A DNA stretch of 64,000 nucleotides, taken from positions 124,001 through 188,000 of the forward strand of contig PHAR01000002.1 of the NCBI GenBank assembly GCA_002840405.1, in the 5' to 3' direction. This stretch comes from Deltaproteobacteria bacterium HGW-Deltaproteobacteria-8. GTDB lineage: Bacteria; Desulfobacterota; Desulfovibrionia; Desulfovibrionales; Desulfovibrionaceae. The position numbers were made by a program, and so were the translations under genes. Below are positions 1 to 64,000 of this stretch, piece after piece. A model generated the notes under the pieces. It made no database searches, had not been told where the DNA came from, and worked only from the letters and a program-made list of their open reading frames with translations. Numbering within the stretch: position 1 is the stretch's first letter; each line of letters starts with the position of its first letter.

Positions 1-276
1 CATGAGCCGGAGGCGGTCAGGGTGGTGAACATCAGCTTTGGCGGCCTGCTTTGCCAAACGCCAGCGGCCATTCTGCCCGGCACGCGGGTGGAGGTCGTGC
101 TGCCCGGGGATTATCCCGGTCAGTCCGGCCTGCGCGTGGGCTGTCGCTCGCTGCGCCTGGAGCGCGACACCGAGAGCGGGCCCTATGAGATCGCGCTGTC
201 TTTCGAAGGCATCGGCGAGGATGTGCGCCGCGCCCTGGTGCGGCTCGTGGAGCTGGATCAGGGCGTGGACGGCTAG
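1..276 (+). CDS. PilZ-domain protein, 3' part only
   Basis: The frame is open from the first base to the TAG at 274-276, so the gene starts upstream of the window. The visible 91 residues contain VNISFGGLL, which fits the second conserved PilZ motif (D/N-x-S-x-x-G) that contacts cyclic di-GMP, followed by beta-strand-like sequence and a short C-terminal helix typical of the end of a PilZ barrel. The N-terminal RxxxR motif lies outside the window, so ligand binding cannot be confirmed. A GGDEF/EAL protein that could act on the same second messenger is encoded at 15688-17523. The family call is reasonably safe; the role (motility, exopolysaccharide or other) is unknown. Confidence 0.7.
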   Translation, partial: HEPEAVRVVNISFGGLLCQTPAAILPGTRVEVVLPGDYPGQSGLRVGCRSLRLERDTESGPYEIALSFEGIGEDVRRALVRLVELDQGVDG

Positions 277-322
277 CCCGGGTGGGCGGTATTAGTGCGG
301 AGCCAAAGGGCGACCGTGCATC

Positions 323-3300
323 GTGATTTCGCTCGTTATTGTTGTCAGGACTCTCCCCTGGTGCTACAGGTTCAGGTACGTCGTGGGGCTTTGCTTGTCC
401 ATGTCTGGGGGTGGGATGTCTGGTCCGGGTGAGTGGCGAAGGGGGAAGAGAGCGCGGAGGTGCAGGCCGCTGCTCCTGCGAATGGCCTTTCTGTCCTGTC
501 TGGTGCTTGCCTCCGTGCTTGGGGCCGGCACGTCCAGCGCCGCACAGGGCGCATTCCCCCGCGCCTCGGGCAGCACCCAGCCGGAGAAGGTCCGCCTGCA
601 GCTCAAGTGGCGGCACCAGTTCCAGTTCGCGGGCTGGTACGCCGCCGTGGACAGGGGCTACTTCAGCGACGAGGGCCTCGACGTCACCCTGGTCGAGGGC
701 CGCCCCGGCATCATCCCGGCTGAGACCCTGGAGCGCGGCGAGGCCGAATTCGCCGTGGATTCCCCGGCGGTGATGCTGCAGCGCGAGCAGGGCCGGGCCG
801 TGGTCGTCATCGCCGTCATCTTCCAGCACTCGGCCAATATCCTGCTGTCCCGCAAGGACTCCGGCATCAGAACACCGCACGACCTGCGCGGCAGGCGCAT
901 TATGGCCGAGCCCGCCACGGACCCGGAGTTCATGGCCATGATGAACAACGAGGGCATGGGGCCGGAGTCTTTCACCCTGGTGCCGCTTAGTTGGAACCTG
1001 GACGATCTCATCTCGTCCCAGGTCGACGCCCAGACCACCTACCTGACCAACGAGCCGCAGGAGATGCTGAAGCGCGGCATCGCGCCCAGCATCATCCGGC
1101 CCAGAGACTACTCCGTCGATTTCTACGGCGACTGCCTGGTGACCTTGGAGAAGCTGGCCCGCGAGCGCCCGGACCTGGTGGAGCGCTTTCTGCGCGCCAC
1201 GCGCCGGGGCTGGCGCTACGCCATGGACCACCCGCGCGAGATCGCAACCCTGATCTTCGCGGGCTACAGTCAGGACAAGCCTCTGGACGACCTGCTCTAT
1301 GAGGCCCAGGCCATGCGCGAGCTCATCCAGCCGGACCTGGTGGAAATCGGGCACATGAACCCCGAACGCTGGCGGCAGATGGCGGGCAGCTTTGCAAGAC
1401 TGGGAATTTTGAAGCCTGATTTTCCCGTGGACGATCTGCTCTACGATAGCGTGAGGGCCAAGGAGAAGGCCAGGGAGCACAGCCTGATCCGGCTTGGAAC
1501 TGCCGCTCTGGGCGCGCTCTTGCTGCTGGGCTGCGGGGTGGGCGTGGGGCTGCTTGTCTTCAACCGGCGGCTTCAGGCGCAGGTTCGGGTTCGCACCGCC
1601 GACCTCGCGGTCAGCGAGGAGAAGTTCCGGATCCTGGTGGAGCACCAGACCGACCTGGTGGTCAAGGTGGATACCCAGGGCCGATTCCTCTACGTCAGCC
1701 CCTCCTATTGCCGGGTTTTCGGCAAGAGCGAGGACGAACTGCTGGGCCAGACCTTCATGCCGCTGGTGCACGAGGATGACCGTGACGCGACGGAGGAGGC
1801 CATGCGCGGCCTCTTTGCCCCGCCGCACACGGCGTACCTGGAGCAGCGTGCCATGACCGCGCAGGGTTGGCGCTGGTTCGCCTGGCACGATTCCGCGATC
1901 CTCGGCCCCGATGGGCAGGTGGCTGCGATCATCGGGGTGGGGCACGACATCACTGAGCGCAAGCAGGCCGATCTTGCCCTGCGGGACGGCGAGCGCCGCT
2001 TTCACTCCCTGTTCGACAACATGGCCGAGGGCGTGGCCCTGCACAGCATGGAGCGCGACAGCGCGGGCCAGGCGGTGGACTACCGCATCGTGGACGTGAA
2101 CCAGAGCTATTGCCGCATCCTCGGGAAGAAGCGGGAGGAGGCGTGCCCCTGGAGAGCCACTCAAGTTTATGGCGTCTCCGAGGCCCCCTACCTGGAACGC
2201 TACGCCGAGGTTGTCAGGAGCGGCCAGCCCATAGGGTTCGAGACGCACTACCCGGAGTTGGGGCGGCATTTCGTCATCTCCGTGGCGCCCTGGGGAGACG
2301 ACGGCTTTGCCACCATCTTCAGCGACATCACCGACCGCAAGGCTGCCGAGCAGGCCCTTTCAGCAAAGACAAGGGAACTGGAGCTTTACTTCAGCAACAC
2401 CCAGGACATGCTCTGCATTGCGGACACGGAAGGCTGTTTCCAGCGTCTGAACCCGGAGTGGGAGGCTGTGCTGGGATACCCCGCCAGCGAGATGGAGGGG
2501 CGGTGCTTCCACGATTTCGTGCACCCGGATGACATGCAGGCTTTGGTGGAGGTGCTCCAAAAACTTGCCGGGCAGACCAGCGTCGTGAACTTCGTCAACC
2601 GCAACCGGGCCAAGGACGGCAGCTACCGTTTCATCGAGTGGCGCAGCTTTCTGGTGGGCAAGACCATTTACGCCTCGGCCCGCGACATCACCGCGCGCAG
2701 GGAGGCCGACCTCGCCCTGCGCGAGAGCGAGGCCCAGTACCGGGGCATCTTTGAGCAGGCCGCCGTGGGCATCTGCCACTGCTCCCTGGAGGGAGTGTTC
2801 CAGCGCGTGAACCGCAGGATGACGGAGATCCTCGGCTACGGCGAGGCCGAGCTCCTGCGCCTGAACTTCCGCGACATCACCCACCCGGACGACCTGGCCG
2901 AAGACCTGAACCACGTGCACCAGGTGCTGAGCGGGCAGGTGTCGGGCTTCGACATGGAGAAGCGCTACATCCGCAAGGACGGAGCCATCATCTGGGTGCG
3001 CCTGGGCGTGAGCGTGGTCCTCGACGGCTCCGGCCAGGCGGCCTACTTCGTGGGCGTGCTCGAGGACATCAGCGCGCGCAAGGCGGCCATGTCCGAGCTG
3101 GCCAAGGCCAAGGTGCAGGCCGAGGACTCCAACCGCTCCAAGAGCGAGTTTCTCGCCAACATGAGCCACGAGATCCGCACGCCCTTGAATGGCGTGCTGG
3201 GCATGCTCCAGCTGCTCAAGGGCACGCCCATGGATATGGAGCAGGGCAGCTACGTGGACAAGGCCCACGATGCGGCCCGGAGGCTCCTGGCGCTTTTGAG

Positions 3301-4267
3301 CGACATCCTCGACTTCTCCAAGATCGAGGCGGGCAAGCTGGTCCTGCGCAGCGCGCCCTTTGCCCTGAACGACGTCTTTGAGATGGTCTCCAATGTCCTG
3401 GGCGGCGCAGCCATGAAAAAGGGCCTGTCCCTGCGCCTGAACATGGACCAGACCGTGCCCGGACAGCTCATGGGCGACGACGCGCGCATCCGGCAGATCC
3501 TCTTCAACCTCGTGGGCAATGCGGTGAAGTTCACCACCTCAGGCACGGTGCGGGTGCAGGCCTGGGCGCGCTCCAGGCGCGGCGCGGACGGGCTCTGGCT
3601 GTACCTGAGCGTGGCCGATACCGGCGTCGGCATCCATGAGGACAAGCTGGCCAGCATCTTCGACCGCTTCACCCAGTCCGATGTCTCCTATTCCAAGAAC
3701 TTCGAGGGGGCCGGGCTTGGACTGGCCATCGTCCGGCGCATCCTGGACCTCATGGGCGGCGAGATCTGCGTGGAGAGCGAGTTCGGCCAGGGCACCACCA
3801 TGATCTGCGCCCTGCCGCTTGCAGCCGTTGCCGGGGCCGCGCCGTCTTTGCGCGACGACATCGACGAGTCTCCGGTGCCGGGCGCCACGCCCCTGCGCAT
3901 CCTTTTGGCCGAGGACGAGAACATCAGCCAGTTCGCCATGCGCGTGATGCTCCAGCGCATGGGCCACAGCGTGCTGGCCGTGTCCAATGGCCGCGCCGCG
4001 CTGGACGAGTTCAGAAGCGGCGTCTTCGACGCCATCCTCATGGACATCCAGATGCCGGAGATGGATGGGGTGGAGGCGACCAAGGCCATCCGCTCGGACA
4101 AAAGCCTGGGCGACCGCGCCGGGATTCCCATCATCGCGCTTACGGCCTATGCCCTGGACGGCGACCGCGAGAAGTTTTTGTCCGCAGGCATGGACGACTA
4201 CGTGACCAAGCCGGTGTCCCTGGGCGAGCTGCAGCGCGCCCTGGGCAGGGTGCGCCGCAGGGCGTAG
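323..4267 (+). CDS. Hybrid sensor histidine kinase with NMT1/THI5-like periplasmic domain, four PAS domains and a receiver
   Basis: Membrane-bound hybrid two-component kinase of up to 1314 residues. In order (numbered from the GTG at 323): signal peptide near 55-75; a periplasmic solute-binding-like domain of the NMT1/THI5/SsuA type from about residue 88 (KVRLQLKWRHQFQFAGWY); one membrane helix near 391-413; four PAS domains starting near 433, 556, 685 and 803; a HisKA domain with phospho-acceptor His949 in FLANMSHEIRTPLNG; an HATPase with N-box NLVGNAVKFT and glycine boxes DTGVGI and GAGLGLAI; and a C-terminal receiver with Asp1241 in LMDIQMPEMDG. The start is uncertain: ATGs at 401 and 416 also keep the signal peptide. 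The sensor domain resembles pyrimidine or sulfonate binding proteins, so a small-molecule input is likely, but the ligand is unknown. No dedicated response regulator lies beside it. Confidence 0.9.
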   Translation: MISLVIVVRTLPWCYRFRYVVGLCLSMSGGGMSGPGEWRRGKRARRCRPLLLRMAFLSCLVLASVLGAGTSSAAQGAFPRASGSTQPEKVRLQLKWRHQFQFAGWYAAVDRGYFSDEGLDVTLVEGRPGIIPAETLERGEAEFAVDSPAVMLQREQGRAVVVIAVIFQHSANILLSRKDSGIRTPHDLRGRRIMAEPATDPEFMAMMNNEGMGPESFTLVPLSWNLDDLISSQVDAQTTYLTNEPQEMLKRGIAPSIIRPRDYSVDFYGDCLVTLEKLARERPDLVERFLRATRRGWRYAMDHPREIATLIFAGYSQDKPLDDLLYEAQAMRELIQPDLVEIGHMNPERWRQMAGSFARLGILKPDFPVDDLLYDSVRAKEKAREHSLIRLGTAALGALLLLGCGVGVGLLVFNRRLQAQVRVRTADLAVSEEKFRILVEHQTDLVVKVDTQGRFLYVSPSYCRVFGKSEDELLGQTFMPLVHEDDRDATEEAMRGLFAPPHTAYLEQRAMTAQGWRWFAWHDSAILGPDGQVAAIIGVGHDITERKQADLALRDGERRFHSLFDNMAEGVALHSMERDSAGQAVDYRIVDVNQSYCRILGKKREEACPWRATQVYGVSEAPYLERYAEVVRSGQPIGFETHYPELGRHFVISVAPWGDDGFATIFSDITDRKAAEQALSAKTRELELYFSNTQDMLCIADTEGCFQRLNPEWEAVLGYPASEMEGRCFHDFVHPDDMQALVEVLQKLAGQTSVVNFVNRNRAKDGSYRFIEWRSFLVGKTIYASARDITARREADLALRESEAQYRGIFEQAAVGICHCSLEGVFQRVNRRMTEILGYGEAELLRLNFRDITHPDDLAEDLNHVHQVLSGQVSGFDMEKRYIRKDGAIIWVRLGVSVVLDGSGQAAYFVGVLEDISARKAAMSELAKAKVQAEDSNRSKSEFLANMSHEIRTPLNGVLGMLQLLKGTPMDMEQGSYVDKAHDAARRLLALLSDILDFSKIEAGKLVLRSAPFALNDVFEMVSNVLGGAAMKKGLSLRLNMDQTVPGQLMGDDARIRQILFNLVGNAVKFTTSGTVRVQAWARSRRGADGLWLYLSVADTGVGIHEDKLASIFDRFTQSDVSYSKNFEGAGLGLAIVRRILDLMGGEICVESEFGQGTTMICALPLAAVAGAAPSLRDDIDESPVPGATPLRILLAEDENISQFAMRVMLQRMGHSVLAVSNGRAALDEFRSGVFDAILMDIQMPEMDGVEATKAIRSDKSLGDRAGIPIIALTAYALDGDREKFLSAGMDDYVTKPVSLGELQRALGRVRRRA

Positions 4268-4372
4268 CCTGGGCAGGAAAACGCTTGGCCTGGCGCTGGG
4301 ATTGGGCTAAGCGGCTTGTCGTGCCGTCGGCTTCATCCGGCCGGTTGCGCTCAAACATGCGAGGAGCACGCC

Positions 4373-4816
4373 ATGACCAAAGACGACGTCGCCGGACTGA
4401 AACACCTGGGCTCCGGCAAGACCAGCTACGCCTTCGAGGAGCCGACTTCCGCCATCCTGGAGGCCTTCCCCAACAAGTACCCGGACCGCGACTACCGGAT
4501 TTGCTTTGAGCACCCGGAGTTCACCAGCCTGTGCCCCAAGACCGGCCAGCCGGACTTCGCCACCATCGAGATCACCTACATCCCGGACCGGCTCTGCATC
4601 GAGACCAAGTCCCTCAAGCTCTACTTCACGGCCTACCGCAACCACGGCTCGTTCATGGAGACCATCACCAACAAGATTCTCGACGACCTGGTGAGCGTGT
4701 GCCAGCCCAGACACATGCAGGTGGTGGCGCTCTTCAACCCGCGCGGCGGCACCAGCCTTACCGTCACCGCCGAATACGTGAAGGACGACGCCGCACCCAT
4801 GGGCACCAGATTCTAG
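4373..4816 (+). CDS. queF: NADPH-dependent 7-cyano-7-deazaguanine reductase QueF (short form)
   Basis: QueF reduces the nitrile of preQ0 to the amine of preQ1, the last free-base step of queuosine synthesis. The 147-residue product is the short unimodular type. It carries the family motif ETKSLKLYF and the catalytic cysteine Cys54 in TSLCPKTGQPDF, which forms the thioimide with preQ0. The ATG at 4373 is preceded by GAGGAG. The gene faces queD-queE-queC, so all four genes from the pterin intermediate to preQ1 sit within 2.6 kb. Between queF and queC lies a composite GC-rich repeat (4829-5148). The downstream transferase Tgt is not in the window. Confidence 0.95.
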   Translation: MTKDDVAGLKHLGSGKTSYAFEEPTSAILEAFPNKYPDRDYRICFEHPEFTSLCPKTGQPDFATIEITYIPDRLCIETKSLKLYFTAYRNHGSFMETITNKILDDLVSVCQPRHMQVVALFNPRGGTSLTVTAEYVKDDAAPMGTRF

Positions 4817-4828
4817 CAGCAGCGAGAT

Positions 4829-4869
4829 GCCTCCGGCGGCCGGGGGCCTGAGGCCCCCGGACCCCCCAT
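4829..4869. repeat. REP-like element 1, left arm
   Basis: The arm begins GCCTCCGGCGGCC, continues into the small palindrome GGGGGCCTGAGGCCCCC and ends GGACCCCCCAT. The same three-part layout recurs at 26749 and 46921 and, inverted, at 5106, 26844 and 46964. It starts 12 bp after the queF stop. Confidence 0.8.
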
Positions 4870-5057
4870 AGGCCTGGGCCGGGGCGGCGTCGGCAAAGGC
4901 GTCGGTTGGGCTGGCTGCAAACAATGCGCGCGGGTTTTTCGTCGAAGACTCCGAAAAGCCCCGCGCGCGGTTGGCCCTTTTTAAGAGGGTTGGCCCTTTT
5001 TGAAGCGGAGACGAAAGACAAAGAGAAAGACTCTCTCCCGTGGTTTGCCCAAAGAAA

Positions 5058-5102
5058 GCCGAAAGGGCTGTTTCAGGTTCTTCCTGAAACAGCCCTTTCG
5101 GC
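5058..5102. terminator. Perfect 20-bp hairpin in REP-like element 1
   Basis: A 20-bp perfect stem (5058-5077 pairing with 5083-5102) closes a 5-nt loop TTCTT. It lies between the convergent queF and queC genes and has no long T-run. It probably acts as a bidirectional terminator or transcript-end protector. Hairpins of exactly 20 bp but different sequence occupy the same place in two other copies (26798-26840 and 28108-28156). Confidence 0.6.
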
Positions 5103-5105
5103 GCT

Positions 5106-5148
5106 ATGGGGGTTCCAAGGGGCCTCAGGCCCCTTGGCCGCCGGAGGC
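5106..5148. repeat. REP-like element 1, right (inverted) arm; encodes the end of queC
   Basis: Inverted copy of the left arm: ATGGGGGTTCC, then the palindrome AAGGGGCCTCAGGCCCCTT, then GGCCGCCGGAGGC. On the minus strand its outer part is translated as the last residues of QueC (ASGGQGA) and provides the TGA stop. Confidence 0.8.
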
Positions 5149-5856
5149 ACTCTTCTTCCCATATTGCTGCCAGCCCGCTGCCCGCAGCTCACAGGCCGGG
5201 CAGGCGCCGCAGCCGTAGCCCCAGGCGTGGCGGTCGCCGCGGCTGCCCTGGTAGCAGGTGTGGGTGTGCTCCAGGATGAGTTCCACGAGGTCCTGGCCGC
5301 CCAGGCTGTGGGCCAGCGCCCAGGTCTGGGCCTTGGTCAGCCACATGAGCGGGGTCTCGATGACCAGGCGCGCCTGCATGCCCAGGTTCACGGCCACCTG
5401 CAGGGCCTTCATGGTGTCGTCGCGGCAGTCCGGGTAGCCGGAGAAGTCCGTCTCGCACACGCCGGTGATGATGTGCTTGATGCCGCGCCGGTAGGCCTGG
5501 GCAGCGGCCAGGGTCATGAAGATGAGGTTGCGGCCCGGCACGAAGGTGCTCGGCAGGCCCGAGGCGGTCATGCTGATCTCCACGTCGTGGGTCAGGGCGG
5601 TTTCGCCCAGCTGCTGGAACACGTCGAGGGTCAGCAGCAGGTCCGGCCCGAGGCGCTTGGCCCAGTCGGGCGAGAGGGTGCGCAGGCCGGACAAAACCTC
5701 GGTGCGGCATTGGAGCTCCACGGCGTGGCGCTGGCCGTAGTCAAAGCCCAGGGTCTCCACCCGCTCAAAGCGTTCAAGTGCCCAGGCCAGGCAGGTGGTG
5801 GAGTCCTGCCCGCCGGAGAATGCCACCAGGGCGCTGCTTTCAGGGTGCGTGCTCAT
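5125..5856 (-). CDS. queC: 7-cyano-7-deazaguanine (preQ0) synthase QueC
   Basis: QueC converts 7-carboxy-7-deazaguanine to preQ0 using ATP and ammonia. The 243-residue product has the PP-loop SGGQDSTTC near its N-terminus and a C-terminal zinc site (HTCYQG followed by GCGACPAC). It is the third gene of a minus-strand queD-queE-queC operon, 15 bp after queE. The C-terminus is unusual: the last residues, SASGGQGA, are encoded by the outer arm of a GC-rich intergenic repeat that also supplies the stop codon. QueC normally ends soon after the zinc motif, so this tail is probably dispensable. Confidence 0.95.
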
Positions 5857-5871
5857 CAGTGCTCCAGAAAT

Positions 5872-6510
5872 TCAGACGCCGCGCATGTCCGGCGGCCAGA
5901 TGTGCTTGTGCTGCTGCAGGTTCAGGCGCACGTGGAGTCCGTCCTCCAGGATCCAGGCCGCCAGCTCGGACGGGGCCAGGGTCCCGAACAGGGGCGAGAC
6001 GTTGACCGTGTTGCGGGCCGTGTCGATGCGCGGCAGCAGGTCCAGCATGTGCTGGTAGTCGGTGCGGTGGCCGACCACGAACTTGACCTCGTCGCGCGGG
6101 CGCAGGCGGGTGAGGTTCCCCAGGTCCATGCGCGCCATTTCGCCGCTGCTCGGCCCTTTCATGTCAACGATGGCGATGGCCTCGGGCGGCAGCACGCTGA
6201 TGTCCAGGCTGCCGTTGGTCTCCACCAGCACGGTGAGGCCGAGGTTGGCCAGGCGCGCGGCCAGCTCCGGGGTTCCGCCTTGCAGCAGCGGCTCGCCTCC
6301 GGTGATCTCCGCCAGGCGGCAGCCCAGGCCCTGCACCTCGGCCACGATCTCGTCCAGGCTGCGGGCCGTGCCGCCCTCATACGCATAGGCCGTGTCGCAC
6401 CAGCGGCAGCGCAGGTTGCAGCCGCTCAGGCGCACAAAGGCGCAGGGCCAGCCGGCAAAGCTCGACTCGCCCTGGAGGCTCAGGAATGTTTCGCAGACCT
6501 GCAGGCTCAA
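5872..6510 (-). CDS. queE: 7-carboxy-7-deazaguanine synthase QueE (radical SAM)
   Basis: QueE is the radical SAM enzyme that contracts 6-carboxytetrahydropterin to 7-carboxy-7-deazaguanine. The 212-residue protein has the cluster motif CNLRCRWC (CxxxCxxC), the SAM-binding GGEP motif in EITGGEPLLQGG, and the N-terminal substrate segment FLSLQGESSFAG. Its ATG overlaps the TGA of queD by 4 bp (ATGA), so the two are translationally coupled. queC follows after 15 bp. Confidence 0.95.
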   Translation of the reverse strand: MSLQVCETFLSLQGESSFAGWPCAFVRLSGCNLRCRWCDTAYAYEGGTARSLDEIVAEVQGLGCRLAEITGGEPLLQGGTPELAARLANLGLTVLVETNGSLDISVLPPEAIAIVDMKGPSSGEMARMDLGNLTRLRPRDEVKFVVGHRTDYQHMLDLLPRIDTARNTVNVSPLFGTLAPSELAAWILEDGLHVRLNLQQHKHIWPPDMRGV

Positions 6511-6902
6511 GGCGCTTCCCAGTACGTGACGCCCGCGCCCGGGGTCTCGGCCACGTGCACGCGCGAGATGCGGGCCGTGCCGGTGTTCACCCCGGCGGCA
6601 AGCAGGCGCGACAGCTCTTCATAGATGTGCCGGGCGATGTTCTCGGCCGTGGGGTTGGTGTCGGCAAAGGGGAGCAGGTCGTTCAGGAAGGCGTGGTCCA
6701 GGCTGGCGAGGGCCTCTTTGACATGGGCCTTGATGTCGCGGAAGTCCAGGCCCATGCCCAGGCTGTCGAGCTCCGTGCAGAGCACATAGACCGTGACGCC
6801 CCAGTTGTGGCCGTGGGTGTTTTTGCAGTTGCCGGGGTAGCCGTCGAGCCGGTGCGCGGCGCAGAATTCCGCGCTCACGGAGAGTTCGTAGTTGCTTGTC
6901 AT
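6507..6902 (-). CDS. queD: 6-carboxy-5,6,7,8-tetrahydropterin synthase QueD
   Basis: QueD makes 6-carboxytetrahydropterin from dihydroneopterin triphosphate, the first committed step towards preQ0. The 131-residue product shows the PTPS-fold zinc histidines (AAHRL and HGHNW) and the catalytic cysteine in GNCKNTHGH. It is the first gene of the que operon, begins at an ATG at 6902, and overlaps queE by 4 bp. The dioxygenase gene upstream (6953-7741) is on the same strand with a 50-bp gap and could share a transcript. Confidence 0.94.
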   Translation of the reverse strand: MTSNYELSVSAEFCAAHRLDGYPGNCKNTHGHNWGVTVYVLCTELDSLGMGLDFRDIKAHVKEALASLDHAFLNDLLPFADTNPTAENIARHIYEELSRLLAAGVNTGTARISRVHVAETPGAGVTYWEAP

Positions 6903-6952
6903 GGGCCGGATGTAAGGCTTCGTCGCGCAGGCGTCAACACCGTGCCTGGCGG

Positions 6953-7741
6953 CTAGCTCCAGGCATAGGCGGCCATGGACAGCACCCCGAAGGTGTAGCC
7001 GTCGTGCAGGCGCGTTCCCGCGCCAGCGCCAGCGCCAAGGGCCACGAGCAGCGGCAGGTAGTGGTCCGGCGTGGGGTGGTTCTTTGGCCCGTGCGGGCCT
7101 TTCGCCAAGTAGTCCAGCAGGGCGTTCGTATCCTCGGCCTTGCCGGATTCGATGCGTGCGCTGAGCCAGTCGGCGAAGTCCCGGGCATAGGGCACGGGGC
7201 TGGCCAGGAGCTCGTGGCTGAAGGCCTCGCGCAGGTTGTGGGTGGCGTTGCCGCTGGCCAGGATGAGCACGCCCTCTCCGCGCAGGGGGGCCAAGGCCCG
7301 GCCCATGGCCAGGTGGTGCTCCGGACCGAGGTGCGACTGGATGGACAACTGCACCACCGGGATGTCGGCCTGGGGGTGCATGAGGCGAAGCGGCACCCAG
7401 GCCCCGTGGTCCAGGCCGCGCCCCCCGTCCAGGCTGACGGGGATCTGTGCGCCGCCCAGCAGTTTCGCCGCGCGTTCGGCCAGGGCCGGAGCGCCGGGCG
7501 CGGGGTAGGTCATGTCGTAGAGCTCGTCCGGGAAGCCGTAGAAATCGTGGATGGTGTGCGGGCGTTTACCCGAACCCAGGCGCGGGGCTTCTGTGTCCCA
7601 GTGGGCGGACACGCAGAGGATGGCCTCAGGCCGGGGCATGGTCTGGCCCAGGGCGCGCAGGAAGTCGCGGGTGGGCACGGGGTCCGTGACCAGGGTGGGC
7701 GCGCCGTGGGAGACGAAAAGGCTGGGCAGGGGGGAGGTCAT
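6953..7741 (-). CDS. Extradiol dioxygenase of the DODA/YgiD (LigB) family
   Basis: The 262-residue product belongs to the class III extradiol ring-cleavage dioxygenases related to 4,5-DOPA dioxygenase and E. coli YgiD. It has the metal-binding start LFVSHGAP and the conserved segments SAHWDT, LDHGAWVPL and ASGNATHNL. The family opens catechol rings using a non-haem metal and dioxygen; the natural substrate in an anaerobe is unclear. It lies between queD (same strand, 50 bp) and the divergently transcribed roo gene. The family is clear and the substrate is not. Confidence 0.85.
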   Translation of the reverse strand: MTSPLPSLFVSHGAPTLVTDPVPTRDFLRALGQTMPRPEAILCVSAHWDTEAPRLGSGKRPHTIHDFYGFPDELYDMTYPAPGAPALAERAAKLLGGAQIPVSLDGGRGLDHGAWVPLRLMHPQADIPVVQLSIQSHLGPEHHLAMGRALAPLRGEGVLILASGNATHNLREAFSHELLASPVPYARDFADWLSARIESGKAEDTNALLDYLAKGPHGPKNHPTPDHYLPLLVALGAGAGAGTRLHDGYTFGVLSMAAYAWS

Positions 7742-7899
7742 GCTGGCTCCGGGTAGTGTGCAAGGCGTTGTTTTCCAGATAGCACCGCTGCGCGCTTTGG
7801 CAAGCCCCCCCCTGTACAGCGCAGGTCTTTGCGGGCATATAAATCTGTACGCCTTCAGGGGCGAACGCAGGACGGCACCTTAGAAACAGGAGAATTGCC

Positions 7900-9087
7900 A
7901 TGAGCTTCAAAATCACCGACGCTGTGACCTGGGTGGGGAAAAGAGACTGGGAACTGCGCCACTTCCACGGTCAGGAATATTCCACCCACCGCGGCTCAAC
8001 CTACAATTCCTATCTGGTGCGGGACGAGAAGACCGCTCTCGTGGAGACGGTCTGGGCGCCCTTTGCGGGCGAGTTCCTTGCCCAGTTGCAGACTGAGGTG
8101 GATCTGAAGAACATCGACTACGTCATCGCCAACCACGCCGAGAGCGACCACAGCGGCGGGCTGCCGGAGTTGTTGCGGCTCATTCCGGATGTGCCGGTGT
8201 ACTGCACGGCCAATGGGGTCAAATCCCTCAAGGGGCACTACCACCAGGACTGGAACTTCCAGGTGGTCAAGACAGGCCAGCGCCTGAGCCTGGGCAAGAA
8301 TGAGCTCATTTTCATCGAGGCGCCGATGCTGCACTGGCCAGACACCATGTTCTGCTACCTGACCGGTGAGGACATTCTGTTCAGCAATGACGCCTTCGGC
8401 CACCACCTGGCTTCTGAAGGCATGTACAATGACCTTGTGGACCCCTGCGCGCTCATGGAGGAGTGCATCAAGTACTACGCCAACATCCTGACCCCCTTCA
8501 GCGCCCTGGTGAAGCGCAAGATTGAGGAGTTCGCGGGCCTCAATCTGCCGCTCAAGATGATCTGCCCCAGCCACGGCACCATCTGGCGCGACAACCCCAT
8601 GCAGATCGTGACGAAATACCTGGAGTGGGCGGCGGACTACCAGGAGCACCAGGCCACCATCGTCTACGACACCATGTGGAATGGCACCCGGCGCATGGCC
8701 GAGGCCATTGCCGAGGGCCTGACCCAGGCCGACCCGACCCTGCGGGTGAAGCTCTTCAACGCCGCCACGGGCGACAAGAACGACATCGTCACTGAGGTCT
8801 TCCGCTCCAAGGCCCTGCTTGTGGGCTCGCCCACCATCAACCGGGGCTTTCTGTCCTCCCTGGGCGGCATTCTGGAGCTGGTGCGGGGCCTGGGTTTCAA
8901 GAACAAGAAGGCTGCGGCCTTCGGGGCCTATGGCTGGAGCGGCGAAGCTGTGAAGCTCTTGACCGCGCATCTGAAGGAGAGCGGGTTCGAGGTGCCGTCC
9001 GAGGGCATCCGGGCCATGTGGAACCCGGATGGCGATGCCCTGGAGCATTGCCGGGGGTTTGGCCGGGACTTCGGGGCACAGATTTAG
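7900..9087 (+). CDS. roo: Flavodiiron protein, rubredoxin:oxygen oxidoreductase
   Basis: A cytoplasmic 395-residue flavodiiron protein that reduces oxygen to water, and in some members nitric oxide, with electrons from rubredoxin. The N-terminal metallo-beta-lactamase domain has all six di-iron ligands: His79, Glu81 and Asp83 (with His84 of the same motif) in NHAESDH, His145 in LHWPDT, Asp164 in SNDAFG and His225 in CPSHGT. A flavodoxin domain begins near residue 252 (TIVYDTMWNGT). There is no rubredoxin or flavin-reductase extension, so it is the class A type first studied in Desulfovibrio. The ATG at 7900 follows AGGAG. It converges on por, with a bidirectional terminator between them. Confidence 0.95.
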   Translation: MSFKITDAVTWVGKRDWELRHFHGQEYSTHRGSTYNSYLVRDEKTALVETVWAPFAGEFLAQLQTEVDLKNIDYVIANHAESDHSGGLPELLRLIPDVPVYCTANGVKSLKGHYHQDWNFQVVKTGQRLSLGKNELIFIEAPMLHWPDTMFCYLTGEDILFSNDAFGHHLASEGMYNDLVDPCALMEECIKYYANILTPFSALVKRKIEEFAGLNLPLKMICPSHGTIWRDNPMQIVTKYLEWAADYQEHQATIVYDTMWNGTRRMAEAIAEGLTQADPTLRVKLFNAATGDKNDIVTEVFRSKALLVGSPTINRGFLSSLGGILELVRGLGFKNKKAAAFGAYGWSGEAVKLLTAHLKESGFEVPSEGIRAMWNPDGDALEHCRGFGRDFGAQI

Positions 9088-9088
9088 G

Positions 9089-9105
9089 GATGCCTCCGGC
9101 GGCCT
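9089..9105. repeat. Truncated REP-like arm
   Basis: Immediately after the roo stop lies GATGCCTCCGGCGGCC, the outer part of the REP-like left arm seen complete at 4829. The rest is missing or diverged. Confidence 0.5.
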
Positions 9106-9124
9106 GAGCAGCCGCGCCGCAACG

Positions 9125-9155
9125 AAAAAGGCCCCGGATCTCTCCGGGGCCTTTT
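9125..9155. terminator. Bidirectional rho-independent terminator between roo and por
   Basis: An 8-bp stem GGCCCCGG/CCGGGGCC (9130-9137 with 9144-9151) and loop ATCTCT are flanked by A5 on the left and T4 on the right. It therefore reads as an intrinsic terminator on both strands and sits between the convergent roo and por genes. Confidence 0.85.
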
Positions 9156-9180
9156 GTCATACTTGTGATGTCTCGTCGGT

Positions 9181-13172
<3,992 letters not shown>

Positions 13173-15056
13173 GTGGGAAACTACGAACCAGGCGGAAGTC
13201 CCTTGGAGCAGTGCGAACTCATCCCGCCCAAAGGCCCCTGGGCCAGGAGCGCAGACCGGCTGATCAGCCTGCTGCCGCTGCTGTCCTGGTGGCCCCAGGT
13301 GAACAGGCGCACGCTCAAGGCCGACCTCTGGGCCGGGCTCACGGGAGCGGTCATCGTGCTGCCCCAGGGCGTGGCCTTCGCGGCCATCGCCGGGTTGCCG
13401 CCGGTGTACGGCCTGTATGCGGCCATGGTGCCGGTGATCATCGCCGCGCTGTTCGGCTCGTCCTACCATCTCGTCTCCGGCCCGACCACGGCCATTTCTC
13501 TGGTGGTCTTCGCCAACGTCAGCCGCCTGGCCGACCCAGGCAGCGCCGAATACATCCGCCTGGTCCTGACCCTGACCCTGCTGACCGGCATGTTCCAGCT
13601 GGGTCTGGGCCTGGCGCGCCTGGGCTCGGTGGCCAACTTCGTATCGCACTCCGTGGTCACGGGCTTCACCGCTGGCGCGGCCATCCTCATCGCCACCAGC
13701 CAGCTGGGCACCTTCCTTGGCTTGGACCTGCCGCGCGGCGGCACCTTTCTGGCCACCTGGGGCAACATGCTGCGATCCCTGCCCGAGTCCAACCTCTACG
13801 TGCTGGGCCTGGGCGCGTTCACCATGCTCACTGCCGTGGTCATCCGGCGCTTCTGGCCCCGGCTGCCCAAGCTTTTGCTGGCCCTGATCCTGGCCAGCCT
13901 GCTGAGCTTCGCCGTGGACGGCCCGGAGCACGGGGTGCTGCTGGTGGGCGCTCTGCCTGCAGGCCTGCCGCCGTTCACCCTGCCCGATTTCGGCCTGGGC
14001 GACCTGCGGCGGCTGGTGCCCGGAGCCCTGGCCGTGGCCATGCTCGGCCTGGCCGAGGCCGTGTCCATTGCCCGGGCCGTGGCCACGCGCTCCCAGCAGA
14101 TGATCGACAACAGCCGCGAGTTCGTTGGTCAGGGGCTGGCCAACGTGCTGGGCAGCCTGTTCTCGGCCTATGCCTCGTCCGGGTCCTTCACGCGCACGGG
14201 TTTGAATTTCGAGGCCGGGGCCAAGACCCCCCTGGCGGCGGTGTTCTCGGCCCTGCTGCTGGTGGGCATCGTACTCCTGGTGGCCCCGCTCACGGCCTAT
14301 CTGCCGGTGGCGGCCATGTCCGGGGTCATCCTGCTGGTGGCCGTGAACCTGCTGGATCTGCACGGCATCCGGCACATCATCCGTACGGACAAGAACGAGA
14401 CCGGCATCCTGGCCGTGACCTTCCTGGCCATCCTCTTCGTGCAGATGGAGTTCGCCATCTTTTCCGGGGTCATCCTCTCGCTTTTGATGTACCTCAAGCG
14501 CACCTCGCACCCGAACTTCACGGTCCTGGCCCCGGACCCGGACAATCCGCGTCACGCCCTGGCCAACGTGGCGCGCAAGGAACTCAAGGAATGCCCGCAG
14601 ATCAAGATCCTGCGCCTGGACGGGAGCATCTTCTTCGGCGCCGTGAACCATATCTCCGAGGAATTGCACCGCGTCATGGACAGCTTCCCGGAGCAGTGCC
14701 ACATCCTCGTCGTGGGCAGCGGCATCAACTTCATCGACGCCAGCGGCTGCCACATGCTCTTCAACGAGGCCCTGAGCCTGAAGCTCTCTGGCCGGGACAT
14801 GTTCTTCTGCTCACTCAAGGGCGAGGTGCGCGAGGTGCTGCGCAAGGGGATGTGCCTGAAGCGTCTGGGCGGCGAGCATGTCTTCGAGTCCGAGGGGCTG
14901 GCCATCGCGCACATGGTGTCCAGGCTCGACCCGGAACGCTGCGCCTGCTGCTCGGCGCGCGTGTTCCGCGAGTGCGCGCACATGCCCGGCGGGGAGTTGC
15001 ACGACCACGAGACGCCGCCCGAGGCTTCATCGCCCGAGGCGCCGCAGCCGGTCTAG
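13173..15056 (+). CDS. SulP-family anion transporter with STAS domain
   Basis: Inner-membrane SLC26/SulP permease of about 627 residues, probably carrying sulfate, bicarbonate or another anion by proton symport or exchange. The membrane part has the N-terminal family signature ADLWAGLTGAVIVLPQGVAFA and the GSSYHLVSGPTTAIS segment. A STAS domain follows (KILRLDGSIFFGAVNH, then GINFIDASGCHMLF). The C-terminal tail is cysteine-rich (CACCSARVFRECAHM), which is unusual. The GTG at 13173 is the only upstream start but lacks a strong ribosome site; a TTG at 13203 behind GGCGGA is an alternative. The 3' end overlaps the convergent lysE-type gene by 4 bp. For a sulfate reducer, sulfate uptake is an obvious but unproven role. 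Confidence 0.88.
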   Translation: MGNYEPGGSPLEQCELIPPKGPWARSADRLISLLPLLSWWPQVNRRTLKADLWAGLTGAVIVLPQGVAFAAIAGLPPVYGLYAAMVPVIIAALFGSSYHLVSGPTTAISLVVFANVSRLADPGSAEYIRLVLTLTLLTGMFQLGLGLARLGSVANFVSHSVVTGFTAGAAILIATSQLGTFLGLDLPRGGTFLATWGNMLRSLPESNLYVLGLGAFTMLTAVVIRRFWPRLPKLLLALILASLLSFAVDGPEHGVLLVGALPAGLPPFTLPDFGLGDLRRLVPGALAVAMLGLAEAVSIARAVATRSQQMIDNSREFVGQGLANVLGSLFSAYASSGSFTRTGLNFEAGAKTPLAAVFSALLLVGIVLLVAPLTAYLPVAAMSGVILLVAVNLLDLHGIRHIIRTDKNETGILAVTFLAILFVQMEFAIFSGVILSLLMYLKRTSHPNFTVLAPDPDNPRHALANVARKELKECPQIKILRLDGSIFFGAVNHISEELHRVMDSFPEQCHILVVGSGINFIDASGCHMLFNEALSLKLSGRDMFFCSLKGEVREVLRKGMCLKRLGGEHVFESEGLAIAHMVSRLDPERCACCSARVFRECAHMPGGELHDHETPPEASSPEAPQPV

Positions 15057-15691
15057 GAACCGAGCAGACGCAGGCCGTCGCGCACGAAGAGCGCGGCGTA
15101 GCCAAGCAGCATGACGCCCAGCCCCTTCATGGCCAGCATGTAGCCCCGGCTGCCGAGCACCGGCCCTGAGCGCCAGGTGAGGAGCGCCACGCCGATCTTG
15201 GCCGAGACGATGGTCAGCGAGAAAGCCCCCAGAAACGAGGCCAGGACGGGCCAGCCGAGATCCAGGGACTGGAGCGCCAGGGGTGCGCCCACGGTCATCC
15301 AGAACAGGTACGGGCCGGGGTTGAGGAAGTTGGCCAGCACGCCCTTGCGGATGCTGCCCGGGCCCTTGGCCGTGGGCCGGTCGCTGGGGGCCCGGCCTGG
15401 CGGCTGCCAGCGCAGGCAGCCAAACGCGCAGGAGAGCAGGAAGGCGCTGCCGCAGAGGGTCAGGGCGCCGAGGACCAACCCGTGTCCGGCGGCGCTTCTG
15501 GTCAGCAGGATGGCGGCCAGCACGATGGGCGTGTCCGTAAGCAGGGGAGCCAGGGCCACCTTGCAGCCCTCGCGCGGGCCGTGGGCCATGGTCTGGGCGA
15601 TGACCAGGGCCAAGAGCGGGCCTGGGGTGACGCCCGAGGACAGCCCGAAGGCCATGCCCGAGAGGGCTGCTGTGGCTGCGCTGGAGATCAT
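15053..15691 (-). CDS. LysE/RhtB-family exporter
   Basis: A 212-residue inner-membrane protein with about six predicted helices and the N-terminal family signature GLSSGVTPGPLLALVIAQTMAHG, typical of LysE/RhtB amino-acid exporters. The central NFLNPGPYLFW also fits. The substrate cannot be read from sequence. The start ATG overlaps the stop of the upstream GGDEF/EAL gene (ATGA), suggesting translational coupling, although no functional link is obvious. The 3' end overlaps the convergent SulP gene by 4 bp. Confidence 0.82.
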   Translation of the reverse strand: MISSAATAALSGMAFGLSSGVTPGPLLALVIAQTMAHGPREGCKVALAPLLTDTPIVLAAILLTRSAAGHGLVLGALTLCGSAFLLSCAFGCLRWQPPGRAPSDRPTAKGPGSIRKGVLANFLNPGPYLFWMTVGAPLALQSLDLGWPVLASFLGAFSLTIVSAKIGVALLTWRSGPVLGSRGYMLAMKGLGVMLLGYAALFVRDGLRLLGS

Positions 15692-17523
15692 GCGGGCGGG
15701 TCAGAGCGTATGGCTTCCGACAGGAAGGTCTGCAGGAAGGCCTCGGCGCGTTCCTCGGACAGGGGCCGGGAGAACAGGTAGCCCTGGAAGAATTCACAGC
15801 CCAGGTTGGTCAGGATGTCATGCTGGTTGGCGTTTTCCACGCCCTCGGCCACCACATCCATGCGCAGGCTGGTGGCCAGCTGGATGATGGCGCGCACGAT
15901 CTCCAGGTTGTCCTTGCCGGTCTCGATCATGCGCACGAAGGACAGGTCGATCTTCAGGTGGTCGAGTGGCAGCCGCGTCAGGTAGGCCAGGGACGAATAC
16001 CCGGTGCCGAAGTCGTCCACCGAGAAGCTCACGCCCATGTCGCGCAGCTCGTGCAGCTTGGAGAGCACCGTGGAGCCGCTCTGCATGAGCGCCGTCTCGG
16101 TCACTTCAAGCTTGAGGTTTTTGGCGGGCAGGCGCGTGTCGCTCAAGATCTCGCGCATGCGCGGCAGAAAGTCGGCCTTGGGCACCTGCTGGGGCGAGAG
16201 GTTCACGGACATCATGGCGTCCTGCATGTGCGGATAGCGCTCGCGCCATTTGGCCAGGATGCGGCTGGCCTCGCGCAAGGCCCAGTAGCCCAGCTCCACC
16301 ACCTTGCCGGAGTCCTCGGCCACGGGGATGAACTCGCCGGGCATGATGAGCCCGCGCTCCGGGTGCCGCCAGCGGGCCAGGGCCTCGAAGCCGAAGAGCT
16401 GGCGGTTCTTGCCCAGCTGGAGGATGGGCTGGAACTCCAGGAAGAACTCGCCCCGGGCAAGGCCCCGGTCCATGTCTGTCTCCAGGCGCACCACGCTCAT
16501 GGTCTGGCGCAGCAGGGACTGGGTGAAGCTCTTGATGCGGTTGCGGCCCAGGGCCTTGGCGTGGTGCATGGCCAGGTTGGCGTTGCGCAGGGCTTCCTCG
16601 GCGCTGCCGGCCAGGTCCTGGCCCAGGGCCAGGCCGATGCTCGCGGTGACGAAAACATTCTCCCCCTCCACCACGAAGGGCTCGGCCAGGGCCTTGCGGA
16701 TGCGCTTGATGGCCTGGATGGGGCGCTTGTATGTGTCGAACTCCTCCATGAGCACCACGAATTCGTCGCTGCCGATGCGGGCCACGGTGTCCAGTTCGCG
16801 CACGCAGGCGCGCAGGCGCCTGGCCGTGTCCACCAGGACCGTGTCCCCGGCGTGGTGGCCCAGGGTGTCGTTGATGTTCTTGAAGCGGTCCAGGTCAATG
16901 TAGATGATGGCGTGGCGGTAGTCTGGGCGCCTCTTGGCGCGCTGCAGGGCGATGCCGATGCGCTCCAGGCAGGTGGGCCGGTTGGCGATGCCCGTGAGCG
17001 GGTCCTGCTGGGCCAGGTGGCGCAGGCGCGTCTCCATGAGCTTGCTCTCGCTGCGGTCCTGGAACATGCAGGCGCAGAGGCCGGGCTCGACCTGGAAGCA
17101 GTGCACCTCAAAGGCCCCGGCGCTGTCCTGGCCGAGGTATTCAAGCTGCTCGGCCAGCCAGGGCGTGCCCTTGGCGCAGACCTCGCGGAAGCGGCCCGGG
17201 GCCTCGGTGTCGGCCAGGCCGGGGAAGGCCTCCTCCAGGGGCAGCCCGAGCAGGAGGCTGTTGTCCACGTGCATGAGCTTGTCTGCGGCGGGGTTTGCCC
17301 CGGAAAAGATGAGCTGTCCGTTCTCCTCCAGGCGGAAAAGGTGGATGCCCATGGGCGAGGACTGGAGAAGGTTCTGGTAGCGGCGTTCTGCGCCTTTGCG
17401 GGGCCTTGGGGGCTTGTCGCCCGATGCTGGCTGGGTGCTGGCCGCTTTTGGGGGAAGCTTGGCTGCCATGGTGTCCCGTTGGTTCAGAATGCGTGAAAAC
17501 TGATCAAAGCCTAGCAGCATCAC
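15688..17523 (-). CDS. PAS-GGDEF-EAL cyclic di-GMP turnover protein
   Basis: A soluble signalling protein of up to 611 residues with an N-terminal PAS-like domain (about 45-165), a GGDEF domain and a C-terminal EAL domain. The cyclase motif reads GSDEF in RIGSDEFVVL, a one-residue variant of GGDEF that can still be active in some enzymes. The EAL domain keeps the catalytic set: EAL in GFEALARW, NLSPQQ, DDFGTGYSS, EGVE and QGYLFSRPL. The net activity is therefore more likely phosphodiesterase. No membrane segments are seen, so input probably comes through the PAS domain. The start may instead be the ATG at 17469 (MAAKLPPK). The gene overlaps the lysE-type gene by 4 bp. Confidence 0.9.
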   Translation of the reverse strand: MMLLGFDQFSRILNQRDTMAAKLPPKAASTQPASGDKPPRPRKGAERRYQNLLQSSPMGIHLFRLEENGQLIFSGANPAADKLMHVDNSLLLGLPLEEAFPGLADTEAPGRFREVCAKGTPWLAEQLEYLGQDSAGAFEVHCFQVEPGLCACMFQDRSESKLMETRLRHLAQQDPLTGIANRPTCLERIGIALQRAKRRPDYRHAIIYIDLDRFKNINDTLGHHAGDTVLVDTARRLRACVRELDTVARIGSDEFVVLMEEFDTYKRPIQAIKRIRKALAEPFVVEGENVFVTASIGLALGQDLAGSAEEALRNANLAMHHAKALGRNRIKSFTQSLLRQTMSVVRLETDMDRGLARGEFFLEFQPILQLGKNRQLFGFEALARWRHPERGLIMPGEFIPVAEDSGKVVELGYWALREASRILAKWRERYPHMQDAMMSVNLSPQQVPKADFLPRMREILSDTRLPAKNLKLEVTETALMQSGSTVLSKLHELRDMGVSFSVDDFGTGYSSLAYLTRLPLDHLKIDLSFVRMIETGKDNLEIVRAIIQLATSLRMDVVAEGVENANQHDILTNLGCEFFQGYLFSRPLSEERAEAFLQTFLSEAIRSDPPA

Positions 17524-17652
17524 GGGAGAATGAAAAGCGGGGAGAGATGCAATTGCGTAGCTGCGGCTTTACGACGACGCTTGGTCTGTGCTAGCGAGTC
17601 TTTGGGCCAGAAACGGGCCTTGGACCAGGCAGGATTGTAAGGAGGCATCAAG

Positions 17653-18111
17653 ATGATCAAGGAGTTCAAGTCGTTCATCATGCGTGGCAATGTTGTCGAC
17701 ATGGCCGTTGGCGTGGTCATCGGCGCGTCCTTCGGCGGCATCGTCAAGTCTCTGGTGGATGATGTGCTCATGCCCCCCATCGGTCTGCTGCTTGGCCGCG
17801 TGGACTTCTCCAACCTCTACCTGACCCTGCGCGACGGCGCCACGCCCGGGCCGTATGCCGCCCTGGCCGAGGCCAAGAACGCCGGAGCCGTGACCCTGAA
17901 TCTTGGCCTCTTCGCCAACACGCTGATCAACTTCCTCATTGTGGCCCTGGCCATTTTCCTTGTGGTGCGCGCCATGACCCGCCTGCAGGAAATGCAGAAG
18001 GCCAAGGAACCAGAGGCCGCGCCCAGCACCAAGGAGTGCCCCTTCTGCGCCAGCGTCATCAGCATCAAGGCCCTGCGCTGCCCGCAGTGCACTTCGGAGC
18101 TGGCGGAGTAG
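17653..18111 (+). CDS. mscL: Large-conductance mechanosensitive channel MscL with C-terminal zinc-ribbon-like tail
   Basis: MscL opens under membrane tension to release solutes during hypo-osmotic shock. The 152-residue protein has the N-terminal amphipathic helix and TM1 (EFKSFIMRGNVVDMAVGVVIGASFGGIV) and TM2 (FANTLINFLIVALAIFLVV). The usual cytoplasmic bundle is followed by two CxxC pairs, Cys129/132 and Cys143/146 (CPFC and CPQC, ten residues apart), which look like a zinc ribbon. A strong AAGGAGG site precedes the ATG. The next gene, a potassium channel, converges with a gap of only 2 bp; both are linked to osmotic balance. Confidence 0.95.
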   Translation: MIKEFKSFIMRGNVVDMAVGVVIGASFGGIVKSLVDDVLMPPIGLLLGRVDFSNLYLTLRDGATPGPYAALAEAKNAGAVTLNLGLFANTLINFLIVALAIFLVVRAMTRLQEMQKAKEPEAAPSTKECPFCASVISIKALRCPQCTSELAE

Positions 18112-18113
18112 TC

Positions 18114-18929
18114 TCAGACTGGCCTGGGCTCCCGGAAGGGGTTGCGGTGGACCGCCGTCTTGAACAGGTACGGGTAGTTGGTCTTGAGGTGGCGCATGTA
18201 GTCCAGCCACTGCCTGGTCAGCAGGCGGTAGGCGCGTTCCAGGTCGCCATTCACGTGGGCGGCGTCCTCAGGGCTCAATGCGCTGAGGTCAAACCTGAAT
18301 TCAAGCTCCTCCTTGATGTGCAGCACGGCCCAGAGCAGGTCTGTGCAGGTCTCGTGCTCCAGCAGGTTCGGGTTCTCCAGAAGCCGGAGGAGCAGCGGGC
18401 TCTTCTCCGCCAGGAAGTCCTTGATGTCCTGAAGCGCGGCCGTGTCCGCAGCGGTCTTGAATCCATGCCGGGAGATGGCGGCGGCGTGCTTGCGAAAGGA
18501 CTGGTCGGACCAGCCGCTGGCCTCGGACAAATACGAGCGCAGCCCCGCGAGGTCCGTGTCCAGCAGGGCGAAGGTGCGCAGCAGCCTGGTCCCGGCCTCG
18601 CTGAAGAATACGCCGATGACCATGTTCAGCTTTTCCCTGCGCTCCTTCTGCGCGCGCCGGGTCAGCAGGTGTTCCGAGGTGGCGGCCACGGCGCTCATGA
18701 ACGACCCCACGCCGGTGAGGATCATGATGCCTGCCACCACGCGGCCTGCGCCGGTGTGCGGCACCACGTCGCCGTAGCCCACGGTGGACATGGTGACCAC
18801 GCTGAAATAGAGCGCGTCGGCGTAGCTCAAGCCCTCCACGTGCATGAGCGCCATGGTGCCCGCCAGGAGCACGACTCCCAGCACGCCAAGGGCCGCCAGC
18901 ACGCGTTTCTGTCCGACATCAAGCTGCAT
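18114..18929 (-). CDS. Two-helix potassium channel with uncharacterised cytoplasmic domain
   Basis: A 271-residue Kir/KcsA-like (Ion_trans_2) channel. It has an N-terminal helix (LAALGVLGVVLLAGTMALM), a pore helix with the selectivity filter STVGYGD, and a second helix (VVAGIMILTGVGSFMSAVA). The remaining 170 or so residues are cytoplasmic and do not look like the RCK/TrkA-N domain usually attached; I see no Rossmann GxGxxG motif. They are rich in charged helices and I do not recognise them. The start is set at the ATG at 18929, preceded by GGGAGG, rather than a TTG two codons earlier. The gene converges with mscL and follows buk by 2 bp, so it may be the last gene of the ilvN-ptb-buk transcript. 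Confidence 0.85.
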   Translation of the reverse strand: MQLDVGQKRVLAALGVLGVVLLAGTMALMHVEGLSYADALYFSVVTMSTVGYGDVVPHTGAGRVVAGIMILTGVGSFMSAVAATSEHLLTRRAQKERREKLNMVIGVFFSEAGTRLLRTFALLDTDLAGLRSYLSEASGWSDQSFRKHAAAISRHGFKTAADTAALQDIKDFLAEKSPLLLRLLENPNLLEHETCTDLLWAVLHIKEELEFRFDLSALSPEDAAHVNGDLERAYRLLTRQWLDYMRHLKTNYPYLFKTAVHRNPFREPRPV

Positions 18930-18931
18930 GG

Positions 18932-20029
18932 TCAACCTCCCTCGCGGTCATAGCGGCGTACGGATTCAGCGCCCGTCAACGCGGCCAGCGCGCCTGCTGC
19001 CAGGGCGCGCATCTCCTCCACCTCGGGCAGCAGCACCACCGGGGCCAGCCAGCACACCCGGCGCTTGATGGCCGCCGCAAGCAGCGCGCTCTTGACCATG
19101 CCCCCGGTGAGCACCACGGCCGCCACGGGTGCGGTGTCCTCCTCGAACAGGGTCGAGGCCATGCCTGCCACGGCCTTGGCCACGTTGTAGGCCAGGGCCT
19201 GCACCAGGGCCTCGGCGTCCTGGTCCCCTGCGCGGGCGCGTTCTTCGATGAGGCGCAGGTCGTTGGTCCCGGCGTGGGCAAAGAGTCCGCTTGACGTGAG
19301 CAGTTCGTTGGCGAGGGCTGCCGGGTCCTCGCCCCGGCGCACCAGCTCCAGCACGGCCAGGCTCGGCAGGGTCCCTGCGCGTTCGGCGCTCATGGGGCCT
19401 TCGCCGTCAACGCCGTTGGTCACGTCCACGATGCGGCCACGGTCGTGGGCGCCCACGCTGACCCCGCCTCCCAGGTGCGCCACCACGAACTTGTGGTCCT
19501 CGTAGCAGAGGCCGAGCTCCTTGGCCGCGCGCCGCGCTGCGGAGCGCTGGCTCAGGGCGTGGAATACGCTGCGCCGCCGGATGCGCGGCAGGCCCGTGAG
19601 GTGCGCCACCTCGCGCAGCTCGTCGGTGACGGGCGGGTCGACCACAAAGGCTGGGCAGTCCGAGGCGTGCGCGAACTCCTGGGCCAGGGCCGCGCCCAGG
19701 TTGCAGGGGTGTTCGCCGAAGCGGGCCTGGGCCAGATCAAGCAGCATGGCCTGGTCCACGGCGTAGACCCCGCCGGGCAGGGGGTGGAGCAGCCCGCCGC
19801 GTCCGGCCACGGCGTCGAAACAGGGCTCGTTCATGTGCTGGGCCACGGCCCGGGCCACGGCCTCGCGGCGCAGGGCCAGCTGTCCCTGCACGCCGCCGCA
19901 GGCGGCAAGCTCGGCCATGGGGTGGCTGATGTCTTCGGAAAACAGCTGCGCTTCCCCGGCAAAGGCGGCGACCTTGGTGGAGGTGGAGCCGGGGTTGATG
20001 CACAGGATGCGCAAGGCTGGAACGGTCAC
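18932..20029 (-). CDS. buk: Butyrate kinase (acetokinase family)
   Basis: A 365-residue kinase of the ASKHA fold that interconverts butyryl-phosphate (or a branched-chain acyl-phosphate) and the free acid with ATP formation. The N-terminal phosphate-binding motif ILCINPGSTSTKVA is typical of Buk. Later segments FVVAHLGGGVSVGAHDRGR and AVVLTGGMVKSALL match the family. The GTG start at 20029 follows CGGAGG and overlaps the ptb stop (GTGA). Together with ptb it forms a substrate-level phosphorylation route from acyl-CoA. The true chain length is unknown; isobutyrate or isovalerate would suit the neighbouring ilvN. Confidence 0.9.
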   Translation of the reverse strand: MTVPALRILCINPGSTSTKVAAFAGEAQLFSEDISHPMAELAACGGVQGQLALRREAVARAVAQHMNEPCFDAVAGRGGLLHPLPGGVYAVDQAMLLDLAQARFGEHPCNLGAALAQEFAHASDCPAFVVDPPVTDELREVAHLTGLPRIRRRSVFHALSQRSAARRAAKELGLCYEDHKFVVAHLGGGVSVGAHDRGRIVDVTNGVDGEGPMSAERAGTLPSLAVLELVRRGEDPAALANELLTSSGLFAHAGTNDLRLIEERARAGDQDAEALVQALAYNVAKAVAGMASTLFEEDTAPVAAVVLTGGMVKSALLAAAIKRRVCWLAPVVLLPEVEEMRALAAGALAALTGAESVRRYDREGG

Positions 20030-20979
20030 TGCGGACCTCCGGCAAGGTAGGCGGCCAGGGCGATGGAGGCGAACTTGGACTGCTCGGAGTCCCCGCGCGA
20101 GGGCACGACCACGGGCACGCGGCTGCCGACGACTACGCTGGCCAGGGTGATGTTCAGAAGCGAATTCAGGGCCTTGTACAGAATATTGCCGGACTCGATG
20201 TCCGGGGTGCAGAGGATGTCGGCCTGCCCGGCCACCGGGCCTGCGACGCCTTTCATGGCTGCGGCCGAGGGCGACACCGCCAGGTCCAGGGACAGCGGCC
20301 CGGCCACCAGGGCGTCGCCGAACTCGCCGGAGCCGGCCATTTTGGCGATGATGTCCGCATCCAGCGTGGCGGGCATGGCCGGGTAGTTGACCTTTTCCGT
20401 GGCCGCCAGCATTGCCGCGCGCGGGGACGAAATGCCCAGCCTGCGGGCCACGGCCAGGGCGTTCTTCAGGATCTCCACCTTGCGCTGCAGGGTGGGGCGG
20501 ATGTTCACACCGGCGTCGGTGAGGAGCATGAGCCGCTGCGGGGAACTCTTACATTGTCCGCCGCAGGCCGGAGCATCGAACACGGTGACGTGGCTCAATA
20601 TGCCGCCTGCCGGGACCAGCCCGGCATCCTTGACCAGCACGGCCTTGAGGATGGTGCTGGTGGAGATAAGGCCCTTCATGATGAGATCGGCGCGGCCCTG
20701 GCGGAAATAGTCCACGGCCAGGGTCACAGCCTGGCCGTCGTCCGGGCAGTCCTGGCACTCGAAGGCGCCGAGGTCCAGGCCCAGGCGCTCTGCCACGGCG
20801 CGCGTGCGGGCCAGATCGCCCAGAAAGATTGGCTCGGCCAGGCCCTCTGCGGCGGCGTGGGCGGCCGCGCGCAGCACGAACTCCTCGGCGCAGGGGGCGA
20901 TGACCACGCGCACCGGGCGGCCACGGGCCGTGACGGCCCGCACGAGCTGTGCCAGGCTGGTCAGGCGCGGGGTGTCCAT
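20026..20979 (-). CDS. ptb: Phosphate butyryltransferase / phosphate acyltransferase
   Basis: A 317-residue member of the phosphate acetyl/butyryltransferase family that exchanges CoA of an acyl-CoA for phosphate. The C-terminal substrate domain has the conserved stretch GQADILCTPDIESGNILYKAL and the final VVVGSRVPVVVPSRGDSEQSK. It is coupled to buk by a 4-bp overlap and to ilvN by 1 bp (TGATG). A cysteine cluster, DAPACGGQCKSS, in the middle is not a feature I associate with the family. Confidence 0.9.
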   Translation of the reverse strand: MDTPRLTSLAQLVRAVTARGRPVRVVIAPCAEEFVLRAAAHAAAEGLAEPIFLGDLARTRAVAERLGLDLGAFECQDCPDDGQAVTLAVDYFRQGRADLIMKGLISTSTILKAVLVKDAGLVPAGGILSHVTVFDAPACGGQCKSSPQRLMLLTDAGVNIRPTLQRKVEILKNALAVARRLGISSPRAAMLAATEKVNYPAMPATLDADIIAKMAGSGEFGDALVAGPLSLDLAVSPSAAAMKGVAGPVAGQADILCTPDIESGNILYKALNSLLNITLASVVVGSRVPVVVPSRGDSEQSKFASIALAAYLAGGPQ

Positions 20980-21458
20980 CAGTCGTCTCCGCGCCTGAGG
21001 GCGATCTTGCCGGTCCTGGCCATGGAGAGGATGCCGAAGGGCGCAAGCATCTGGATGAGGCCCTCCACGCGCTCGGAGTCGCCGGAGAGTTCGACGGTGA
21101 GGCTCTTTTCGCCCATGCCGACCACGCTGGCGCGGAAGACCTCCAGGATCTGCATGAGCTGCGAGAGGTTATCGCTGCCGCGCTCTATCTTCATGAGCAC
21201 CAGCTCGCGGTCGAGGAACTCCTTGCGCGCCAGGTCGTCCACCTGGATGACAAAGTCCATCTGGGCCACGGCGCTGGTGATGACGCTCATGTCGTCGTCC
21301 GGGGCCTCCAGGCAGATGACCATGCTCGTCACTTCCGGGTTCTCGGTCTCGCCGCAGGAGATGCTCTGGATGTTCAGGGCGCGCTTCTTGAACTCGCCCG
21401 CCATGTCGGCGAGGACGCCCGTACGGTTGGCCACCAGGGCGAAGATGGTGTGTTTCAC
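20979..21458 (-). CDS. ilvN: Acetolactate synthase small (regulatory) subunit
   Basis: This 159-residue ACT-domain protein stimulates the acetolactate synthase catalytic subunit and confers valine feedback. The ACT segment LVANRTGVLADMAGEFKKRALNIQSISCGETENPEVTSM is diagnostic. I place the start at a GTG (21458) behind AAGGAG; the longer reading frame upstream is not needed. The catalytic subunit is not adjacent. Instead it heads an overlapping unit with ptb and buk, which suggests a link between branched-chain acyl-CoA metabolism and acyl-phosphate energy conservation. Confidence 0.9.
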   Translation of the reverse strand: MKHTIFALVANRTGVLADMAGEFKKRALNIQSISCGETENPEVTSMVICLEAPDDDMSVITSAVAQMDFVIQVDDLARKEFLDRELVLMKIERGSDNLSQLMQILEVFRASVVGMGEKSLTVELSGDSERVEGLIQMLAPFGILSMARTGKIALRRGDD

Positions 21459-21567
21459 GGCAGGCTGCTCCTTGGCTGTGCGTTGTTCATGGGGAATACG
21501 GCAGAATAGCCCAAGTGCCTGCGGAAGCAAAGTCCTGGCATGCGGGTGTCCGGCCCTGGCGTGGGAC

Positions 21568-21594
21568 TTGCCATTGCTGCGCACTATGTATAAT
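21568..21594 (+). promoter_or_regulatory. Probable sigma-70 promoter of the MBL hydrolase gene
   Basis: A perfect TATAAT (21589-21594) with TTGCCA 15 bp upstream (21568-21573). Transcription would start near 21601. A short ORF of 17 codons (ATG 21604 to TGA 21657) would then be almost leaderless, and its stop overlaps the GTG start of the next gene. Confidence 0.5.
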
Positions 21595-21653
21595 CATTGT
21601 AGGATGAAATTTCAGGAATCAGCAGATCAGCCGTTGTTCCGGCGGGGCGCCCT

Positions 21654-22493
21654 GTGAAGGTGCGCTGCTGGGGCGCGCGCGGCTCCATCCCGGTCTCCGG
21701 GCCGGAGTACGACCGCTATGGCGGGGACACCACCTGCATTGAGATCCGCTCCAAGAACGACGCGTTGTTGGTCATCGACGCGGGCACGGGCATCCGCAGG
21801 CTGGGCTGCCAGCTGACGGAGCAGGGCCGCCTGGACCTGACGCTGCTGTTCACCCACACCCACTGGGACCATGTGCTGGGCCTGCCGTTCTTCAAGCCGC
21901 TCTACAACCCCAAGGCCCGCATCAAACTGTACGGAAGCCCCGGCCTGCAGGGCAACATCATGAAGCTTCTGGCGCGGGTCATGGCTCCGCCGCTGTTCCC
22001 GGTCCCCTTTACGGCACTGCCATCGAAGATCGAGGGGCTCGCGTGGCAGGGCGAGAGTCTGCAGCTGGACACCTTGCGCATCACGCGCATAGCGCTCTCG
22101 CACCCGAACCTGGGCGCAGGCTACCGCATCGAGGAGGACGGCAAAAGCTTCGTCTTCCTCACGGACAACGAACTTTCGCACCACCACCGCGGCGGGCGCA
22201 GCTTCGACGAGTACGCGGCCTTCTGCCAGGGCGCGGACCTCCTGGTGCACGATGCCGAGTATACGCCCGAGGAATACGCTGAGCGGCGCGGTTGGGGGCA
22301 TTCGGACATCATCGACGCGGCAAAGCTGGCCAAGGCCGCTGGCGTGAAGGTTCTGGGCCTGTTCCACCACAACCAGGAACGCCGGGACGAAGGTGTGGAC
22401 GAGCTTGTGCGGCGCTGCCGCGAAGTGTTGTCCGGCCCAGGCCCAGTGCCGGACTGCTTGGCCCTGACCCAGCATTCGAGCTTTGACCTTTAG
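21654..22493 (+). CDS. MBL-fold metallohydrolase (phosphodiesterase-like)
   Basis: A 279-residue cytoplasmic metallo-beta-lactamase-fold hydrolase. It starts with MKVRCWGARGSIPVSGPEYDRYGGDTTC, a beginning shared with a subgroup related to cAMP phosphodiesterases and RNase Z. The di-zinc motif is THTHWDH; additional ligands are in LTDNELSHHH, VHDAEYTPEEY and LFHHNQERRD. The substrate is unknown. The GTG at 21654 is the only suitable start; it overlaps the stop of a possible 17-codon leader ORF. A single-domain receiver gene follows after 144 bp on the same strand. Confidence 0.85.
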   Translation: MKVRCWGARGSIPVSGPEYDRYGGDTTCIEIRSKNDALLVIDAGTGIRRLGCQLTEQGRLDLTLLFTHTHWDHVLGLPFFKPLYNPKARIKLYGSPGLQGNIMKLLARVMAPPLFPVPFTALPSKIEGLAWQGESLQLDTLRITRIALSHPNLGAGYRIEEDGKSFVFLTDNELSHHHRGGRSFDEYAAFCQGADLLVHDAEYTPEEYAERRGWGHSDIIDAAKLAKAAGVKVLGLFHHNQERRDEGVDELVRRCREVLSGPGPVPDCLALTQHSSFDL

Positions 22494-22637
22494 CCTTCAG
22501 AACACACTCCGGCCCCCCCGGAGGCTTTGCCAGCCGCGCACCGAAGCCCGGCCGCACTTGATTTCTGTCCCAGGACATGCAACACCAGCAGGTGCCGTGC
22601 CGATGGCAGGCAGGGCAGCAACAAGGGGGAGTGCCTG

Positions 22638-23036
22638 ATGCGCGTGCTCATCGTGGACGACGATTTTTACAGCCGGGTCATGCTGCATGACATGATGCGG
22701 CCCGTTGCCGAATGCCATATCGCGGTCAATGGCGAGGAAGCCGTTGGCGCTTTCAAGAAAGCCCTTGAAGACGGGCGTCCCTATGACCTGGTCTGCATGG
22801 ACCTGGTGATGCCTGAGATGGACGGCCAGCAGGCCCTGCGCGAGATGCGCGGGTACGAGGAAGACCTGGGCTTGAGCGACATGAAGCGCTGCAAGGTCGT
22901 GGTCATCAGCATGCTTGAGGACTCCCGCGAGACCAATGACGCCTTTTTCCTCGGCGGAGCGGACTGCTTCCTGGTCAAGCCCATCGTGGAAGAGCGCTTC
23001 ATGGACGAACTTCGCGCCCTGGGGCTCACGGTCTAG
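22638..23036 (+). CDS. Single-domain response regulator (CheY-like receiver)
   Basis: A 132-residue stand-alone receiver. It has the acidic pocket VLIVDDDFYS, the phospho-acceptor aspartate in VCMDLVMPEMDG, the switch residue in VVISMLED and the lysine in FLVKPI. No output domain is present, so it acts by protein interaction or in a phosphorelay. The ATG at 22638 follows AAGGGGGA. Its cognate kinase is not adjacent; the hybrid kinase at 323-4267 or the Hpt protein at 60853-61254 are only possibilities. Confidence 0.9.
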   Translation: MRVLIVDDDFYSRVMLHDMMRPVAECHIAVNGEEAVGAFKKALEDGRPYDLVCMDLVMPEMDGQQALREMRGYEEDLGLSDMKRCKVVVISMLEDSRETNDAFFLGGADCFLVKPIVEERFMDELRALGLTV

Positions 23037-23091
23037 CCGGAGCGGCCCAGGCGCCCGGTCCAGTGTTTGGGCGGGACGTGCGGACGGGGGG

Positions 23092-23140
23092 CAGTGGCCT
23101 GGCCGTGCCCTTCCCGCCGTTTTTTTTGGGGCGCCGCCGC
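23092..23140 (+). terminator. Probable terminator after the receiver gene
   Basis: A GGGCA...TGCCC stem-loop followed by CCCGCCG and a run of eight T lies about 60-100 bp after the receiver gene stop. The T-run supports intrinsic termination, but the stem is imperfect. Confidence 0.4.
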
Positions 23141-23236
23141 CCCTTGGCGATATTTGAACTTCGACGAAAAGTCGGCTATTGAAGCCTACGACGTCGCGCG
23201 GCCCCGGCGGCCTAAAGCGACACATAGGACAGGTGC

Positions 23237-24676
23237 ATGAGTCAGATTCTCGGGATCAAGTTCAGCGACCACGGGCCGGTGTGCTATTTCGCCTCCGGAG
23301 CCCATGTGGTGCGCGCAGGGCAGTCCGTTCTGGTGGAGACCGACCAGGGCCTGGCCCTGGGGCAGGTGGCCACTGCCGCAGCCCCGGAGGCCGCCTATCA
23401 GGACGCCCATGCCGTTATTGTTGCCCCGGCCGAGACTGCTCCGGTCGAGACTGCGACGGCTTCCAGCGCCCCGGCCCCCTTTGAGGCGGTGCTGGTCGGC
23501 GCGGACTGGCAGGATGAGTTTCCGCCGCTTGAAGTCCCTTCAGCCGAAATCCAGGCAACCGAAACCCAGGCCGTCGAACCGGCCAAGGGGCAGGACGCCG
23601 CAAACTCCCCGGAGCAGGCCCAGGACGCGGGCACGCCCCACGGCGGCATCTACTCCCTGGAGCAGGCGGCCCAGTACCAGCCCCGTCCGAGAAGCGCCGC
23701 AGGCTTGCAGCTCATCTACCGCCTGGCCGGACCGCAGGACCTGGAGACCGGGGCCGAGAACAAGCGCCTGGCGCGCCGGGCCTTCAATTTCTGCCGGGGC
23801 TGCATCGCCCACCAGCAACTGGACATGAAGCTGGTGGACGTGGAGGTGCTCCACGACCGCAGCAAGATGATCTTCTATTTCACCGCGCCGAATCGCATCG
23901 ACTTCCGCGAGCTCATCAAGAGCCTGGTGCGCGAGTTCCATACGCGCATCGAGCTCCGGCAGATCGGCGTGCGCCACGAGACCCAGATGATCGGGGCCAT
24001 CGGCAACTGCGGGCAGGTCGTCTGCTGCCGCCGTTTCCTGCGCAAGTTCGCGCCGGTGACCATCAAGATGGCCAAGGAGCAGAACCTGTTTCTGAACCCG
24101 GCCAAGATCTCCGGCATCTGCGGGCGGCTTCTGTGCTGTCTGAGTTACGAGCAGAAGGGCTACGAGGAATTCCACAAGCAGTGCCCCAAGATCGGCAAGC
24201 GCATCCCCACGGCCATCGGCACAGCCAAGATCCTGCGCGCCAACTTCTTCAAGAAGTCCATCTCCGTCTGGGTCGAGGACGTGGGCGAGCGTGAGTTCAC
24301 CCTGGAAGAATGGAAGGATCTGGTAAGCCGCCAGATCTCGGCCGAGGGCGCAATCCAGGCCCCGGAGGGCCTTGCCCCGGAGCGCCAGGGCCGTCAGGGC
24401 GGCGGCAGGCCGTCCGCAGGCCGCCCGACCAGGCCGGAACGCCCCGCGCGCCCCGAACGGCCCGAGAGGCCCGAGAGGCCAGAAAGGTCTGAGAGGCCAG
24501 AACCCAAGGCCCAGGCCGTGGACAGCCCAGAGCCCGCGCCCAAGGCAGCCGCCACGCAGGGGGCCGACGCGTCATCCGAGCCTGGCGCTGAGCACACAGC
24601 CAGGCCCGAGGGCGAGGCCCCGCGCTCCCGGCCCCGCCGCAAGCGCCGCAAGGGCAGAGGCCCCAAGCCCGCCTAG
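23237..24676 (+). CDS. PSP1/RicT-family protein with internal insertion and repetitive C-terminal tail
   Basis: A 479-residue PSP1-domain protein related to Bacillus RicT (YaaT), which in firmicutes supports RNA maturation and phosphorelay activity; the role in this lineage is not established. The core (about 155-375) has FCRGCIAHQQLDMKLVDVEVL, IGAIGNCGQVVCCRRFL and CGRLLCCLSYEQ, whose cysteines match the Fe-S-binding cysteines of the family. Two features are unusual: a Pro/Ala/Glu-rich segment of about 90 residues inserted after the N-terminal strand block (near 55-145), and a C-terminal tail with RPER repeats ending in a basic stretch (RPRRKRRKGRG). The gene is 60 bp upstream of metG. Confidence 0.85.
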   Translation: MSQILGIKFSDHGPVCYFASGAHVVRAGQSVLVETDQGLALGQVATAAAPEAAYQDAHAVIVAPAETAPVETATASSAPAPFEAVLVGADWQDEFPPLEVPSAEIQATETQAVEPAKGQDAANSPEQAQDAGTPHGGIYSLEQAAQYQPRPRSAAGLQLIYRLAGPQDLETGAENKRLARRAFNFCRGCIAHQQLDMKLVDVEVLHDRSKMIFYFTAPNRIDFRELIKSLVREFHTRIELRQIGVRHETQMIGAIGNCGQVVCCRRFLRKFAPVTIKMAKEQNLFLNPAKISGICGRLLCCLSYEQKGYEEFHKQCPKIGKRIPTAIGTAKILRANFFKKSISVWVEDVGEREFTLEEWKDLVSRQISAEGAIQAPEGLAPERQGRQGGGRPSAGRPTRPERPARPERPERPERPERSERPEPKAQAVDSPEPAPKAAATQGADASSEPGAEHTARPEGEAPRSRPRRKRRKGRGPKPA

Positions 24677-24736
24677 GCCGACAGGCAGTCAGGCCCGCCA
24701 CCACCCCAGAGTCAGAAACGCTCCAAGGAGTCGAGA

Positions 24737-26731
24737 TTGAGCCGCTTTTTCGTCACCACGCCCATCTTCTATGTTAACGCGAAGCCGCACCTGGGCCACG
24801 CCTTTACCACCATCCTGGCCGACGCCATGACCCGCTTCCACCGGCTCATGGGCGAGGAGTGCTTCTTCCTCACCGGCACGGACGAGCACGGCGACAAGAT
24901 CGCCAAGGCCTCCGAGGAGGCCGGGCAGTCGCCCAAGGAGTACGCCGACCAGATCAGCGGGCTCTTCCGCGACATGGGGCCGCTGCTCGGCGCCAAGCCC
25001 GACCATTTCATCCGCACCACCGACCCCGAACACATCAAGTGCGTGCAGAAAGTTTTGCAAAAGGTCTATGAGTCCGGGGACATATACTTCGGCGAGTACG
25101 GCGGGCACTACTGCTTCGGCTGCGAGCGCTTCTACACCGAGAAGGAGCTTGTGAACGGCATGTGCCCGGATCACAAGACCAGGCCGGAGTACATCGCTGA
25201 GAAGAACTACTTCTTCCGCATGTCCAAGTATCAGGCCTGGCTCATTGAGTACATCAACCAGAACCCGGACTTCATCCGCCCGGCGCGCTACCGCAACGAG
25301 GTTCTAAGCCTGCTGGAGTCCGGCGCGCTGGAGGACCTCTGCATCTCCCGGCCCAAGAGCCGCCTCACCTGGGGCATCGAGCTGCCCTTTGACCAGGACT
25401 TCGTTTGCTATGTCTGGTTCGACGCGCTCATCAACTACGTCAGCGCGCTGAACTACCCGCGTGGCGAAAAGTTCAAGAAGTTCTGGCCCGTGGCCAACCA
25501 TATCGTGGCCAAGGACATCCTGAAGCCGCATGCCGTGTTCTGGCCGACCATGCTCAAGGCCGCCGGGCTTGCCCCCTACCAGTCCCTCAACGTGCACGGC
25601 TACTGGCTCGTGCGCGACACCAAGATGTCCAAGTCCCTCGGCAACGTGGTCTCGCCCAAGCAGATGGTGGACGCGTACGGGATCTCGGCCTTCCGCTATT
25701 TCCTGCTGCGCGAGATGGCCTTTGGCAGCGACGCCTCCTTCACCGAAGAGGCCCTCGTCGGCCGCCTCAACGCCGACCTGGCCAATGACCTGGGCAACCT
25801 GTTCAACCGCGTTTTGTCCATGACGCACAAGTATTTCGAGGGCAAGGTGCCCAGCCCTGCGGCTGAGACCGAAGAGGACGCCGAGCTCAAGCGCCTGGGC
25901 CGCGACGCCATGCGCAACTTCCAGGGCCACTTCGCAGAGTTCCGCACCGCGCGGGCGCTTGAGTCCCTCTGGGAGCTGGTGCGGGCCTTGAACAAGTACA
26001 TCGACACCGCCGCGCCCTGGACCCTGTTCAAGAACAAGGACAAGGCCCGCCTGGGCACGGTGATGTACATGCTGCTTGAGCACATGCGCAAGATCGCCGT
26101 GCACCTCTGGCCCGTGATGCCCGAGGCCAGCGTGAAGATGCTGGAGCAGCTGGGCTGCTGCTTCGACCTGGACAAGGTGCAGCTGGCCAAGGAGCCGGAG
26201 GTCTGGGGCCTGCTTGATTCCGGCCTGGCCGTGTCCCCGACGTCCAACCTGTTCCCGCGCGTGGACGTGCCCGAGCCCGCGCCGCCCGCCGCCCCCGAGG
26301 CCCTTGCCGCCCCTGCGGCCGACGCGGAAGCGCCCAAGGCCAAGGCTGCGGAGCCCAAGAAGAAGGCCCCGGCCAAGACGGCCGAAGCGCCTGTCGGACC
26401 GGCCGAGTCCATCGAGTTCGCGGACTTCCAGAAGCTCGACCTGCGTGTTGGCACTGTGCTCTCCGCCGCCAAGCATCCGGACGCGGACAAGCTTCTGGTG
26501 GTGCAGGTGGCTTTGGGCGAGGCGGAGCCCCGGCAGATCGTGGCCGGACTGGCCGACCGCTTCAGCCCGGAAGACCTCACGGGCAAGCAGGTGGTGGTGG
26601 TGGCCAACCTAGCCCCGCGCAAGCTGCGCGGCCTCATGAGCCAGGGCATGATCCTGGTGGCCAAGGACGCCGAAGTCACGCGCCTTCTGACCTCAGCCGG
26701 AACCGTGGACGACGGCGGCAAGGTCGCCTAG
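24737..26731 (+). CDS. metG: Methionyl-tRNA synthetase with C-terminal tRNA-binding domain
   Basis: Charges tRNA-Met. The 664-residue enzyme has the class I signatures HLGH (near residue 18) and KMSKS, a zinc knuckle in CFGCERF...CPDH, and an anticodon-binding domain. A 45-residue Ala/Pro/Lys linker connects to a C-terminal EMAP-II/Trbp111-like dimerisation and tRNA-binding domain (FADFQKLDLRVGTVLSAAKHPDADKLLVVQV). The start codon is a TTG at 24737, justified by AAGGAG seven bases upstream and by the N-terminal sequence SRFFVTTPIFYVNA that begins the family's conserved region. Confidence 0.96.
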   Translation: MSRFFVTTPIFYVNAKPHLGHAFTTILADAMTRFHRLMGEECFFLTGTDEHGDKIAKASEEAGQSPKEYADQISGLFRDMGPLLGAKPDHFIRTTDPEHIKCVQKVLQKVYESGDIYFGEYGGHYCFGCERFYTEKELVNGMCPDHKTRPEYIAEKNYFFRMSKYQAWLIEYINQNPDFIRPARYRNEVLSLLESGALEDLCISRPKSRLTWGIELPFDQDFVCYVWFDALINYVSALNYPRGEKFKKFWPVANHIVAKDILKPHAVFWPTMLKAAGLAPYQSLNVHGYWLVRDTKMSKSLGNVVSPKQMVDAYGISAFRYFLLREMAFGSDASFTEEALVGRLNADLANDLGNLFNRVLSMTHKYFEGKVPSPAAETEEDAELKRLGRDAMRNFQGHFAEFRTARALESLWELVRALNKYIDTAAPWTLFKNKDKARLGTVMYMLLEHMRKIAVHLWPVMPEASVKMLEQLGCCFDLDKVQLAKEPEVWGLLDSGLAVSPTSNLFPRVDVPEPAPPAAPEALAAPAADAEAPKAKAAEPKKKAPAKTAEAPVGPAESIEFADFQKLDLRVGTVLSAAKHPDADKLLVVQVALGEAEPRQIVAGLADRFSPEDLTGKQVVVVANLAPRKLRGLMSQGMILVAKDAEVTRLLTSAGTVDDGGKVA

Positions 26732-26748
26732 CGGAAGAATAGAGAATA

Positions 26749-26789
26749 GCCTCCGGCGGTCGGGGGCAATGATTTCCCCCGAACCCCCT
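26749..26789. repeat. REP-like element 2, left arm
   Basis: Begins GCCTCCGGCGGTC, continues with a GGGGG...CCCCC hairpin whose loop has diverged (CAATGATTT), and ends GAACCCCCT. It lies 17 bp after the metG stop. Confidence 0.75.
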
Positions 26790-26797
26790 CGTTTCTC

Positions 26798-26840
26798 GCC
26801 GGAAAGGCCGGGCAGGCTTAGCCTGCCCGGCCTTTCCGGC
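26798..26840. terminator. Perfect 20-bp hairpin in REP-like element 2
   Basis: A 20-bp perfect stem (26798-26817 with 26821-26840) closed by a TTA loop. It follows metG and precedes lrgA on the same strand and may terminate metG transcription, although no T-run follows. Stem length matches the hairpins at 5058 and 28108; the sequence does not. Confidence 0.6.
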
Positions 26841-26843
26841 CAA

Positions 26844-26900
26844 ATGGGGAGTCCAGAGGGCCTCAGGCCCTTTGGCGGAGTCCAGGGGCAGAGCCCCTGG
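26844..26900. repeat. REP-like element 2, right arm plus small hairpin
   Basis: Inverted arm ATGGGGAGTCC-AGAGGGCCTCAGGCCCTTT-GGCGGAG, followed by a 7-bp palindrome CCAGGGG-CAGAG-CCCCTGG (26882-26900). The lrgA start lies 30 bp further on. Confidence 0.7.
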
Positions 26901-26929
26901 CCTGCGGTGCATATTCCCAAGGAGACCCG

Positions 26930-27289
26930 GTGACGCAAACCCTCAAGGCCCTCGGCCAACTGGCCCTGCTCTGGGCCATCTACCTGGGCGGCAACTGGCT
27001 GGTGGCGGCGGCGGGCCTGCCCATCCCCGGCAACGTGGTGGGTGTTCTCGCCCTGTTCAGCCTGTTGTGCCTGGGCGTGGTCAAGCTCTCCCATGTGGAG
27101 CTGGCGGCGGACTTCCTGCTCAAGCACCTGGTGTTCTTCTTCGTGCCCATCGCCGTTGGGCTCATGGAGTGGGGCGGCGTGTTCTACGACTACGGCCTGG
27201 TCCTGGCCGCAGCCATCCTGGTCAGCGCGGTGCTGCCGCTGCTGGCCGTGGGCGGGCTTTCGCAGCTGCTGCGCAGGGGGCGGGGCTGA
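26930..27289 (+). CDS. lrgA: LrgA/CidA-family holin-like membrane protein
   Basis: A 119-residue inner-membrane protein with four hydrophobic segments and the family stretch GLPIPGNVVGVLALF near the N-terminus. LrgA/CidA proteins act with LrgB/CidB in membrane-based control of murein hydrolases, or in export of small organic acids such as pyruvate. The GTG start at 26930 follows AAGGAG. The stop overlaps the lrgB start by 1 bp (TGATG), so the two are translated as a unit. Confidence 0.88.
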   Translation: MTQTLKALGQLALLWAIYLGGNWLVAAAGLPIPGNVVGVLALFSLLCLGVVKLSHVELAADFLLKHLVFFFVPIAVGLMEWGGVFYDYGLVLAAAILVSAVLPLLAVGGLSQLLRRGRG

Positions 27290-27978
27290 TGGGCGTCACG
27301 ATCTTCGCCATTGTCGTCACCCTGGCGGCCTACCTTGGCACGCGTTACCTCTACATGCGCTATCGGCATCCGCTGCTCAACGTGGTGGCCCTGAGCGCCG
27401 CGCTCATCATCGCGGTGCTGGTGGCGGCCCGTATTCCTTACAGCCAATACGTCCCGGCCAAGGACTTCATGACCGCACTCCTCGGCCCGGCCACCGTGGG
27501 CTTGGCCGTGCCCCTGTACCGGCACCGGGGCCTCTTGCTGCGCTTCGGGCCGGCCATTTTGGGCAGCGTGGTCCTGGGCGCGTTTTTGGCCATGATGACG
27601 GCCAGCCTCATGACCCAGTGGGGCGGCCTGCCCAGGGACGTTGTCATGTCCATGCTTCCCAAGGGCGTCAGCATCCCCTTTGCCGTGGAGATCGCCCGCA
27701 TCTACAACGGCATCCCGGCCCTGACCGCTGCCTTTGTGGTGGCCACGGGCACCCTGGGCTCACTTCTGGGCGGCTGGCTGCTGACCTTGGTGCGCATCGA
27801 CGATCCCGTGGCCCGGGGCCTGGCCCTGGGCACTGTGTCTCACGGGCAGGGCACGGCCACGGCCTTGATGGAGGGGGAACTGCAGGGAGCCATGGCCGGG
27901 CTGGCCATGATCCTGTCTGGCATCTTCACCGCAGGCCTGGCGCCGCTCGCCGTGTGGCTGTTGGGATTGATGGCCTGA
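27289..27978 (+). CDS. lrgB: LrgB/CidB-family membrane protein
   Basis: A 229-residue multi-spanning inner-membrane protein, partner of LrgA. Diagnostic segments are LLGPATVGLAVPLYRH, LPKGVSIPFAVEIA, and ALGTVSHGQGTATAL near the C-terminus, the last being strongly conserved in the family. It begins at the ATG at 27289 that overlaps the lrgA stop. No LytSR- or CidR-type regulator lies beside it. A diverged REP-like repeat follows the gene. Confidence 0.9.
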   Translation: MGVTIFAIVVTLAAYLGTRYLYMRYRHPLLNVVALSAALIIAVLVAARIPYSQYVPAKDFMTALLGPATVGLAVPLYRHRGLLLRFGPAILGSVVLGAFLAMMTASLMTQWGGLPRDVVMSMLPKGVSIPFAVEIARIYNGIPALTAAFVVATGTLGSLLGGWLLTLVRIDDPVARGLALGTVSHGQGTATALMEGELQGAMAGLAMILSGIFTAGLAPLAVWLLGLMA

Positions 27979-28006
27979 GGGATTGCCAAGGAGTCGTCGA
28001 GGAAGA

Positions 28007-28186
28007 GTCTCCGGCGGCCAAAGGCTCTGAGGCCCTTATCGCTGCTGCCGCCATCCGTAAGATTCGCGGGAGACCGCTCACCTAGCGGTTGCCGCTGGAA
28101 TCCCCATTTAACCGAAAAGTCCGGACAGGCGAAGCTTGTCCGGACTTTTCGGTTAACCAGTGAGGGGCGGAGCCCCTGGCTCTCAG
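28007..28186. repeat. REP-like element 3 (diverged arms)
   Basis: A diverged left arm (GTCTCCGGCGGCC-AAAGGCTCTGAGGCCCTT, 28007-28040), the arm end GGAATCCCCAT (28096-28106), a perfect 20-bp hairpin (28108-28156) and a short right part with the palindrome AGGGGC-GGA-GCCCCT (28163-28177). It fills the space between the convergent lrgB and tlyA genes and runs up to the tlyA stop. Confidence 0.65.
28108..28156. terminator. Perfect 20-bp hairpin in REP-like element 3
   Basis: A 20-bp perfect stem (28108-28127 with 28137-28156) and a 9-nt loop. The stem contains A4 on one side and T4 on the other, so it can work on both strands between convergent lrgB and tlyA. Confidence 0.65.
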
Positions 28187-28974
28187 CCCCTGCGGAAATA
28201 CGTCACGTACTCCTGGTTGCCCTTGGGGCCGAGCAGGGCCGAGGGAGCGATGCCCACGAGGGTCAGGCCAAGCCTGGCCTTGCAGAATTCGACCACCCCG
28301 TCCACGGCCTCCAGGCGGTCAGCCTCATCGCGCACCACGCCCCTGTCCGTGCGCCCGACGGGCAGCTCGAACTGCGGCTTCACCAGCAGCACCAGCTCAC
28401 AGGCGGGCTTGAGCAGCGGCAGGCAGCCCGGCAGGATGGCCGTGAGCGAGATGAAGGACACGTCGGCGGTGAGCACATCAAGCGGCTCCGGGAACAGCTC
28501 CAGCGTTGGCGTGCGCAGGTTCAGGCGCTCCAGGACCACCACGCGCGGGTCGCTCCTCAGCTTCCAGCTGAGCTGGCCGTAGCCCACGTCCGCCGCGTAG
28601 ACGCGCACGGCGCCGAACTGCAGCAGGCAGTCCGTGAACCCGCCCGTGGACGCGCCCGCGTCCAGGCAGAGCTTGCCCAGGGGGTTGAAGCCCAGTTCCT
28701 CGATGGCGGTCAAGAGCTTGTACCCGCCCCGGCTGACGAAGCGGTCCTGGCCGCGCAGGGCGAACTCCGTGTCGTCGGGGAACTGCTGCCCCGGCGAATC
28801 CACGGGAATCTTCTGGCCGTCCTTGAGAAAGTGCGCGCCCCCGGACATGATGAGCCGCATGGCGATCTCCGGCGACTCGGCCAGCCCCTGCTGGGCCATG
28901 AGCCTGTCCGCCCGCATTTTGGTGCGGTATTTCCTAGGTTTGGCTGGTACTTCCACTTCGGGCACTGCGGGCAC
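28183..28974 (-). CDS. tlyA: TlyA-family 2'-O-methyltransferase (S4 plus FtsJ-like)
   Basis: A 263-residue protein with an N-terminal S4 RNA-binding domain (KMRADRLMAQQGLAESPEIAMRLIMSGG) and a C-terminal RrmJ/FtsJ-like methyltransferase (CLDAGASTGGFTDCLLQ, then VSFISLTAIL and LLVKPQFE). Family members 2'-O-methylate 16S and/or 23S rRNA; the haemolysin label is historical. The GTG at 28974 lies 3 bp after the thrC stop but adds about 19 residues before the S4 domain; the ATG at 28917 is an alternative. It is the last gene of the minus-strand block. Confidence 0.88.
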   Translation of the reverse strand: MPAVPEVEVPAKPRKYRTKMRADRLMAQQGLAESPEIAMRLIMSGGAHFLKDGQKIPVDSPGQQFPDDTEFALRGQDRFVSRGGYKLLTAIEELGFNPLGKLCLDAGASTGGFTDCLLQFGAVRVYAADVGYGQLSWKLRSDPRVVVLERLNLRTPTLELFPEPLDVLTADVSFISLTAILPGCLPLLKPACELVLLVKPQFELPVGRTDRGVVRDEADRLEAVDGVVEFCKARLGLTLVGIAPSALLGPKGNQEYVTYFRRG

Positions 28975-28977
28975 GTG

Positions 28978-30414
28978 TTATTTCTTGGCCAGGCCCAGGC
29001 GCGCGACCACGTTGTCGGCGGCCTGCACAACGTAGTCCTTGTCGGACATTTTGTCCTTGACGGACTGGGTGATGATGAGCTCGGGCCGGTTGGCCAGTTC
29101 GGGCTTGGGCGTCACGCCGAATTCAGCCGGGAAGCTGTTCTCGAAGTACATTTCCTGGAAGCCGATGAACTTCAGGTGGTGGGCCGTGGCGTCGAGAACC
29201 AGGGTCTCCTCCGCGCTGACCAGACCGAGTTCCTTGGCCCGCTTGGCCCCGGCCAGGCACTCGCCGCCCTGGGTGCAGGCGATGTGCCCGTGGCGGTTGG
29301 CCTGGATCATGGAGTCCATGATCTGCTGCTCCGTGACCTGGAGGACCTGGAAGGAGCCCGGGCCGCCGATGGCTTCGTACTTCTCGGCGAAGTGGCGCAC
29401 GCGCGGGAAGGAGACCGGGTTGCCGATCATTGCAGCCTGGGCCACGCTGGCCGTCACAGCGACGGGCTTGTACTCGCGGGTCTTGGCGTCCGCTGCGTAG
29501 TAGCGGAACACCGGGTCCGCGTGGTGCGACTGCACGCCGAAGATGCGCGGCAGGGCGGTGATGATGCCAAGGGCATAGAGCTTGAGGAAGCCGCCCATGA
29601 TGGCCGTGATGTTGCCCGCGTTGCCGATGGGCACGAACACGCACTTGCCGCGCATGTCCCAGTCGTACCACTGGGCGACCTCAAAGGCGTAGGACTCCTG
29701 GCCCAGGATGCGCCAGGCGTTCTTGGAGTTGAGCAGGGCCACGCGGTAGTTGTCGGCCAGATGCTCGACCACCTTCATGCAGTCGTCGAACACGCCGGGC
29801 ACCTCCAGCACCACGGCGCCGCTGCCCAGCGGCTGGGCCAGCTGCTGCGGCGTGACCTTGCCCGCAGGCAGGATCACCGCGCTCTTCACCGCTCCGCCAA
29901 CGTAGGAGGCATAGAGAGCCGCCGAGGCCGAGGTGTCGCCAGTGCTGGCGCAGATGGCCAGGACCTCGGTCCAGCCCTTGGTGCGGATGAGGCACTTGAG
30001 GAAGCTGAAGGCGCAGGCCATGCCCCGGTCCTTGAAGGACGCGCTGGGGTTCTGGCCATCGTTCTTGTACACGGTCTTGAGGCCCAGCTCGCTGCGCAGG
30101 GCCGGGGAAGAGTCCACCAGCGGGGTGTTGCCCTCGCCGAGGTACAGGATGTCCTCCGGCTCAAGCACCGGGGCCATGAGCTCGTAGAAGCGGAAGATGC
30201 CGCGCAGGGCCGGGATCTTGCTGGCCGCGCGCGCGTCGAAGATTGTGCGCCACTCGGCCGCCGGGGTGGCCTTGAGCGTGTCGAAATTCAGGTCCTGGAG
30301 CACGAACACGCCGCTGCAGGTGGGGCAGGTGTAGTGCAGCTCACCGATGTCAAAGGTGGCGCCGCAGCCGAGACAGACGTATTGCAGATGACCACGGTAG
30401 GTGGGAAAGGACAT
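28978..30414 (-). CDS. thrC: Threonine synthase
   Basis: PLP enzyme that converts O-phosphohomoserine to threonine. The 478-residue product has a family-typical N-terminal zinc-ribbon-like segment (CLGCG and CPTC) and the PLP lysine in GQNPSASFKDRGM. Phosphate-binding and substrate segments follow (CASTGDTSASAALYA and FVPIGNAGNITAI). It starts at an ATG behind AAGGAG and lies 48 bp after the DUF456 gene. The longer, plant-like isoform fits other Desulfovibrionales. Confidence 0.95.
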   Translation of the reverse strand: MSFPTYRGHLQYVCLGCGATFDIGELHYTCPTCSGVFVLQDLNFDTLKATPAAEWRTIFDARAASKIPALRGIFRFYELMAPVLEPEDILYLGEGNTPLVDSSPALRSELGLKTVYKNDGQNPSASFKDRGMACAFSFLKCLIRTKGWTEVLAICASTGDTSASAALYASYVGGAVKSAVILPAGKVTPQQLAQPLGSGAVVLEVPGVFDDCMKVVEHLADNYRVALLNSKNAWRILGQESYAFEVAQWYDWDMRGKCVFVPIGNAGNITAIMGGFLKLYALGIITALPRIFGVQSHHADPVFRYYAADAKTREYKPVAVTASVAQAAMIGNPVSFPRVRHFAEKYEAIGGPGSFQVLQVTEQQIMDSMIQANRHGHIACTQGGECLAGAKRAKELGLVSAEETLVLDATAHHLKFIGFQEMYFENSFPAEFGVTPKPELANRPELIITQSVKDKMSDKDYVVQAADNVVARLGLAKK

Positions 30415-30462
30415 GACAAACTCCTTGTGCGCGAGGTGGTGTATTGTGTTTCAGACCGGGCG

Positions 30463-30966
30463 CTAGGCCACGAACCGGCTGATGCTCATGACGATGATGG
30501 TGGCCCCGATGGCCGACTTGCCCACAAGGCCGAAGCTGCGGCCCCAGAAGGCCCCCCAGGCGGCCTCTGCGGCGCGCTGGTGCGATTCCTGGCGCAGGCG
30601 CTCCACAATAAAGCAGCCGGCCCAGGCGCCAAAGAGCGCGCCTGCCAGACTGCCCAGGCCCAGGGCAAAGGGCGCGAGGAGAATGGCCCCGGCGATGCTG
30701 CCAACGATGCCGCCGAAATTCCCGGCCCCGCTGGCTCCGCCACGCTTGCCGCCGATGAGCTGGGCGGCGAACTCCAGTACTTCGCCCAGCACTGCCGCCG
30801 CCGCCATGAGACCCACGAAGGCCCACGTGATGCGGCCGACCGGGCCGAGCCAGGCCATGAGCGCCAGCGTGCCGAGCATGAGCCAGTTGCCCGGCAGGGA
30901 AAGCAGGTTCAGCCAGAGGAAACAGAACAGGACAAGGCCGAGGCCCAGTCCCCAGAGCAGGTCCAT
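30463..30966 (-). CDS. DUF456 membrane protein
   Basis: A 167-residue hydrophobic protein with about four membrane helices and a glycine-rich centre (GAGNFGGIVGSIAGAILL followed by GLGSLAGALFGAWAG), the hallmark of the DUF456 family. Its function is not known. The ATG overlaps the paaK stop by 1 bp (TAATG), so it is translationally coupled to paaK and probably co-expressed with it. Confidence 0.8.
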   Translation of the reverse strand: MDLLWGLGLGLVLFCFLWLNLLSLPGNWLMLGTLALMAWLGPVGRITWAFVGLMAAAAVLGEVLEFAAQLIGGKRGGASGAGNFGGIVGSIAGAILLAPFALGLGSLAGALFGAWAGCFIVERLRQESHQRAAEAAWGAFWGRSFGLVGKSAIGATIIVMSISRFVA

Positions 30967-32258
30967 TACTTGTTCCTTAAATCCACCACGCGCACGGCCT
31001 TGCCCTCGCTCTTGGGTATGGAGTCGTGCTGCACCAGCTCCACGCGCGGGGTGACCAGGATCTCGTCGCGCAGGCGCGAGGTGATCTTCTTCTGCAGGCC
31101 GGTGAGGGCGCGCATGTCCTCCACGAAGTACTCGTCCTTGATCTCCACCTTGACGCGCAGCTGGTCCATCTCGCCCTCCTGGAAGAGCTCGATGACATAG
31201 TTCTGCGCCACCTCCGGCAGGGACATGAGGGCCTGCTCGATCTGCATGGGGTAGATGTTGCAGCCCTTGATGATGAGCATGTCGTCGGCGCGGCCGGTGA
31301 TGCGGTCGATGCGCACGTGGGTGCGGCCGCAGGCGCAAGCGCCGGGGATGAAGCGGGTGAGGTCGCGCGTGCGGTAGCGCAAGAGCGGCATGCCGTCGCG
31401 GCAGAGCGTGGTCATGACCAGCTCGCCCACCTCGCCCTCCTTGACCCATTCGCCGGTCTCGGGGTTGATGATCTCGGCGATGTAGGCGTCCTCCCAGAGG
31501 TGCATGCCAGCCTGCTTGTCGCACTCAAAGGCCACGCCCGGGCCGTTCATCTCGGTCAGGCCGTAGGAGTTGAAGGCCTTGACGCCCAGCAGCTCCTGGA
31601 TGCGCTGGCGGACTTCCTCGGTGTGCGGCTCCGCGCCGATGAGGGCGAAGCGCCAGTCCAGGCTCCTGGGGTCCACCCCCTCGCTCTTGAGGAAGCTGGC
31701 GAAGTGCAGGGCATAGGACGGGATGATGTGGATGCCGGAGACATGGAAGTCGCGCAGCAGCTTGAGCTGGCGCTTGGAGTTGCCCGCGCCCGCAGGCACG
31801 GTCAGCAGGCCCAGGCGCTCGGATCCGTAGTGGATGCCAAGCCCGCCGGTGAACAGGCCGTAGCCGCTCATGTTCTGGAACACGTCGCCTTTGCGCAGGC
31901 CCACGGCGTACATGCAGCGCGCCACCAGGCCGGCCCAGGAGTCGAGGTCGTTCTGGGTGTAGAAGATGGCCGTGGGCGTGCCCGTGGTGCCGCTGGAGGC
32001 GTGCAGGCGCACGTACTGGTCCATGGGCTGGCACAGAAAGCCGTACGGGTAGTTGCCGCGCAGGTCGTCCTTGGTGGTGAAGGGCAGCTTCTTGATGTCG
32101 TCGGGGGAGCTGAAGTCATCCGGGCTGATGCCGAGGGCGCCCAGGCTCTGGCCGTAAAAACTGGAGCGCATGCAGGTGGCGATGGTGCGTTTCAGGCGCT
32201 CGGTCTGCAGTTTGCTTAGGGATTCGCGGGTCAAGCCCTCTGCGGCTTCGTAATGCAT
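30966..32258 (-). CDS. paaK: Phenylacetate-CoA ligase family protein
   Basis: A 430-residue AMP-forming acyl-CoA ligase of the PaaK type. It has the P-loop HASSGTTGTPT, the adenylate motif NSYGLTEMNGPG, the YRTRDL hinge and a C-terminal domain with GRADDMLIIKGCNIYP. Such proteins are common in sulfate reducers, where the substrate may be phenylacetate or another aryl or fatty acid. It starts at an ATG behind AGGGGGAG, 29 bp after dnaB. No phenylacetate degradation genes are nearby, so a role in aromatic amino-acid catabolism via indolepyruvate oxidoreductase is only a guess. Confidence 0.87.
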   Translation of the reverse strand: MHYEAAEGLTRESLSKLQTERLKRTIATCMRSSFYGQSLGALGISPDDFSSPDDIKKLPFTTKDDLRGNYPYGFLCQPMDQYVRLHASSGTTGTPTAIFYTQNDLDSWAGLVARCMYAVGLRKGDVFQNMSGYGLFTGGLGIHYGSERLGLLTVPAGAGNSKRQLKLLRDFHVSGIHIIPSYALHFASFLKSEGVDPRSLDWRFALIGAEPHTEEVRQRIQELLGVKAFNSYGLTEMNGPGVAFECDKQAGMHLWEDAYIAEIINPETGEWVKEGEVGELVMTTLCRDGMPLLRYRTRDLTRFIPGACACGRTHVRIDRITGRADDMLIIKGCNIYPMQIEQALMSLPEVAQNYVIELFQEGEMDQLRVKVEIKDEYFVEDMRALTGLQKKITSRLRDEILVTPRVELVQHDSIPKSEGKAVRVVDLRNK

Positions 32259-32287
32259 GTGCTCCCCCTCTGGCGTGGCGTTTCGTG

Positions 32288-33748
32288 TCAGCTTGGCTGG
32301 AAGTATTCCGATGGATACGGCGTAGCACTCAGGTTTTCAAATCTACTGTAATTCTTGATGAAGTGCAACTCTACCTCGCCAACCGGGCCGTTTCTCTGCT
32401 TGCCGATGATGATCTCGGCGATGCCGGCCTTGGGGTTGCCTTCCTTCTTGTTGTACACCTCGTCGCGGTAGATGAACATGATCACGTCGGCGTCCTGTTC
32501 GATGGCGCCTGATTCGCGCAGGTCCGAGAGCATGGGGCGCTTGTCGCTGCGCTCCTCGACCTTGCGGTTGAGCTGCGAGAGCGCGACGACCGGGATGTTG
32601 AGCTCTTTGGCCAGGGCCTTCAAATTGCGCGAGATGTCAGAAATTTCCTGTTCGCGGGAGTCTATGTCGCGGCTGGCGCGCATGAGCTGGAGGTAGTCCA
32701 CCACCACCAGGCCCAGGTTGTGCTCGCTTTTGAGCCTGCGGCAGCGGGCGCGCAGCTCCATGGTGGAGAGCGCTGCCGTGTCGTCCACGAAGAGCGGGGC
32801 GTTGGAGAGCACCTCGGCGGCCTCGTACAGGTCGGCCCAGTCCTTGTCCTCCAGGTAGCCGCGGCGGAGGCTGCCCAGGTCGACCTTGCCCTGGCAGCAC
32901 AAGAGACGCATCATGATCTGGTCCATGGACATTTCCAGCGAGAAGATGGCCGTGGGCGTGGGGGTCTCGCCCTTGATGGCGGCGTTGAGCGCCATGTTCA
33001 GCGCAAAGGCGGTCTTGCCCATGCTGGGGCGGCCGGCCACGATGATGAGGTCTGAGTTCTGCATGCCCGCGGTCATCTCGTCGAGCTTGTCGTAGCCGGT
33101 GGTGGTGCCCGTAACCATGGCCTGGTGGCCCACGCGCTTCTGCAGTTCCTTGAAGACGCGCACCACCAGGTCTTTGCTGGTGTGCACCGTGGTCTTGGAG
33201 CGCACGTCGGAAATCTGGAAGATGGACTGCTCGCTCTTGTCCAGCAGGCCTTCGATGTCCTGGGAATCGTAGCAGTTGCCGATGATGTCGCTGGCAGCCT
33301 CGATGAGCCTGCGCGCCACGGCCTTGTCGCGCACGATGGCCGCGTGGTGCAGGGCATTGGCCGCGCTCACGGGGGAGCTCGCCAGCTCGGCCAGGTACAC
33401 CGGCCCGCCCACGCTCTCCAGCTCCTGGGTCTGCGCCAGGGACTCGCTCACCGTGATCAGGTCGACGGGCGAGTTCTGGGAGTAGAGGGTCTCGAAGCTG
33501 CGGAAGATGATGCGGTGGGCCGGGGAGTAGAAATCATCGGAGCGGATGATGTCCACGAGGGAGTGGAAGAGCGAATTGCGTAAAAAAACCCCCCCCAGAA
33601 CCGCCTGTTCGGCTTCCAGGTTCTGTGGGGGGACATTGCGCGAGAGAGCGGCGGAGGCCCGTTCAAGGGCCTCCGCGCCATTTTCTCGCTTGCTGCCCTT
33701 GCTATGCCTCGGGCTGCTCAAGTTCGGGTGCTTTTTCCGGCTGTCCAT
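32288..33748 (-). CDS. dnaB: Replicative DNA helicase DnaB
   Basis: Hexameric 5'-3' helicase of the replication fork. The 486-residue protein has the DnaB N-terminal domain (PPQNLEAEQAVLGGVFL), Walker A GRPSMGKTAFAL, Walker B LVVVDYLQLM, and the C-terminal motifs IPVVALSQLNRKVEERSDKRPMLSDLRESGAIEQDADV. The N-terminus has a basic 35-residue leader, and the ATG at 33748 lies 47 bp inside the end of rplI, an unusually long overlap. The G8T7 homopolymer junction at 33582-33596 encodes GGVFL and is a possible slippage site. It is fourth in rpsF-rpsR-rplI-dnaB, a widely conserved gene order. Confidence 0.96.
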   Translation of the reverse strand: MDSRKKHPNLSSPRHSKGSKRENGAEALERASAALSRNVPPQNLEAEQAVLGGVFLRNSLFHSLVDIIRSDDFYSPAHRIIFRSFETLYSQNSPVDLITVSESLAQTQELESVGGPVYLAELASSPVSAANALHHAAIVRDKAVARRLIEAASDIIGNCYDSQDIEGLLDKSEQSIFQISDVRSKTTVHTSKDLVVRVFKELQKRVGHQAMVTGTTTGYDKLDEMTAGMQNSDLIIVAGRPSMGKTAFALNMALNAAIKGETPTPTAIFSLEMSMDQIMMRLLCCQGKVDLGSLRRGYLEDKDWADLYEAAEVLSNAPLFVDDTAALSTMELRARCRRLKSEHNLGLVVVDYLQLMRASRDIDSREQEISDISRNLKALAKELNIPVVALSQLNRKVEERSDKRPMLSDLRESGAIEQDADVIMFIYRDEVYNKKEGNPKAGIAEIIIGKQRNGPVGEVELHFIKNYSRFENLSATPYPSEYFQPS

Positions 33749-34187
33749 GCTTGATCACGCGCAGTTTCAGTTCACCCTTCACATCGGGGTGCAGGCGGAT
33801 CTCCACGTCGTACTCGCCCAGCGCACGGATGGCGTCAGGCATTTCGATCTTACGGCGGTCGATCTCGATGCCGTGCTCGAGCAGGGCGTCGGCGATGTTG
33901 ACCGCGGTGACGGAGCCGTAGAGCTTGTCGCCTTCGCCAACGCGCACGGTGATGGACACCTTGGCGGCGGCGATCTTTTCGGCCAGGGCGGTGGCCTCGG
34001 CACGCAGGGAGTCGGCCTGTCCGGCCAGCTTCTTGCGCTCCAGTTCAAACTGTTTCAGATTGGCCTCGGAGGCCATCATGGCCAGGCCCTGGGGGATCAG
34101 GTAGTTTCGGCCAAAGCCGGGCTTGACCGCGACGATGTCCCCCAGGCGGCCCAGGGCATCGACGTCGGCGCGCAGGATGAGTTTCAT
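33702..34187 (-). CDS. rplI: 50S ribosomal protein bL9
   Basis: A 161-residue ribosomal protein with the N-terminal RNA-binding lobe (KLILRADVDALGRLGDIVAVKPGFGRNYLIPQG) and the central helix leading to the C-terminal lobe. I choose the second ATG (34187), not the one at 34193, because the GGAGGG site is seven bases from the second and the family begins at MK(V/L)IL. The tail is about a dozen residues longer than usual, and its last codons overlap the start of dnaB in another frame. Confidence 0.96.
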   Translation of the reverse strand: MKLILRADVDALGRLGDIVAVKPGFGRNYLIPQGLAMMASEANLKQFELERKKLAGQADSLRAEATALAEKIAAAKVSITVRVGEGDKLYGSVTAVNIADALLEHGIEIDRRKIEMPDAIRALGEYDVEIRLHPDVKGELKLRVIKHGQPEKAPELEQPEA

Positions 34188-34199
34188 GGTCATGCCCTC

Positions 34200-34460
34200 C
34201 TAGACGGTCTTCTTCTTGACGTCCGTGCTGTGCACGGTGGTGTAGAACAACAGAGCCATCTGCCGGGCGCGCTTGATCTCGGTGGTCAGGCTGCGCTGAT
34301 GCTTGGCGCAGGTACCGGTGATGCGACGGGCGATGATCTTGCCACGTTCGGTGATGTAGTCGCGCAGGATGTCCGCACGCTTGTAGTCAAGCGGCAGGTT
34401 CTTGTCCGCGCAAAAACGGCAGAACTTTCTTTTCGGGGTGAACTTCTTGCGGAATGCCAT
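34200..34460 (-). CDS. rpsR: 30S ribosomal protein bS18
   Basis: An 86-residue S18 with the family core [43 protein letters not shown]. It keeps the cysteine pair CRFC near the N-terminus, typical of zinc-type S18. It lies 3 bp after rpsF and 12 bp before rplI. Confidence 0.97.
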
Positions 34461-34463
34461 GAC

Positions 34464-34826
34464 TTAGGCCTCCTCTGTCACGGGAGCGGGAGCGGCTTCA
34501 GCAGCAACGGGAGCAGCGGCAGCAGCGGCGGGAGCGGCCTCGGCCAGACGGACGGTGACGAACTTGAAGATGCCGTCCGTGATGCGGACGTTGCGCTCCA
34601 GTTCGGCCACGAGCGCGCCGGGGGCGTGGTACTCGAGGCGGACGTAGTGGCCGCGCGTCAGCTTGCGCACGGGGTAGGCCAGGGTTTTGATGCCCCAGTC
34701 ATCGACGAGGGTCATGTTGCCCCCGTCGCGCTCGATGATTCCGGTGAGATTCGTCAGAATCTCCTTGCGGTTTTCTTCCGCCAGTTCCGGACTCAGGAGC
34801 AGCAGAGTCTCGTAGTTGTTGAGCAT
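34464..34826 (-). CDS. rpsF: 30S ribosomal protein bS6
   Basis: A 120-residue S6 that pairs with S18 in the 30S platform. The core NNYETLLLLSPELAEENRKEILTNLTGIIERDGG and KLTRGHYVRLEYHA are typical; an Ala/Pro/Glu-rich tail of about 27 residues follows. The ATG at 34826 is preceded by AAAGGAG; upstream in-frame codons are not used. The leader contains two small hairpins (34841-34852 and 34852-34869), which could be part of S6:S18 autoregulation, and a promoter at 34887-34915. Confidence 0.96.
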   Translation of the reverse strand: MLNNYETLLLLSPELAEENRKEILTNLTGIIERDGGNMTLVDDWGIKTLAYPVRKLTRGHYVRLEYHAPGALVAELERNVRITDGIFKFVTVRLAEAAPAAAAAAPVAAEAAPAPVTEEA

Positions 34827-34886
34827 GTAAATCTCCTTTTGGGCTTTGGCCCTTCCCACACAGGGGAAGAGCAAGGTAGAGGGGTG

Positions 34887-34915
34887 CTCTTACTGGCTCA
34901 TTGCGGTGATGTCAA
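34887..34915 (-). promoter_or_regulatory. Probable sigma-70 promoter of rpsF-rpsR-rplI-dnaB
   Basis: On the minus strand TTGACA (34910-34915), a 17-bp spacer and TAAGAG (34887-34892). The -35 box overlaps the final TGA of the small UGA ORF ending at 34912, so the ribosomal operon begins immediately after it and need not be co-transcribed with purC. Confidence 0.65.
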
Positions 34916-35067
34916 GCCCCATCGGAGTCCTTGCGCTTGTCGGGCGTCTCCCAGACGTCCGGTGGCCGGGGCATTCAGCCCCGCATGCCGAACTTGGGCA
35001 AAATCACCCCCACGTAGAGGAAAACGACTCCCGCGAGGACGAGCAGGAACAGTATGTTGTCCCACAT
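34912..35067 (-). CDS. Putative small membrane selenoprotein B (in-frame TGA at codon 31)
   Basis: Fifty-one codons if the TGA at 34975-34977 is read as selenocysteine. The ATG at 35067 follows GGAG nine bases upstream. Residues 3-24 form one hydrophobic helix (NILFLLVLAGVVFLYVGVIL), followed by PKFGMRG, the TGA, and the polar tail MPRPPDVWETPDKRKDSDGA ending at a TGA stop. A stem of eight pairs with one mismatch follows the TGA (34941-34961) with a GGG loop at nucleotides 23-25, which fits a bacterial SECIS. The partner ORF A (35089-35247) aligns around the TGA: Gly -1, Pro +2, a basic residue at +3, Trp +8 and Pro +11. An ATG directly after the TGA could start a 20-residue peptide, but it has no ribosome site. 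Function unknown. Confidence 0.7.
34941..34961 (-). promoter_or_regulatory. SECIS-like hairpin of ORF B
   Basis: Counting from the base after the TGA, bases 14-16 pair with 32-34 and 18-22 (CGTCT) with 26-30 (AGACG), with an A/C mismatch between the two helices and a GGG triloop at 23-25. Bacterial SECIS elements need a short stem-loop about 15-37 bases downstream with a G at or next to the start of the loop; this meets both conditions. Confidence 0.6.
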
Positions 35068-35088
35068 GCTGAAATTCTCCGAGTCGGA

Positions 35089-35247
35089 TTATTTGTCTGG
35101 CCCGCTCTTGTCTTTCTTCTCATCATCCTTGGGCGGCGTCCAGCCGCACTGCTTCTTGGGGCCTCAACCCCCGCCCATGCCCGGCATCAGGCGCGACATG
35201 GCGTACCAGGCCACCACCACGGCCAAAAGAATCCATACGGCGTCCAT
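35089..35247 (-). CDS. Putative small membrane selenoprotein A (in-frame TGA at codon 28)
   Basis: Fifty-two codons if the TGA at 35164-35166 is selenocysteine. The ATG at 35247 has a strong AAGGAG site that overlaps the purC stop, so translation after purC is expected. Residues 2-17 (DAVWILLAVVVAWYAM) form a single membrane helix, then SRLMPGMGGG, the TGA, and a hydrophilic tail GPKKQCGWTPPKDDEKKDK ending SGPDK and TAA. The tail keeps a single Cys five residues after the TGA. There is no start codon between the TGA and the TAA, so the tail can only be made by read-through. A SECIS-like hairpin lies at 35131-35149. The layout (one helix, GGGU motif, charged tail) recalls eukaryotic SelK/SelS, but I claim no homology. 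If the TGA is a stop, the product is only a 27-residue membrane peptide. Confidence 0.72.
35131..35149 (-). promoter_or_regulatory. SECIS-like hairpin of ORF A
   Basis: Bases 17-21 after the TGA (GCGGC) pair with 27-31 (GCCGC), and 15 pairs with 33 across a U/C mismatch. The loop is UGGAC (22-26). Loop position and the mismatch below a 5-bp upper stem match the hairpin of ORF B, although the stem sequences differ. Confidence 0.55.
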
Positions 35248-35256
35248 GAGAGCTCC

Positions 35257-36165
35257 TTACAGGCCCAGCTCGCGCCCGGTGAGCAGGCGGAAGGCCTCCA
35301 GGTACTTGGCCCTGGTCTGGTCGATGATGTTCTGCGGGATCTTGGGCGCTGGCGGGCGCTTGGTGAACTTGATGTCCTCCAGCCAGTCGCGCAGGAACTG
35401 CTTGTCAAAGCTCTGCTGTCCACGCCCAGGCGCGTAGTCGCTCATGGGCCAGAAGCGCGAGGAGTCCGGGGTCAGCACCTCGTCGATGAGAATGAGCTTC
35501 TCCGCGCCGTCTTCAGCCACGGTGCCGAACTCGAACTTGGTGTCCGCGATGATGATGCCGCGCCCCTCGGCGTAGTCTCGCCCGGCGGAGTAGATGGAGA
35601 GCGCCAGGTCCTGGGCCTGGCTGGCCAGGTCCCCTCCGGTGATGCGCATGGCCTCGGCAACCGAGATGTTCTCGTCGTGCGCGCCCAGTTCAGCCTTGGT
35701 GGACGGCGTGAACAGCGGCTTTTCGAGCTTGTCCGACTCGCGCAGGCCAGCGGGGAGCGTATGCCCGCTGACGCTGCCGGTCTTCTGGTAGTCTTTCCAG
35801 CCACTGCCGGTGATGTAGCCGCGTACGATGCATTCGATGGCCAGGGGCTTGGCCCGGCGCACGAGCACCGCGCGGCCATCAAGAAGATCCGCGTGGGCCT
35901 GCAGGGGCTTGGGGAAGTCGCGCACGTCCGTGGCCAGCAGATGGTTGGGCACCAGCTTGGCGAATTTCTCCATCCAGAACAGGGTGATCTGGTTCAGCAC
36001 CACGCCCTTGTGCGGGATGGGGTCGTCCATGATCACGTCAAAGGCCGAGATGCGGTCCGTGGTGATGATGAGCAGGCTGTCCGGGCCGGTCTCGTAGATG
36101 TCGCGCACCTTGCCGCGCGAGAGCAGCGGGAATTCGGTGAGCGCTGTGGTGGTGACGGTTTGCAT
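35257..36165 (-). CDS. purC: Phosphoribosylaminoimidazole-succinocarboxamide synthase (SAICAR synthetase)
   Basis: ATP-dependent ligation of aspartate to CAIR in purine synthesis. The 302-residue enzyme shows LLSRGKVRDIYETGPDSLLIITTDRISAFD, ECIVRGYITGSGWKDYQKTG, GIIIADTKFEFG and the C-terminal LIDEVLTPDSSRFWP. The ATG at 36165 follows CGGAG. It lies 52 bp after hisD, and its TAA overlaps the ribosome-binding site of the small selenoprotein-like ORF A. Confidence 0.96.
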   Translation of the reverse strand: MQTVTTTALTEFPLLSRGKVRDIYETGPDSLLIITTDRISAFDVIMDDPIPHKGVVLNQITLFWMEKFAKLVPNHLLATDVRDFPKPLQAHADLLDGRAVLVRRAKPLAIECIVRGYITGSGWKDYQKTGSVSGHTLPAGLRESDKLEKPLFTPSTKAELGAHDENISVAEAMRITGGDLASQAQDLALSIYSAGRDYAEGRGIIIADTKFEFGTVAEDGAEKLILIDEVLTPDSSRFWPMSDYAPGRGQQSFDKQFLRDWLEDIKFTKRPPAPKIPQNIIDQTRAKYLEAFRLLTGRELGL

Positions 36166-36217
36166 GACGTGCTCCGTTGGCGGTTTATGTGCGGTTAGAG
36201 GTCGTTGGGGGGCGCCT

Positions 36218-37525
36218 TTACTTGTCTTCCAGGCGGCATTCGACGCTGCGGGCGTGGGCCGTGAGCCCCTCCAGGTGCGCCATGCGGGCGATCTTGGCCC
36301 CGTGCTGGCGGAGGTACTCCGGCGTGGTGGCGATGATGCTCGATTTCTTGCAGAAGGTCTGCACCGACAGGGCCGAGGAGAAGCGCGCGGTGCCGAGCGT
36401 GGGCAGCACGTGGTTTGGCCCGGCGAAATAGTCGCCCACAGGCTCCGGGCAGTGCTGGCCCAGGAAGATGGCCCCGGCGTTGCGCACGCGGCCAAGCAGG
36501 CCGAAGGGTTCGGCCACGGCCAGCTCAAGGTGTTCCGGCGCGATGGCGTTGACCAGGGCCAGGCCTGCGTCCAGGGAGTCCACAACGAGCACGCCGCCCC
36601 AGAGCTCCAGGGATTTCTTGGCCAGCTCGTTGCGGGAGAGTTTGGGCAGCTGCTCGGCCAGGGCCTTGCGCACGGCCTTGGCCAGCTTGGGGCTTGCGGT
36701 GATGCACAGGGCAGCGGCCAGGGGGTCGTGCTCGGCTTGGGAAAGCATGTCCGCGGCCAGCCAGGCCGGGTTGGCCGTGTCATCGGCCAGGATGACGATC
36801 TCGCTCGGCCCGGCGATCATGTCGATGCCGACCTCGCCCACGAGCAGGGCCTTGGCCGTGGCCACGTAGATGTTGCCGGGTCCGGCGATGACGTCGCAGG
36901 GGCGGATGCTCTTGGTGCCGTATGCCAGGGCCGCGATGGCCCAGGCGCTGCCCGCGCGGTGGATCTCGGTGATGCCGAGCAGGGCGGCCGTGGCCAGGAT
37001 ATAGGGATTCAGGCTCGAGTCCTTGCGCGGGGGCGAGACCACGGCGATGTCCGTGACCCCGGCCACCTGGGCGGGCACGGCGTTCATGATCAGGCTGGAG
37101 ATGAGCGGGGTCTCGCCGCCCTGGCCGCCAGGCACGTACAGGCCCACGCGGTCCACAGGGCGCACCATCTGGCCCAGCACGCTGCCGTCCGGCGCGGTGG
37201 TGAACCAGGACTGCTCGGCCTGCCGGGCGTGAAAGTCGCGTACATTGGCGATGGCCTCGCGCAGGATGGTAAGGTCGGCGGCGGGCACTTCCGAGAGCGC
37301 TGCGCGGATGGAGCGCACGGGCACGCCCATGCGCGCGGGCAGGTCGGGCGCATCAAAGCGGCGGGTGTAGCGGCGCAGGGCCTGGTCCCCGTGCTTGCGC
37401 ACGTCATCCAGGATGGAGCGCACGGTGCCGGTGACGTCAAGGCCAGGGTCTTTGCGTTCCTTGAGCCAGGCCAGAATGCTGGGGGAGTCCATCTCGGCGG
37501 GAACGCGGACAAGGCGACAGGGCAT
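36218..37525 (-). CDS. hisD: Histidinol dehydrogenase
   Basis: Zinc enzyme for the last two steps of histidine synthesis (histidinol to histidine, two NAD). The 435-residue protein has the conserved segments VGLYVPGG, VIAGPGNIYVATAK, IDMIAGPSEI, the zinc-binding SQAEHDPLA and the catalytic NAIAPEHLEL. It stands apart from other his genes and precedes purC by 52 bp; histidine and purine synthesis are linked through AICAR. Confidence 0.96.
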   Translation of the reverse strand: MPCRLVRVPAEMDSPSILAWLKERKDPGLDVTGTVRSILDDVRKHGDQALRRYTRRFDAPDLPARMGVPVRSIRAALSEVPAADLTILREAIANVRDFHARQAEQSWFTTAPDGSVLGQMVRPVDRVGLYVPGGQGGETPLISSLIMNAVPAQVAGVTDIAVVSPPRKDSSLNPYILATAALLGITEIHRAGSAWAIAALAYGTKSIRPCDVIAGPGNIYVATAKALLVGEVGIDMIAGPSEIVILADDTANPAWLAADMLSQAEHDPLAAALCITASPKLAKAVRKALAEQLPKLSRNELAKKSLELWGGVLVVDSLDAGLALVNAIAPEHLELAVAEPFGLLGRVRNAGAIFLGQHCPEPVGDYFAGPNHVLPTLGTARFSSALSVQTFCKKSSIIATTPEYLRQHGAKIARMAHLEGLTAHARSVECRLEDK

Positions 37526-37627
37526 ACGAGACCTCGAAGACGTGGAGTGTTGGTGTGTTCAACGGTTTGGGCCTTGAAATATATCCCAGCAGGGTTGGAA
37601 AGTCGAGGTCGAAGCGGGGACGAAGAA

Positions 37628-37653
37628 GGGGCCGGAACGTGCGTCCCGGCCCC
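37628..37653 (-). terminator. Terminator of porin A gene
   Basis: An 8-bp stem GGGGCCGG/CCGGCCCC with a 10-nt loop. On the minus strand it is followed by TTCTTCG. It lies 28 bp after the porin A stop. Confidence 0.65.
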
Positions 37654-37680
37654 TGGCAGTGATGGAGTAAGTGGGCTGGC

Positions 37681-39165
37681 CTAGAAGAAGTAGTTCAGGC
37701 CCACGCCAAGCTTGTAGGCGTTGCTGCTCTTGTAGTTCTTGATGTCCGCAGCGTTGGAGACGTTTGAGTTGCCCCAGACGTCCTTGTCGAAGTTGGCGTT
37801 GATGTAGCCGGTGTACACCAGCAGGGTCAGATCGTCATAGATCTTGTAGCGGCTGTTGAAGTCCACTTCCCACAGGGAGTCCTTGGTGGTCAGGAAGCCT
37901 GCGTATTTGGCGTTCTGCACGGTGCCGCCGCTCTCGTAGAGGTAGCTCTTGTCGTTGGTGCCCTTGGCATAGAGCAGGTTGAAGTCGTGGGAGAGCTTGT
38001 CGATCAGCTTGATGTTCTTCAGGGAGAGGCCCGCAGCCCAGTAGCCGAGGGTGTTGCTGGTGTAGCCAGCAGTGTTGTTGATGGAGCCGCCAAGCTCCAG
38101 GCGCTCGCCGAAGAAGAAGGAGCCGATGGTCCAGTTCTGGGGCGTGCCGAGCACGGGCATGCGGTCAGAGGTGCCGCCCTTGGTGCTGTTTCCATTTTCA
38201 CCTGAAGAGTAGGCGAAGAAGAGCTCGGGGGTCATCATGGACAGGCCGGTGTAGTCCACGGCGACATCAAACAGGAAGCCCTGGCGGCCGCCTTTTCCGT
38301 TCTGCGCGCTGGGGTTGTTGTACGTGGCCTTGCCGTAGTTGAAGTCACCCATGAACTTGAAGTTGTCCAGAGCGGTGACAGTGGCGGCCACGCCACCCCA
38401 GTAGCTGCGCAGGCCCTGACCGGCGGAGCTGTTCGGACCGGCAAAGCCAGCCGTGGAGGGAGCGCCGACGCCGGAACCGGCAGTGTCAGCGCCTGCGTTG
38501 GCGTAGGCCGCGAACGGGGTGATGGTCGCGCCCTTGAAGGTAATGGGCAGCGCGGCGAAGACCACGTCGGTGGCGGTGCCGGAGCCGCTGAGGTTTCCGG
38601 CCGTGGTGTTGTAGGAGCTGTTGGCGTCGTACGGGCGGGCATAACCGGCCAGGAGGGAGACATTGTCCGTGAGCGGAGCGCTCACCACGGCGGCGGACAC
38701 CTGGTCGTCCAGGATGGCGCTGCCGCCGCCAAAGGCTGCGGGCAGAGTCATGGTCTGGAAGCCGAACTTGAGGTTCACCAGGGTGTTGGGGAAGCGGTAT
38801 TCAATGTAGCCCTGGCGGAGCATGATGTTGCCATTGCCTGCGGAGTTGGCGCCAGTGGCAGTGGATGCGGCACGGCCAGCGCCGATGCTGTACAGTCCGT
38901 TGCCCCAGTTGGCCGCGCCTATCTGGGTGTCCAGGACGGCGCGCAGGTTCTCATTGGCGATGAAGTGGAACTGTTGGCGCAGCTTCTGCTCAACGTTGAC
39001 GGTCTTGTCCTCGCTGGTAGAGCCTTTGCCAAGGAAATCCCAGCCCTGCTTGAACTGAGCCTCGATCCACCAATAGCCCTTGGCCTTCACTTCCATGCCA
39101 AAGGACAGACTTGCCGAAGCAATAAGAAGAAAAGCGACCAGTCCGAGAACACCAAACTTTTTCAT
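37681..39165 (-). CDS. Outer-membrane porin A (paralogue of porins B and C)
   Basis: A 494-residue outer-membrane beta-barrel of the type common in Desulfovibrio. The first 23 residues are a Sec signal peptide (KKFGVLGLVAFLLIASASLSFG). The mature protein has alternating aromatic and polar strands and ends in Phe (YKLGVGLNYFF), as expected for Bam-inserted barrels. Internal segments are shared with porins B and C: FIANENLRAVLDTQIG, ANWGNG and LWEVDFNSRYKIYDDL. A GGAGGGG site precedes the ATG at 39165. It is the most divergent of the three. The function is probably general diffusion; pore selectivity is unknown. Confidence 0.85.
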   Translation of the reverse strand: MKKFGVLGLVAFLLIASASLSFGMEVKAKGYWWIEAQFKQGWDFLGKGSTSEDKTVNVEQKLRQQFHFIANENLRAVLDTQIGAANWGNGLYSIGAGRAASTATGANSAGNGNIMLRQGYIEYRFPNTLVNLKFGFQTMTLPAAFGGGSAILDDQVSAAVVSAPLTDNVSLLAGYARPYDANSSYNTTAGNLSGSGTATDVVFAALPITFKGATITPFAAYANAGADTAGSGVGAPSTAGFAGPNSSAGQGLRSYWGGVAATVTALDNFKFMGDFNYGKATYNNPSAQNGKGGRQGFLFDVAVDYTGLSMMTPELFFAYSSGENGNSTKGGTSDRMPVLGTPQNWTIGSFFFGERLELGGSINNTAGYTSNTLGYWAAGLSLKNIKLIDKLSHDFNLLYAKGTNDKSYLYESGGTVQNAKYAGFLTTKDSLWEVDFNSRYKIYDDLTLLVYTGYINANFDKDVWGNSNVSNAADIKNYKSSNAYKLGVGLNYFF

Positions 39166-39268
39166 GCTGCTTACCCCTCCACGAAATATTGTCGTCTCCA
39201 CGGAAACGATGTGAGTAAGCACTTGCTAATTGAATCCGCAAGGAAAATCAAGGTGAAAATGACCGGTT

Positions 39269-39284
39269 GTACAAAAAACTTTAC
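39269..39284 (-). promoter_or_regulatory. Degenerate porin-upstream element (porin A)
   Basis: GTACAAAAAACTTTAC, 104 bp upstream of the porin A start. It keeps the GTA...TAC ends and AT centre of the palindromes found upstream of porins B and C at almost the same distance. Confidence 0.35.
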
Positions 39285-39297
39285 TTTGAAATAGAGA

Positions 39298-39323
39298 GGG
39301 GCCGGAGCGAAAGCTCCGGCCCC
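39298..39323 (-). terminator. Terminator of porin B gene
   Basis: A perfect 11-bp stem GGGGCCGGAGC/GCTCCGGCCCC, whose loop is GAAA on the + strand and TTTC on the porin B transcript, followed on the minus strand by TCTCTATTT. It lies 31 bp after the porin B stop. Confidence 0.75.
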
Positions 39324-39354
39324 AGGAAGGCGTCAGGTGGTAATGAATGGAATG

Positions 39355-40842
39355 CTAGAACGCGTAAGTGACGTTCAGGCCAGCGCGGTAGGCGTTGTTG
39401 CTGCCGAAGTTCTTGATGTCAGCAGCGTTGCTGGCCTTGGAAGCGCCCCACACGTCCTTGTCGAAGTCGGCGTTGATGTAACCCAGGTCCAGGTTGATCG
39501 CCAACTCGTCATACATCATGTACTTGGTGTTGAAGTCCACTTCCCACAGGGAGTCCTTGTCGGTCAGGAAGCCGCCGTAGACAGCGCCGTTGGAAGAAGA
39601 GGTCGTGAGGTTGGTCTCACTGAGGAACCTCTTGTCGTTGGTGCCCTTGACGTACAACAGGTGGGCAGTGTGGGTCAGCTTGTCGACCAGCTTGATGTCC
39701 TTCAAGGACACGCCAGCGGTCCAGAAGCCCATGACGTTCTGGACGTAGCCAGCGTTCTGGGGGAAGCCGTTGATGAAGCTGCGGTTGCCGAAGAAGAAGG
39801 AGCCGACAGCCCAGCTCTGAGCCTTGCCCAGGTGGGGCATGCGGTTGGAACCGTCCTGGCCACCATCGGTGGAGTTGCCCTTCTCACCCGAGGAGTAGAC
39901 GAAGAAGGCGGACGGGGTCATCATCTTCAGACCGGTGTAGTCGACGGCGATGTCGGCCAACCAGCCGGAGCGGCCGTTGTTGCTGGTATTGGTGGGAACG
40001 TTGTAGGTAGCCTTGCCGTAGTTGAAGTCAGCCATGAACTTGAAGTTGTCCAGAGCGGTGACCGTGGCGGCAACGCCACCCCAGTAGCCGCGCAGGCCCT
40101 GGCCGGCGGTGCTGTTCGGGCCAGCGAAGCCAGCGGCAGCAGCGGCGCCGTTGCCGTTGACGGACTTCTCACCGACGTTGGCGTAGGCCGCGAACGGGGT
40201 GATGCTGAAGCCCTTCAAGCTAACAGGCACAGCAGCGAAGACCACGTCGGCGGAGGTGCCGTCGCCGGAGAGGGTGCTTCCCGTGGTGTTGTACGAGCTG
40301 TTGGCGTCGTACGGGCGGGCGTAGCCAGCCAGCAGCTTCACGCTGTCGGTCAGCGGGGCGGACACGACTGCAGCGGCGATCTGGTCGTCCAGGATGGCGC
40401 TGCCGCCGCCAAAGGCTGCGGGCAGGGACACGGTCTGGAAGCCGACAAGGAAGTTGACCTTGGTGCCGGGCCACTTGAAGTCAACATAGCCCTTGCGCAG
40501 CATGACGTTGCCGTTACCGGCAGCGGCGCCGCCAGCAGCTGTGCTCGCAGCACGGCCAGCGCCGATACCGAAGGCGCCATTGCCCCAGTTCGCGGTACCG
40601 ATCTGCAGGTCGAGGACGCCTTTCAGGTTCTCGTTGGCGATGAACTGGAAGGCGGTGCGGACGCGCTGTTCAATGTTGAACTGCTTGTCTTCGCTGATGC
40701 CGCCCTTCTTCAAGAAGTCGGCGTTCTGCAGGGTCGCATCAATCTGCCACTTGCCGGAAGCTTTGATTTCGGCGGCGGAAGCCGTCGCAGCCACGCCCAG
40801 GACCATCAGTCCGAGCAAGGCGATCGCGTAAATCTTTTTCAT
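39355..40842 (-). CDS. Outer-membrane porin B
   Basis: A 495-residue porin with signal peptide KKIYAIALLGLMVLGVAATASA, cleaved before AEIKASGKWQID. It shares long stretches with porin C, such as QLQ-type strand segments, GNVMLRKGYVDFKWPGTKVNFLVGFQ, and the central GVAATVTALDNFKFMADFNYGKATYN also seen in porin A. The C-terminal residue is Phe (AGLNVTYAF). The ATG at 40842 follows AGGGAAGG. It has its own terminator and an upstream AT-rich element, so the three genes are independently transcribed. It probably arose by tandem duplication with later divergence in loops. Confidence 0.87.
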   Translation of the reverse strand: MKKIYAIALLGLMVLGVAATASAAEIKASGKWQIDATLQNADFLKKGGISEDKQFNIEQRVRTAFQFIANENLKGVLDLQIGTANWGNGAFGIGAGRAASTAAGGAAAGNGNVMLRKGYVDFKWPGTKVNFLVGFQTVSLPAAFGGGSAILDDQIAAAVVSAPLTDSVKLLAGYARPYDANSSYNTTGSTLSGDGTSADVVFAAVPVSLKGFSITPFAAYANVGEKSVNGNGAAAAAGFAGPNSTAGQGLRGYWGGVAATVTALDNFKFMADFNYGKATYNVPTNTSNNGRSGWLADIAVDYTGLKMMTPSAFFVYSSGEKGNSTDGGQDGSNRMPHLGKAQSWAVGSFFFGNRSFINGFPQNAGYVQNVMGFWTAGVSLKDIKLVDKLTHTAHLLYVKGTNDKRFLSETNLTTSSSNGAVYGGFLTDKDSLWEVDFNTKYMMYDELAINLDLGYINADFDKDVWGASKASNAADIKNFGSNNAYRAGLNVTYAF

Positions 40843-40938
40843 GTTTCCTTCCCTCTTTTGCGGTTGCGAAAAACCACCCTCAGCCATTCTTGATCCAAGA
40901 CCTATCAAAAAGAAATGACAGGATCAAGGGGAAACAGC

Positions 40939-40967
40939 ACTAAAAGTAAAAATTTTTTTACCGTACG
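40939..40967 (-). promoter_or_regulatory. Porin B promoter region with AT palindrome
   Basis: The near-palindrome GTAAAAATTTTTTTAC (40946-40961) lies 104 bp upstream of the porin B start. By position it matches the spacer of the porin C promoter; the flanking TTTAGT could be a -10 box, while the -35 equivalent (CGTACG) is poor. Confidence 0.45.
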
Positions 40968-41005
40968 GATTTTTGTATTTCTGGTTTGCCACGCGGCGCG
41001 TGGAC

Positions 41006-41038
41006 AAAAGAAAAGGGCCGACGCTCTCGCGTCGGCCC
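41006..41038 (-). terminator. Terminator of porin C gene
   Basis: A perfect 10-bp stem GGGCCGACGC/GCGTCGGCCC whose loop is TCTC on the + strand and GAGA on the transcript. It is followed on the minus strand by TTTTCTTTT. Classical intrinsic terminator 24 bp after the porin C stop. Confidence 0.85.
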
Positions 41039-41061
41039 CGTGGTCAGGCTTGTGGTAGGGT

Positions 41062-42537
41062 CTAGAAGCTGTAGTTGACGATCAGGCTGGCCTTGTAGGC
41101 GTCATTGCTGCCGTAATTCTTGTAGTCGGAATTGACGGCGCCCCACACGTCCTTGTCGAAGCTGGCGTTGATGTAGCCCAGCTCAAGGCCAAGGGAGAGT
41201 TCGTCGTAGATCTGGTACTTGGAGTTCACGTCAACTTCCCACAGGGAGTCCTTGGTGGTCAGGAACGAGCTGTAGTCAGCGCCGCGGACGGTGCCGCCGG
41301 TCTCTTTCAGGTAGTCCTTGTCATTGGTGCCCTTGAAGTAGATCAGGTGCACGGTGTGGGACAGCTTGTCGATGAGCTTGATGTCCTTCAAGGACAGGCC
41401 CAAGGCCCAGTAGCCCATGGCGGTGGAAGGAGCGTTGATGTTGGCGTTGATGGCGTCGCCACCCTGCAGCCAGAAGGAGCCCAGAGCGTAGTTCTGGGGG
41501 TTGCCGACGACAGGCATGCGCTCGGACTTGCCATTGCCGTCGGTGCTGTTTCCGCTCTCACCGCTGGAGTAAGCGAAGAACACGGAGGGGGTCATCATCT
41601 TCAGGCCGGTGTAGTCAACAGCGATGTCGGCCAGGAAGCCCTGACGGCCGCCGGCTGCAGCGTTGGTGGCGCTCTGGTTGTTCCAGGTGGCCTTGCCGTA
41701 GTTGAAGTCAGCCATGACCTTGAAGGGATCAAAGGCGGTCATGGTGAAGGCGGCGCCGCCCCAGTAGGCGCGCACGCCTTCTCTGGAGGAGGAGTTGGGA
41801 GCCATGAAGCCATAGGTGGCAGTGGCGCCAGCGCCGGAGCCGGCAAGCTGGGAGCCAAGGTTGGCGTAGGCAGCCCAAGGCTGGATCTTGAAGCCCTTGA
41901 ACATGTCGATGTTGGCGATCAAGAAGGCAACGTCGCCAGCGTTATGGGAACCGCTGAGGCTGGAGGCAGTGGTGTTGTAGCTTCCGTTGCTGTCATAGAG
42001 ACGGCCAAAGCCGCCAACCAGGGACAGGCCATCGGTGATGGGCACGACAGCCGCAGCAGCGGCGAAGTGGTCGTCAAGAACCGGGCTGCCGCCGCCGACG
42101 GCGGAGGGCAGGGACAGGCTCTGGAAGCCGACGAGGAAGTTGACCTTGGTGCCGGGCCACTTGAAGTCAACATAGCCCTTGCGCAGCATGACGTTGCCAT
42201 TGCCGGCAGCAGCGCCGCCAGCAGCGGTGCTCGCGGCACGGCCAGCGCCGATGCCGAAGGCGCCATTGCCCCAGTTCGCGGAGCCGATCTGGGTCTCGAG
42301 GACGCCTTTCAGGTTCTCGTTGGCGATGAACTGGAAGCCAGTGCGCACGCGCTGAGCGATGTTGAAGGTCTTGTCTTCGCTGACAGCGCCCTTTTTCTGG
42401 AAGTCCCAGCTGGAGTTCAGGTCGGCTTCGATCTGCCAGCTACCGAAGGCTTTGATGTCGGCTGCGGAGGCGCTGGTGACGGAACCCATGACGAGGGCGG
42501 CCATCAGCACCAGGAGCAGTGCAAATTTCTTGTTCAT
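41062..42537 (-). CDS. Outer-membrane porin C
   Basis: A 491-residue porin with signal peptide KKFALLLVLMAALVMGSVTSASA, mature start near ADIKAFGSWQIEAD, and C-terminal Phe (ASLIVNYSF). It is closely related to porin B over the segments FQFIANENLKGVLETQIGSANWGNGAFGIGAGRAAS and GNVMLRKGYVDFKWPG, and less so in the predicted loops. The ATG at 42537 follows AAGGAAGG. A well-formed promoter with a palindromic spacer lies 110-135 bp upstream. Such proteins are usually among the most abundant outer-membrane proteins in the group. Confidence 0.87.
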   Translation of the reverse strand: MNKKFALLLVLMAALVMGSVTSASAADIKAFGSWQIEADLNSSWDFQKKGAVSEDKTFNIAQRVRTGFQFIANENLKGVLETQIGSANWGNGAFGIGAGRAASTAAGGAAAGNGNVMLRKGYVDFKWPGTKVNFLVGFQSLSLPSAVGGGSPVLDDHFAAAAAVVPITDGLSLVGGFGRLYDSNGSYNTTASSLSGSHNAGDVAFLIANIDMFKGFKIQPWAAYANLGSQLAGSGAGATATYGFMAPNSSSREGVRAYWGGAAFTMTAFDPFKVMADFNYGKATWNNQSATNAAAGGRQGFLADIAVDYTGLKMMTPSVFFAYSSGESGNSTDGNGKSERMPVVGNPQNYALGSFWLQGGDAINANINAPSTAMGYWALGLSLKDIKLIDKLSHTVHLIYFKGTNDKDYLKETGGTVRGADYSSFLTTKDSLWEVDVNSKYQIYDELSLGLELGYINASFDKDVWGAVNSDYKNYGSNDAYKASLIVNYSF

Positions 42538-42644
42538 CCGTTTCCTTCCTTTGATAAGAGTTCCTACACGAGCCTGAACCACGTTACGAGTCGTTTACTA
42601 GCCTTTCTCGAATTATTATTCAAGGTCGTAAAGGGCACTTTTCA

Positions 42645-42673
42645 AATAAAAGTAAAAATATTTTTACCGTCAA
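42645..42673 (-). promoter_or_regulatory. Porin C promoter with palindromic spacer
   Basis: On the minus strand TTGACG (42668-42673), a 17-bp spacer and TTTATT (42645-42650). The spacer holds the perfect palindrome GTAAAAATATTTTTAC (42652-42667), a good place for an operator. The 5' untranslated leader would be about 100 nt. Confidence 0.6.
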
Positions 42674-42767
42674 GATTTTTATCCTTTCACGTAGAACCAC
42701 CATCAGTTATATCGTTTTTACGGCATTGGCCGATGCCTGGCTGGTTGACGAACCCTTGGAGCGCCTG

Positions 42768-44606
42768 ATGATGACCTTTGTCCTTGCCGAGTATCCCGAC
42801 ACCCCGGGTGTTTATCTGATGAAGGACGCCTCCGGACGCATCCTCTATGTGGGCAAGGCCAAGAGCCTGCGCAAGCGCCTGTCGTCCTATTTCCGCGCCA
42901 GCGCGGACCACGCGCCCAAGACCCTCGCCCTGTTGGGGAAGGTCCATCATATAGATGTACTGCTCGTCTCCACCGAAAAAGAGGCCCTGCTTCTGGAGGA
43001 AAGCCTCATCAAGAAGCACCGGCCGCGCTACAACATCGTCCTGCGCGACGACAAGCGCTCGCTGCTCTTTCGGCTGGACAAGCGCTCGGACTTCCCGCGC
43101 CTGACCATGACCCGCCAGGTGCTGCGCGACGGCTCGGCCTACTTTGGCCCCTTTTCCTCGGCCTCGGCGGCGCGGGCCACCCTCAAGCTCGTTGGCGGCA
43201 TCTTCCCCCTGCGCAAGTGCTCGGACCGCGCCTTCAAGAACCGCGTGCGGCCCTGCCTGTATCACCAGATCGGCCAATGCCTCGGCCCCTGCTGCCTGCC
43301 TGTGGATAGACAACGCTACATGGAGATGGTGGTCCAGGTGGAGCAGTTCCTGGCCGGGCGCTCGCGCTCGCTGGTGCGCGAACTCGGCAGGCGCATGCGC
43401 GAGGCCTCGGACAGCCTGCGCTACGAAGAGGCCGCGCTGTTGCGCGATCAGGTGGCGGCCATCGAAAAGACCCTGGAAAGCCAGGCTTCGGTCTTGCGCG
43501 ACGCCCTGGACCGCGACGTGCTTGCGGTCGTCACCGCTGGCGACGGCCTTGGGCTCGGCATGCTCTTCGTGCGCGCCGGGCAGCTCCTGGAGCAGAAGAC
43601 CTACCACTGGCGCGGCCTGGGCACTGCGGACATCGCCGAGGCCCTGGAGACCTTTTTGCCGCAGTTTTATGGTCCCGGACGCTACATCCCCGGCCGCATC
43701 GTGCTCTCCCATGACCTCTCCGGCCAGGACATGGCGCGGGAACTGGCCGAGGTGCTCTCCGAGCGCCGGGGCGGACCCGTGCGCCTGGCCCTGCCGCGCG
43801 GGCCCGATGAGCGTCGCCTGCTGGAAATGGCCGCCAACCTCGCCCTCACCGCCCACCGCAGCGATTCCGTTCAGGACGCGCCGGGGCAGCTGGAGCGCGC
43901 CCTTGGCCTGCCCCGCGCGCCCAGGCGCATCGAGTGCGTGGACATCTCGCACCTGGCGGGCGGCGACGTGCGCGCCGGGGTGGTGGTGTTCGAGGACGGC
44001 GCGGAGGTCAAGCCGGACTACCGCGTCTACGCCCTGCCCGGAGCCGAGGGCACGGGCGACGACTACGCGGCCCTGGCCCAGTGGGCGCTCCGGCGCGTTG
44101 AGTCCGGCCCGCCCTGGCCGGACCTGCTGCTCATTGACGGCGGGCGCGGGCAGTTGGCCGCAGTGCTGCGGGCGCTTGAAGAGGCCGGTGCGGCCGAGGA
44201 GTTCGAGTGCGCGGCCATCGCCAAAGGCCCCAGCCGCCGCGCCGGGGAGTTGGAGGACCGGGTGTTCCGGCCTGGCCGCAGGAACCCGGTGGCGCTTCGG
44301 GCCGGCAGCCCGGCCCTGCTTTTCCTGCAGCGCGTGCGCGACGCGGCCCACCGTTTCGTCATCAGCAAGACCCGCAAGGCTGGACGGAAATCGCGCCTGG
44401 ACAGCACGCTTCTGGGCATTCCCGGCCTGGGCCCGGCCCTGGCCCGGCGGCTGTGGGACGCCTTCGGGTCGCTGGAGGCCATGCGCCAGGCCACGCCAGA
44501 GCAGTTGGGACAGATTCGCGGGGTTGGTCCGGCCTTGGCCGGGCGCATCGCTCATTCGTTGAGCGGGCAGGCCTTGAGCGTCCAGGCCGAATCGCCAGGC
44601 GGCTAG
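42768..44606 (+). CDS. uvrC: Excinuclease ABC subunit C
   Basis: UvrC makes the dual incisions of nucleotide excision repair. The 612-residue product has the N-terminal GIY-YIG nuclease (PDTPGVYLMKDASGRILYVGKAKSLRKRLSSYF), a UVR motif near EAALLRDQVAAIEKTLE, the RNase H-like C-terminal nuclease (RRIECVDISHLAGGDVRAGVVVFEDG...) and a helix-hairpin-helix pair (LLGIPGLGPALARRL, IRGVGPALAGRI). I start it at the ATG at 42768, seven bases after GGAG, rather than the TTG at 42726. It overlaps the convergent UPF0173 gene by 4 bp. Confidence 0.95.
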   Translation: MMTFVLAEYPDTPGVYLMKDASGRILYVGKAKSLRKRLSSYFRASADHAPKTLALLGKVHHIDVLLVSTEKEALLLEESLIKKHRPRYNIVLRDDKRSLLFRLDKRSDFPRLTMTRQVLRDGSAYFGPFSSASAARATLKLVGGIFPLRKCSDRAFKNRVRPCLYHQIGQCLGPCCLPVDRQRYMEMVVQVEQFLAGRSRSLVRELGRRMREASDSLRYEEAALLRDQVAAIEKTLESQASVLRDALDRDVLAVVTAGDGLGLGMLFVRAGQLLEQKTYHWRGLGTADIAEALETFLPQFYGPGRYIPGRIVLSHDLSGQDMARELAEVLSERRGGPVRLALPRGPDERRLLEMAANLALTAHRSDSVQDAPGQLERALGLPRAPRRIECVDISHLAGGDVRAGVVVFEDGAEVKPDYRVYALPGAEGTGDDYAALAQWALRRVESGPPWPDLLLIDGGRGQLAAVLRALEEAGAAEEFECAAIAKGPSRRAGELEDRVFRPGRRNPVALRAGSPALLFLQRVRDAAHRFVISKTRKAGRKSRLDSTLLGIPGLGPALARRLWDAFGSLEAMRQATPEQLGQIRGVGPALAGRIAHSLSGQALSVQAESPGG

Positions 44607-45283
44607 GCCACCTCTGCCGGAATGCCGGGGGTCAGCCCCAGGAGGCGTGTTTCCGGCGCGTGCTCCTTGAGCGCTGCGCCGAAGGCGTCGGTGTCCTGGG
44701 CCAGGATGGGGAAGGTGCCCCAGTGCATGGGGGCAACGTTGCGGCAGTTCAGGAACGAGCAGGCCACGGCGGCCTCCACGGCGTCCATGGTGAACCAGCC
44801 GCCCATGGGCAGCATGGCCAGGTCGATGTCGAAGAAGCGGCGGAAGAGCTTCATGTCCGAGAACAGGGCCGTGTCGCCAGAGTGGTAGGCGCAGAAGCCG
44901 CCGGGGAAGGTCAGAATAAATCCGGCGGGCGAGCCTGTGGCTGAGGAGTGGAAGGCCTGGACCATCTTCACGCGCAGCCCGGCCACCTCCAAGGTTCCGC
45001 CGAGGTTCATGCCCAGGATCTGTTCCCCAGGCACGCCCAGCCCCTTCATCTTCGGCACGGTGTCGAACAGGCACACCAGCGTTGCGCCCGTGGCCTGGCA
45101 GATCTCCGCCGCCTGGCCCACGTGGTCGCCGTGGTCGTGGGTCACCAGCACCGCGTCGACCTTGTCCAGGGATTGCCAGCCGCAGGGCGCCTTGCTGTTG
45201 CCCTCGAAAAAGGGGTCGACGACGATGGTGAGTCCGTCTTCCTCGAGCCTGAAGTTGGAATGTCCGAACCAGGTGAGCAGCAT
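44603..45283 (-). CDS. UPF0173 metal-dependent hydrolase (MBL fold)
   Basis: A 226-residue metallo-beta-lactamase-fold protein of the UPF0173/YtkL type. It has the start LTWFGHSNFRLE, the di-metal motif THDHGDH, FHSSATGSPAGF, YHSGDTALFSDM and MHWGTFPIL. Related proteins hydrolyse small lactone or phosphodiester compounds, but no physiological substrate is agreed. It converges on uvrC with a 4-bp overlap, and ubiX lies 45 bp upstream on the same strand. Confidence 0.88.
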   Translation of the reverse strand: MLLTWFGHSNFRLEEDGLTIVVDPFFEGNSKAPCGWQSLDKVDAVLVTHDHGDHVGQAAEICQATGATLVCLFDTVPKMKGLGVPGEQILGMNLGGTLEVAGLRVKMVQAFHSSATGSPAGFILTFPGGFCAYHSGDTALFSDMKLFRRFFDIDLAMLPMGGWFTMDAVEAAVACSFLNCRNVAPMHWGTFPILAQDTDAFGAALKEHAPETRLLGLTPGIPAEVA

Positions 45284-45328
45284 GGCTTTTCCTCCTTCCG
45301 GTCTGTCGCCCGTTATGTCGGTGGGCGG

Positions 45329-45895
45329 CTATTCGCCCCAGCGCTTGAACAGCGTGTTCTCGATGCCCAGCTGGTCCAGAATGCGCCCGGCCAGGTGGTT
45401 CACCAGGTCGTCGATGGTTTTGGGCCTGTGGTAGAAGCCCGGGCTGGCGGGCACGATGTCGGCCCCGGCCTCCTTGGCGGCGAGCATGTTCTTTATATGG
45501 ATGAGGGACAGCGGCGTCTCGCGGGTGACGAGGATGAGCTTGCGCCCTTCCTTTAGCGTGACGTCCGCCGCGCGGTGGATGAGGTTGGTGCCCAGGCCGT
45601 GGGCGATGGCCCCGAGCGAGGCCATGGAGCAGGGGCAGACGATCATGCCCGCGTGTTGCCAGGAGCCGCTGGCCGGGCCTGCGGCGATGTCCTTTTCAGA
45701 ATAGCTGGCGTGGGCCAGGGCCTCAAGCTCCTCGGGCCGGAAGTCGGCCTCCAGGGCGATGACCTTTTTGGCGGCCTCGGACAGAATCAGGTGCAGCTCG
45801 ATGTCCGGCCGCCCGCTGAGCGCCCTGGCCAAAGCCATGGCGTACTGGGGGCCGCTGGCCCCGGTGACGGCGAGGATAATGCGTTGGGTGGTCAT
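45329..45895 (-). CDS. ubiX: Flavin prenyltransferase UbiX
   Basis: UbiX makes prenylated FMN, the cofactor needed by UbiD-type decarboxylases. The 188-residue product shows ILAVTGASGPQYAMAL (FMN binding), VCPCSMASLGAIAHGLGTNLIHRAADVTLKEGRKLILVTRETPLS and the C-terminal PGFYHRPKTIDDLVNHLAGRILDQLGI. A UbiD-family decarboxylase is encoded 1.1 kb away (47015-48460), so the pair could serve menaquinone synthesis or another aromatic decarboxylation. Confidence 0.95.
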   Translation of the reverse strand: MTTQRIILAVTGASGPQYAMALARALSGRPDIELHLILSEAAKKVIALEADFRPEELEALAHASYSEKDIAAGPASGSWQHAGMIVCPCSMASLGAIAHGLGTNLIHRAADVTLKEGRKLILVTRETPLSLIHIKNMLAAKEAGADIVPASPGFYHRPKTIDDLVNHLAGRILDQLGIENTLFKRWGE

Positions 45896-45996
45896 GTTTT
45901 CCTTTTGCCGGATATTCTCTTCCAGGCTTCAGCAAGCGTAAGGAAACTCCGTGCGATTTGCAATGCGCGCGGCGCGGAGAAGGCGCTCCGCTGCCG

Positions 45997-46815
45997 CTAT
46001 GGCCAGAGCCCGGCCTTCTGGCATTGCTCTTTGACCATGGGGCTCTCGTTGCCCTGGATGGCCTCGATGCGCTCGGCCCGGGTGCATTCCCACTGGTCCA
46101 CCGGGTACATGGCGTCCCAGGCGTCCATGAGCTGTTCCTGCTGGCGGCTGAGCTTGAAGCGCGGGTAGGCCCAGGCCATGTACTTTGTGGTGCGGGCGAT
46201 GGTGCCCCGGGCGTGCTCCGGCGGTTCAACCTTGTTGCCCGCGATCTTCACGGCGCAGGAGCCGAAGGCGTTGGGCGTTCCGGGCAACATGGCGTAGTTG
46301 TCGTTGCTGCGCAGGGCGTTGACCGCGCCGATGGCCGGGTAGAGATTGTACATGTCCGCCTGCATCAGCCGGTATTCCTTGTTCACACGTTCGGCGCACT
46401 TTCTGCCCTTGAACGGCCCGCGTCTGTCCTGGCAGTCCGGAGCTCCCTCGCGCCATTCCGGGAACGTGCGCCCGAAGTTCTCGGCTGGGACCACATGCTC
46501 CCACTCGATGCGCGTGGCCCGGGCCTGGTGCTTTGGCGTGGTGAAGCCGTCCGGCAGGCTGACAGTCCCGTCCTTGCGGTACGGTGCCTGGCAGTACAGG
46601 GTGATGCGGTGGTCGTGGTAGACGAGCCGTTCGAGGTTCCGCTTGGCGCCCTGAAACGAGTCTTCGCGGGTGTTGCCCCTGGGCTGCGCGGCTTCCTGGG
46701 ACTCTCGCTCGGTTTTGTCCCTGTCGCTGCAGGACGACAGCGCCAAGGCCACGAGGCAGCAGGCCAGGAGCGCGGCAAGGCGTCTGGCCGCGCTTTTTAT
46801 AGCGGTGGTCCTCAT
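45997..46815 (-). CDS. Endonuclease I family lipoprotein
   Basis: A 272-residue protein of the EndA/Vvn periplasmic nuclease family, with the catalytic motif RIEWEHVVPAENFG and later RLMQADMYNLYPAIGAVNALRSNDNYAMLPG. The N-terminus has two arginines, a hydrophobic stretch and a lipobox, LALSSC, near residue 29, so the product is probably a lipoprotein, whereas E. coli EndA is soluble and periplasmic. Family enzymes degrade DNA non-specifically and use Mg or Ca. Start at the ATG at 46815; the upstream reading frame is not needed. It is flanked by ubiX and a REP-like element. Confidence 0.88.
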   Translation of the reverse strand: MRTTAIKSAARRLAALLACCLVALALSSCSDRDKTERESQEAAQPRGNTREDSFQGAKRNLERLVYHDHRITLYCQAPYRKDGTVSLPDGFTTPKHQARATRIEWEHVVPAENFGRTFPEWREGAPDCQDRRGPFKGRKCAERVNKEYRLMQADMYNLYPAIGAVNALRSNDNYAMLPGTPNAFGSCAVKIAGNKVEPPEHARGTIARTTKYMAWAYPRFKLSRQQEQLMDAWDAMYPVDQWECTRAERIEAIQGNESPMVKEQCQKAGLWP

Positions 46816-46920
46816 GCCTTCGTAATTCCCTCGTGTTGTCCGCGCCGCGCCGAAACAGGCGTGCGGGTGCGCGTGGGGCTGACTGCGGTGATCAGCAGGA
46901 GATGATACATGGGGAGATTG

Positions 46921-47007
46921 CCCTCCGGGGGCCAAAGGGCCCGAGGCCCTTTGGAATCCCCATATGGGGGGTCCCAGGGGGTCTCAGGCCCCCTGGCCGC
47001 CGGAGGC
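46921..47007. repeat. REP-like element 4, two abutting arms without a hairpin
   Basis: Left arm 46921-46963 (CCTCCGGGGGCC, palindrome AAAGGGCCCGAGGCCCTTT, GGAATCCCCAT) joined directly to the right arm 46964-47007 (ATGGGGGGTCC, CAGGGGGTCTCAGGCCCCCTG, GCCGCCGGAGGC). The junction CCCCATATGGGG is palindromic. This copy shows the basic unit without the inserted 20-bp hairpin. Confidence 0.8.
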
Positions 47008-47014
47008 CGTCGCT

Positions 47015-48460
47015 TTACAGCCCCAGCTTTTCCCACAGGGCGTCGACCTTGGCCTTGACGCCCTCATCCATGCGCAGGGTGCTGGGCCACTCGCGGTGGT
47101 GCCCGTCCTCCGGGCCTTTCTTGGTGGCGTCGATGCCCATCTTGCCGCCGTAGAAGGCCAGCGGCGAGGCGTGGTCCAGCGCGTCCAGCGGGCCTTCGAG
47201 GATGGCGACGTCGCGCCTGGGGTCAACGTTGTTGCCGATGCGCCAGAGCACCTCGGACACGTTCTGCACGTTGATGTTCTTGTCCACCACCACGATGATC
47301 TTGGTGAACATCATCTGGCCCATGCCCCAGAGCGCGTACATGACCTTGCGGGCCTGGCCCGGGTAGCGCTTGTCGATGGAGACGAAGCAGAGGTTGTGGA
47401 ACACGCCCTCCAGCGGCAGGTTCATGTCCACCACCTCGGGCAGCTGCTTCTTGATGAGCGGCAGGAACAGGCGCTCCGTGGCCTTGCCGATGAAGCAGTC
47501 CTCCATCGGGGGAGGCCCCACCAGGGTGGCAGGGTAGATGGCGTCGTTTCTGTGGGTGATGGCCGTGACGTGGAACACGGGGTAGTCGTCGGCAAGCGAG
47601 TAGTAGCCGGTGTGGTCGCCAAAGGGGCCTTCGCGGCGGCGCTCCTTGGGATCGACATAGCCCTCCAGCACGAACTGGCTGGTGGCCGGGACCTCGAGGT
47701 CCACGGTCTTGCATTTCACCAACTCCACCGGCTGGTTGCGCAAAAACCCGGCGAAGAGCATCTCGTCGATCTCGTCCGGGATGGGCGCTGTGGCGGCGTA
47801 GGTCACGGCCGGGTCCGGGCCGATGGCCACGGCCACTTCTAGCCGTTTGCCCAGCTTCTCGGCCAGGTGGTAGTGGTAGGCCCCGCCCTTGTGCCGGTGC
47901 CAGTGCATGCCCGTGGTGTTCTTGTCGAACACCTGCATGCGGTACATGCCCGCGTTGCGCACGCCGGTCTCGGGGTTCTTGGTGAAGACCACAGGCAGGG
48001 TGATGAACGGCCCGGCGTCGCCCGGCCAGGTGGTCAGCACGGGCAGGATGGACAGGTCCACGTCGTCGCCGGTCAGGACCACGTCCTGGCAGCAGCCGCG
48101 CTTCACGTGGTCCGGGAAGATGTTGGTGAGCCTGGAGAGCTTGGGGATCATCTGCAGCTTCTTGATGATGCCGTCGGGTCGCTCGATTTCCAGGTACTCG
48201 TGGATGCGTTCGCCCAGGGCGTCCAGGTTCTCGCTGTCCAGCGCCATGTTCATGCGTTTGTAGGAGCCGTACATGTTGGTCAGGACAGGGAACTTCGAGC
48301 CCTTGACCTGCTGGAAGAGCAGGGCCGGGCCGAACTTCTTGCTCACCCGGTCCGTGACCTCGGCGATCTCCAGGTAGGGGTCGAGCACGGCGTCGATGCG
48401 CTTGAGCTCGCCGTTCTTGTCCAGATGCTTCAGAAAATCCTGCAAGTCCTTGTAGGGCAT
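47015..48460 (-). CDS. ubiD: UbiD-family decarboxylase
   Basis: A 481-residue prenyl-FMN-dependent aromatic decarboxylase (menaquinone/ubiquinone precursor type or a broader UbiD). Key segments: YKDLQDFLKHLDKNGELKRI at the N-terminus, MQVFDKNTTGMHWHRHKGG, EGPFGDHTGYYSLADDYPVFHVTAITHR with the conserved E-D environment, and KIIVVVDKNINVQNVSEVLWRIGNNVDPRRD. The ATG at 48460 follows AGGA; an upstream in-frame ATG (48490) is less likely. ubiX nearby would supply the cofactor. Sulfate reducers use menaquinone, so a role in that pathway is plausible. Confidence 0.92.
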   Translation of the reverse strand: MPYKDLQDFLKHLDKNGELKRIDAVLDPYLEIAEVTDRVSKKFGPALLFQQVKGSKFPVLTNMYGSYKRMNMALDSENLDALGERIHEYLEIERPDGIIKKLQMIPKLSRLTNIFPDHVKRGCCQDVVLTGDDVDLSILPVLTTWPGDAGPFITLPVVFTKNPETGVRNAGMYRMQVFDKNTTGMHWHRHKGGAYHYHLAEKLGKRLEVAVAIGPDPAVTYAATAPIPDEIDEMLFAGFLRNQPVELVKCKTVDLEVPATSQFVLEGYVDPKERRREGPFGDHTGYYSLADDYPVFHVTAITHRNDAIYPATLVGPPPMEDCFIGKATERLFLPLIKKQLPEVVDMNLPLEGVFHNLCFVSIDKRYPGQARKVMYALWGMGQMMFTKIIVVVDKNINVQNVSEVLWRIGNNVDPRRDVAILEGPLDALDHASPLAFYGGKMGIDATKKGPEDGHHREWPSTLRMDEGVKAKVDALWEKLGL

Positions 48461-48567
48461 GGAATCCTCGCATGGGTCATTTTTATGCATCCTACCTCAC
48501 CCGCCAGCACTCTGACAAGCCGACAGCTCTGGCCCGGAAATTTCACGAAAGGCTTCTGTCCCTCTAC

Positions 48568-48620
48568 TTGACACGGATGGAAACATGGTATTAAACGATG
48601 TTTCATAGAGCGTATGAAAC
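48568..48620 (+). promoter_or_regulatory. Promoter and operator of the TetR-MFP-RND operon
   Basis: TTGACA (48568-48573) with a weak -10 (TATTAA or TTAAAC) near 48589-48596. A perfect inverted repeat GTTTCATA-N5-TATGAAAC spans 48600-48620, and a further half-site GAAACAT (48580-48586) pairs with ATGTTTC (48598-48604). The operator lies over the expected start of transcription and 20 bp before the repressor gene, which points to autoregulation. Confidence 0.7.
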
Positions 48621-48639
48621 AGCAAGATTGGGGGGGAGA

Positions 48640-49284
48640 ATGCACGAGAATCCTGATGCCGGAACCAAAGACAGGTTGCTCGCCAGCGCGCGGGTGGTCT
48701 TTGCCGAGCGCGGTCTCAAAGAGGCCACGGTGCGTGACATTTGCGCCCGGGCCGGGGCCAACATTGCAGCCGTGAACTACTATTTCGGCGGCAAGGACAA
48801 GCTGTTCATGGCCGTGCTGGCTGATTTTCTCAAGTCCGCCCAGGATCTGTTCCCCACGCACATGGGCTTGGCGGCCGATGCTCCGGCTACGGAGCGGCTC
48901 AAGGCGTACATCCGCTCCCTGCTGTTCAAGCTGGTGGGCACGGGGGATCCCCTTTACGAGAAGCTGGGGCAGCTGTTTACGGCAGAAATGCTTGATCCCA
49001 CAGAGCACTTTGACATCCTCGCCGAGCAATTCATCATTCCGCAGCACCAGGTGCTGGTGGACATCGTTCGTGAGTTGCTTCTCCCTGGGGCGGATGACAG
49101 AACCGTGCATCTCAGCGCGGCGGGTGTGGTGGGGCACTGCCTGCTGTTTGACCACGCCCGGCAGATCATCCGCCGCATGTGCCCGGAGATGGCTTTGGAA
49201 ACGCTCGGCGTGGATGTTGTGGCGAACTTCGTCTTCGAGTTTGCCTTGGCGGGCATCGAGCGTATGAAGGGATTGAAGGAGTGA
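48640..49284 (+). CDS. TetR/AcrR-family regulator (CerR-type C-terminal domain)
   Basis: A 214-residue repressor. The N-terminal helix-turn-helix is classic (TKDRLLASARVVFAERGLKEATVRDICARAGANIAAVNYYFGGKDKLF). The C-terminal domain resembles the CerR/YbiH (DUF1956) group that controls efflux genes. The ATG at 48640 follows GGGGGGAG. It is the first gene of a plus-strand operon with an MFP (4-bp gap) and an RND pump, and a strong palindrome lies upstream. The inducer is unknown. Confidence 0.9.
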   Translation: MHENPDAGTKDRLLASARVVFAERGLKEATVRDICARAGANIAAVNYYFGGKDKLFMAVLADFLKSAQDLFPTHMGLAADAPATERLKAYIRSLLFKLVGTGDPLYEKLGQLFTAEMLDPTEHFDILAEQFIIPQHQVLVDIVRELLLPGADDRTVHLSAAGVVGHCLLFDHARQIIRRMCPEMALETLGVDVVANFVFEFALAGIERMKGLKE

Positions 49285-49288
49285 GGTC

Positions 49289-50473
49289 ATGCAGCTGAAC
49301 ATCCGCATGGACCGGAAGACGCTGGCCGTGGGGGCCGTGGTCCTCACCATCGGGCTGGTCCTGGCCGTTGCGACATACTCCAGGACCAAGCACGCCCAGA
49401 GCCCTCCGGTGCCGGTCCGGGTCCAGGTGGTGGAGGGCGCGGGCGAAACCTCGGGCCTGCGCTATTCGGCAAACATCACCCCGCGCGAACAGGTGGAGCT
49501 GGCCTTCAAGGTCGGCGGCTACGTGCACGAGATCACGGCCGTGCCCGGCCCGGACGGCATCAAGCGCGAGCTGCGCGCCGGAGACCATGTGACGCGCGGC
49601 ATGGTGCTGGCACGATTGGACCCCCAGGACCACGCCGCCCGCGTCAACCAGGCCCGCGCCGCCCTGGACGAGGCCAAGGCCTCGCTCGTGCAGGCCAAGA
49701 AGAATTTCGAGCGCTCGCAGTCCCTGGTGGTCGACGGGTACCTGGCCAAGAGCGAGTTCGACCTGTCCCAGGAACGCCTGGGCGTGGCCCGGGCCAAGGT
49801 CGATGGCGCACGCGCCCAGCTGGAGCAGGCCAGCATCATGCTGGCCGACTCTCAGCTCAAGTCCCCCCTGGACGGCATGGTGGCCAGCCGCAGCGTGGAG
49901 CACGGCACCCTGGTTTCAAGCGGCACCAAGGCCTTTGTCCTGGTGGACCTCTCCTCGGTCAAGGCCGTGTTCGGCGTGCCTGACAGCATGCAGGCCCGCA
50001 TCAAGCGCGGCGCGCCCCTGTCCGTGCTGGTGGAGGCCCTGGGCGGCCGCGAGTTCGCAGGCACGGTCACGGCGGTTTCGCCCTCGGCCGACGCCAAGAG
50101 CCGCGTCTTCGACATCGAGCTGACCATCCCCAACCCGGACGCCCAGCTCAAGGACGGCATGATCGCCACCGTGCGGCTGGAGGGCCTGGGCGCCACCGCG
50201 CCGGAAGCGGTCCAGGACGGCCAGAGCGTTCAGGTTCTGGCAAGCGTGCCCTTGCAGTCCGTGGTGCGCCCGCCGGATGACCCCAACGGCTACATGGTCT
50301 TCGTGGTCGAGGACGTCTCCGGCCAGACCGTGGCCAGGGCCAAGCGCGTGGAGCTGGGCGACGTCACCGGCCGCAGCGTGCTGGTGCGCGGCGGCGTGCG
50401 CCCCGGCCAGCGCATCGTCACCAACGGGGCCACCCTGATCCACGACGGCGCGGCCGTCACCATAGTGCCGTAG
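49289..50473 (+). CDS. RND efflux periplasmic adaptor (membrane fusion protein)
   Basis: A 394-residue adaptor anchored by one N-terminal helix (LAVGAVVLTIGLVLAVATY). The hairpin and lipoyl parts are seen in VELAFKVGGYVHEI and in ARVNQARAALDEAKASLVQAKKNFERSQSLVVDGYLAKSEFD; the beta-barrel and membrane-proximal domains follow (SSVKAVFGVPDSMQARIKRG...). It links the RND pump to an outer-membrane channel that is not encoded here. It lies 4 bp after the TetR gene and 59 bp before the pump. Confidence 0.93.
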   Translation: MQLNIRMDRKTLAVGAVVLTIGLVLAVATYSRTKHAQSPPVPVRVQVVEGAGETSGLRYSANITPREQVELAFKVGGYVHEITAVPGPDGIKRELRAGDHVTRGMVLARLDPQDHAARVNQARAALDEAKASLVQAKKNFERSQSLVVDGYLAKSEFDLSQERLGVARAKVDGARAQLEQASIMLADSQLKSPLDGMVASRSVEHGTLVSSGTKAFVLVDLSSVKAVFGVPDSMQARIKRGAPLSVLVEALGGREFAGTVTAVSPSADAKSRVFDIELTIPNPDAQLKDGMIATVRLEGLGATAPEAVQDGQSVQVLASVPLQSVVRPPDDPNGYMVFVVEDVSGQTVARAKRVELGDVTGRSVLVRGGVRPGQRIVTNGATLIHDGAAVTIVP

Positions 50474-50532
50474 GGCCAAGGCAGACCGCACCCCCACACC
50501 CCGCCCAAGGGCGGGCAGTCAAGGACTCTGCC

Positions 50533-53500
50533 ATGCACGGCAAGGACGAGAAAGTATTGCTGGAGAAGCACAACACCGCGCGCTTCTTCGTCGAAAACCG
50601 GCAGATCGCCCTGGTGCTGCTCCTCGCCGTGTTCATCTGGGGCGCTGTCAGCTATTTCCGGATGCCCCAGCGCAAGGACCCGGACATCCCCATGCGCGTG
50701 GCCGCCGTGACTTGTACCTGGCCCGGCGCCTCGGCCGAGAAGGTCGAGGACCTGGTGACGCGCCGTCTTGAGGAGCGCATCGCCGAGAACGACAAGGTCG
50801 ACCGCATCGAGTCCACCACGCGCACTGGCCTGGCAGTGGTCATCATCAAGCTCTATGACGACATCCAGAACCCGAGCGACGTGTTCGACGATCTGAACCT
50901 CAAGCTGGCCTCTGTCACTGGCCTGCCCGATGGCGCCGGGCCAGTGAACTTTATGAAGGATTTCGGGGACACCGCTACACTCATGCTCACCGTGGCCTCG
51001 CCCCTGGAGGGGGAGGTGGAGCTGTCCCTGCGCGCCAGGCAGGTGGAGCAGGGCATCCTTGAACTGCGCGGCGCTGCGAATGCCACCTCCGCTGGGAACG
51101 ACGGCCGGGTGACCCTGGTGGAGGTGCTGCCGGCCTCGGCCACGGAGCAGTCCGTGCGCCGCAAGGTGGAGCTCTTCGCCCGCCTGCTGGCGGACAAGGG
51201 GCTGGCCAGCGACGTCCGCACCAGCTTCAAGCCCGGCCTGGCCCTGCTCGACGCCCGCACCGACAAGAGCGATGCTGAGATGCTGTCGGCTGTGCACAGT
51301 TTTGTGCAGGAGCGTTTGCGGGCTTCGGAGTTCCACCCCGACGCCTGGCCCGTGGCCATCGTGCGCGATCCGGCCAAGGTGATGGAGGCCCTGGCCCCTG
51401 TGGCCGGCAGCCGCTACGGCTTCCGCGACCTGGAGGCCTACACCGACGAGATCATGCGCACCCTGCAGACCCTGCCCGAGGTCTCGCGCGTGAACCGCTG
51501 GGGCGTGCGCGACGAGGCCGTGTACCTGAACTATTCCCAGGAGCGCCTGGCTGCTTACGGCTTCGGCCCCTGGCAGATCAAGGAGGTGTTGGCCGCGCGC
51601 AACACCCGCCAGGGCGGCGGCGTGGTGGAGGCCGCTGGCAAGTCCATGCTGGTGGACCCCTCGGGCGAGCTCACCAGCGAGGATGAGCTTGGCGGGGTGG
51701 CCGTGGGCCGCGCCAAGAACGGCGCTCTGGCCTACCTGCGCGACATGGTGGACATCGAGGGCGGCTACCTGAGCCCGCCCACCAAGCGCCACTACCACGT
51801 CATGCGCGACGCCCACGGCGCCTGGGCGCGCATGCCCGCCGTGACGCTGGCCATCACCATGCGCAAGGGCGAGCAGATCGCCGCGTTCTCCAAGGCCGTG
51901 GACGCGACCCTTTCAAGCGTCAGCAAGCGCCTGCCAGCTGACCTCGTGCTCTCGCGCACCTCGGACCAGCCCCAGCAGGTTGCGGACAAGGTCGATCTGT
52001 TCATGACCAGCCTGTACGAGGCCATCATCCTGGTGGTGCTGGTGGCCCTGATAGGCTTCCGCGAGTGGCGCTCGGCCCTGCTCATGGCCCTGTCCATCCC
52101 CATCACCCTGGCCATGACCTTCGGCCTGATGAACCTGCTGGGCCTCGACATCCAGCAGGTCTCCCTGGCCGCGCTGATCCTGGCCCTGGGCCTGCTTGTG
52201 GACGATCCCGTGGTGGCCAACGACGCCATCAAGCTGGAGCTCCGGTCTGGCAAGTCAGGGGCTGTGGCGGCCTGGCTCGGGCCGACGAAATTGGCAAAGG
52301 CCATCCTCTACGCCACCATCACCAACATCGTGGCCTACCTGCCGTACCTGATGCTCTCCGGCGACAAGGGCCGCTTCCTGTACTCCCTGCCCATGGTCAT
52401 CGCCTGTTCGCTAGTGGCCTCGCGCGTGGTGTCCATGACCTTCATCCCGTTCATCGGCCAGTACCTGCTGCGGCCCGGCCGCAACGCGGGCAAGACCCTG
52501 GCCGACCTGCGCAGCCAGGGCTTCACCGGGCGCTACTACCGCCTGGCCAGCTCGCTCATCGACCACCGCTGGAAGGCCATGGGCGTGTCCCTGGTCATCG
52601 TGCTGGTGGCCTTTGCCATGAAGTCCCAGCTCAAGGACCAGTTCTTTCCCTACGACCTCTCGCACCTGGCCTATGTGGACGTCTGGCTGCCTGAGGACGC
52701 CTCGGTGCTGGCCTCGGAGACGGCGGCGGCCAAGGCCCAGGAACTCATCGGCCAGGCCGCGGCCCAGTATGCCAAGGACCATCCGAAGAGCGGGGGCCCA
52801 GGCAGACAGGGGGACGGGCGGGTGCTCAAGACCATGACCACCTTCATCGGCGCGGGCGGTCCGCGTTTCTGGTTCTCCGTGACCCCGGAGCTGGGCCAGC
52901 CCAACTACGCCCAGATCCTGCTCGAGATAAACAACGTGCACGACACCCAAGGTTTTATGGACTACCTGCAGCCCCGGCTCACGGCGGCCATGCCCGGGGT
53001 GCAGGTCAGCGCCCGCAGGCTGGAGAGCGGGCCGCCCGTGGGCATCCCGGTGCAGCTCCGGCTCTCCGGCGACGACATCCCCATGCTGCGCGCCCAGGCC
53101 GAAAAACTGAAGAACATCCTGCGCGACCAGCCCGACACCGACCGCGTGCAGGACAACTGGGGCGCGGAGATCTTTCGCGCACACCTCAAGATCGACCCGG
53201 ACAAGGCGGCGCTGGCCGGGGTGACGAACCAGGACGTGGCCCGGTCCTCGGCTGCGGCCATGAACGGCTTCCAGGTCACGAGCATGCGCCAGGGCCGCAT
53301 CGAGGTGCCGGTGTTCGCGAGGCTGCGCATGGAGGAGCGCGCGGGCATGGAGGACATCAAGAACCTCTACGTCAGCACCCTGGATGGCGCGAGCAAGGTC
53401 CCCCTGGGGCAGATCTCCACGGTGTCCTGGGGGCTGGAGACCGAGAAGATCGCCCGGCGCAACCACTTCCGCACCATCACCGTGTCCTGCTTCACCGCCC

Positions 53501-54117
53501 CCGGCGTGCTCTCAAGCGAGATCATCCAGGGCATCAGGCCCAAGCTCGACGCCTTCACGGCCCAGCTGCCGCCGGGCTACAAGGTGGAGATTGGCGGCGA
53601 GTACGAGGAGCAGACCAAGGGCTTCGGCGAGATGGGCATGGTCATGGCCGTGTCCATCCTGGCCATCTACCTGGCCCTGCTGTTCCAGTTCAAGAACGGC
53701 GTCAAGCCGCTCATCGTTTTTGCCGCCGTGCCCTACGGCATGGCCGGGGCCTTCGGCGCGCTGTATTTGGCCGGCGCGCCCTTCGGGTTCATGGCCTATC
53801 TCGGCATCGTCAGCCTCATGGGCGTCATCGTCAGCCACATCATCGTGCTGTTCGACTTCATCGAGGAGCGCCGGGCCGAGGGCGACGACCTGCGCATGGC
53901 CATCCTGGACGCGGGCATCATGCGCCTGCGGCCGGTCATGATCACCGTGGCGGCCACGGTCACCGCCCTCATCCCCCTGGCCCTGCATGGCGGGCCGCTC
54001 TGGGAGCCTTTGTGCTACGCCCAGATCGGTGGGCTCACGGTGGCCACCTTCGTGACCCTGCTCATGGTGCCGGTGATCTATTCCATCGCGGCGTTCGATT
54101 TGAAGATCGTCAGCTAG
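50533..54117 (+). CDS. RND multidrug/metabolite efflux pump with enlarged first periplasmic loop
   Basis: A 1194-residue inner-membrane proton-driven pump of the HAE1/AcrB superfamily. The proton-relay aspartates are Asp557-Asp558 in LGLLVDDPVVANDAI; in AcrB the pair is 407-408, so about 150 extra residues lie in the first periplasmic porter region, while the C-terminal half has normal length. The extra sequence is around residues 190-310 (VEVLPASATEQSVRRKVELFARLLADKG and beyond). TM1 is QIALVLLLAVFIWGAVSYF. The ATG at 50533 follows AAGGA. The operon has no TolC gene; a chromosomal one elsewhere is presumed. Confidence 0.92.
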   Translation: MHGKDEKVLLEKHNTARFFVENRQIALVLLLAVFIWGAVSYFRMPQRKDPDIPMRVAAVTCTWPGASAEKVEDLVTRRLEERIAENDKVDRIESTTRTGLAVVIIKLYDDIQNPSDVFDDLNLKLASVTGLPDGAGPVNFMKDFGDTATLMLTVASPLEGEVELSLRARQVEQGILELRGAANATSAGNDGRVTLVEVLPASATEQSVRRKVELFARLLADKGLASDVRTSFKPGLALLDARTDKSDAEMLSAVHSFVQERLRASEFHPDAWPVAIVRDPAKVMEALAPVAGSRYGFRDLEAYTDEIMRTLQTLPEVSRVNRWGVRDEAVYLNYSQERLAAYGFGPWQIKEVLAARNTRQGGGVVEAAGKSMLVDPSGELTSEDELGGVAVGRAKNGALAYLRDMVDIEGGYLSPPTKRHYHVMRDAHGAWARMPAVTLAITMRKGEQIAAFSKAVDATLSSVSKRLPADLVLSRTSDQPQQVADKVDLFMTSLYEAIILVVLVALIGFREWRSALLMALSIPITLAMTFGLMNLLGLDIQQVSLAALILALGLLVDDPVVANDAIKLELRSGKSGAVAAWLGPTKLAKAILYATITNIVAYLPYLMLSGDKGRFLYSLPMVIACSLVASRVVSMTFIPFIGQYLLRPGRNAGKTLADLRSQGFTGRYYRLASSLIDHRWKAMGVSLVIVLVAFAMKSQLKDQFFPYDLSHLAYVDVWLPEDASVLASETAAAKAQELIGQAAAQYAKDHPKSGGPGRQGDGRVLKTMTTFIGAGGPRFWFSVTPELGQPNYAQILLEINNVHDTQGFMDYLQPRLTAAMPGVQVSARRLESGPPVGIPVQLRLSGDDIPMLRAQAEKLKNILRDQPDTDRVQDNWGAEIFRAHLKIDPDKAALAGVTNQDVARSSAAAMNGFQVTSMRQGRIEVPVFARLRMEERAGMEDIKNLYVSTLDGASKVPLGQISTVSWGLETEKIARRNHFRTITVSCFTAPGVLSSEIIQGIRPKLDAFTAQLPPGYKVEIGGEYEEQTKGFGEMGMVMAVSILAIYLALLFQFKNGVKPLIVFAAVPYGMAGAFGALYLAGAPFGFMAYLGIVSLMGVIVSHIIVLFDFIEERRAEGDDLRMAILDAGIMRLRPVMITVAATVTALIPLALHGGPLWEPLCYAQIGGLTVATFVTLLMVPVIYSIAAFDLKIVS

Positions 54118-54142
54118 CGTCCGCAGCGAGAGGAAATGAGCG

Positions 54143-54175
54143 CGGCCCCTGCCTGATGGTCTCAGGTGGGGGCCG
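54143..54175 (+). terminator. Probable terminator of the RND operon
   Basis: A two-part stem, CGGCCCC/GGGGCCG outside and CCTGA/TCAGG inside, 26 bp after the RND stop. There is no T-run, so termination strength is uncertain. Confidence 0.45.
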
Positions 54176-54352
54176 TGTCGCGTTCGGGGGACGAAGGAGA
54201 GGGAGAGTGCCGCGCAGGGGCCGCCTGGCGCATCCGTCGCATGGCCAGAACCAAAGACCAGATACTGTCGCTGGCAGGCCTTGAAGGCTGTCGTCCTGGC
54301 GTGCTGGCTGCGGACACGCCGCAGTTGTGGTGCCGGGCTTGCAGAAAGAATT

Positions 54353-54383
54353 GGCCCCTGCCTGGGCGTTACAGGCAGGGGCC
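54353..54383 (-). terminator. Distal terminator of amtB-glnK
   Basis: A perfect 12-bp stem GGCCCCTGCCTG/CAGGCAGGGGCC with a 7-nt loop; on the minus strand it is followed by AATTCTTTC. Confidence 0.65.
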
Positions 54384-54393
54384 GGAGAGGATG

Positions 54394-54427
54394 GCGGCCG
54401 CGCGAGTCCCTCAACTCGCGCGGCCGC
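54394..54427 (-). terminator. Proximal terminator hairpin of amtB-glnK
   Basis: A perfect 13-bp stem GCGGCCGCGCGAG/CTCGCGCGGCCGC with an 8-nt loop, 18 bp after the glnK stop. It has no T-run and stands in tandem with the next hairpin. Confidence 0.55.
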
Positions 54428-54445
54428 ACCGCATGGGAGGGAGAG

Positions 54446-54802
<357 letters not shown>

Positions 54803-56377
54803 CTAGCGGTGGGTCTTGTTGATGGAGAACTCGGGGTAGCCGATGACGGCCACTTCCGCCATGTCCAGACCTTCCTGCTCGATCTCGGGGGCCACGCGCA
54901 TCTTCACGAACTTGTTGGAGACCTTGAAGAAGATGTACATGACCACGAAGACGAAGATGATGTTGGTGGTGATGCCCACGAGCTGCGCGAAGAGCTGGCT
55001 GGCGTCGCCGTAGAACAGGCCGGTGACCGCGCCCTTCACGCCGTTGGCGCCGTCGCCGTAGGTGCCGTCAGCGAAGAGGCCAAGGGCCAGCATGCCCCAG
55101 GCGCCGTTGACGCCGTGGACAGAGATGGCGCCCACGGGGTCGTCGATCTTCAGAGTGTTTTCGACAAAGAGTACGCTCACGCACAGCAGCACGCCGCCGA
55201 TGCCGCCGATGACTACGGACATGATCGGGGTGACAAAGGCGCAGGGGGCGGTGATGGCGACCAAGCCGGCCAGGAGGCCGTTGGCGGCCATGGAGATGTC
55301 GGGCTTGCCGTAGCGGAACCACATGTAGAGCATGGCGGTCATGGCGCCGCCAGCAGAGGCCAGCATGGTGTTGGCGGCCACGACGCCGATGCGCATGTCG
55401 CCGCCGGCCAGGGTGGAGCCGGCGTTGAAGCCGAACCAGCCGAAGGCCAGGATGAGACAGCCGGCGATTGCCATGGGGATGTGGTGGCCGGGGATGGCGT
55501 TGGCAGTGCCGTCAGCGCGGAACTTGCCGAGACGCGGTCCGAGGACAATGGCGCCAGCCAGGGCGGCCACGCCACCGGTCATGTGCACAACCGAGGAGCC
55601 GGCGAAGTCCATGAGGCCGTGGCCCAGGCCGAAGTTGGCCCCGAGCTGAGACAGCCAACCGCCGCCCCAGACCCAGTTGGCGTACAGTGGGTACACGAAC
55701 ATGGAGATGAAGAAGCCATACACGCAGAAGTGCTTCATGGTCCAGCGCTCAGCCATGGAACCCGTGGGAATGGTGGCCGTGGTGTCCATGAACACCATCT
55801 GGAAGAGGAACATGGTCAGCACAGTGCCGTCGTACACGTCGTTGCCAAGGAAGAAGCCCTTGGTGCCAAACAGGCCGAAGTCCTTGCCGAAAAGGTTGAT
55901 GATGAACTCGGAGTCAAGCACGCCTCCGCCGCCAAGGGAGGCCGCGCCGCCGCTGCCGCCCATCTGCAGGCCGAAACCGCAGATCCAGAAGCCGAGCATG
56001 CCGATGGCGTACACCATCATGTTCATGCCCATGGTGTGCCCCGCGTTCTTGGCGCGGGTGAAGCCCGTTTCAGCCAGGGCGAAACCGGCCTGCATGAACA
56101 TGACCAGGAAGCCGCAGATGAGCACCCAGGTCATGTTGATGGCGATGCGGTTGTGGCCGATGACGTCGGCGAGCTTGGTGGCCAGGGGCTCGGCGGGCGC
56201 CATCTTTTCCATGTCCTCGGCCGTGGGCGCTCCGGAGGTGGCGTTGACCACGTCTGCAGCGGTGCCGATGGATGCGCCAGAGGGGTCCGGCTTCGGGGGA
56301 TCACCCGCGAAACACGTGCCGGTCCCCACAAGGACGACCAGAGCCAAAGTCAGAGCCAGGAGAATGTTCTTGAGCAT
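54803..56377 (-). CDS. amtB: Ammonium transporter AmtB
   Basis: A 524-residue trimeric ammonium channel. A signal peptide-like segment (KNILLALTLALVVLVGTGTCFAG) and about 55 polar residues precede 11 membrane helices. Diagnostic segments include DFAGSSVVHMTGGVAALAGAIVLGPRLG, WFGFNAGS and AVNGAWG-like GVNGAWGMLALGLFADG. An insertion-rich second periplasmic loop is glycine-rich (MGGSGGAASLGGGGVLDS). I start it at the ATG at 56377 behind GGGAGGG. A sigma-54-type promoter lies 44-61 bp upstream, consistent with nitrogen control. Confidence 0.94.
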   Translation of the reverse strand: MLKNILLALTLALVVLVGTGTCFAGDPPKPDPSGASIGTAADVVNATSGAPTAEDMEKMAPAEPLATKLADVIGHNRIAINMTWVLICGFLVMFMQAGFALAETGFTRAKNAGHTMGMNMMVYAIGMLGFWICGFGLQMGGSGGAASLGGGGVLDSEFIINLFGKDFGLFGTKGFFLGNDVYDGTVLTMFLFQMVFMDTTATIPTGSMAERWTMKHFCVYGFFISMFVYPLYANWVWGGGWLSQLGANFGLGHGLMDFAGSSVVHMTGGVAALAGAIVLGPRLGKFRADGTANAIPGHHIPMAIAGCLILAFGWFGFNAGSTLAGGDMRIGVVAANTMLASAGGAMTAMLYMWFRYGKPDISMAANGLLAGLVAITAPCAFVTPIMSVVIGGIGGVLLCVSVLFVENTLKIDDPVGAISVHGVNGAWGMLALGLFADGTYGDGANGVKGAVTGLFYGDASQLFAQLVGITTNIIFVFVVMYIFFKVSNKFVKMRVAPEIEQEGLDMAEVAVIGYPEFSINKTHR

Positions 56378-56999
56378 GATGCCCTCCCAAATGAAGTAAT
56401 GAAAACGCTTGATGGGCATAGGGCAAGAAGCGGGCCAATAATTCAACATGCTGGAATCAAAGGGGTAACTAGAATTCAATACCACCCGTCCACGTTTATA
56501 TGTTTCAATTATGTAGAAATTGATGTATCCTGACTTTCAACGCGGCGGGAAGGCGTAGCGCAACTGTTTTGGCAACATGCTTTAATAAAAAGAGATATTG
56601 ATAGATAAGACTTACAGACTTAAACTTGGGCCAGCTTGTCTGTGATATGCAAAAAAGCTAATGTCTAAATTGTAAAATTGTCTTGAATACGATCTTTGGA
56701 ACAGATTACATTAAAAATAGTTCATTATTCTAGATGAATATCATTTTGGCGGATTGGGCATGAGTGGAGGAGGGCTGCGTAGCCGCAGGCGGTCTTTTCT
56801 GGTCGCCTCGTGCTAAGGTTCCGCAATTTGGGTGAGATGATAAAATTGTCAAATCACTTCCTGTGTGCCTGCCGGGCGTCGACCAACATTGACAGCAACG
56901 CCGGGCTTTCAGTAAGGATGCGTTCCGACCATTGATTACGGCCATATTGCCGTTCCTCTGCCAACATTCCCCACCATTTTCTTGGAGGATGCCCTCATC
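56378..56999. other. Long AT-rich divergent intergenic region of amtB and kup
   Basis: At 622 bp this is the longest gene-free stretch. Apart from the sigma-54 promoter (56421-56438) it contains a strongly AT-rich segment (about 56440-56750), probably the upstream activator and bending region for amtB. A TTGACA at 56890 could belong to the kup promoter, but no good -10 follows. I see no riboswitch consensus and no tRNA. Confidence 0.5.
56421..56438 (-). promoter_or_regulatory. Probable sigma-54 promoter of amtB-glnK
   Basis: On the minus strand TTGGCCCGCTTCTTGCC fits the -24/-12 consensus (YTGGCACG-N4-TTGCW): the invariant GG and GC are present with correct spacing. Predicted transcription start is near 56411, about 35 bp before the amtB ATG. 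Confidence 0.65.
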
Positions 57000-58979
57000 G
57001 TGACAAGCGACTTGCCCAGCACCGAGACGAGCGAGACGCCAACGCCCGTCACTGCCGACGAGAAACTGCAGGAATCGGAAGACCCTTCCTCGGGTGAGCA
57101 CGGCTCGCACGGCAAGGGACGGACTGTGGCACTCGCTCTCGCGGCCCTGGGTGTGGTCTATGGCGACATCGGCACCAGCCCGCTTTACGCCGTAAAGGAA
57201 TGTTTCCACGGTCCGCACGCCATTCCGGTCCTGCCCGTGAACGTCATGGGCGTGCTTTCGCTTATTGTCTGGTCGCTGACCATCGTCGTCAGCCTCAAGT
57301 ACGTCATGTTCGTGCTGCGCGCGGACAACAAGGGCGAGGGCGGCGTGTTCGCCCTGCTGGCGCTGCTGCACAACGCCGTGGAAGGCAAGAGCAAGACCAA
57401 GTACACGGTGGTCATCTTTCTGGCCATTTTTGGCGCGGCGCTGCTTTACGGCGACGGCATCATCACCCCGGCCATCTCCGTGCTCTCGGCCATGGAGGGC
57501 TTGAGCGTGGCCACGGACGCCGCCACCCCCATCATCATCCCCGGCACCTGCCTGGTGCTCATCACGCTGTTCATGATGCAGAAGCACGGCACCGAGAAGA
57601 TCGGCAAGATCTTCGGGCCGGTCATGATCCTTTGGTTTTCCACCCTGGCCATTCTCGGGCTGGTGGCCATCATCAATCATCCCGCCATCCTCGCGGCGGT
57701 GAATCCCTACTACGCCGTCCGCTTCTTCATGGAGAACCATCTCCACGGCATGGTCGTCCTGGGCTCGGTGGTGCTGTGCATCACCGGCGGCGAGGCCCTC
57801 TACGCCGACATGGGCCATTTCGGCCGCGTGCCCATCCGCATGTCCTGGTACTGCATGGTCCTGCCCGCGCTGCTGCTGAACTACTTCGGCCAGGGCGCGC
57901 TGCTGTTGGCCGATCCGGGAAAATCCTTCAACCCCTTCTACGGGCTCGTTCCGGGATTTTTACTCTATCCCATGGTCGGGCTGGCCACCATGGCTACGGT
58001 CATTGCCTCCCAGGCCATGATCTCCGGCGTGTTCTCGCTGACGCAGCAGGCCGTGCAGATGGGCTTCTGCCCGCGCATCCGCATCGTCAACACTTCGGCC
58101 CACACCAAGGGCCAGATCTATCTGCCCGGCGTGAACAACGCCATGATGGTGGCCTGTCTGGGCCTCGTGCTGGCCTTCAAGAGCTCCAGCGGTCTGGCGG
58201 CGGCGTATGGCATCGCCGTGACCATCGACATGACCATCACTTCCATCTTCTTCTTTTTTGTCATGTCCATGCTGTGGCGCTGGCCTGCCTGGAAGACCGT
58301 GCCCCTGGTGGCGTTGTTTCTGCTCTTCGACCTCTCCTTCCTGGGCTCCAACCTGCTCAAGATTCCGGATGGCGGCTGGTTCACCCTCGCCGTGGCCGGG
58401 ATCATCATGACCGCCTTGCTTACCTGGCGTGACGGCAAGCGGGCGCTGGGCAAGCAGTTCGCGGCCATAGGGCTGCCCATCAACCTTTTCTTGGAGAGCC
58501 TCGTGGCTCTTGACCGCCCCATCCGCATCCCCGGCACGGGCGTGTTCATGTCCGTGTCCACCACGGGCACACCCATCACGCTGCTGCACCACTACAAGCA
58601 TATCAAGGTGCTGCATGAGCAGGTCATTCTGCTCTCCATCACCTCCACCGAGATGCCTTTTGTCCCGAACCGCTCGCGGCTGGAAGTGACCAGCATGGGG
58701 CACGGGTTCTTCCGCATCATCGCGCGCTACGGGTTCATGCAGACCCCGAACGTGCCGGAGATTTTGCGCCTGGCCCGCACTGATGGTCTTGACATTGAGC
58801 TTTCGAACACCACCTTTTTCTTGGGCCGCGAGACTTTGCTCACGGGCGGACCCACGAAAATGGCCGCCTGGCGGAAGTCCCTGTTCGCGTACATGTCGCG
58901 CAACGCCTGGAACGCCACGACCTTCTTCGGCATCCCGCCGGGCCGGGTGGTGGAACTTGGAAGCCAGGTGGAGCTCTAG
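57000..58979 (+). CDS. kup: Low-affinity potassium uptake protein Kup
   Basis: A 659-residue KUP/HAK/KT potassium-proton symporter. The N-terminal signature ALGVVYGDIGTSPLYAVKECF and the segments ADNKGEGGVFALLAL, ITGGEALYADMGHFG and AYGIAVTIDMTITS are characteristic. Twelve membrane helices are followed by a cytoplasmic tail of about 150 residues. The start is a GTG at 57000, 11 bp after GGAGG; a TTG at 56982 would add six residues. The acidic N-terminal 45 residues are longer than in E. coli Kup. Together with mscL and the K+ channel it belongs to ion and osmotic homeostasis. Confidence 0.95.
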   Translation: MTSDLPSTETSETPTPVTADEKLQESEDPSSGEHGSHGKGRTVALALAALGVVYGDIGTSPLYAVKECFHGPHAIPVLPVNVMGVLSLIVWSLTIVVSLKYVMFVLRADNKGEGGVFALLALLHNAVEGKSKTKYTVVIFLAIFGAALLYGDGIITPAISVLSAMEGLSVATDAATPIIIPGTCLVLITLFMMQKHGTEKIGKIFGPVMILWFSTLAILGLVAIINHPAILAAVNPYYAVRFFMENHLHGMVVLGSVVLCITGGEALYADMGHFGRVPIRMSWYCMVLPALLLNYFGQGALLLADPGKSFNPFYGLVPGFLLYPMVGLATMATVIASQAMISGVFSLTQQAVQMGFCPRIRIVNTSAHTKGQIYLPGVNNAMMVACLGLVLAFKSSSGLAAAYGIAVTIDMTITSIFFFFVMSMLWRWPAWKTVPLVALFLLFDLSFLGSNLLKIPDGGWFTLAVAGIIMTALLTWRDGKRALGKQFAAIGLPINLFLESLVALDRPIRIPGTGVFMSVSTTGTPITLLHHYKHIKVLHEQVILLSITSTEMPFVPNRSRLEVTSMGHGFFRIIARYGFMQTPNVPEILRLARTDGLDIELSNTTFFLGRETLLTGGPTKMAAWRKSLFAYMSRNAWNATTFFGIPPGRVVELGSQVEL

Positions 58980-59068
58980 GATTTCCGCACCGCTGAAGCC
59001 TGCAGGGGGTTTCCAAACCCCGTCAGGTAGGATATGATTGAACACAGCAAAACCACTTGGAGGCCACC

Positions 59069-59350
59069 ATGCTTGGCGAACTTCTTCAGCCCATGCACCT
59101 GCTTCTGATTCTTGTCATTGCCCTGCTCCTGTTCGGTCCGAGCAAACTGCCGCAGATCGCGGCCAACCTTGGCAAGAGCATACGTGAGTTCAAGGGCGCC
59201 CTGTCCGCCCAGGAGGAAATCACGGTTGCTCCGCCCGCGCAGCAGCCTGCCCAGGCCCAGCCCGCGCAGGCCCAGGCGGCACAGCCTGAAAAGCCCCAGG
59301 CCGCACAGACGCAGGCCGAGGCCCCCAAGCAGGAGCAGAAGAGCGCCTAG
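59069..59350 (+). CDS. tatA: Sec-independent protein translocase TatA
   Basis: A 93-residue TatA/E component of the twin-arginine export pore. It has one membrane helix (LLQPMHLLLILVIALLLFG), the FG hinge and the amphipathic helix PSKLPQIAANLGKSIREFKGAL, then a low-complexity tail rich in Gln, Ala and Pro. The ATG at 59069 is five bases after TTGGAGG; a TTG at 59057 is not needed. tatB and tatC are not adjacent. Confidence 0.93.
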   Translation: MLGELLQPMHLLLILVIALLLFGPSKLPQIAANLGKSIREFKGALSAQEEITVAPPAQQPAQAQPAQAQAAQPEKPQAAQTQAEAPKQEQKSA

Positions 59351-59461
59351 TGGCTGTTCTGCGTTTCAAGAACCACATCGTGCGGGGCGTTTCGGTCCGG
59401 TCCTTACGGGCCGGACGCTCCGGCACGTCTTCTGTCGCTCCTTGAACTCCCCGGCGTTGAT

Positions 59462-60031
59462 GTGGACCTGACCCACTACCTCACTGCGTATGGCGCGTAT
59501 GCCTACCTGGCGCTGTTCATCGGCACCTTCCTGGAAGGGGAGACCATCCTCATCCTCGCCGGCTTTGCTGCGTTCAACGGGCACCTGTCGCTGTCCCTGT
59601 GCGTCCTGGTGGCATTTTTGGGCAGCTTCGCGGGCGACCAGACGGCCTTCTACGTGGGCCGCTACAACAAGCGTTTCCTTGAGACCCGGCTCAAGAAGTG
59701 GGAGTGCCGCATCGAGAAGGTCCACCGGCTCCTGGAGAAGCACCAGGTGCTCGTGCTGATCTCCTTCCGGTTCTTCTACGGCTTCCGCAACATCACGCCC
59801 TTTGCCGTGGGCACCACGAACATTTCGCCCCTGCGCTTTTTTGCCTTGAACGGCATCGGCGCGGGAATCTGGGCCATCTCTTTCGGGGTGGGCGGGTACT
59901 ATCTGGGCGACGTCCTGGAGCGTTTTCTCCAGGAGGCCAAGTGGTGGGTGGTCGGGGGCCTGTTCGGCGTCATCCTGCTCGTCTGGGTCGTCAAGATCAT
60001 CCGCAACCGGGTGCGGCCCCCCGTCTGCTAG
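59462..60031 (+). CDS. DedA-family membrane protein
   Basis: A 189-residue multi-spanning protein of the DedA/SNARE-associated (VTT) family, thought to be undecaprenyl-phosphate or phospholipid flippases. Typical segments are AYLALFIGTFLEGETILILAGFAA, LGSFAGDQTAFYVGR and ISFRFFYGFRNITPFAVGTTNISPLRFFALNGIGAGIW. The GTG at 59462 is the first start after an upstream stop but has no clear ribosome site. The gene lies 111 bp after tatA. Confidence 0.85.
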   Translation: MDLTHYLTAYGAYAYLALFIGTFLEGETILILAGFAAFNGHLSLSLCVLVAFLGSFAGDQTAFYVGRYNKRFLETRLKKWECRIEKVHRLLEKHQVLVLISFRFFYGFRNITPFAVGTTNISPLRFFALNGIGAGIWAISFGVGGYYLGDVLERFLQEAKWWVVGGLFGVILLVWVVKIIRNRVRPPVC

Positions 60032-60088
60032 TCCATCTGCTCATCGTCTGCTCGTTCGTCCCTCAGCCCGGCCGCCTGCGAACCCGTT

Positions 60089-60856
60089 TCACCGGCTGGC
60101 GGCGTCCCCGGCCTGGCCCGGCAGGTTCGCGCTGAGCGCTCCCCAAAGCTCGAAAACCTCGATTCCCCGGGCGTCTACGCTCTGCATCACGGTCTTGGCG
60201 TTGCCCTGATCCTGGCCGTAATAGGTCTGGGTCAGGCCCTCGTTCAGCGTGAGCACGGCCCCGCGCATGGCCACTCCGGCCATGAACCCGACCCCGTCGC
60301 CAAAAGCCAGCACCGGGCTCCGCGTCGTGAGCGAGCCGCGCCCGACCTCCTCGCGCACGCCCAGCACATCGTACTTGGCAATGACGTCGAAGCTGAGCCC
60401 GTTGGCGAGGATGCTCTCCAGCATCTCGCGCTCCTGCACCACCAGCACCAGCCGCTGCTTTTCCAGCCCGGCCTGCAGCCCATACCCGGCTCCGCCAATG
60501 CCCATGAAGGCCGGAGCACCCCAGCTTCCGTTGCTGGTCCGGGCAAGGATGACGCCGTTGCCGCCGCGTATGGAGTAGAAGAATCCGGCCTGGTACACGC
60601 CGGGGAGCACGATGACCGCATAGGCGTCCTCCAGGGCGTAGTCCAGGATCTGATAGGCCGTGGCGGCGCGCAACTCCTTGACGGTGCGGGCGGATTCGAG
60701 GATCAGGTCTGTGGCCAGGGTGTTGCGCTGGCTTGGCTGGCCTGACTGGCCTGACTGGTCTGACTGGTTGGCGGGAACTGTTCTGGCGGACGCGCAGGCC
60801 GAGAGCCAGCACGCCGAAAGCAGGATGAGGCCGACGAGGGCGTGGCGGCGGCTCAT
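60089..60856 (-). CDS. SYLF-domain (Ysc84-like) lipoprotein
   Basis: A 255-residue protein with a signal peptide ending in the lipobox LSAC (near residue 21), then a short Ser/Gln/Gly repeat (QSDQSGQSGQPSQ) and a SYLF domain (AYAVIVLPGVYQAGFFYSIRGGNGVILA, AFMGIGGAGYGLQAG, KYDVLGVREEVGRG). SYLF domains bind phosphoinositides in eukaryotes; bacterial roles are unclear. Its start overlaps the Hpt gene stop (ATGA), so it is translationally coupled to two signalling genes. Confidence 0.85.
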   Translation of the reverse strand: MSRRHALVGLILLSACWLSACASARTVPANQSDQSGQSGQPSQRNTLATDLILESARTVKELRAATAYQILDYALEDAYAVIVLPGVYQAGFFYSIRGGNGVILARTSNGSWGAPAFMGIGGAGYGLQAGLEKQRLVLVVQEREMLESILANGLSFDVIAKYDVLGVREEVGRGSLTTRSPVLAFGDGVGFMAGVAMRGAVLTLNEGLTQTYYGQDQGNAKTVMQSVDARGIEVFELWGALSANLPGQAGDAASR

Positions 60857-61254
60857 ACCGACTCCTGGGAGCGTCCGGGAAGGGCTTCAAGCACGGCCAA
60901 GCGCTGGTGCATGTCCGCCGTCACGGTTGCGGTGGGGTTGCCCAGCAGCTCACGCAGCAGGTCCACGCCGTCCAGCAGGGCCTGGGTCACGTCCTCGCGT
61001 GCTTCAAGCTGGCCCTTGCGCAGGCTGTCCAGCACGTTCTCCAGCCGATGGGCGGCGGTCTCCAGATTCCTCAGGTGCAGCAGGTTGGCCCCGGCCTTGA
61101 TGGAGTGCGCGTCGCGGAACACGGCGTTGAGCAGGTCGCCCTGGGGAGCATGGGGCAAGCGCTCAAGCTCCAGCAACCCGGCCTCCAGTGCGCCCACACG
61201 CTCGGCGGCCTCCTCGGCAAAGGCTGCCAGAACTTCCGGGTCGGTCTCGATCAT
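60853..61254 (-). CDS. Histidine phosphotransfer (Hpt) domain protein
   Basis: A 133-residue stand-alone Hpt protein. The phospho-accepting histidine is His50 in FRDAHSIKAGANLLHL, as in the N-terminal domain of CheA. There is no kinase domain, so it must receive phosphate from a hybrid kinase or receiver. I start it at the ATG at 61254, six bases after GAGGGTG and 4 bp after the cheV stop; an ATG at 61278 is an alternative. It probably works with the upstream CheV. Confidence 0.85.
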   Translation of the reverse strand: MIETDPEVLAAFAEEAAERVGALEAGLLELERLPHAPQGDLLNAVFRDAHSIKAGANLLHLRNLETAAHRLENVLDSLRKGQLEAREDVTQALLDGVDLLRELLGNPTATVTADMHQRLAVLEALPGRSQESV

Positions 61255-61258
61255 CGCA

Positions 61259-62245
61259 TCACCCTCGTTTGCGTTCATACTCCTGAACCAGCTGCACAGC
61301 CGTTTCCGGGATGGTGTCCAGGTCGGGCTTGGATATCTGGCGGTCCGCACCCACGGATTGCCCCTTGTGGCGGAGTTCGTCGGTGATGATGGAAGAGTAC
61401 AACACAACTGGCAGGTCGCGCAATATTGGGTCATGCTTGATATTTTTTGTCAGGGTGAAGCCGTCCATGAGGGGCATCTCGATGTCCGAGATGATGATGT
61501 CCAGGAAATCGCTGAGGGGCCTGCCCTCGGACGCGGCCTTGCGGGCCAGGGCGCGTGCGGTCTCCAGGGCCTCCTGGCCGTTTGTGGTGATGGTGGGGAT
61601 GATGCCCGCGCGCGTCAGGCTTTTCTGGAGCATCAGGCGGATGGTTGCGGAGTCGTCGGCCACCAGCGCCTTGAGCTCACGCGGGGCCACAAAGGTCGGA
61701 GCCGTGGACAGCTCGTCCTCGGGCGACAGGTCGGCGATGATGGTTTCCAGGTCCAGGAGCTGGATGAAATGACCTTCGCGCTCCACGAGCCCGATGATGG
61801 CCTGGGTGCCGGTATTGGGCAGGAAGCCGTCGGGTGGGATGACCTCGGGCCAGCCCACGCGGTGGATGCCAGTGACCCCGGAGACCACGAACCCGGTGAC
61901 GGCCTTGCTGAACTCGGTGACGATGACGTTGTCCCGCGCGGTGGAGGCCTTGGTGATGCTCAGCCAGACCGCGAGGTCGATGACCGGCAGGATGTGGCTG
62001 CGCAGGGGGATGATGCCCCGGAAGCTCGGGTGGGTCGCGCTGGGCAGCGGCTCAAGGCCTGGGCTTTCGATGACCTCCATGACCTTGGCCACGTTGACGC
62101 CAAAGGAGTGCCGCACGCCCGGCCCTTCCGGCCCGGCGTCGCTGTCTATGTGGAACTCCAGTATCTCCAGTTCGTTCGTTCCTGTGTCAAGCAGGATGCC
62201 GGTCTGCATGACGTCGGAGCTGGTGTCGGCCTTCTGGTTTTTCAT
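61259..62245 (-). CDS. cheV: Chemotaxis coupling protein CheV
   Basis: A 328-residue CheW-receiver fusion. The CheW part (about 20-175) includes FGVNVAKVMEVIE, GIIPLRSHILPVIDL and GLVEREGHFIQLLDLETI. The receiver (about 190-325) has LVADDSATIR, the phospho-acceptor in IISDIEMPLMDG, and the lysine in ISKPDL. CheV couples receptors to CheA and provides adaptation. It is the first gene of a cheV-Hpt-SYLF unit. Confidence 0.93.
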   Translation of the reverse strand: MKNQKADTSSDVMQTGILLDTGTNELEILEFHIDSDAGPEGPGVRHSFGVNVAKVMEVIESPGLEPLPSATHPSFRGIIPLRSHILPVIDLAVWLSITKASTARDNVIVTEFSKAVTGFVVSGVTGIHRVGWPEVIPPDGFLPNTGTQAIIGLVEREGHFIQLLDLETIIADLSPEDELSTAPTFVAPRELKALVADDSATIRLMLQKSLTRAGIIPTITTNGQEALETARALARKAASEGRPLSDFLDIIISDIEMPLMDGFTLTKNIKHDPILRDLPVVLYSSIITDELRHKGQSVGADRQISKPDLDTIPETAVQLVQEYERKRG

Positions 62246-62345
62246 GGAAAAAGGTTACCGCGCTGAGGCGAGCATGTCCAGCATCAGGATGAGGATATTG
62301 AGTGGGACGCTGCGGTTTGTGTCCCGCGAGGGGTTCTGCTAGAAG

Positions 62346-62422
62346 TGGCGTGCCCGGAAGGACTCGAACCTTCGGCCGTCAGCTTAGAAGGCTGATGCTC
62401 TATCCAACTGAGCTACGGGCAC
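62346..62422 (-). tRNA. tRNA-Arg (anticodon TCT)
   Basis: A 77-nt cloverleaf on the minus strand. Acceptor stem GTGCCCG/CGGGCAC with G discriminator and encoded CCA. D-arm AGCTCAGTTGGATAGAGC; anticodon stem TCAGC/GCTGA with loop CTTCTAA giving anticodon TCT (reads AGA and AGG); T-loop GGTTCGAGTCC. Rare Arg codons in a GC-rich genome would use it. Confidence 0.95.
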
Positions 62423-62488
62423 GCACGAGGAACAATTCACTAATCAAGCAACGGGGCGCGGTCAAGGCCTGCGTCCGCAAGGCCGTCC

Positions 62489-63805
62489 GTGACGCAAGAG
62501 CAAAACTACCAGGATTTTCTGGCCCGGCTGGACAGCCTGGGCCTGTTCCACATGGACCTGACCCTGGACCGCATGGCCGCCTTTGTGCAGCGCAGCGGGC
62601 GGCCGCGCTTCCCGGTGCTGCATGTGGTGGGCACCAACGGCAAGGGCTCCACCGCCACCATCCTGGCCGAGCTGCTGCGCGCCCACGGCCTGCGCGTGGG
62701 GCTTTACGTCAGCCCGCATTTTCTCAGCGTGCGCGAGCGCATCTTGGTGGACGGGCGGATGCTCTCCGAGGACGCCTGGGCGCGTCTGGGGGCGGAGGCT
62801 CAGCAACGATCCGAGGGCCTTGGCCTGACCTATTTCGAGCTGTTGACCGCGCTGTGCGTGCTGGCCTTTGAGGACACGGGCGTCGATGTGGCGGTGATGG
62901 AGGCGGGCCTGGGCGGGCGCTTTGACGCCACCAACGTCCTTGAGCCTGCGCTCACGGTGTTCACGCCCATCGGCCTGGACCACCTGGGCGTGCTGGGCAA
63001 CACCCTGGCTGAGATCGCCACGGACAAGGCCGGGGCCATGCGTCGACCTGTGCGAGGTGACGGGCTGGCCATCACCGCGCACCAGGAGCCTGAGGCCGCC
63101 GAGATCCTCCGCTGCGTGGCGGGTGAGACCGGAGTCGAGCTGGTGGGCGTGGGCGAGGTGCTTTCCTACTCGCGCGCCAAGGGCTCAGTCGCGCCTGCGT
63201 CAAAGGGGAAAGTCTTTGCGCCGCACATGACCGGCCTGCGTTTGAGCCTGCCCGGCCTGCACCAGCAGGACAACGCCCGCCTGGCCCTGGCCGCGTTTTG
63301 CGTCTGGGCCGCGCGCATGCGTCTGCCGGTGATTGAAGAGGCCTGCCGCGAAGCCTTTTCTCGCGCCTTCATCCCTGGCCGCATGCAGCGCGTGCCTGCC
63401 GGGGCAGGGCTGCCGGAGCTGATTCTGGACGGCGGGCACAACGCCCACGGCCTGGCCGCGCTCAAGGCCTCGCTCGACGCGGACGCCGTCCGCCCGGCGG
63501 CCGTGGTCTTCGGCTGCCTGCGCGACAAGCCGCTTAACGCCATGCTGCCGCTCGTGCGCAGTTTTACGGATGGCCCGGTCTACGCCGTGGGCATCCCCAC
63601 CTGTCCGCGCGCCTGCGAGCCGCAGGAGCTGGCCGCCTTCCTGGGGCCGGGGGCCGTGCCCGCTGCGGATGTCCACGCCGCCCTGGCTGAGATCCCGGTC
63701 AGCGGACTGGGAGATTGTGCCGGACCGGTGCTTGTCTGCGGTTCCTTGTATTTGCTGGGTGAGTTTTATATGACTCACCCTGGGCTGCTTGAGCGCCCAA
63801 AGTGA
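62489..63805 (+). CDS. folC: Folylpolyglutamate / dihydrofolate synthase
   Basis: Adds glutamate to dihydropteroate or folates. The 438-residue Mur-ligase-fold enzyme has the N-terminal FLARLDSLGLFHMDLTLDRM, the P-loop VVGTNGKGSTATI, SPHFLSVRERI, EAGLGGRFDATNV, PIGLDHLGVLG and DGGHNAHGL. The start is a GTG at 62489 without a strong ribosome site. It lies 41 bp before selA and is probably co-transcribed with it. Confidence 0.93.
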   Translation: MTQEQNYQDFLARLDSLGLFHMDLTLDRMAAFVQRSGRPRFPVLHVVGTNGKGSTATILAELLRAHGLRVGLYVSPHFLSVRERILVDGRMLSEDAWARLGAEAQQRSEGLGLTYFELLTALCVLAFEDTGVDVAVMEAGLGGRFDATNVLEPALTVFTPIGLDHLGVLGNTLAEIATDKAGAMRRPVRGDGLAITAHQEPEAAEILRCVAGETGVELVGVGEVLSYSRAKGSVAPASKGKVFAPHMTGLRLSLPGLHQQDNARLALAAFCVWAARMRLPVIEEACREAFSRAFIPGRMQRVPAGAGLPELILDGGHNAHGLAALKASLDADAVRPAAVVFGCLRDKPLNAMLPLVRSFTDGPVYAVGIPTCPRACEPQELAAFLGPGAVPAADVHAALAEIPVSGLGDCAGPVLVCGSLYLLGEFYMTHPGLLERPK

Positions 63806-63845
63806 TCCAGCCGCCAGGCCGCCCCGCCTACTTGGAGGATTTGCC

Positions 63846-64000
63846 GTGACCAGACTTTTCCGCCACCTGCCCGCCGTGGACCAGTGCCTCAATGCCCTGG
63901 CAGCGGACCAAGGCCGCCAAACAAAGGCCCTGCAAGGCGTGCCGCGCCCGCTCATCAAGGATCTGGTGAACGCCTTTCTCGACCTCGTGCGTGAGGAGAT
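63846..64000 (+). CDS. selA: L-seryl-tRNA(Sec) selenium transferase, 5' part only
   Basis: PLP enzyme that converts seryl-tRNA(Sec) to selenocysteyl-tRNA(Sec). Only the first 51 residues are in the window. They match the SelA N-terminal domain: LFRHLPAVDQCLNAL then PRPLIKDLVNAFLDLVREE, comparable to E. coli SelA LYSQLPAIDRLL...LLRQMLDEARE. The GTG at 63846 follows TTGGAGG. The gene continues past the window end. Its presence supports reading the TGA codons at 35164 and 34975 as selenocysteine. Confidence 0.85.
   Translation, partial: MTRLFRHLPAVDQCLNALAADQGRQTKALQGVPRPLIKDLVNAFLDLVREE

Follow-up and report, generated by a model that had tools for sequence, protein, structure and literature searches.

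Short membrane proteins whose reading frame crosses a UGA near codon 30 appear to form a family that extends across the Desulfobacterota, a large and mostly anaerobic phylum, and the probability that this UGA is read as selenocysteine (Sec) is, in our estimate, about 94%; this value applies to the selenoprotein reading and not to the mechanism considered further below. In the decoding that we propose, SelB and tRNA-Sec would insert Sec at this codon, directed by a hairpin just 3' of the UGA. Two members, ORF A and ORF B, are located in tandem on the minus strand of the window, i.e., the whole 64,000-nucleotide stretch of DNA that was analysed (Table 1). The original prediction had described both as single-pass selenoproteins, a view that is supported, with the membership of A being secure, its Sec insertion resting on comparison, and the function of B being doubtful.

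Both ORFs encode a membrane helix at the N-terminus, followed by an in-frame TGA and then a polar tail. Reading through the UGA yields MDAVWILLAVVVAWYAMSRLMPGMGGGUGPKKQCGWTPPKDDEKKDKSGPDK* for A and MWDNILFLLVLAGVVFLYVGVILPKFGMRGUMPRPPDVWETPDKRKDSDGA for B, the latter ending at a further TGA. Coordinates, strand, starts, TGA positions and final stops of both had been given correctly from the outset, and the ungapped match between them around the TGA (Gly at -1, Pro at +2, a basic residue at +3, Trp at +8, Pro at +11) is real. Missed at that stage were the Cys located six residues past Sec in A and absent from B, the SECIS-type hairpin described below, and the setting of the pair in the minus-strand gene order purC-A-B-rpsF. 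Judged by their sequences, we take the flanking ORFs to be purC (SAICAR synthase) and rpsF (ribosomal protein S6). The purC/rpsF interval is, by tblastn synteny, the usual site of the family gene in Desulfovibrionales, and this setting is uninformative about a redox role. In front of rpsF lies a promoter-like element whose TTGACA box contains the TGA stop of B; the box is kept in 8/8 congeners examined, with or without B. A consensus promoter scan of positions 34700-35400 reported no promoter, and an Rfam scan of the window gave a tRNA as its sole match. Ordinary gene finders would truncate both A and B at the internal TGA.

Table 1. Features of the tandem pair, its neighbours and the selA start, in window coordinates.
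Feature	Position	Strand	Description
ORF A	35089..35247	minus	52-residue predicted single-pass selenoprotein, Sec at codon 28, Cys at 34
Predicted Sec-UGA codon, ORF A	35164..35166	minus	
SECIS-type hairpin of A	35133..35147	minus	GCGGC-UGGAC-GCCGC; 19-33 nt from the U of the UGA
ORF B	34912..35067	minus	probable tandem paralogue, predicted Sec at codon 31, without Cys, final stop TGA
Predicted Sec-UGA codon, ORF B	34975..34977	minus	
Weak SECIS-like hairpin of B	34945..34957	minus	CGUCU-GGG-AGACG; 5 pairs, candidate
purC (presumed SAICAR synthase)	35257..36150	minus	9 bp upstream of A; start approximate; synteny by tblastn
rpsF (presumed ribosomal protein S6)	34464..34826	minus	synteny by tblastn
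Promoter-like element before rpsF	34887..34915	minus	TTGACA-N17-TAAGAG; pattern in 8/8 congeners examined
Start of selA	63846..64000	plus	cut by window end; PF12390, E 8e-9

Two samples of 247 genomes each, one of the order and one of the phylum Desulfobacterota, with a few genomes common to both, were searched for relatives. The read-through form of A matched 58 of the 247 order genomes at E<=0.01, with three rows of this search (L072, L073, L076) not belonging to the family once their DNA was read. The search with B matched three distant loci that were also matched by A (G105, G234 and G244; E 4e-6 to 0.006), so that A and B are probably paralogues. A profile of a 61-member family alignment (A1) found matches in 104 of the 247 phylum genomes, and among the 69 loci fetched from these matches four were unrelated and one was misread. 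The profile of a 70-member alignment (A3) extended the tally to 106/247 phylum genomes, comprising about 65 whose DNA was read as members, one (G350) that was unrelated and the rest taken from tables, and to 127/247 order genomes, with member DNA read for about 80 and the rest again from tables; in the order tally at least one row (G238) is false, and seven genomes in which a member was read (G004, G015, G078, G080, G109, G148, G207) are missing.

Among the 125 distinct members that were read, a set that excludes the B of the window, the site codon is TGA in 124 and Cys in the remaining one (L043 in G213), the one clear Cys homologue at the Sec position. TAA or TAG was found at the site in none of the 125, and on our reading all 105 phylum rows at E<=1e-5 with the A3 profile carry TGA. 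Members measure about 44 to 69 residues, with a tail of 14-39 residues past Sec. The surroundings of Sec are of the LPKLGxxTU type in most phylum members (core motif LP[KR]-x-G-[VI]-x-T-U, then mostly Cys five residues on) and read GGGUGP in ORF A and its kin. The first Cys after Sec is placed at +5 to +7 in 113/124 members and further on in seven; four have none, i.e., L038 (a B copy), L069 (which has CU, as does L187), and L116 and L122, both without any Cys. At seven loci in one genus the Cys is shifted to a GGCG near the C-terminus, with TGA present on reading. L190-L193, from one genus, display CPTU (CxxU) in reversed order with a tail that has no Cys, and are a probable second paralogue. 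In one member (L139:944-1150, minus) the Sec region seems to have been duplicated internally, giving two UGA codons in frame. L189, matched weakly by the profile (E 2e-4), is a Cys-rich small membrane protein with GGMGCCGGGH and CC at the site from G426, a genome that also carries a Sec member; it is a doubtful further Cys form and may instead have no relation to the family.

Rows without a counted stop that were read mostly have a TGA just outside the aligned part, the exceptions being L043, L189 and six loci judged unrelated (L125, L127, L129, L133, L188, L194). These six were set aside by eye as not belonging to the family, as were L044, L047, L048, L072, L073 and L076. L047 (G090), a weak B-search row with TGA (E 0.018), was unlike the family when read, and L188 (G238) is a weak profile match, probably by chance, to a longer protein with GIDTCKATPACRLEDG that presumably resembles the carbon-starvation protein CstA. 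L002-L005 were dropped as weak own-genome rows, and L108 was not counted owing to a wrong reading offset, although the A3 profile scores it at E 2.7e-8. L035-L037 and L039-L041 repeat loci already counted, and the fold set does not include L051. A peptide-pattern scan of genome contigs gave no match besides L035 and L036, which we take to be L008 and L007 once more.

The Sec machinery is at hand in the genome of the window. The start of selA had been placed at 63846, and the Pfam match agrees with this (Table 1); NCBIfam gave no match for the 51 selA residues inside the window. SelB lies about 3 kb past the window end, and tRNA-Sec is present. Across the phylum sample, tRNA-Sec was found at E<=1e-11 in 213/247 genomes, and among the other 34 SelB is over the cut-off in 23, leaving 11 with neither (three of them less than 85% complete); the family occurs in 0 of these 11. 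Thirteen family-bearing phylum genomes of the A1 tally are without tRNA-Sec and were dismissed as counter-evidence, since SelB is over the cut-off in all 13. In the order, where a best E above 1e-12 counted as no tRNA-Sec (26 genomes; 18 by the tool's gathering score) and SelB absence was judged at E<=1e-60, 22 of the 26 are also without SelB and the family is in 0 of these 22; the order carriers without tRNA-Sec, G038 and G066, both have SelB. The family is thereby present in 127/225 Sec-competent vs 0/22 Sec-less order genomes (Fisher p=4e-8, kinship ignored; p=9e-6 when genus g2 is excluded) and in 105/236 (G350 excluded) vs 0/11 phylum genomes (Fisher p=0.002, kinship ignored). Of the 22 order genomes without Sec machinery, 11 belong to genus g2, and the family is in none of the 47 sampled genomes of that genus, Sec-competent or Sec-less. 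One check proposed with the original prediction was whether homologues have UGA or Cys at the aligned site: in sel-bearing species such homologues were found (TGA in 124/125, Cys in one), and TGA homologues, which in genomes without the Sec machinery would speak against Sec, occur in none of the 33 sampled genomes (22 of the order, 11 of the phylum) that have neither tRNA-Sec nor SelB.

A bacterial SECIS search had likewise been suggested, and a covarying hairpin was found just downstream of the UGA. In A this element has 5 bp, lies within the codons for CGWTPP and is nearly invariant among close relatives, for which reason the covariation evidence comes from other phylum members; owing to its position, part of the apparent protein conservation past Sec may serve the RNA. 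In the B counterparts of L008 and L009 the hairpin scan favoured a hairpin other than that of the window's B. This simple scan covered 129 UGA-started windows, with loop starts limited to 15-31 nt from the UGA, and placed the loop start at 19-28 in 127/129 and stems of 5-9 pairs in 116/129, many of the loops being AGGU, GGA or GUC. The SECIS of E. coli fdhF has a similar UGA-loop distance and loop. Covariation was measured on 51 ungapped phylum sequences (50 distinct), chosen by Cys position, and the 6-bp stem register was selected because it paired best on these very sequences. In this stem 70.0% of cells are paired vs 53.7±1.9 in shuffles, both sides are changed in 54 cells vs 24.4±4.2, and covariation amounts to 0.426 vs 0.207, values that 0/500 shuffles reach; a register slid by 1-3 columns gives a covariation of at most 0.187. 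The number of pairs with both-side change (6 vs 5.4 shuffled; 220/500) and of further pair types (18 vs 15.8; 52/500) is not above shuffles, so that three of five measures exceed all 500 shuffles, and 30% of the cells are unpaired. RNAalifold proposed no pair on the 51-sequence alignment, which mixes at least two hairpin registers. Fold energy shows a modest excess over synonymous controls (mean z -0.6, negative in 98/129).

Two other fates of the UGA have to be weighed against Sec insertion. If the TGA were a normal stop, the product would be a membrane peptide of about 27-30 residues, and the tail would be a re-initiated ORF or untranslated RNA. Re-initiation is suggested by an AUG directly after the UGA, and hence Met as the next residue, in 34/124 members and likewise in B. 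The early argument that no restart is possible is borne out for A, which has no in-frame ATG, GTG or TTG past the TGA, and the ATG immediately 3' of the TGA in B limits it to A. Against a normal stop also speak the Cys found downstream in the same frame in 120/124 members, the lack of TAA and TAG at the site, the absence of the family from the sampled genomes without Sec machinery and the covariation of the hairpin, and we judge this alternative to be very improbable. The UGA might otherwise be read through by a near-cognate tRNA-Trp or by general suppression, as stop-codon read-through does occur in bacteria; the co-occurrence of the family with SelB or tRNA-Sec, the hairpin, and the Cys in the clear non-UGA homologue leave this explanation with hardly any weight. 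An accidental stop was also considered and rejected.

Within the pair, A would be the working copy and B a tandem duplicate without the resolving Cys, which might act with A or another thiol, or be on its way out. Intact B counterparts are present 3' of A in L008, L009 and L010. L031 and L055 have a second ORF that shares an ATGA overlap with the end of A and retains the Cys. No B was found in L006 and L007, B contains two in-frame TAA codons in L011, and its TGA is gone in L012. The function of B is doubtful, since it has no Cys and is lost, broken or without TGA in 4/8 congeners examined. Before the TGA, pN/pS is 0.32 for A (five congeners) and 0.19 for B (three); in the tail it is 0.57 and 0.64, respectively, and the weak tail values are perhaps due to RNA constraint too. 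B alone could be a dying pseudogene whose inherited TGA is no longer decoded, as suggested by its losses among congeners, the missing Cys and the tail value of 0.64. Its intact state in the window, L008 and L009, the pN/pS of 0.19 before the TGA and the 5-bp hairpin that remains in the window copy argue for the contrary, and such decay seems to us possible, if rather doubtful. The B of the window is probably still a protein, under relaxed constraint, and tandem copies of which one is without the resolving Cys may provide a Sec/Sec-Cys pair at the membrane.

Hydropathy and charge counts are the support for a single N-terminal transmembrane helix with a cytoplasmic C-terminus. The C side of the helix has a higher net charge than the N side in 117/125 sequences and a lower one in 0 (G105 counted twice). 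Given the established positive-inside rule, the helix is predicted to be oriented N-out/C-in, with Sec and the lysine-rich tail on the cytoplasmic face. The selenol could there attack an oxidised substrate at the membrane surface, such as peroxide, polysulfide or a protein disulfide; the tail Cys would resolve the oxidised Sec as a selenenylsulfide, which we infer to be intramolecular from the changing position of the partner Cys among members, and thioredoxin would then restore the selenol/thiol form. We lean slightly towards such a redox mechanism served by thioredoxin. Thioredoxin-fold genes adjoin 7/87 loci, from six taxonomic families (248 neighbouring ORFs), a link that was noticed post hoc, with an expectation of 0.5-0.7 derived from PF00085 counts and assumed gene totals; the other 80 of the 87 loci have no thioredoxin neighbour. 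Most purC-rpsF loci are missing from the 87, and five of the 87 were afterwards considered misread or outside the family. As for the early suggestion of redox or membrane-stress proteins, it is the redox part, rather than the more conjectural membrane-stress part, that is favoured by the Sec/Cys pair and by the minority of loci with thioredoxin neighbours.

The main rival to a redox role is that Sec and Cys do not cycle in redox chemistry and act as ligands of selenide or of a metal or metalloid (Hg, As, Cu, Fe). A weak resemblance points in this direction: the FeoB-associated Cys-rich membrane proteins of PF12669 share the tiny N-terminal helix and the Gly-rich tail with Cys, and 7/61 A1 members match this family at E<=0.1 (best E 0.0055), with none listed for the 70 of A3. 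The scores are weak throughout, two members examined in detail giving 13.6 and 14.3 bits, which do not reach the cut-off of 27 bits, and PF12669 proteins typically have a multi-Cys tail without Sec. The gene directly 5' of the selenoprotein gene is of the ArsR-type HTH kind at L113 (by Pfam), and relatives of that gene precede L114 and L118. Several of the selenoproteins listed in the available part of a recent review are also metal-linked (PMC13188914). As there is usually one Cys beside Sec, and as the thioredoxin neighbours suggest reversible oxidation, we consider metal or selenide binding unlikely. The best reading of these sequences is that the family comprises nearly Sec-only, membrane-anchored selenol/thiol redox proteins that face the cytoplasm.

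Pfam and NCBIfam (release 20.0), searched with single proteins and with every A1 and A3 member, offered no convincing fit, the best NCBIfam match having an E of 0.011, which is not significant. Prokaryotic selenoproteins were counted as 119 families in 2026, and in the accessible portion of that review, whose Table 1 gives no lengths, no entry matches a tiny single-pass U-x(4-6)-C protein by name, domain or motif; the catalogued proteins resemble ours in that Sec is often near Cys, with a hairpin just past the UGA (PMC13188914). The main texts, as available and with supplements and figures excluded, of PMC1914089, PMC9312934, PMC8318568 and PMC2398784 contain nothing resembling the family, and a literature search, with preprints and most subscription papers outside its coverage, found no description of it. 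The family is very probably a new one, in the sense that it is not in the lists searched, the nearest candidates being compared by name, domain and motif. According to the available text on deep-Sep, Cys homologues seem to exist for all known selenoproteins, and selenoproteins without them may be missed by the method (PMC12013277), whereas a single clear Cys homologue is found here. For Salidesulfovibrio onnuriiensis IOR2, the same source lists 10 selenoprotein genes as known and 0 as new (PMC12013277); this genome appears to hold two members of the family (L031, by inferred identity).

Nearest in layout are SELENOK and SELENOS, which, in the parts of the sources at hand, share the single N-terminal helix, the cytoplasm-facing tail and the lack of a thioredoxin fold (PMC10650576, PMC3628699), whose Gly/Pro/basic segment near Sec may have a counterpart in the GGGUGP of ORF A and its kin, most phylum members having the LPKLGxxTU type there; for SELENOS, a Sec-Cys selenylsulfide with thioredoxin as the proposed donor is described (PMC10650576). 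Sec is second or third from the C-terminus in these proteins (PMC10650576) and 14-39 residues away in ours, for which reason the family is not a SELENOK/SELENOS member, and its hairpin lies inside the coding sequence, as in bacteria and unlike in the eukaryotic proteins. The likeness would be one of layout, and homology is not claimed. That a phylum-wide, almost Sec-form-only family, found in none of the sampled Sec-less genomes and including a tandem pair, represents an independent bacterial counterpart of SELENOK/SELENOS is a view that we hold with moderate confidence.

If the selenoprotein reading is right, a widespread Desulfobacterota family, present in about two in five genomes of the phylum sample, would join the catalogue of selenoproteins. 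It would also mark a blind spot of methods that depend on Cys homologues, and gene finders presumably lose very short ORFs easily. A family that exists almost entirely in the Sec form would furthermore bear on why some anaerobes retain the costly Sec system.

Two minor observations concern gene surroundings. At L113, a thioredoxin gene is located downstream of the selenoprotein gene. Elsewhere in the window, positions 37681-42582 of the minus strand hold three ORFs in tandem that resemble one another, are 506-517 residues long and have signal-peptide-like starts; we take these to be possible outer-membrane porins.
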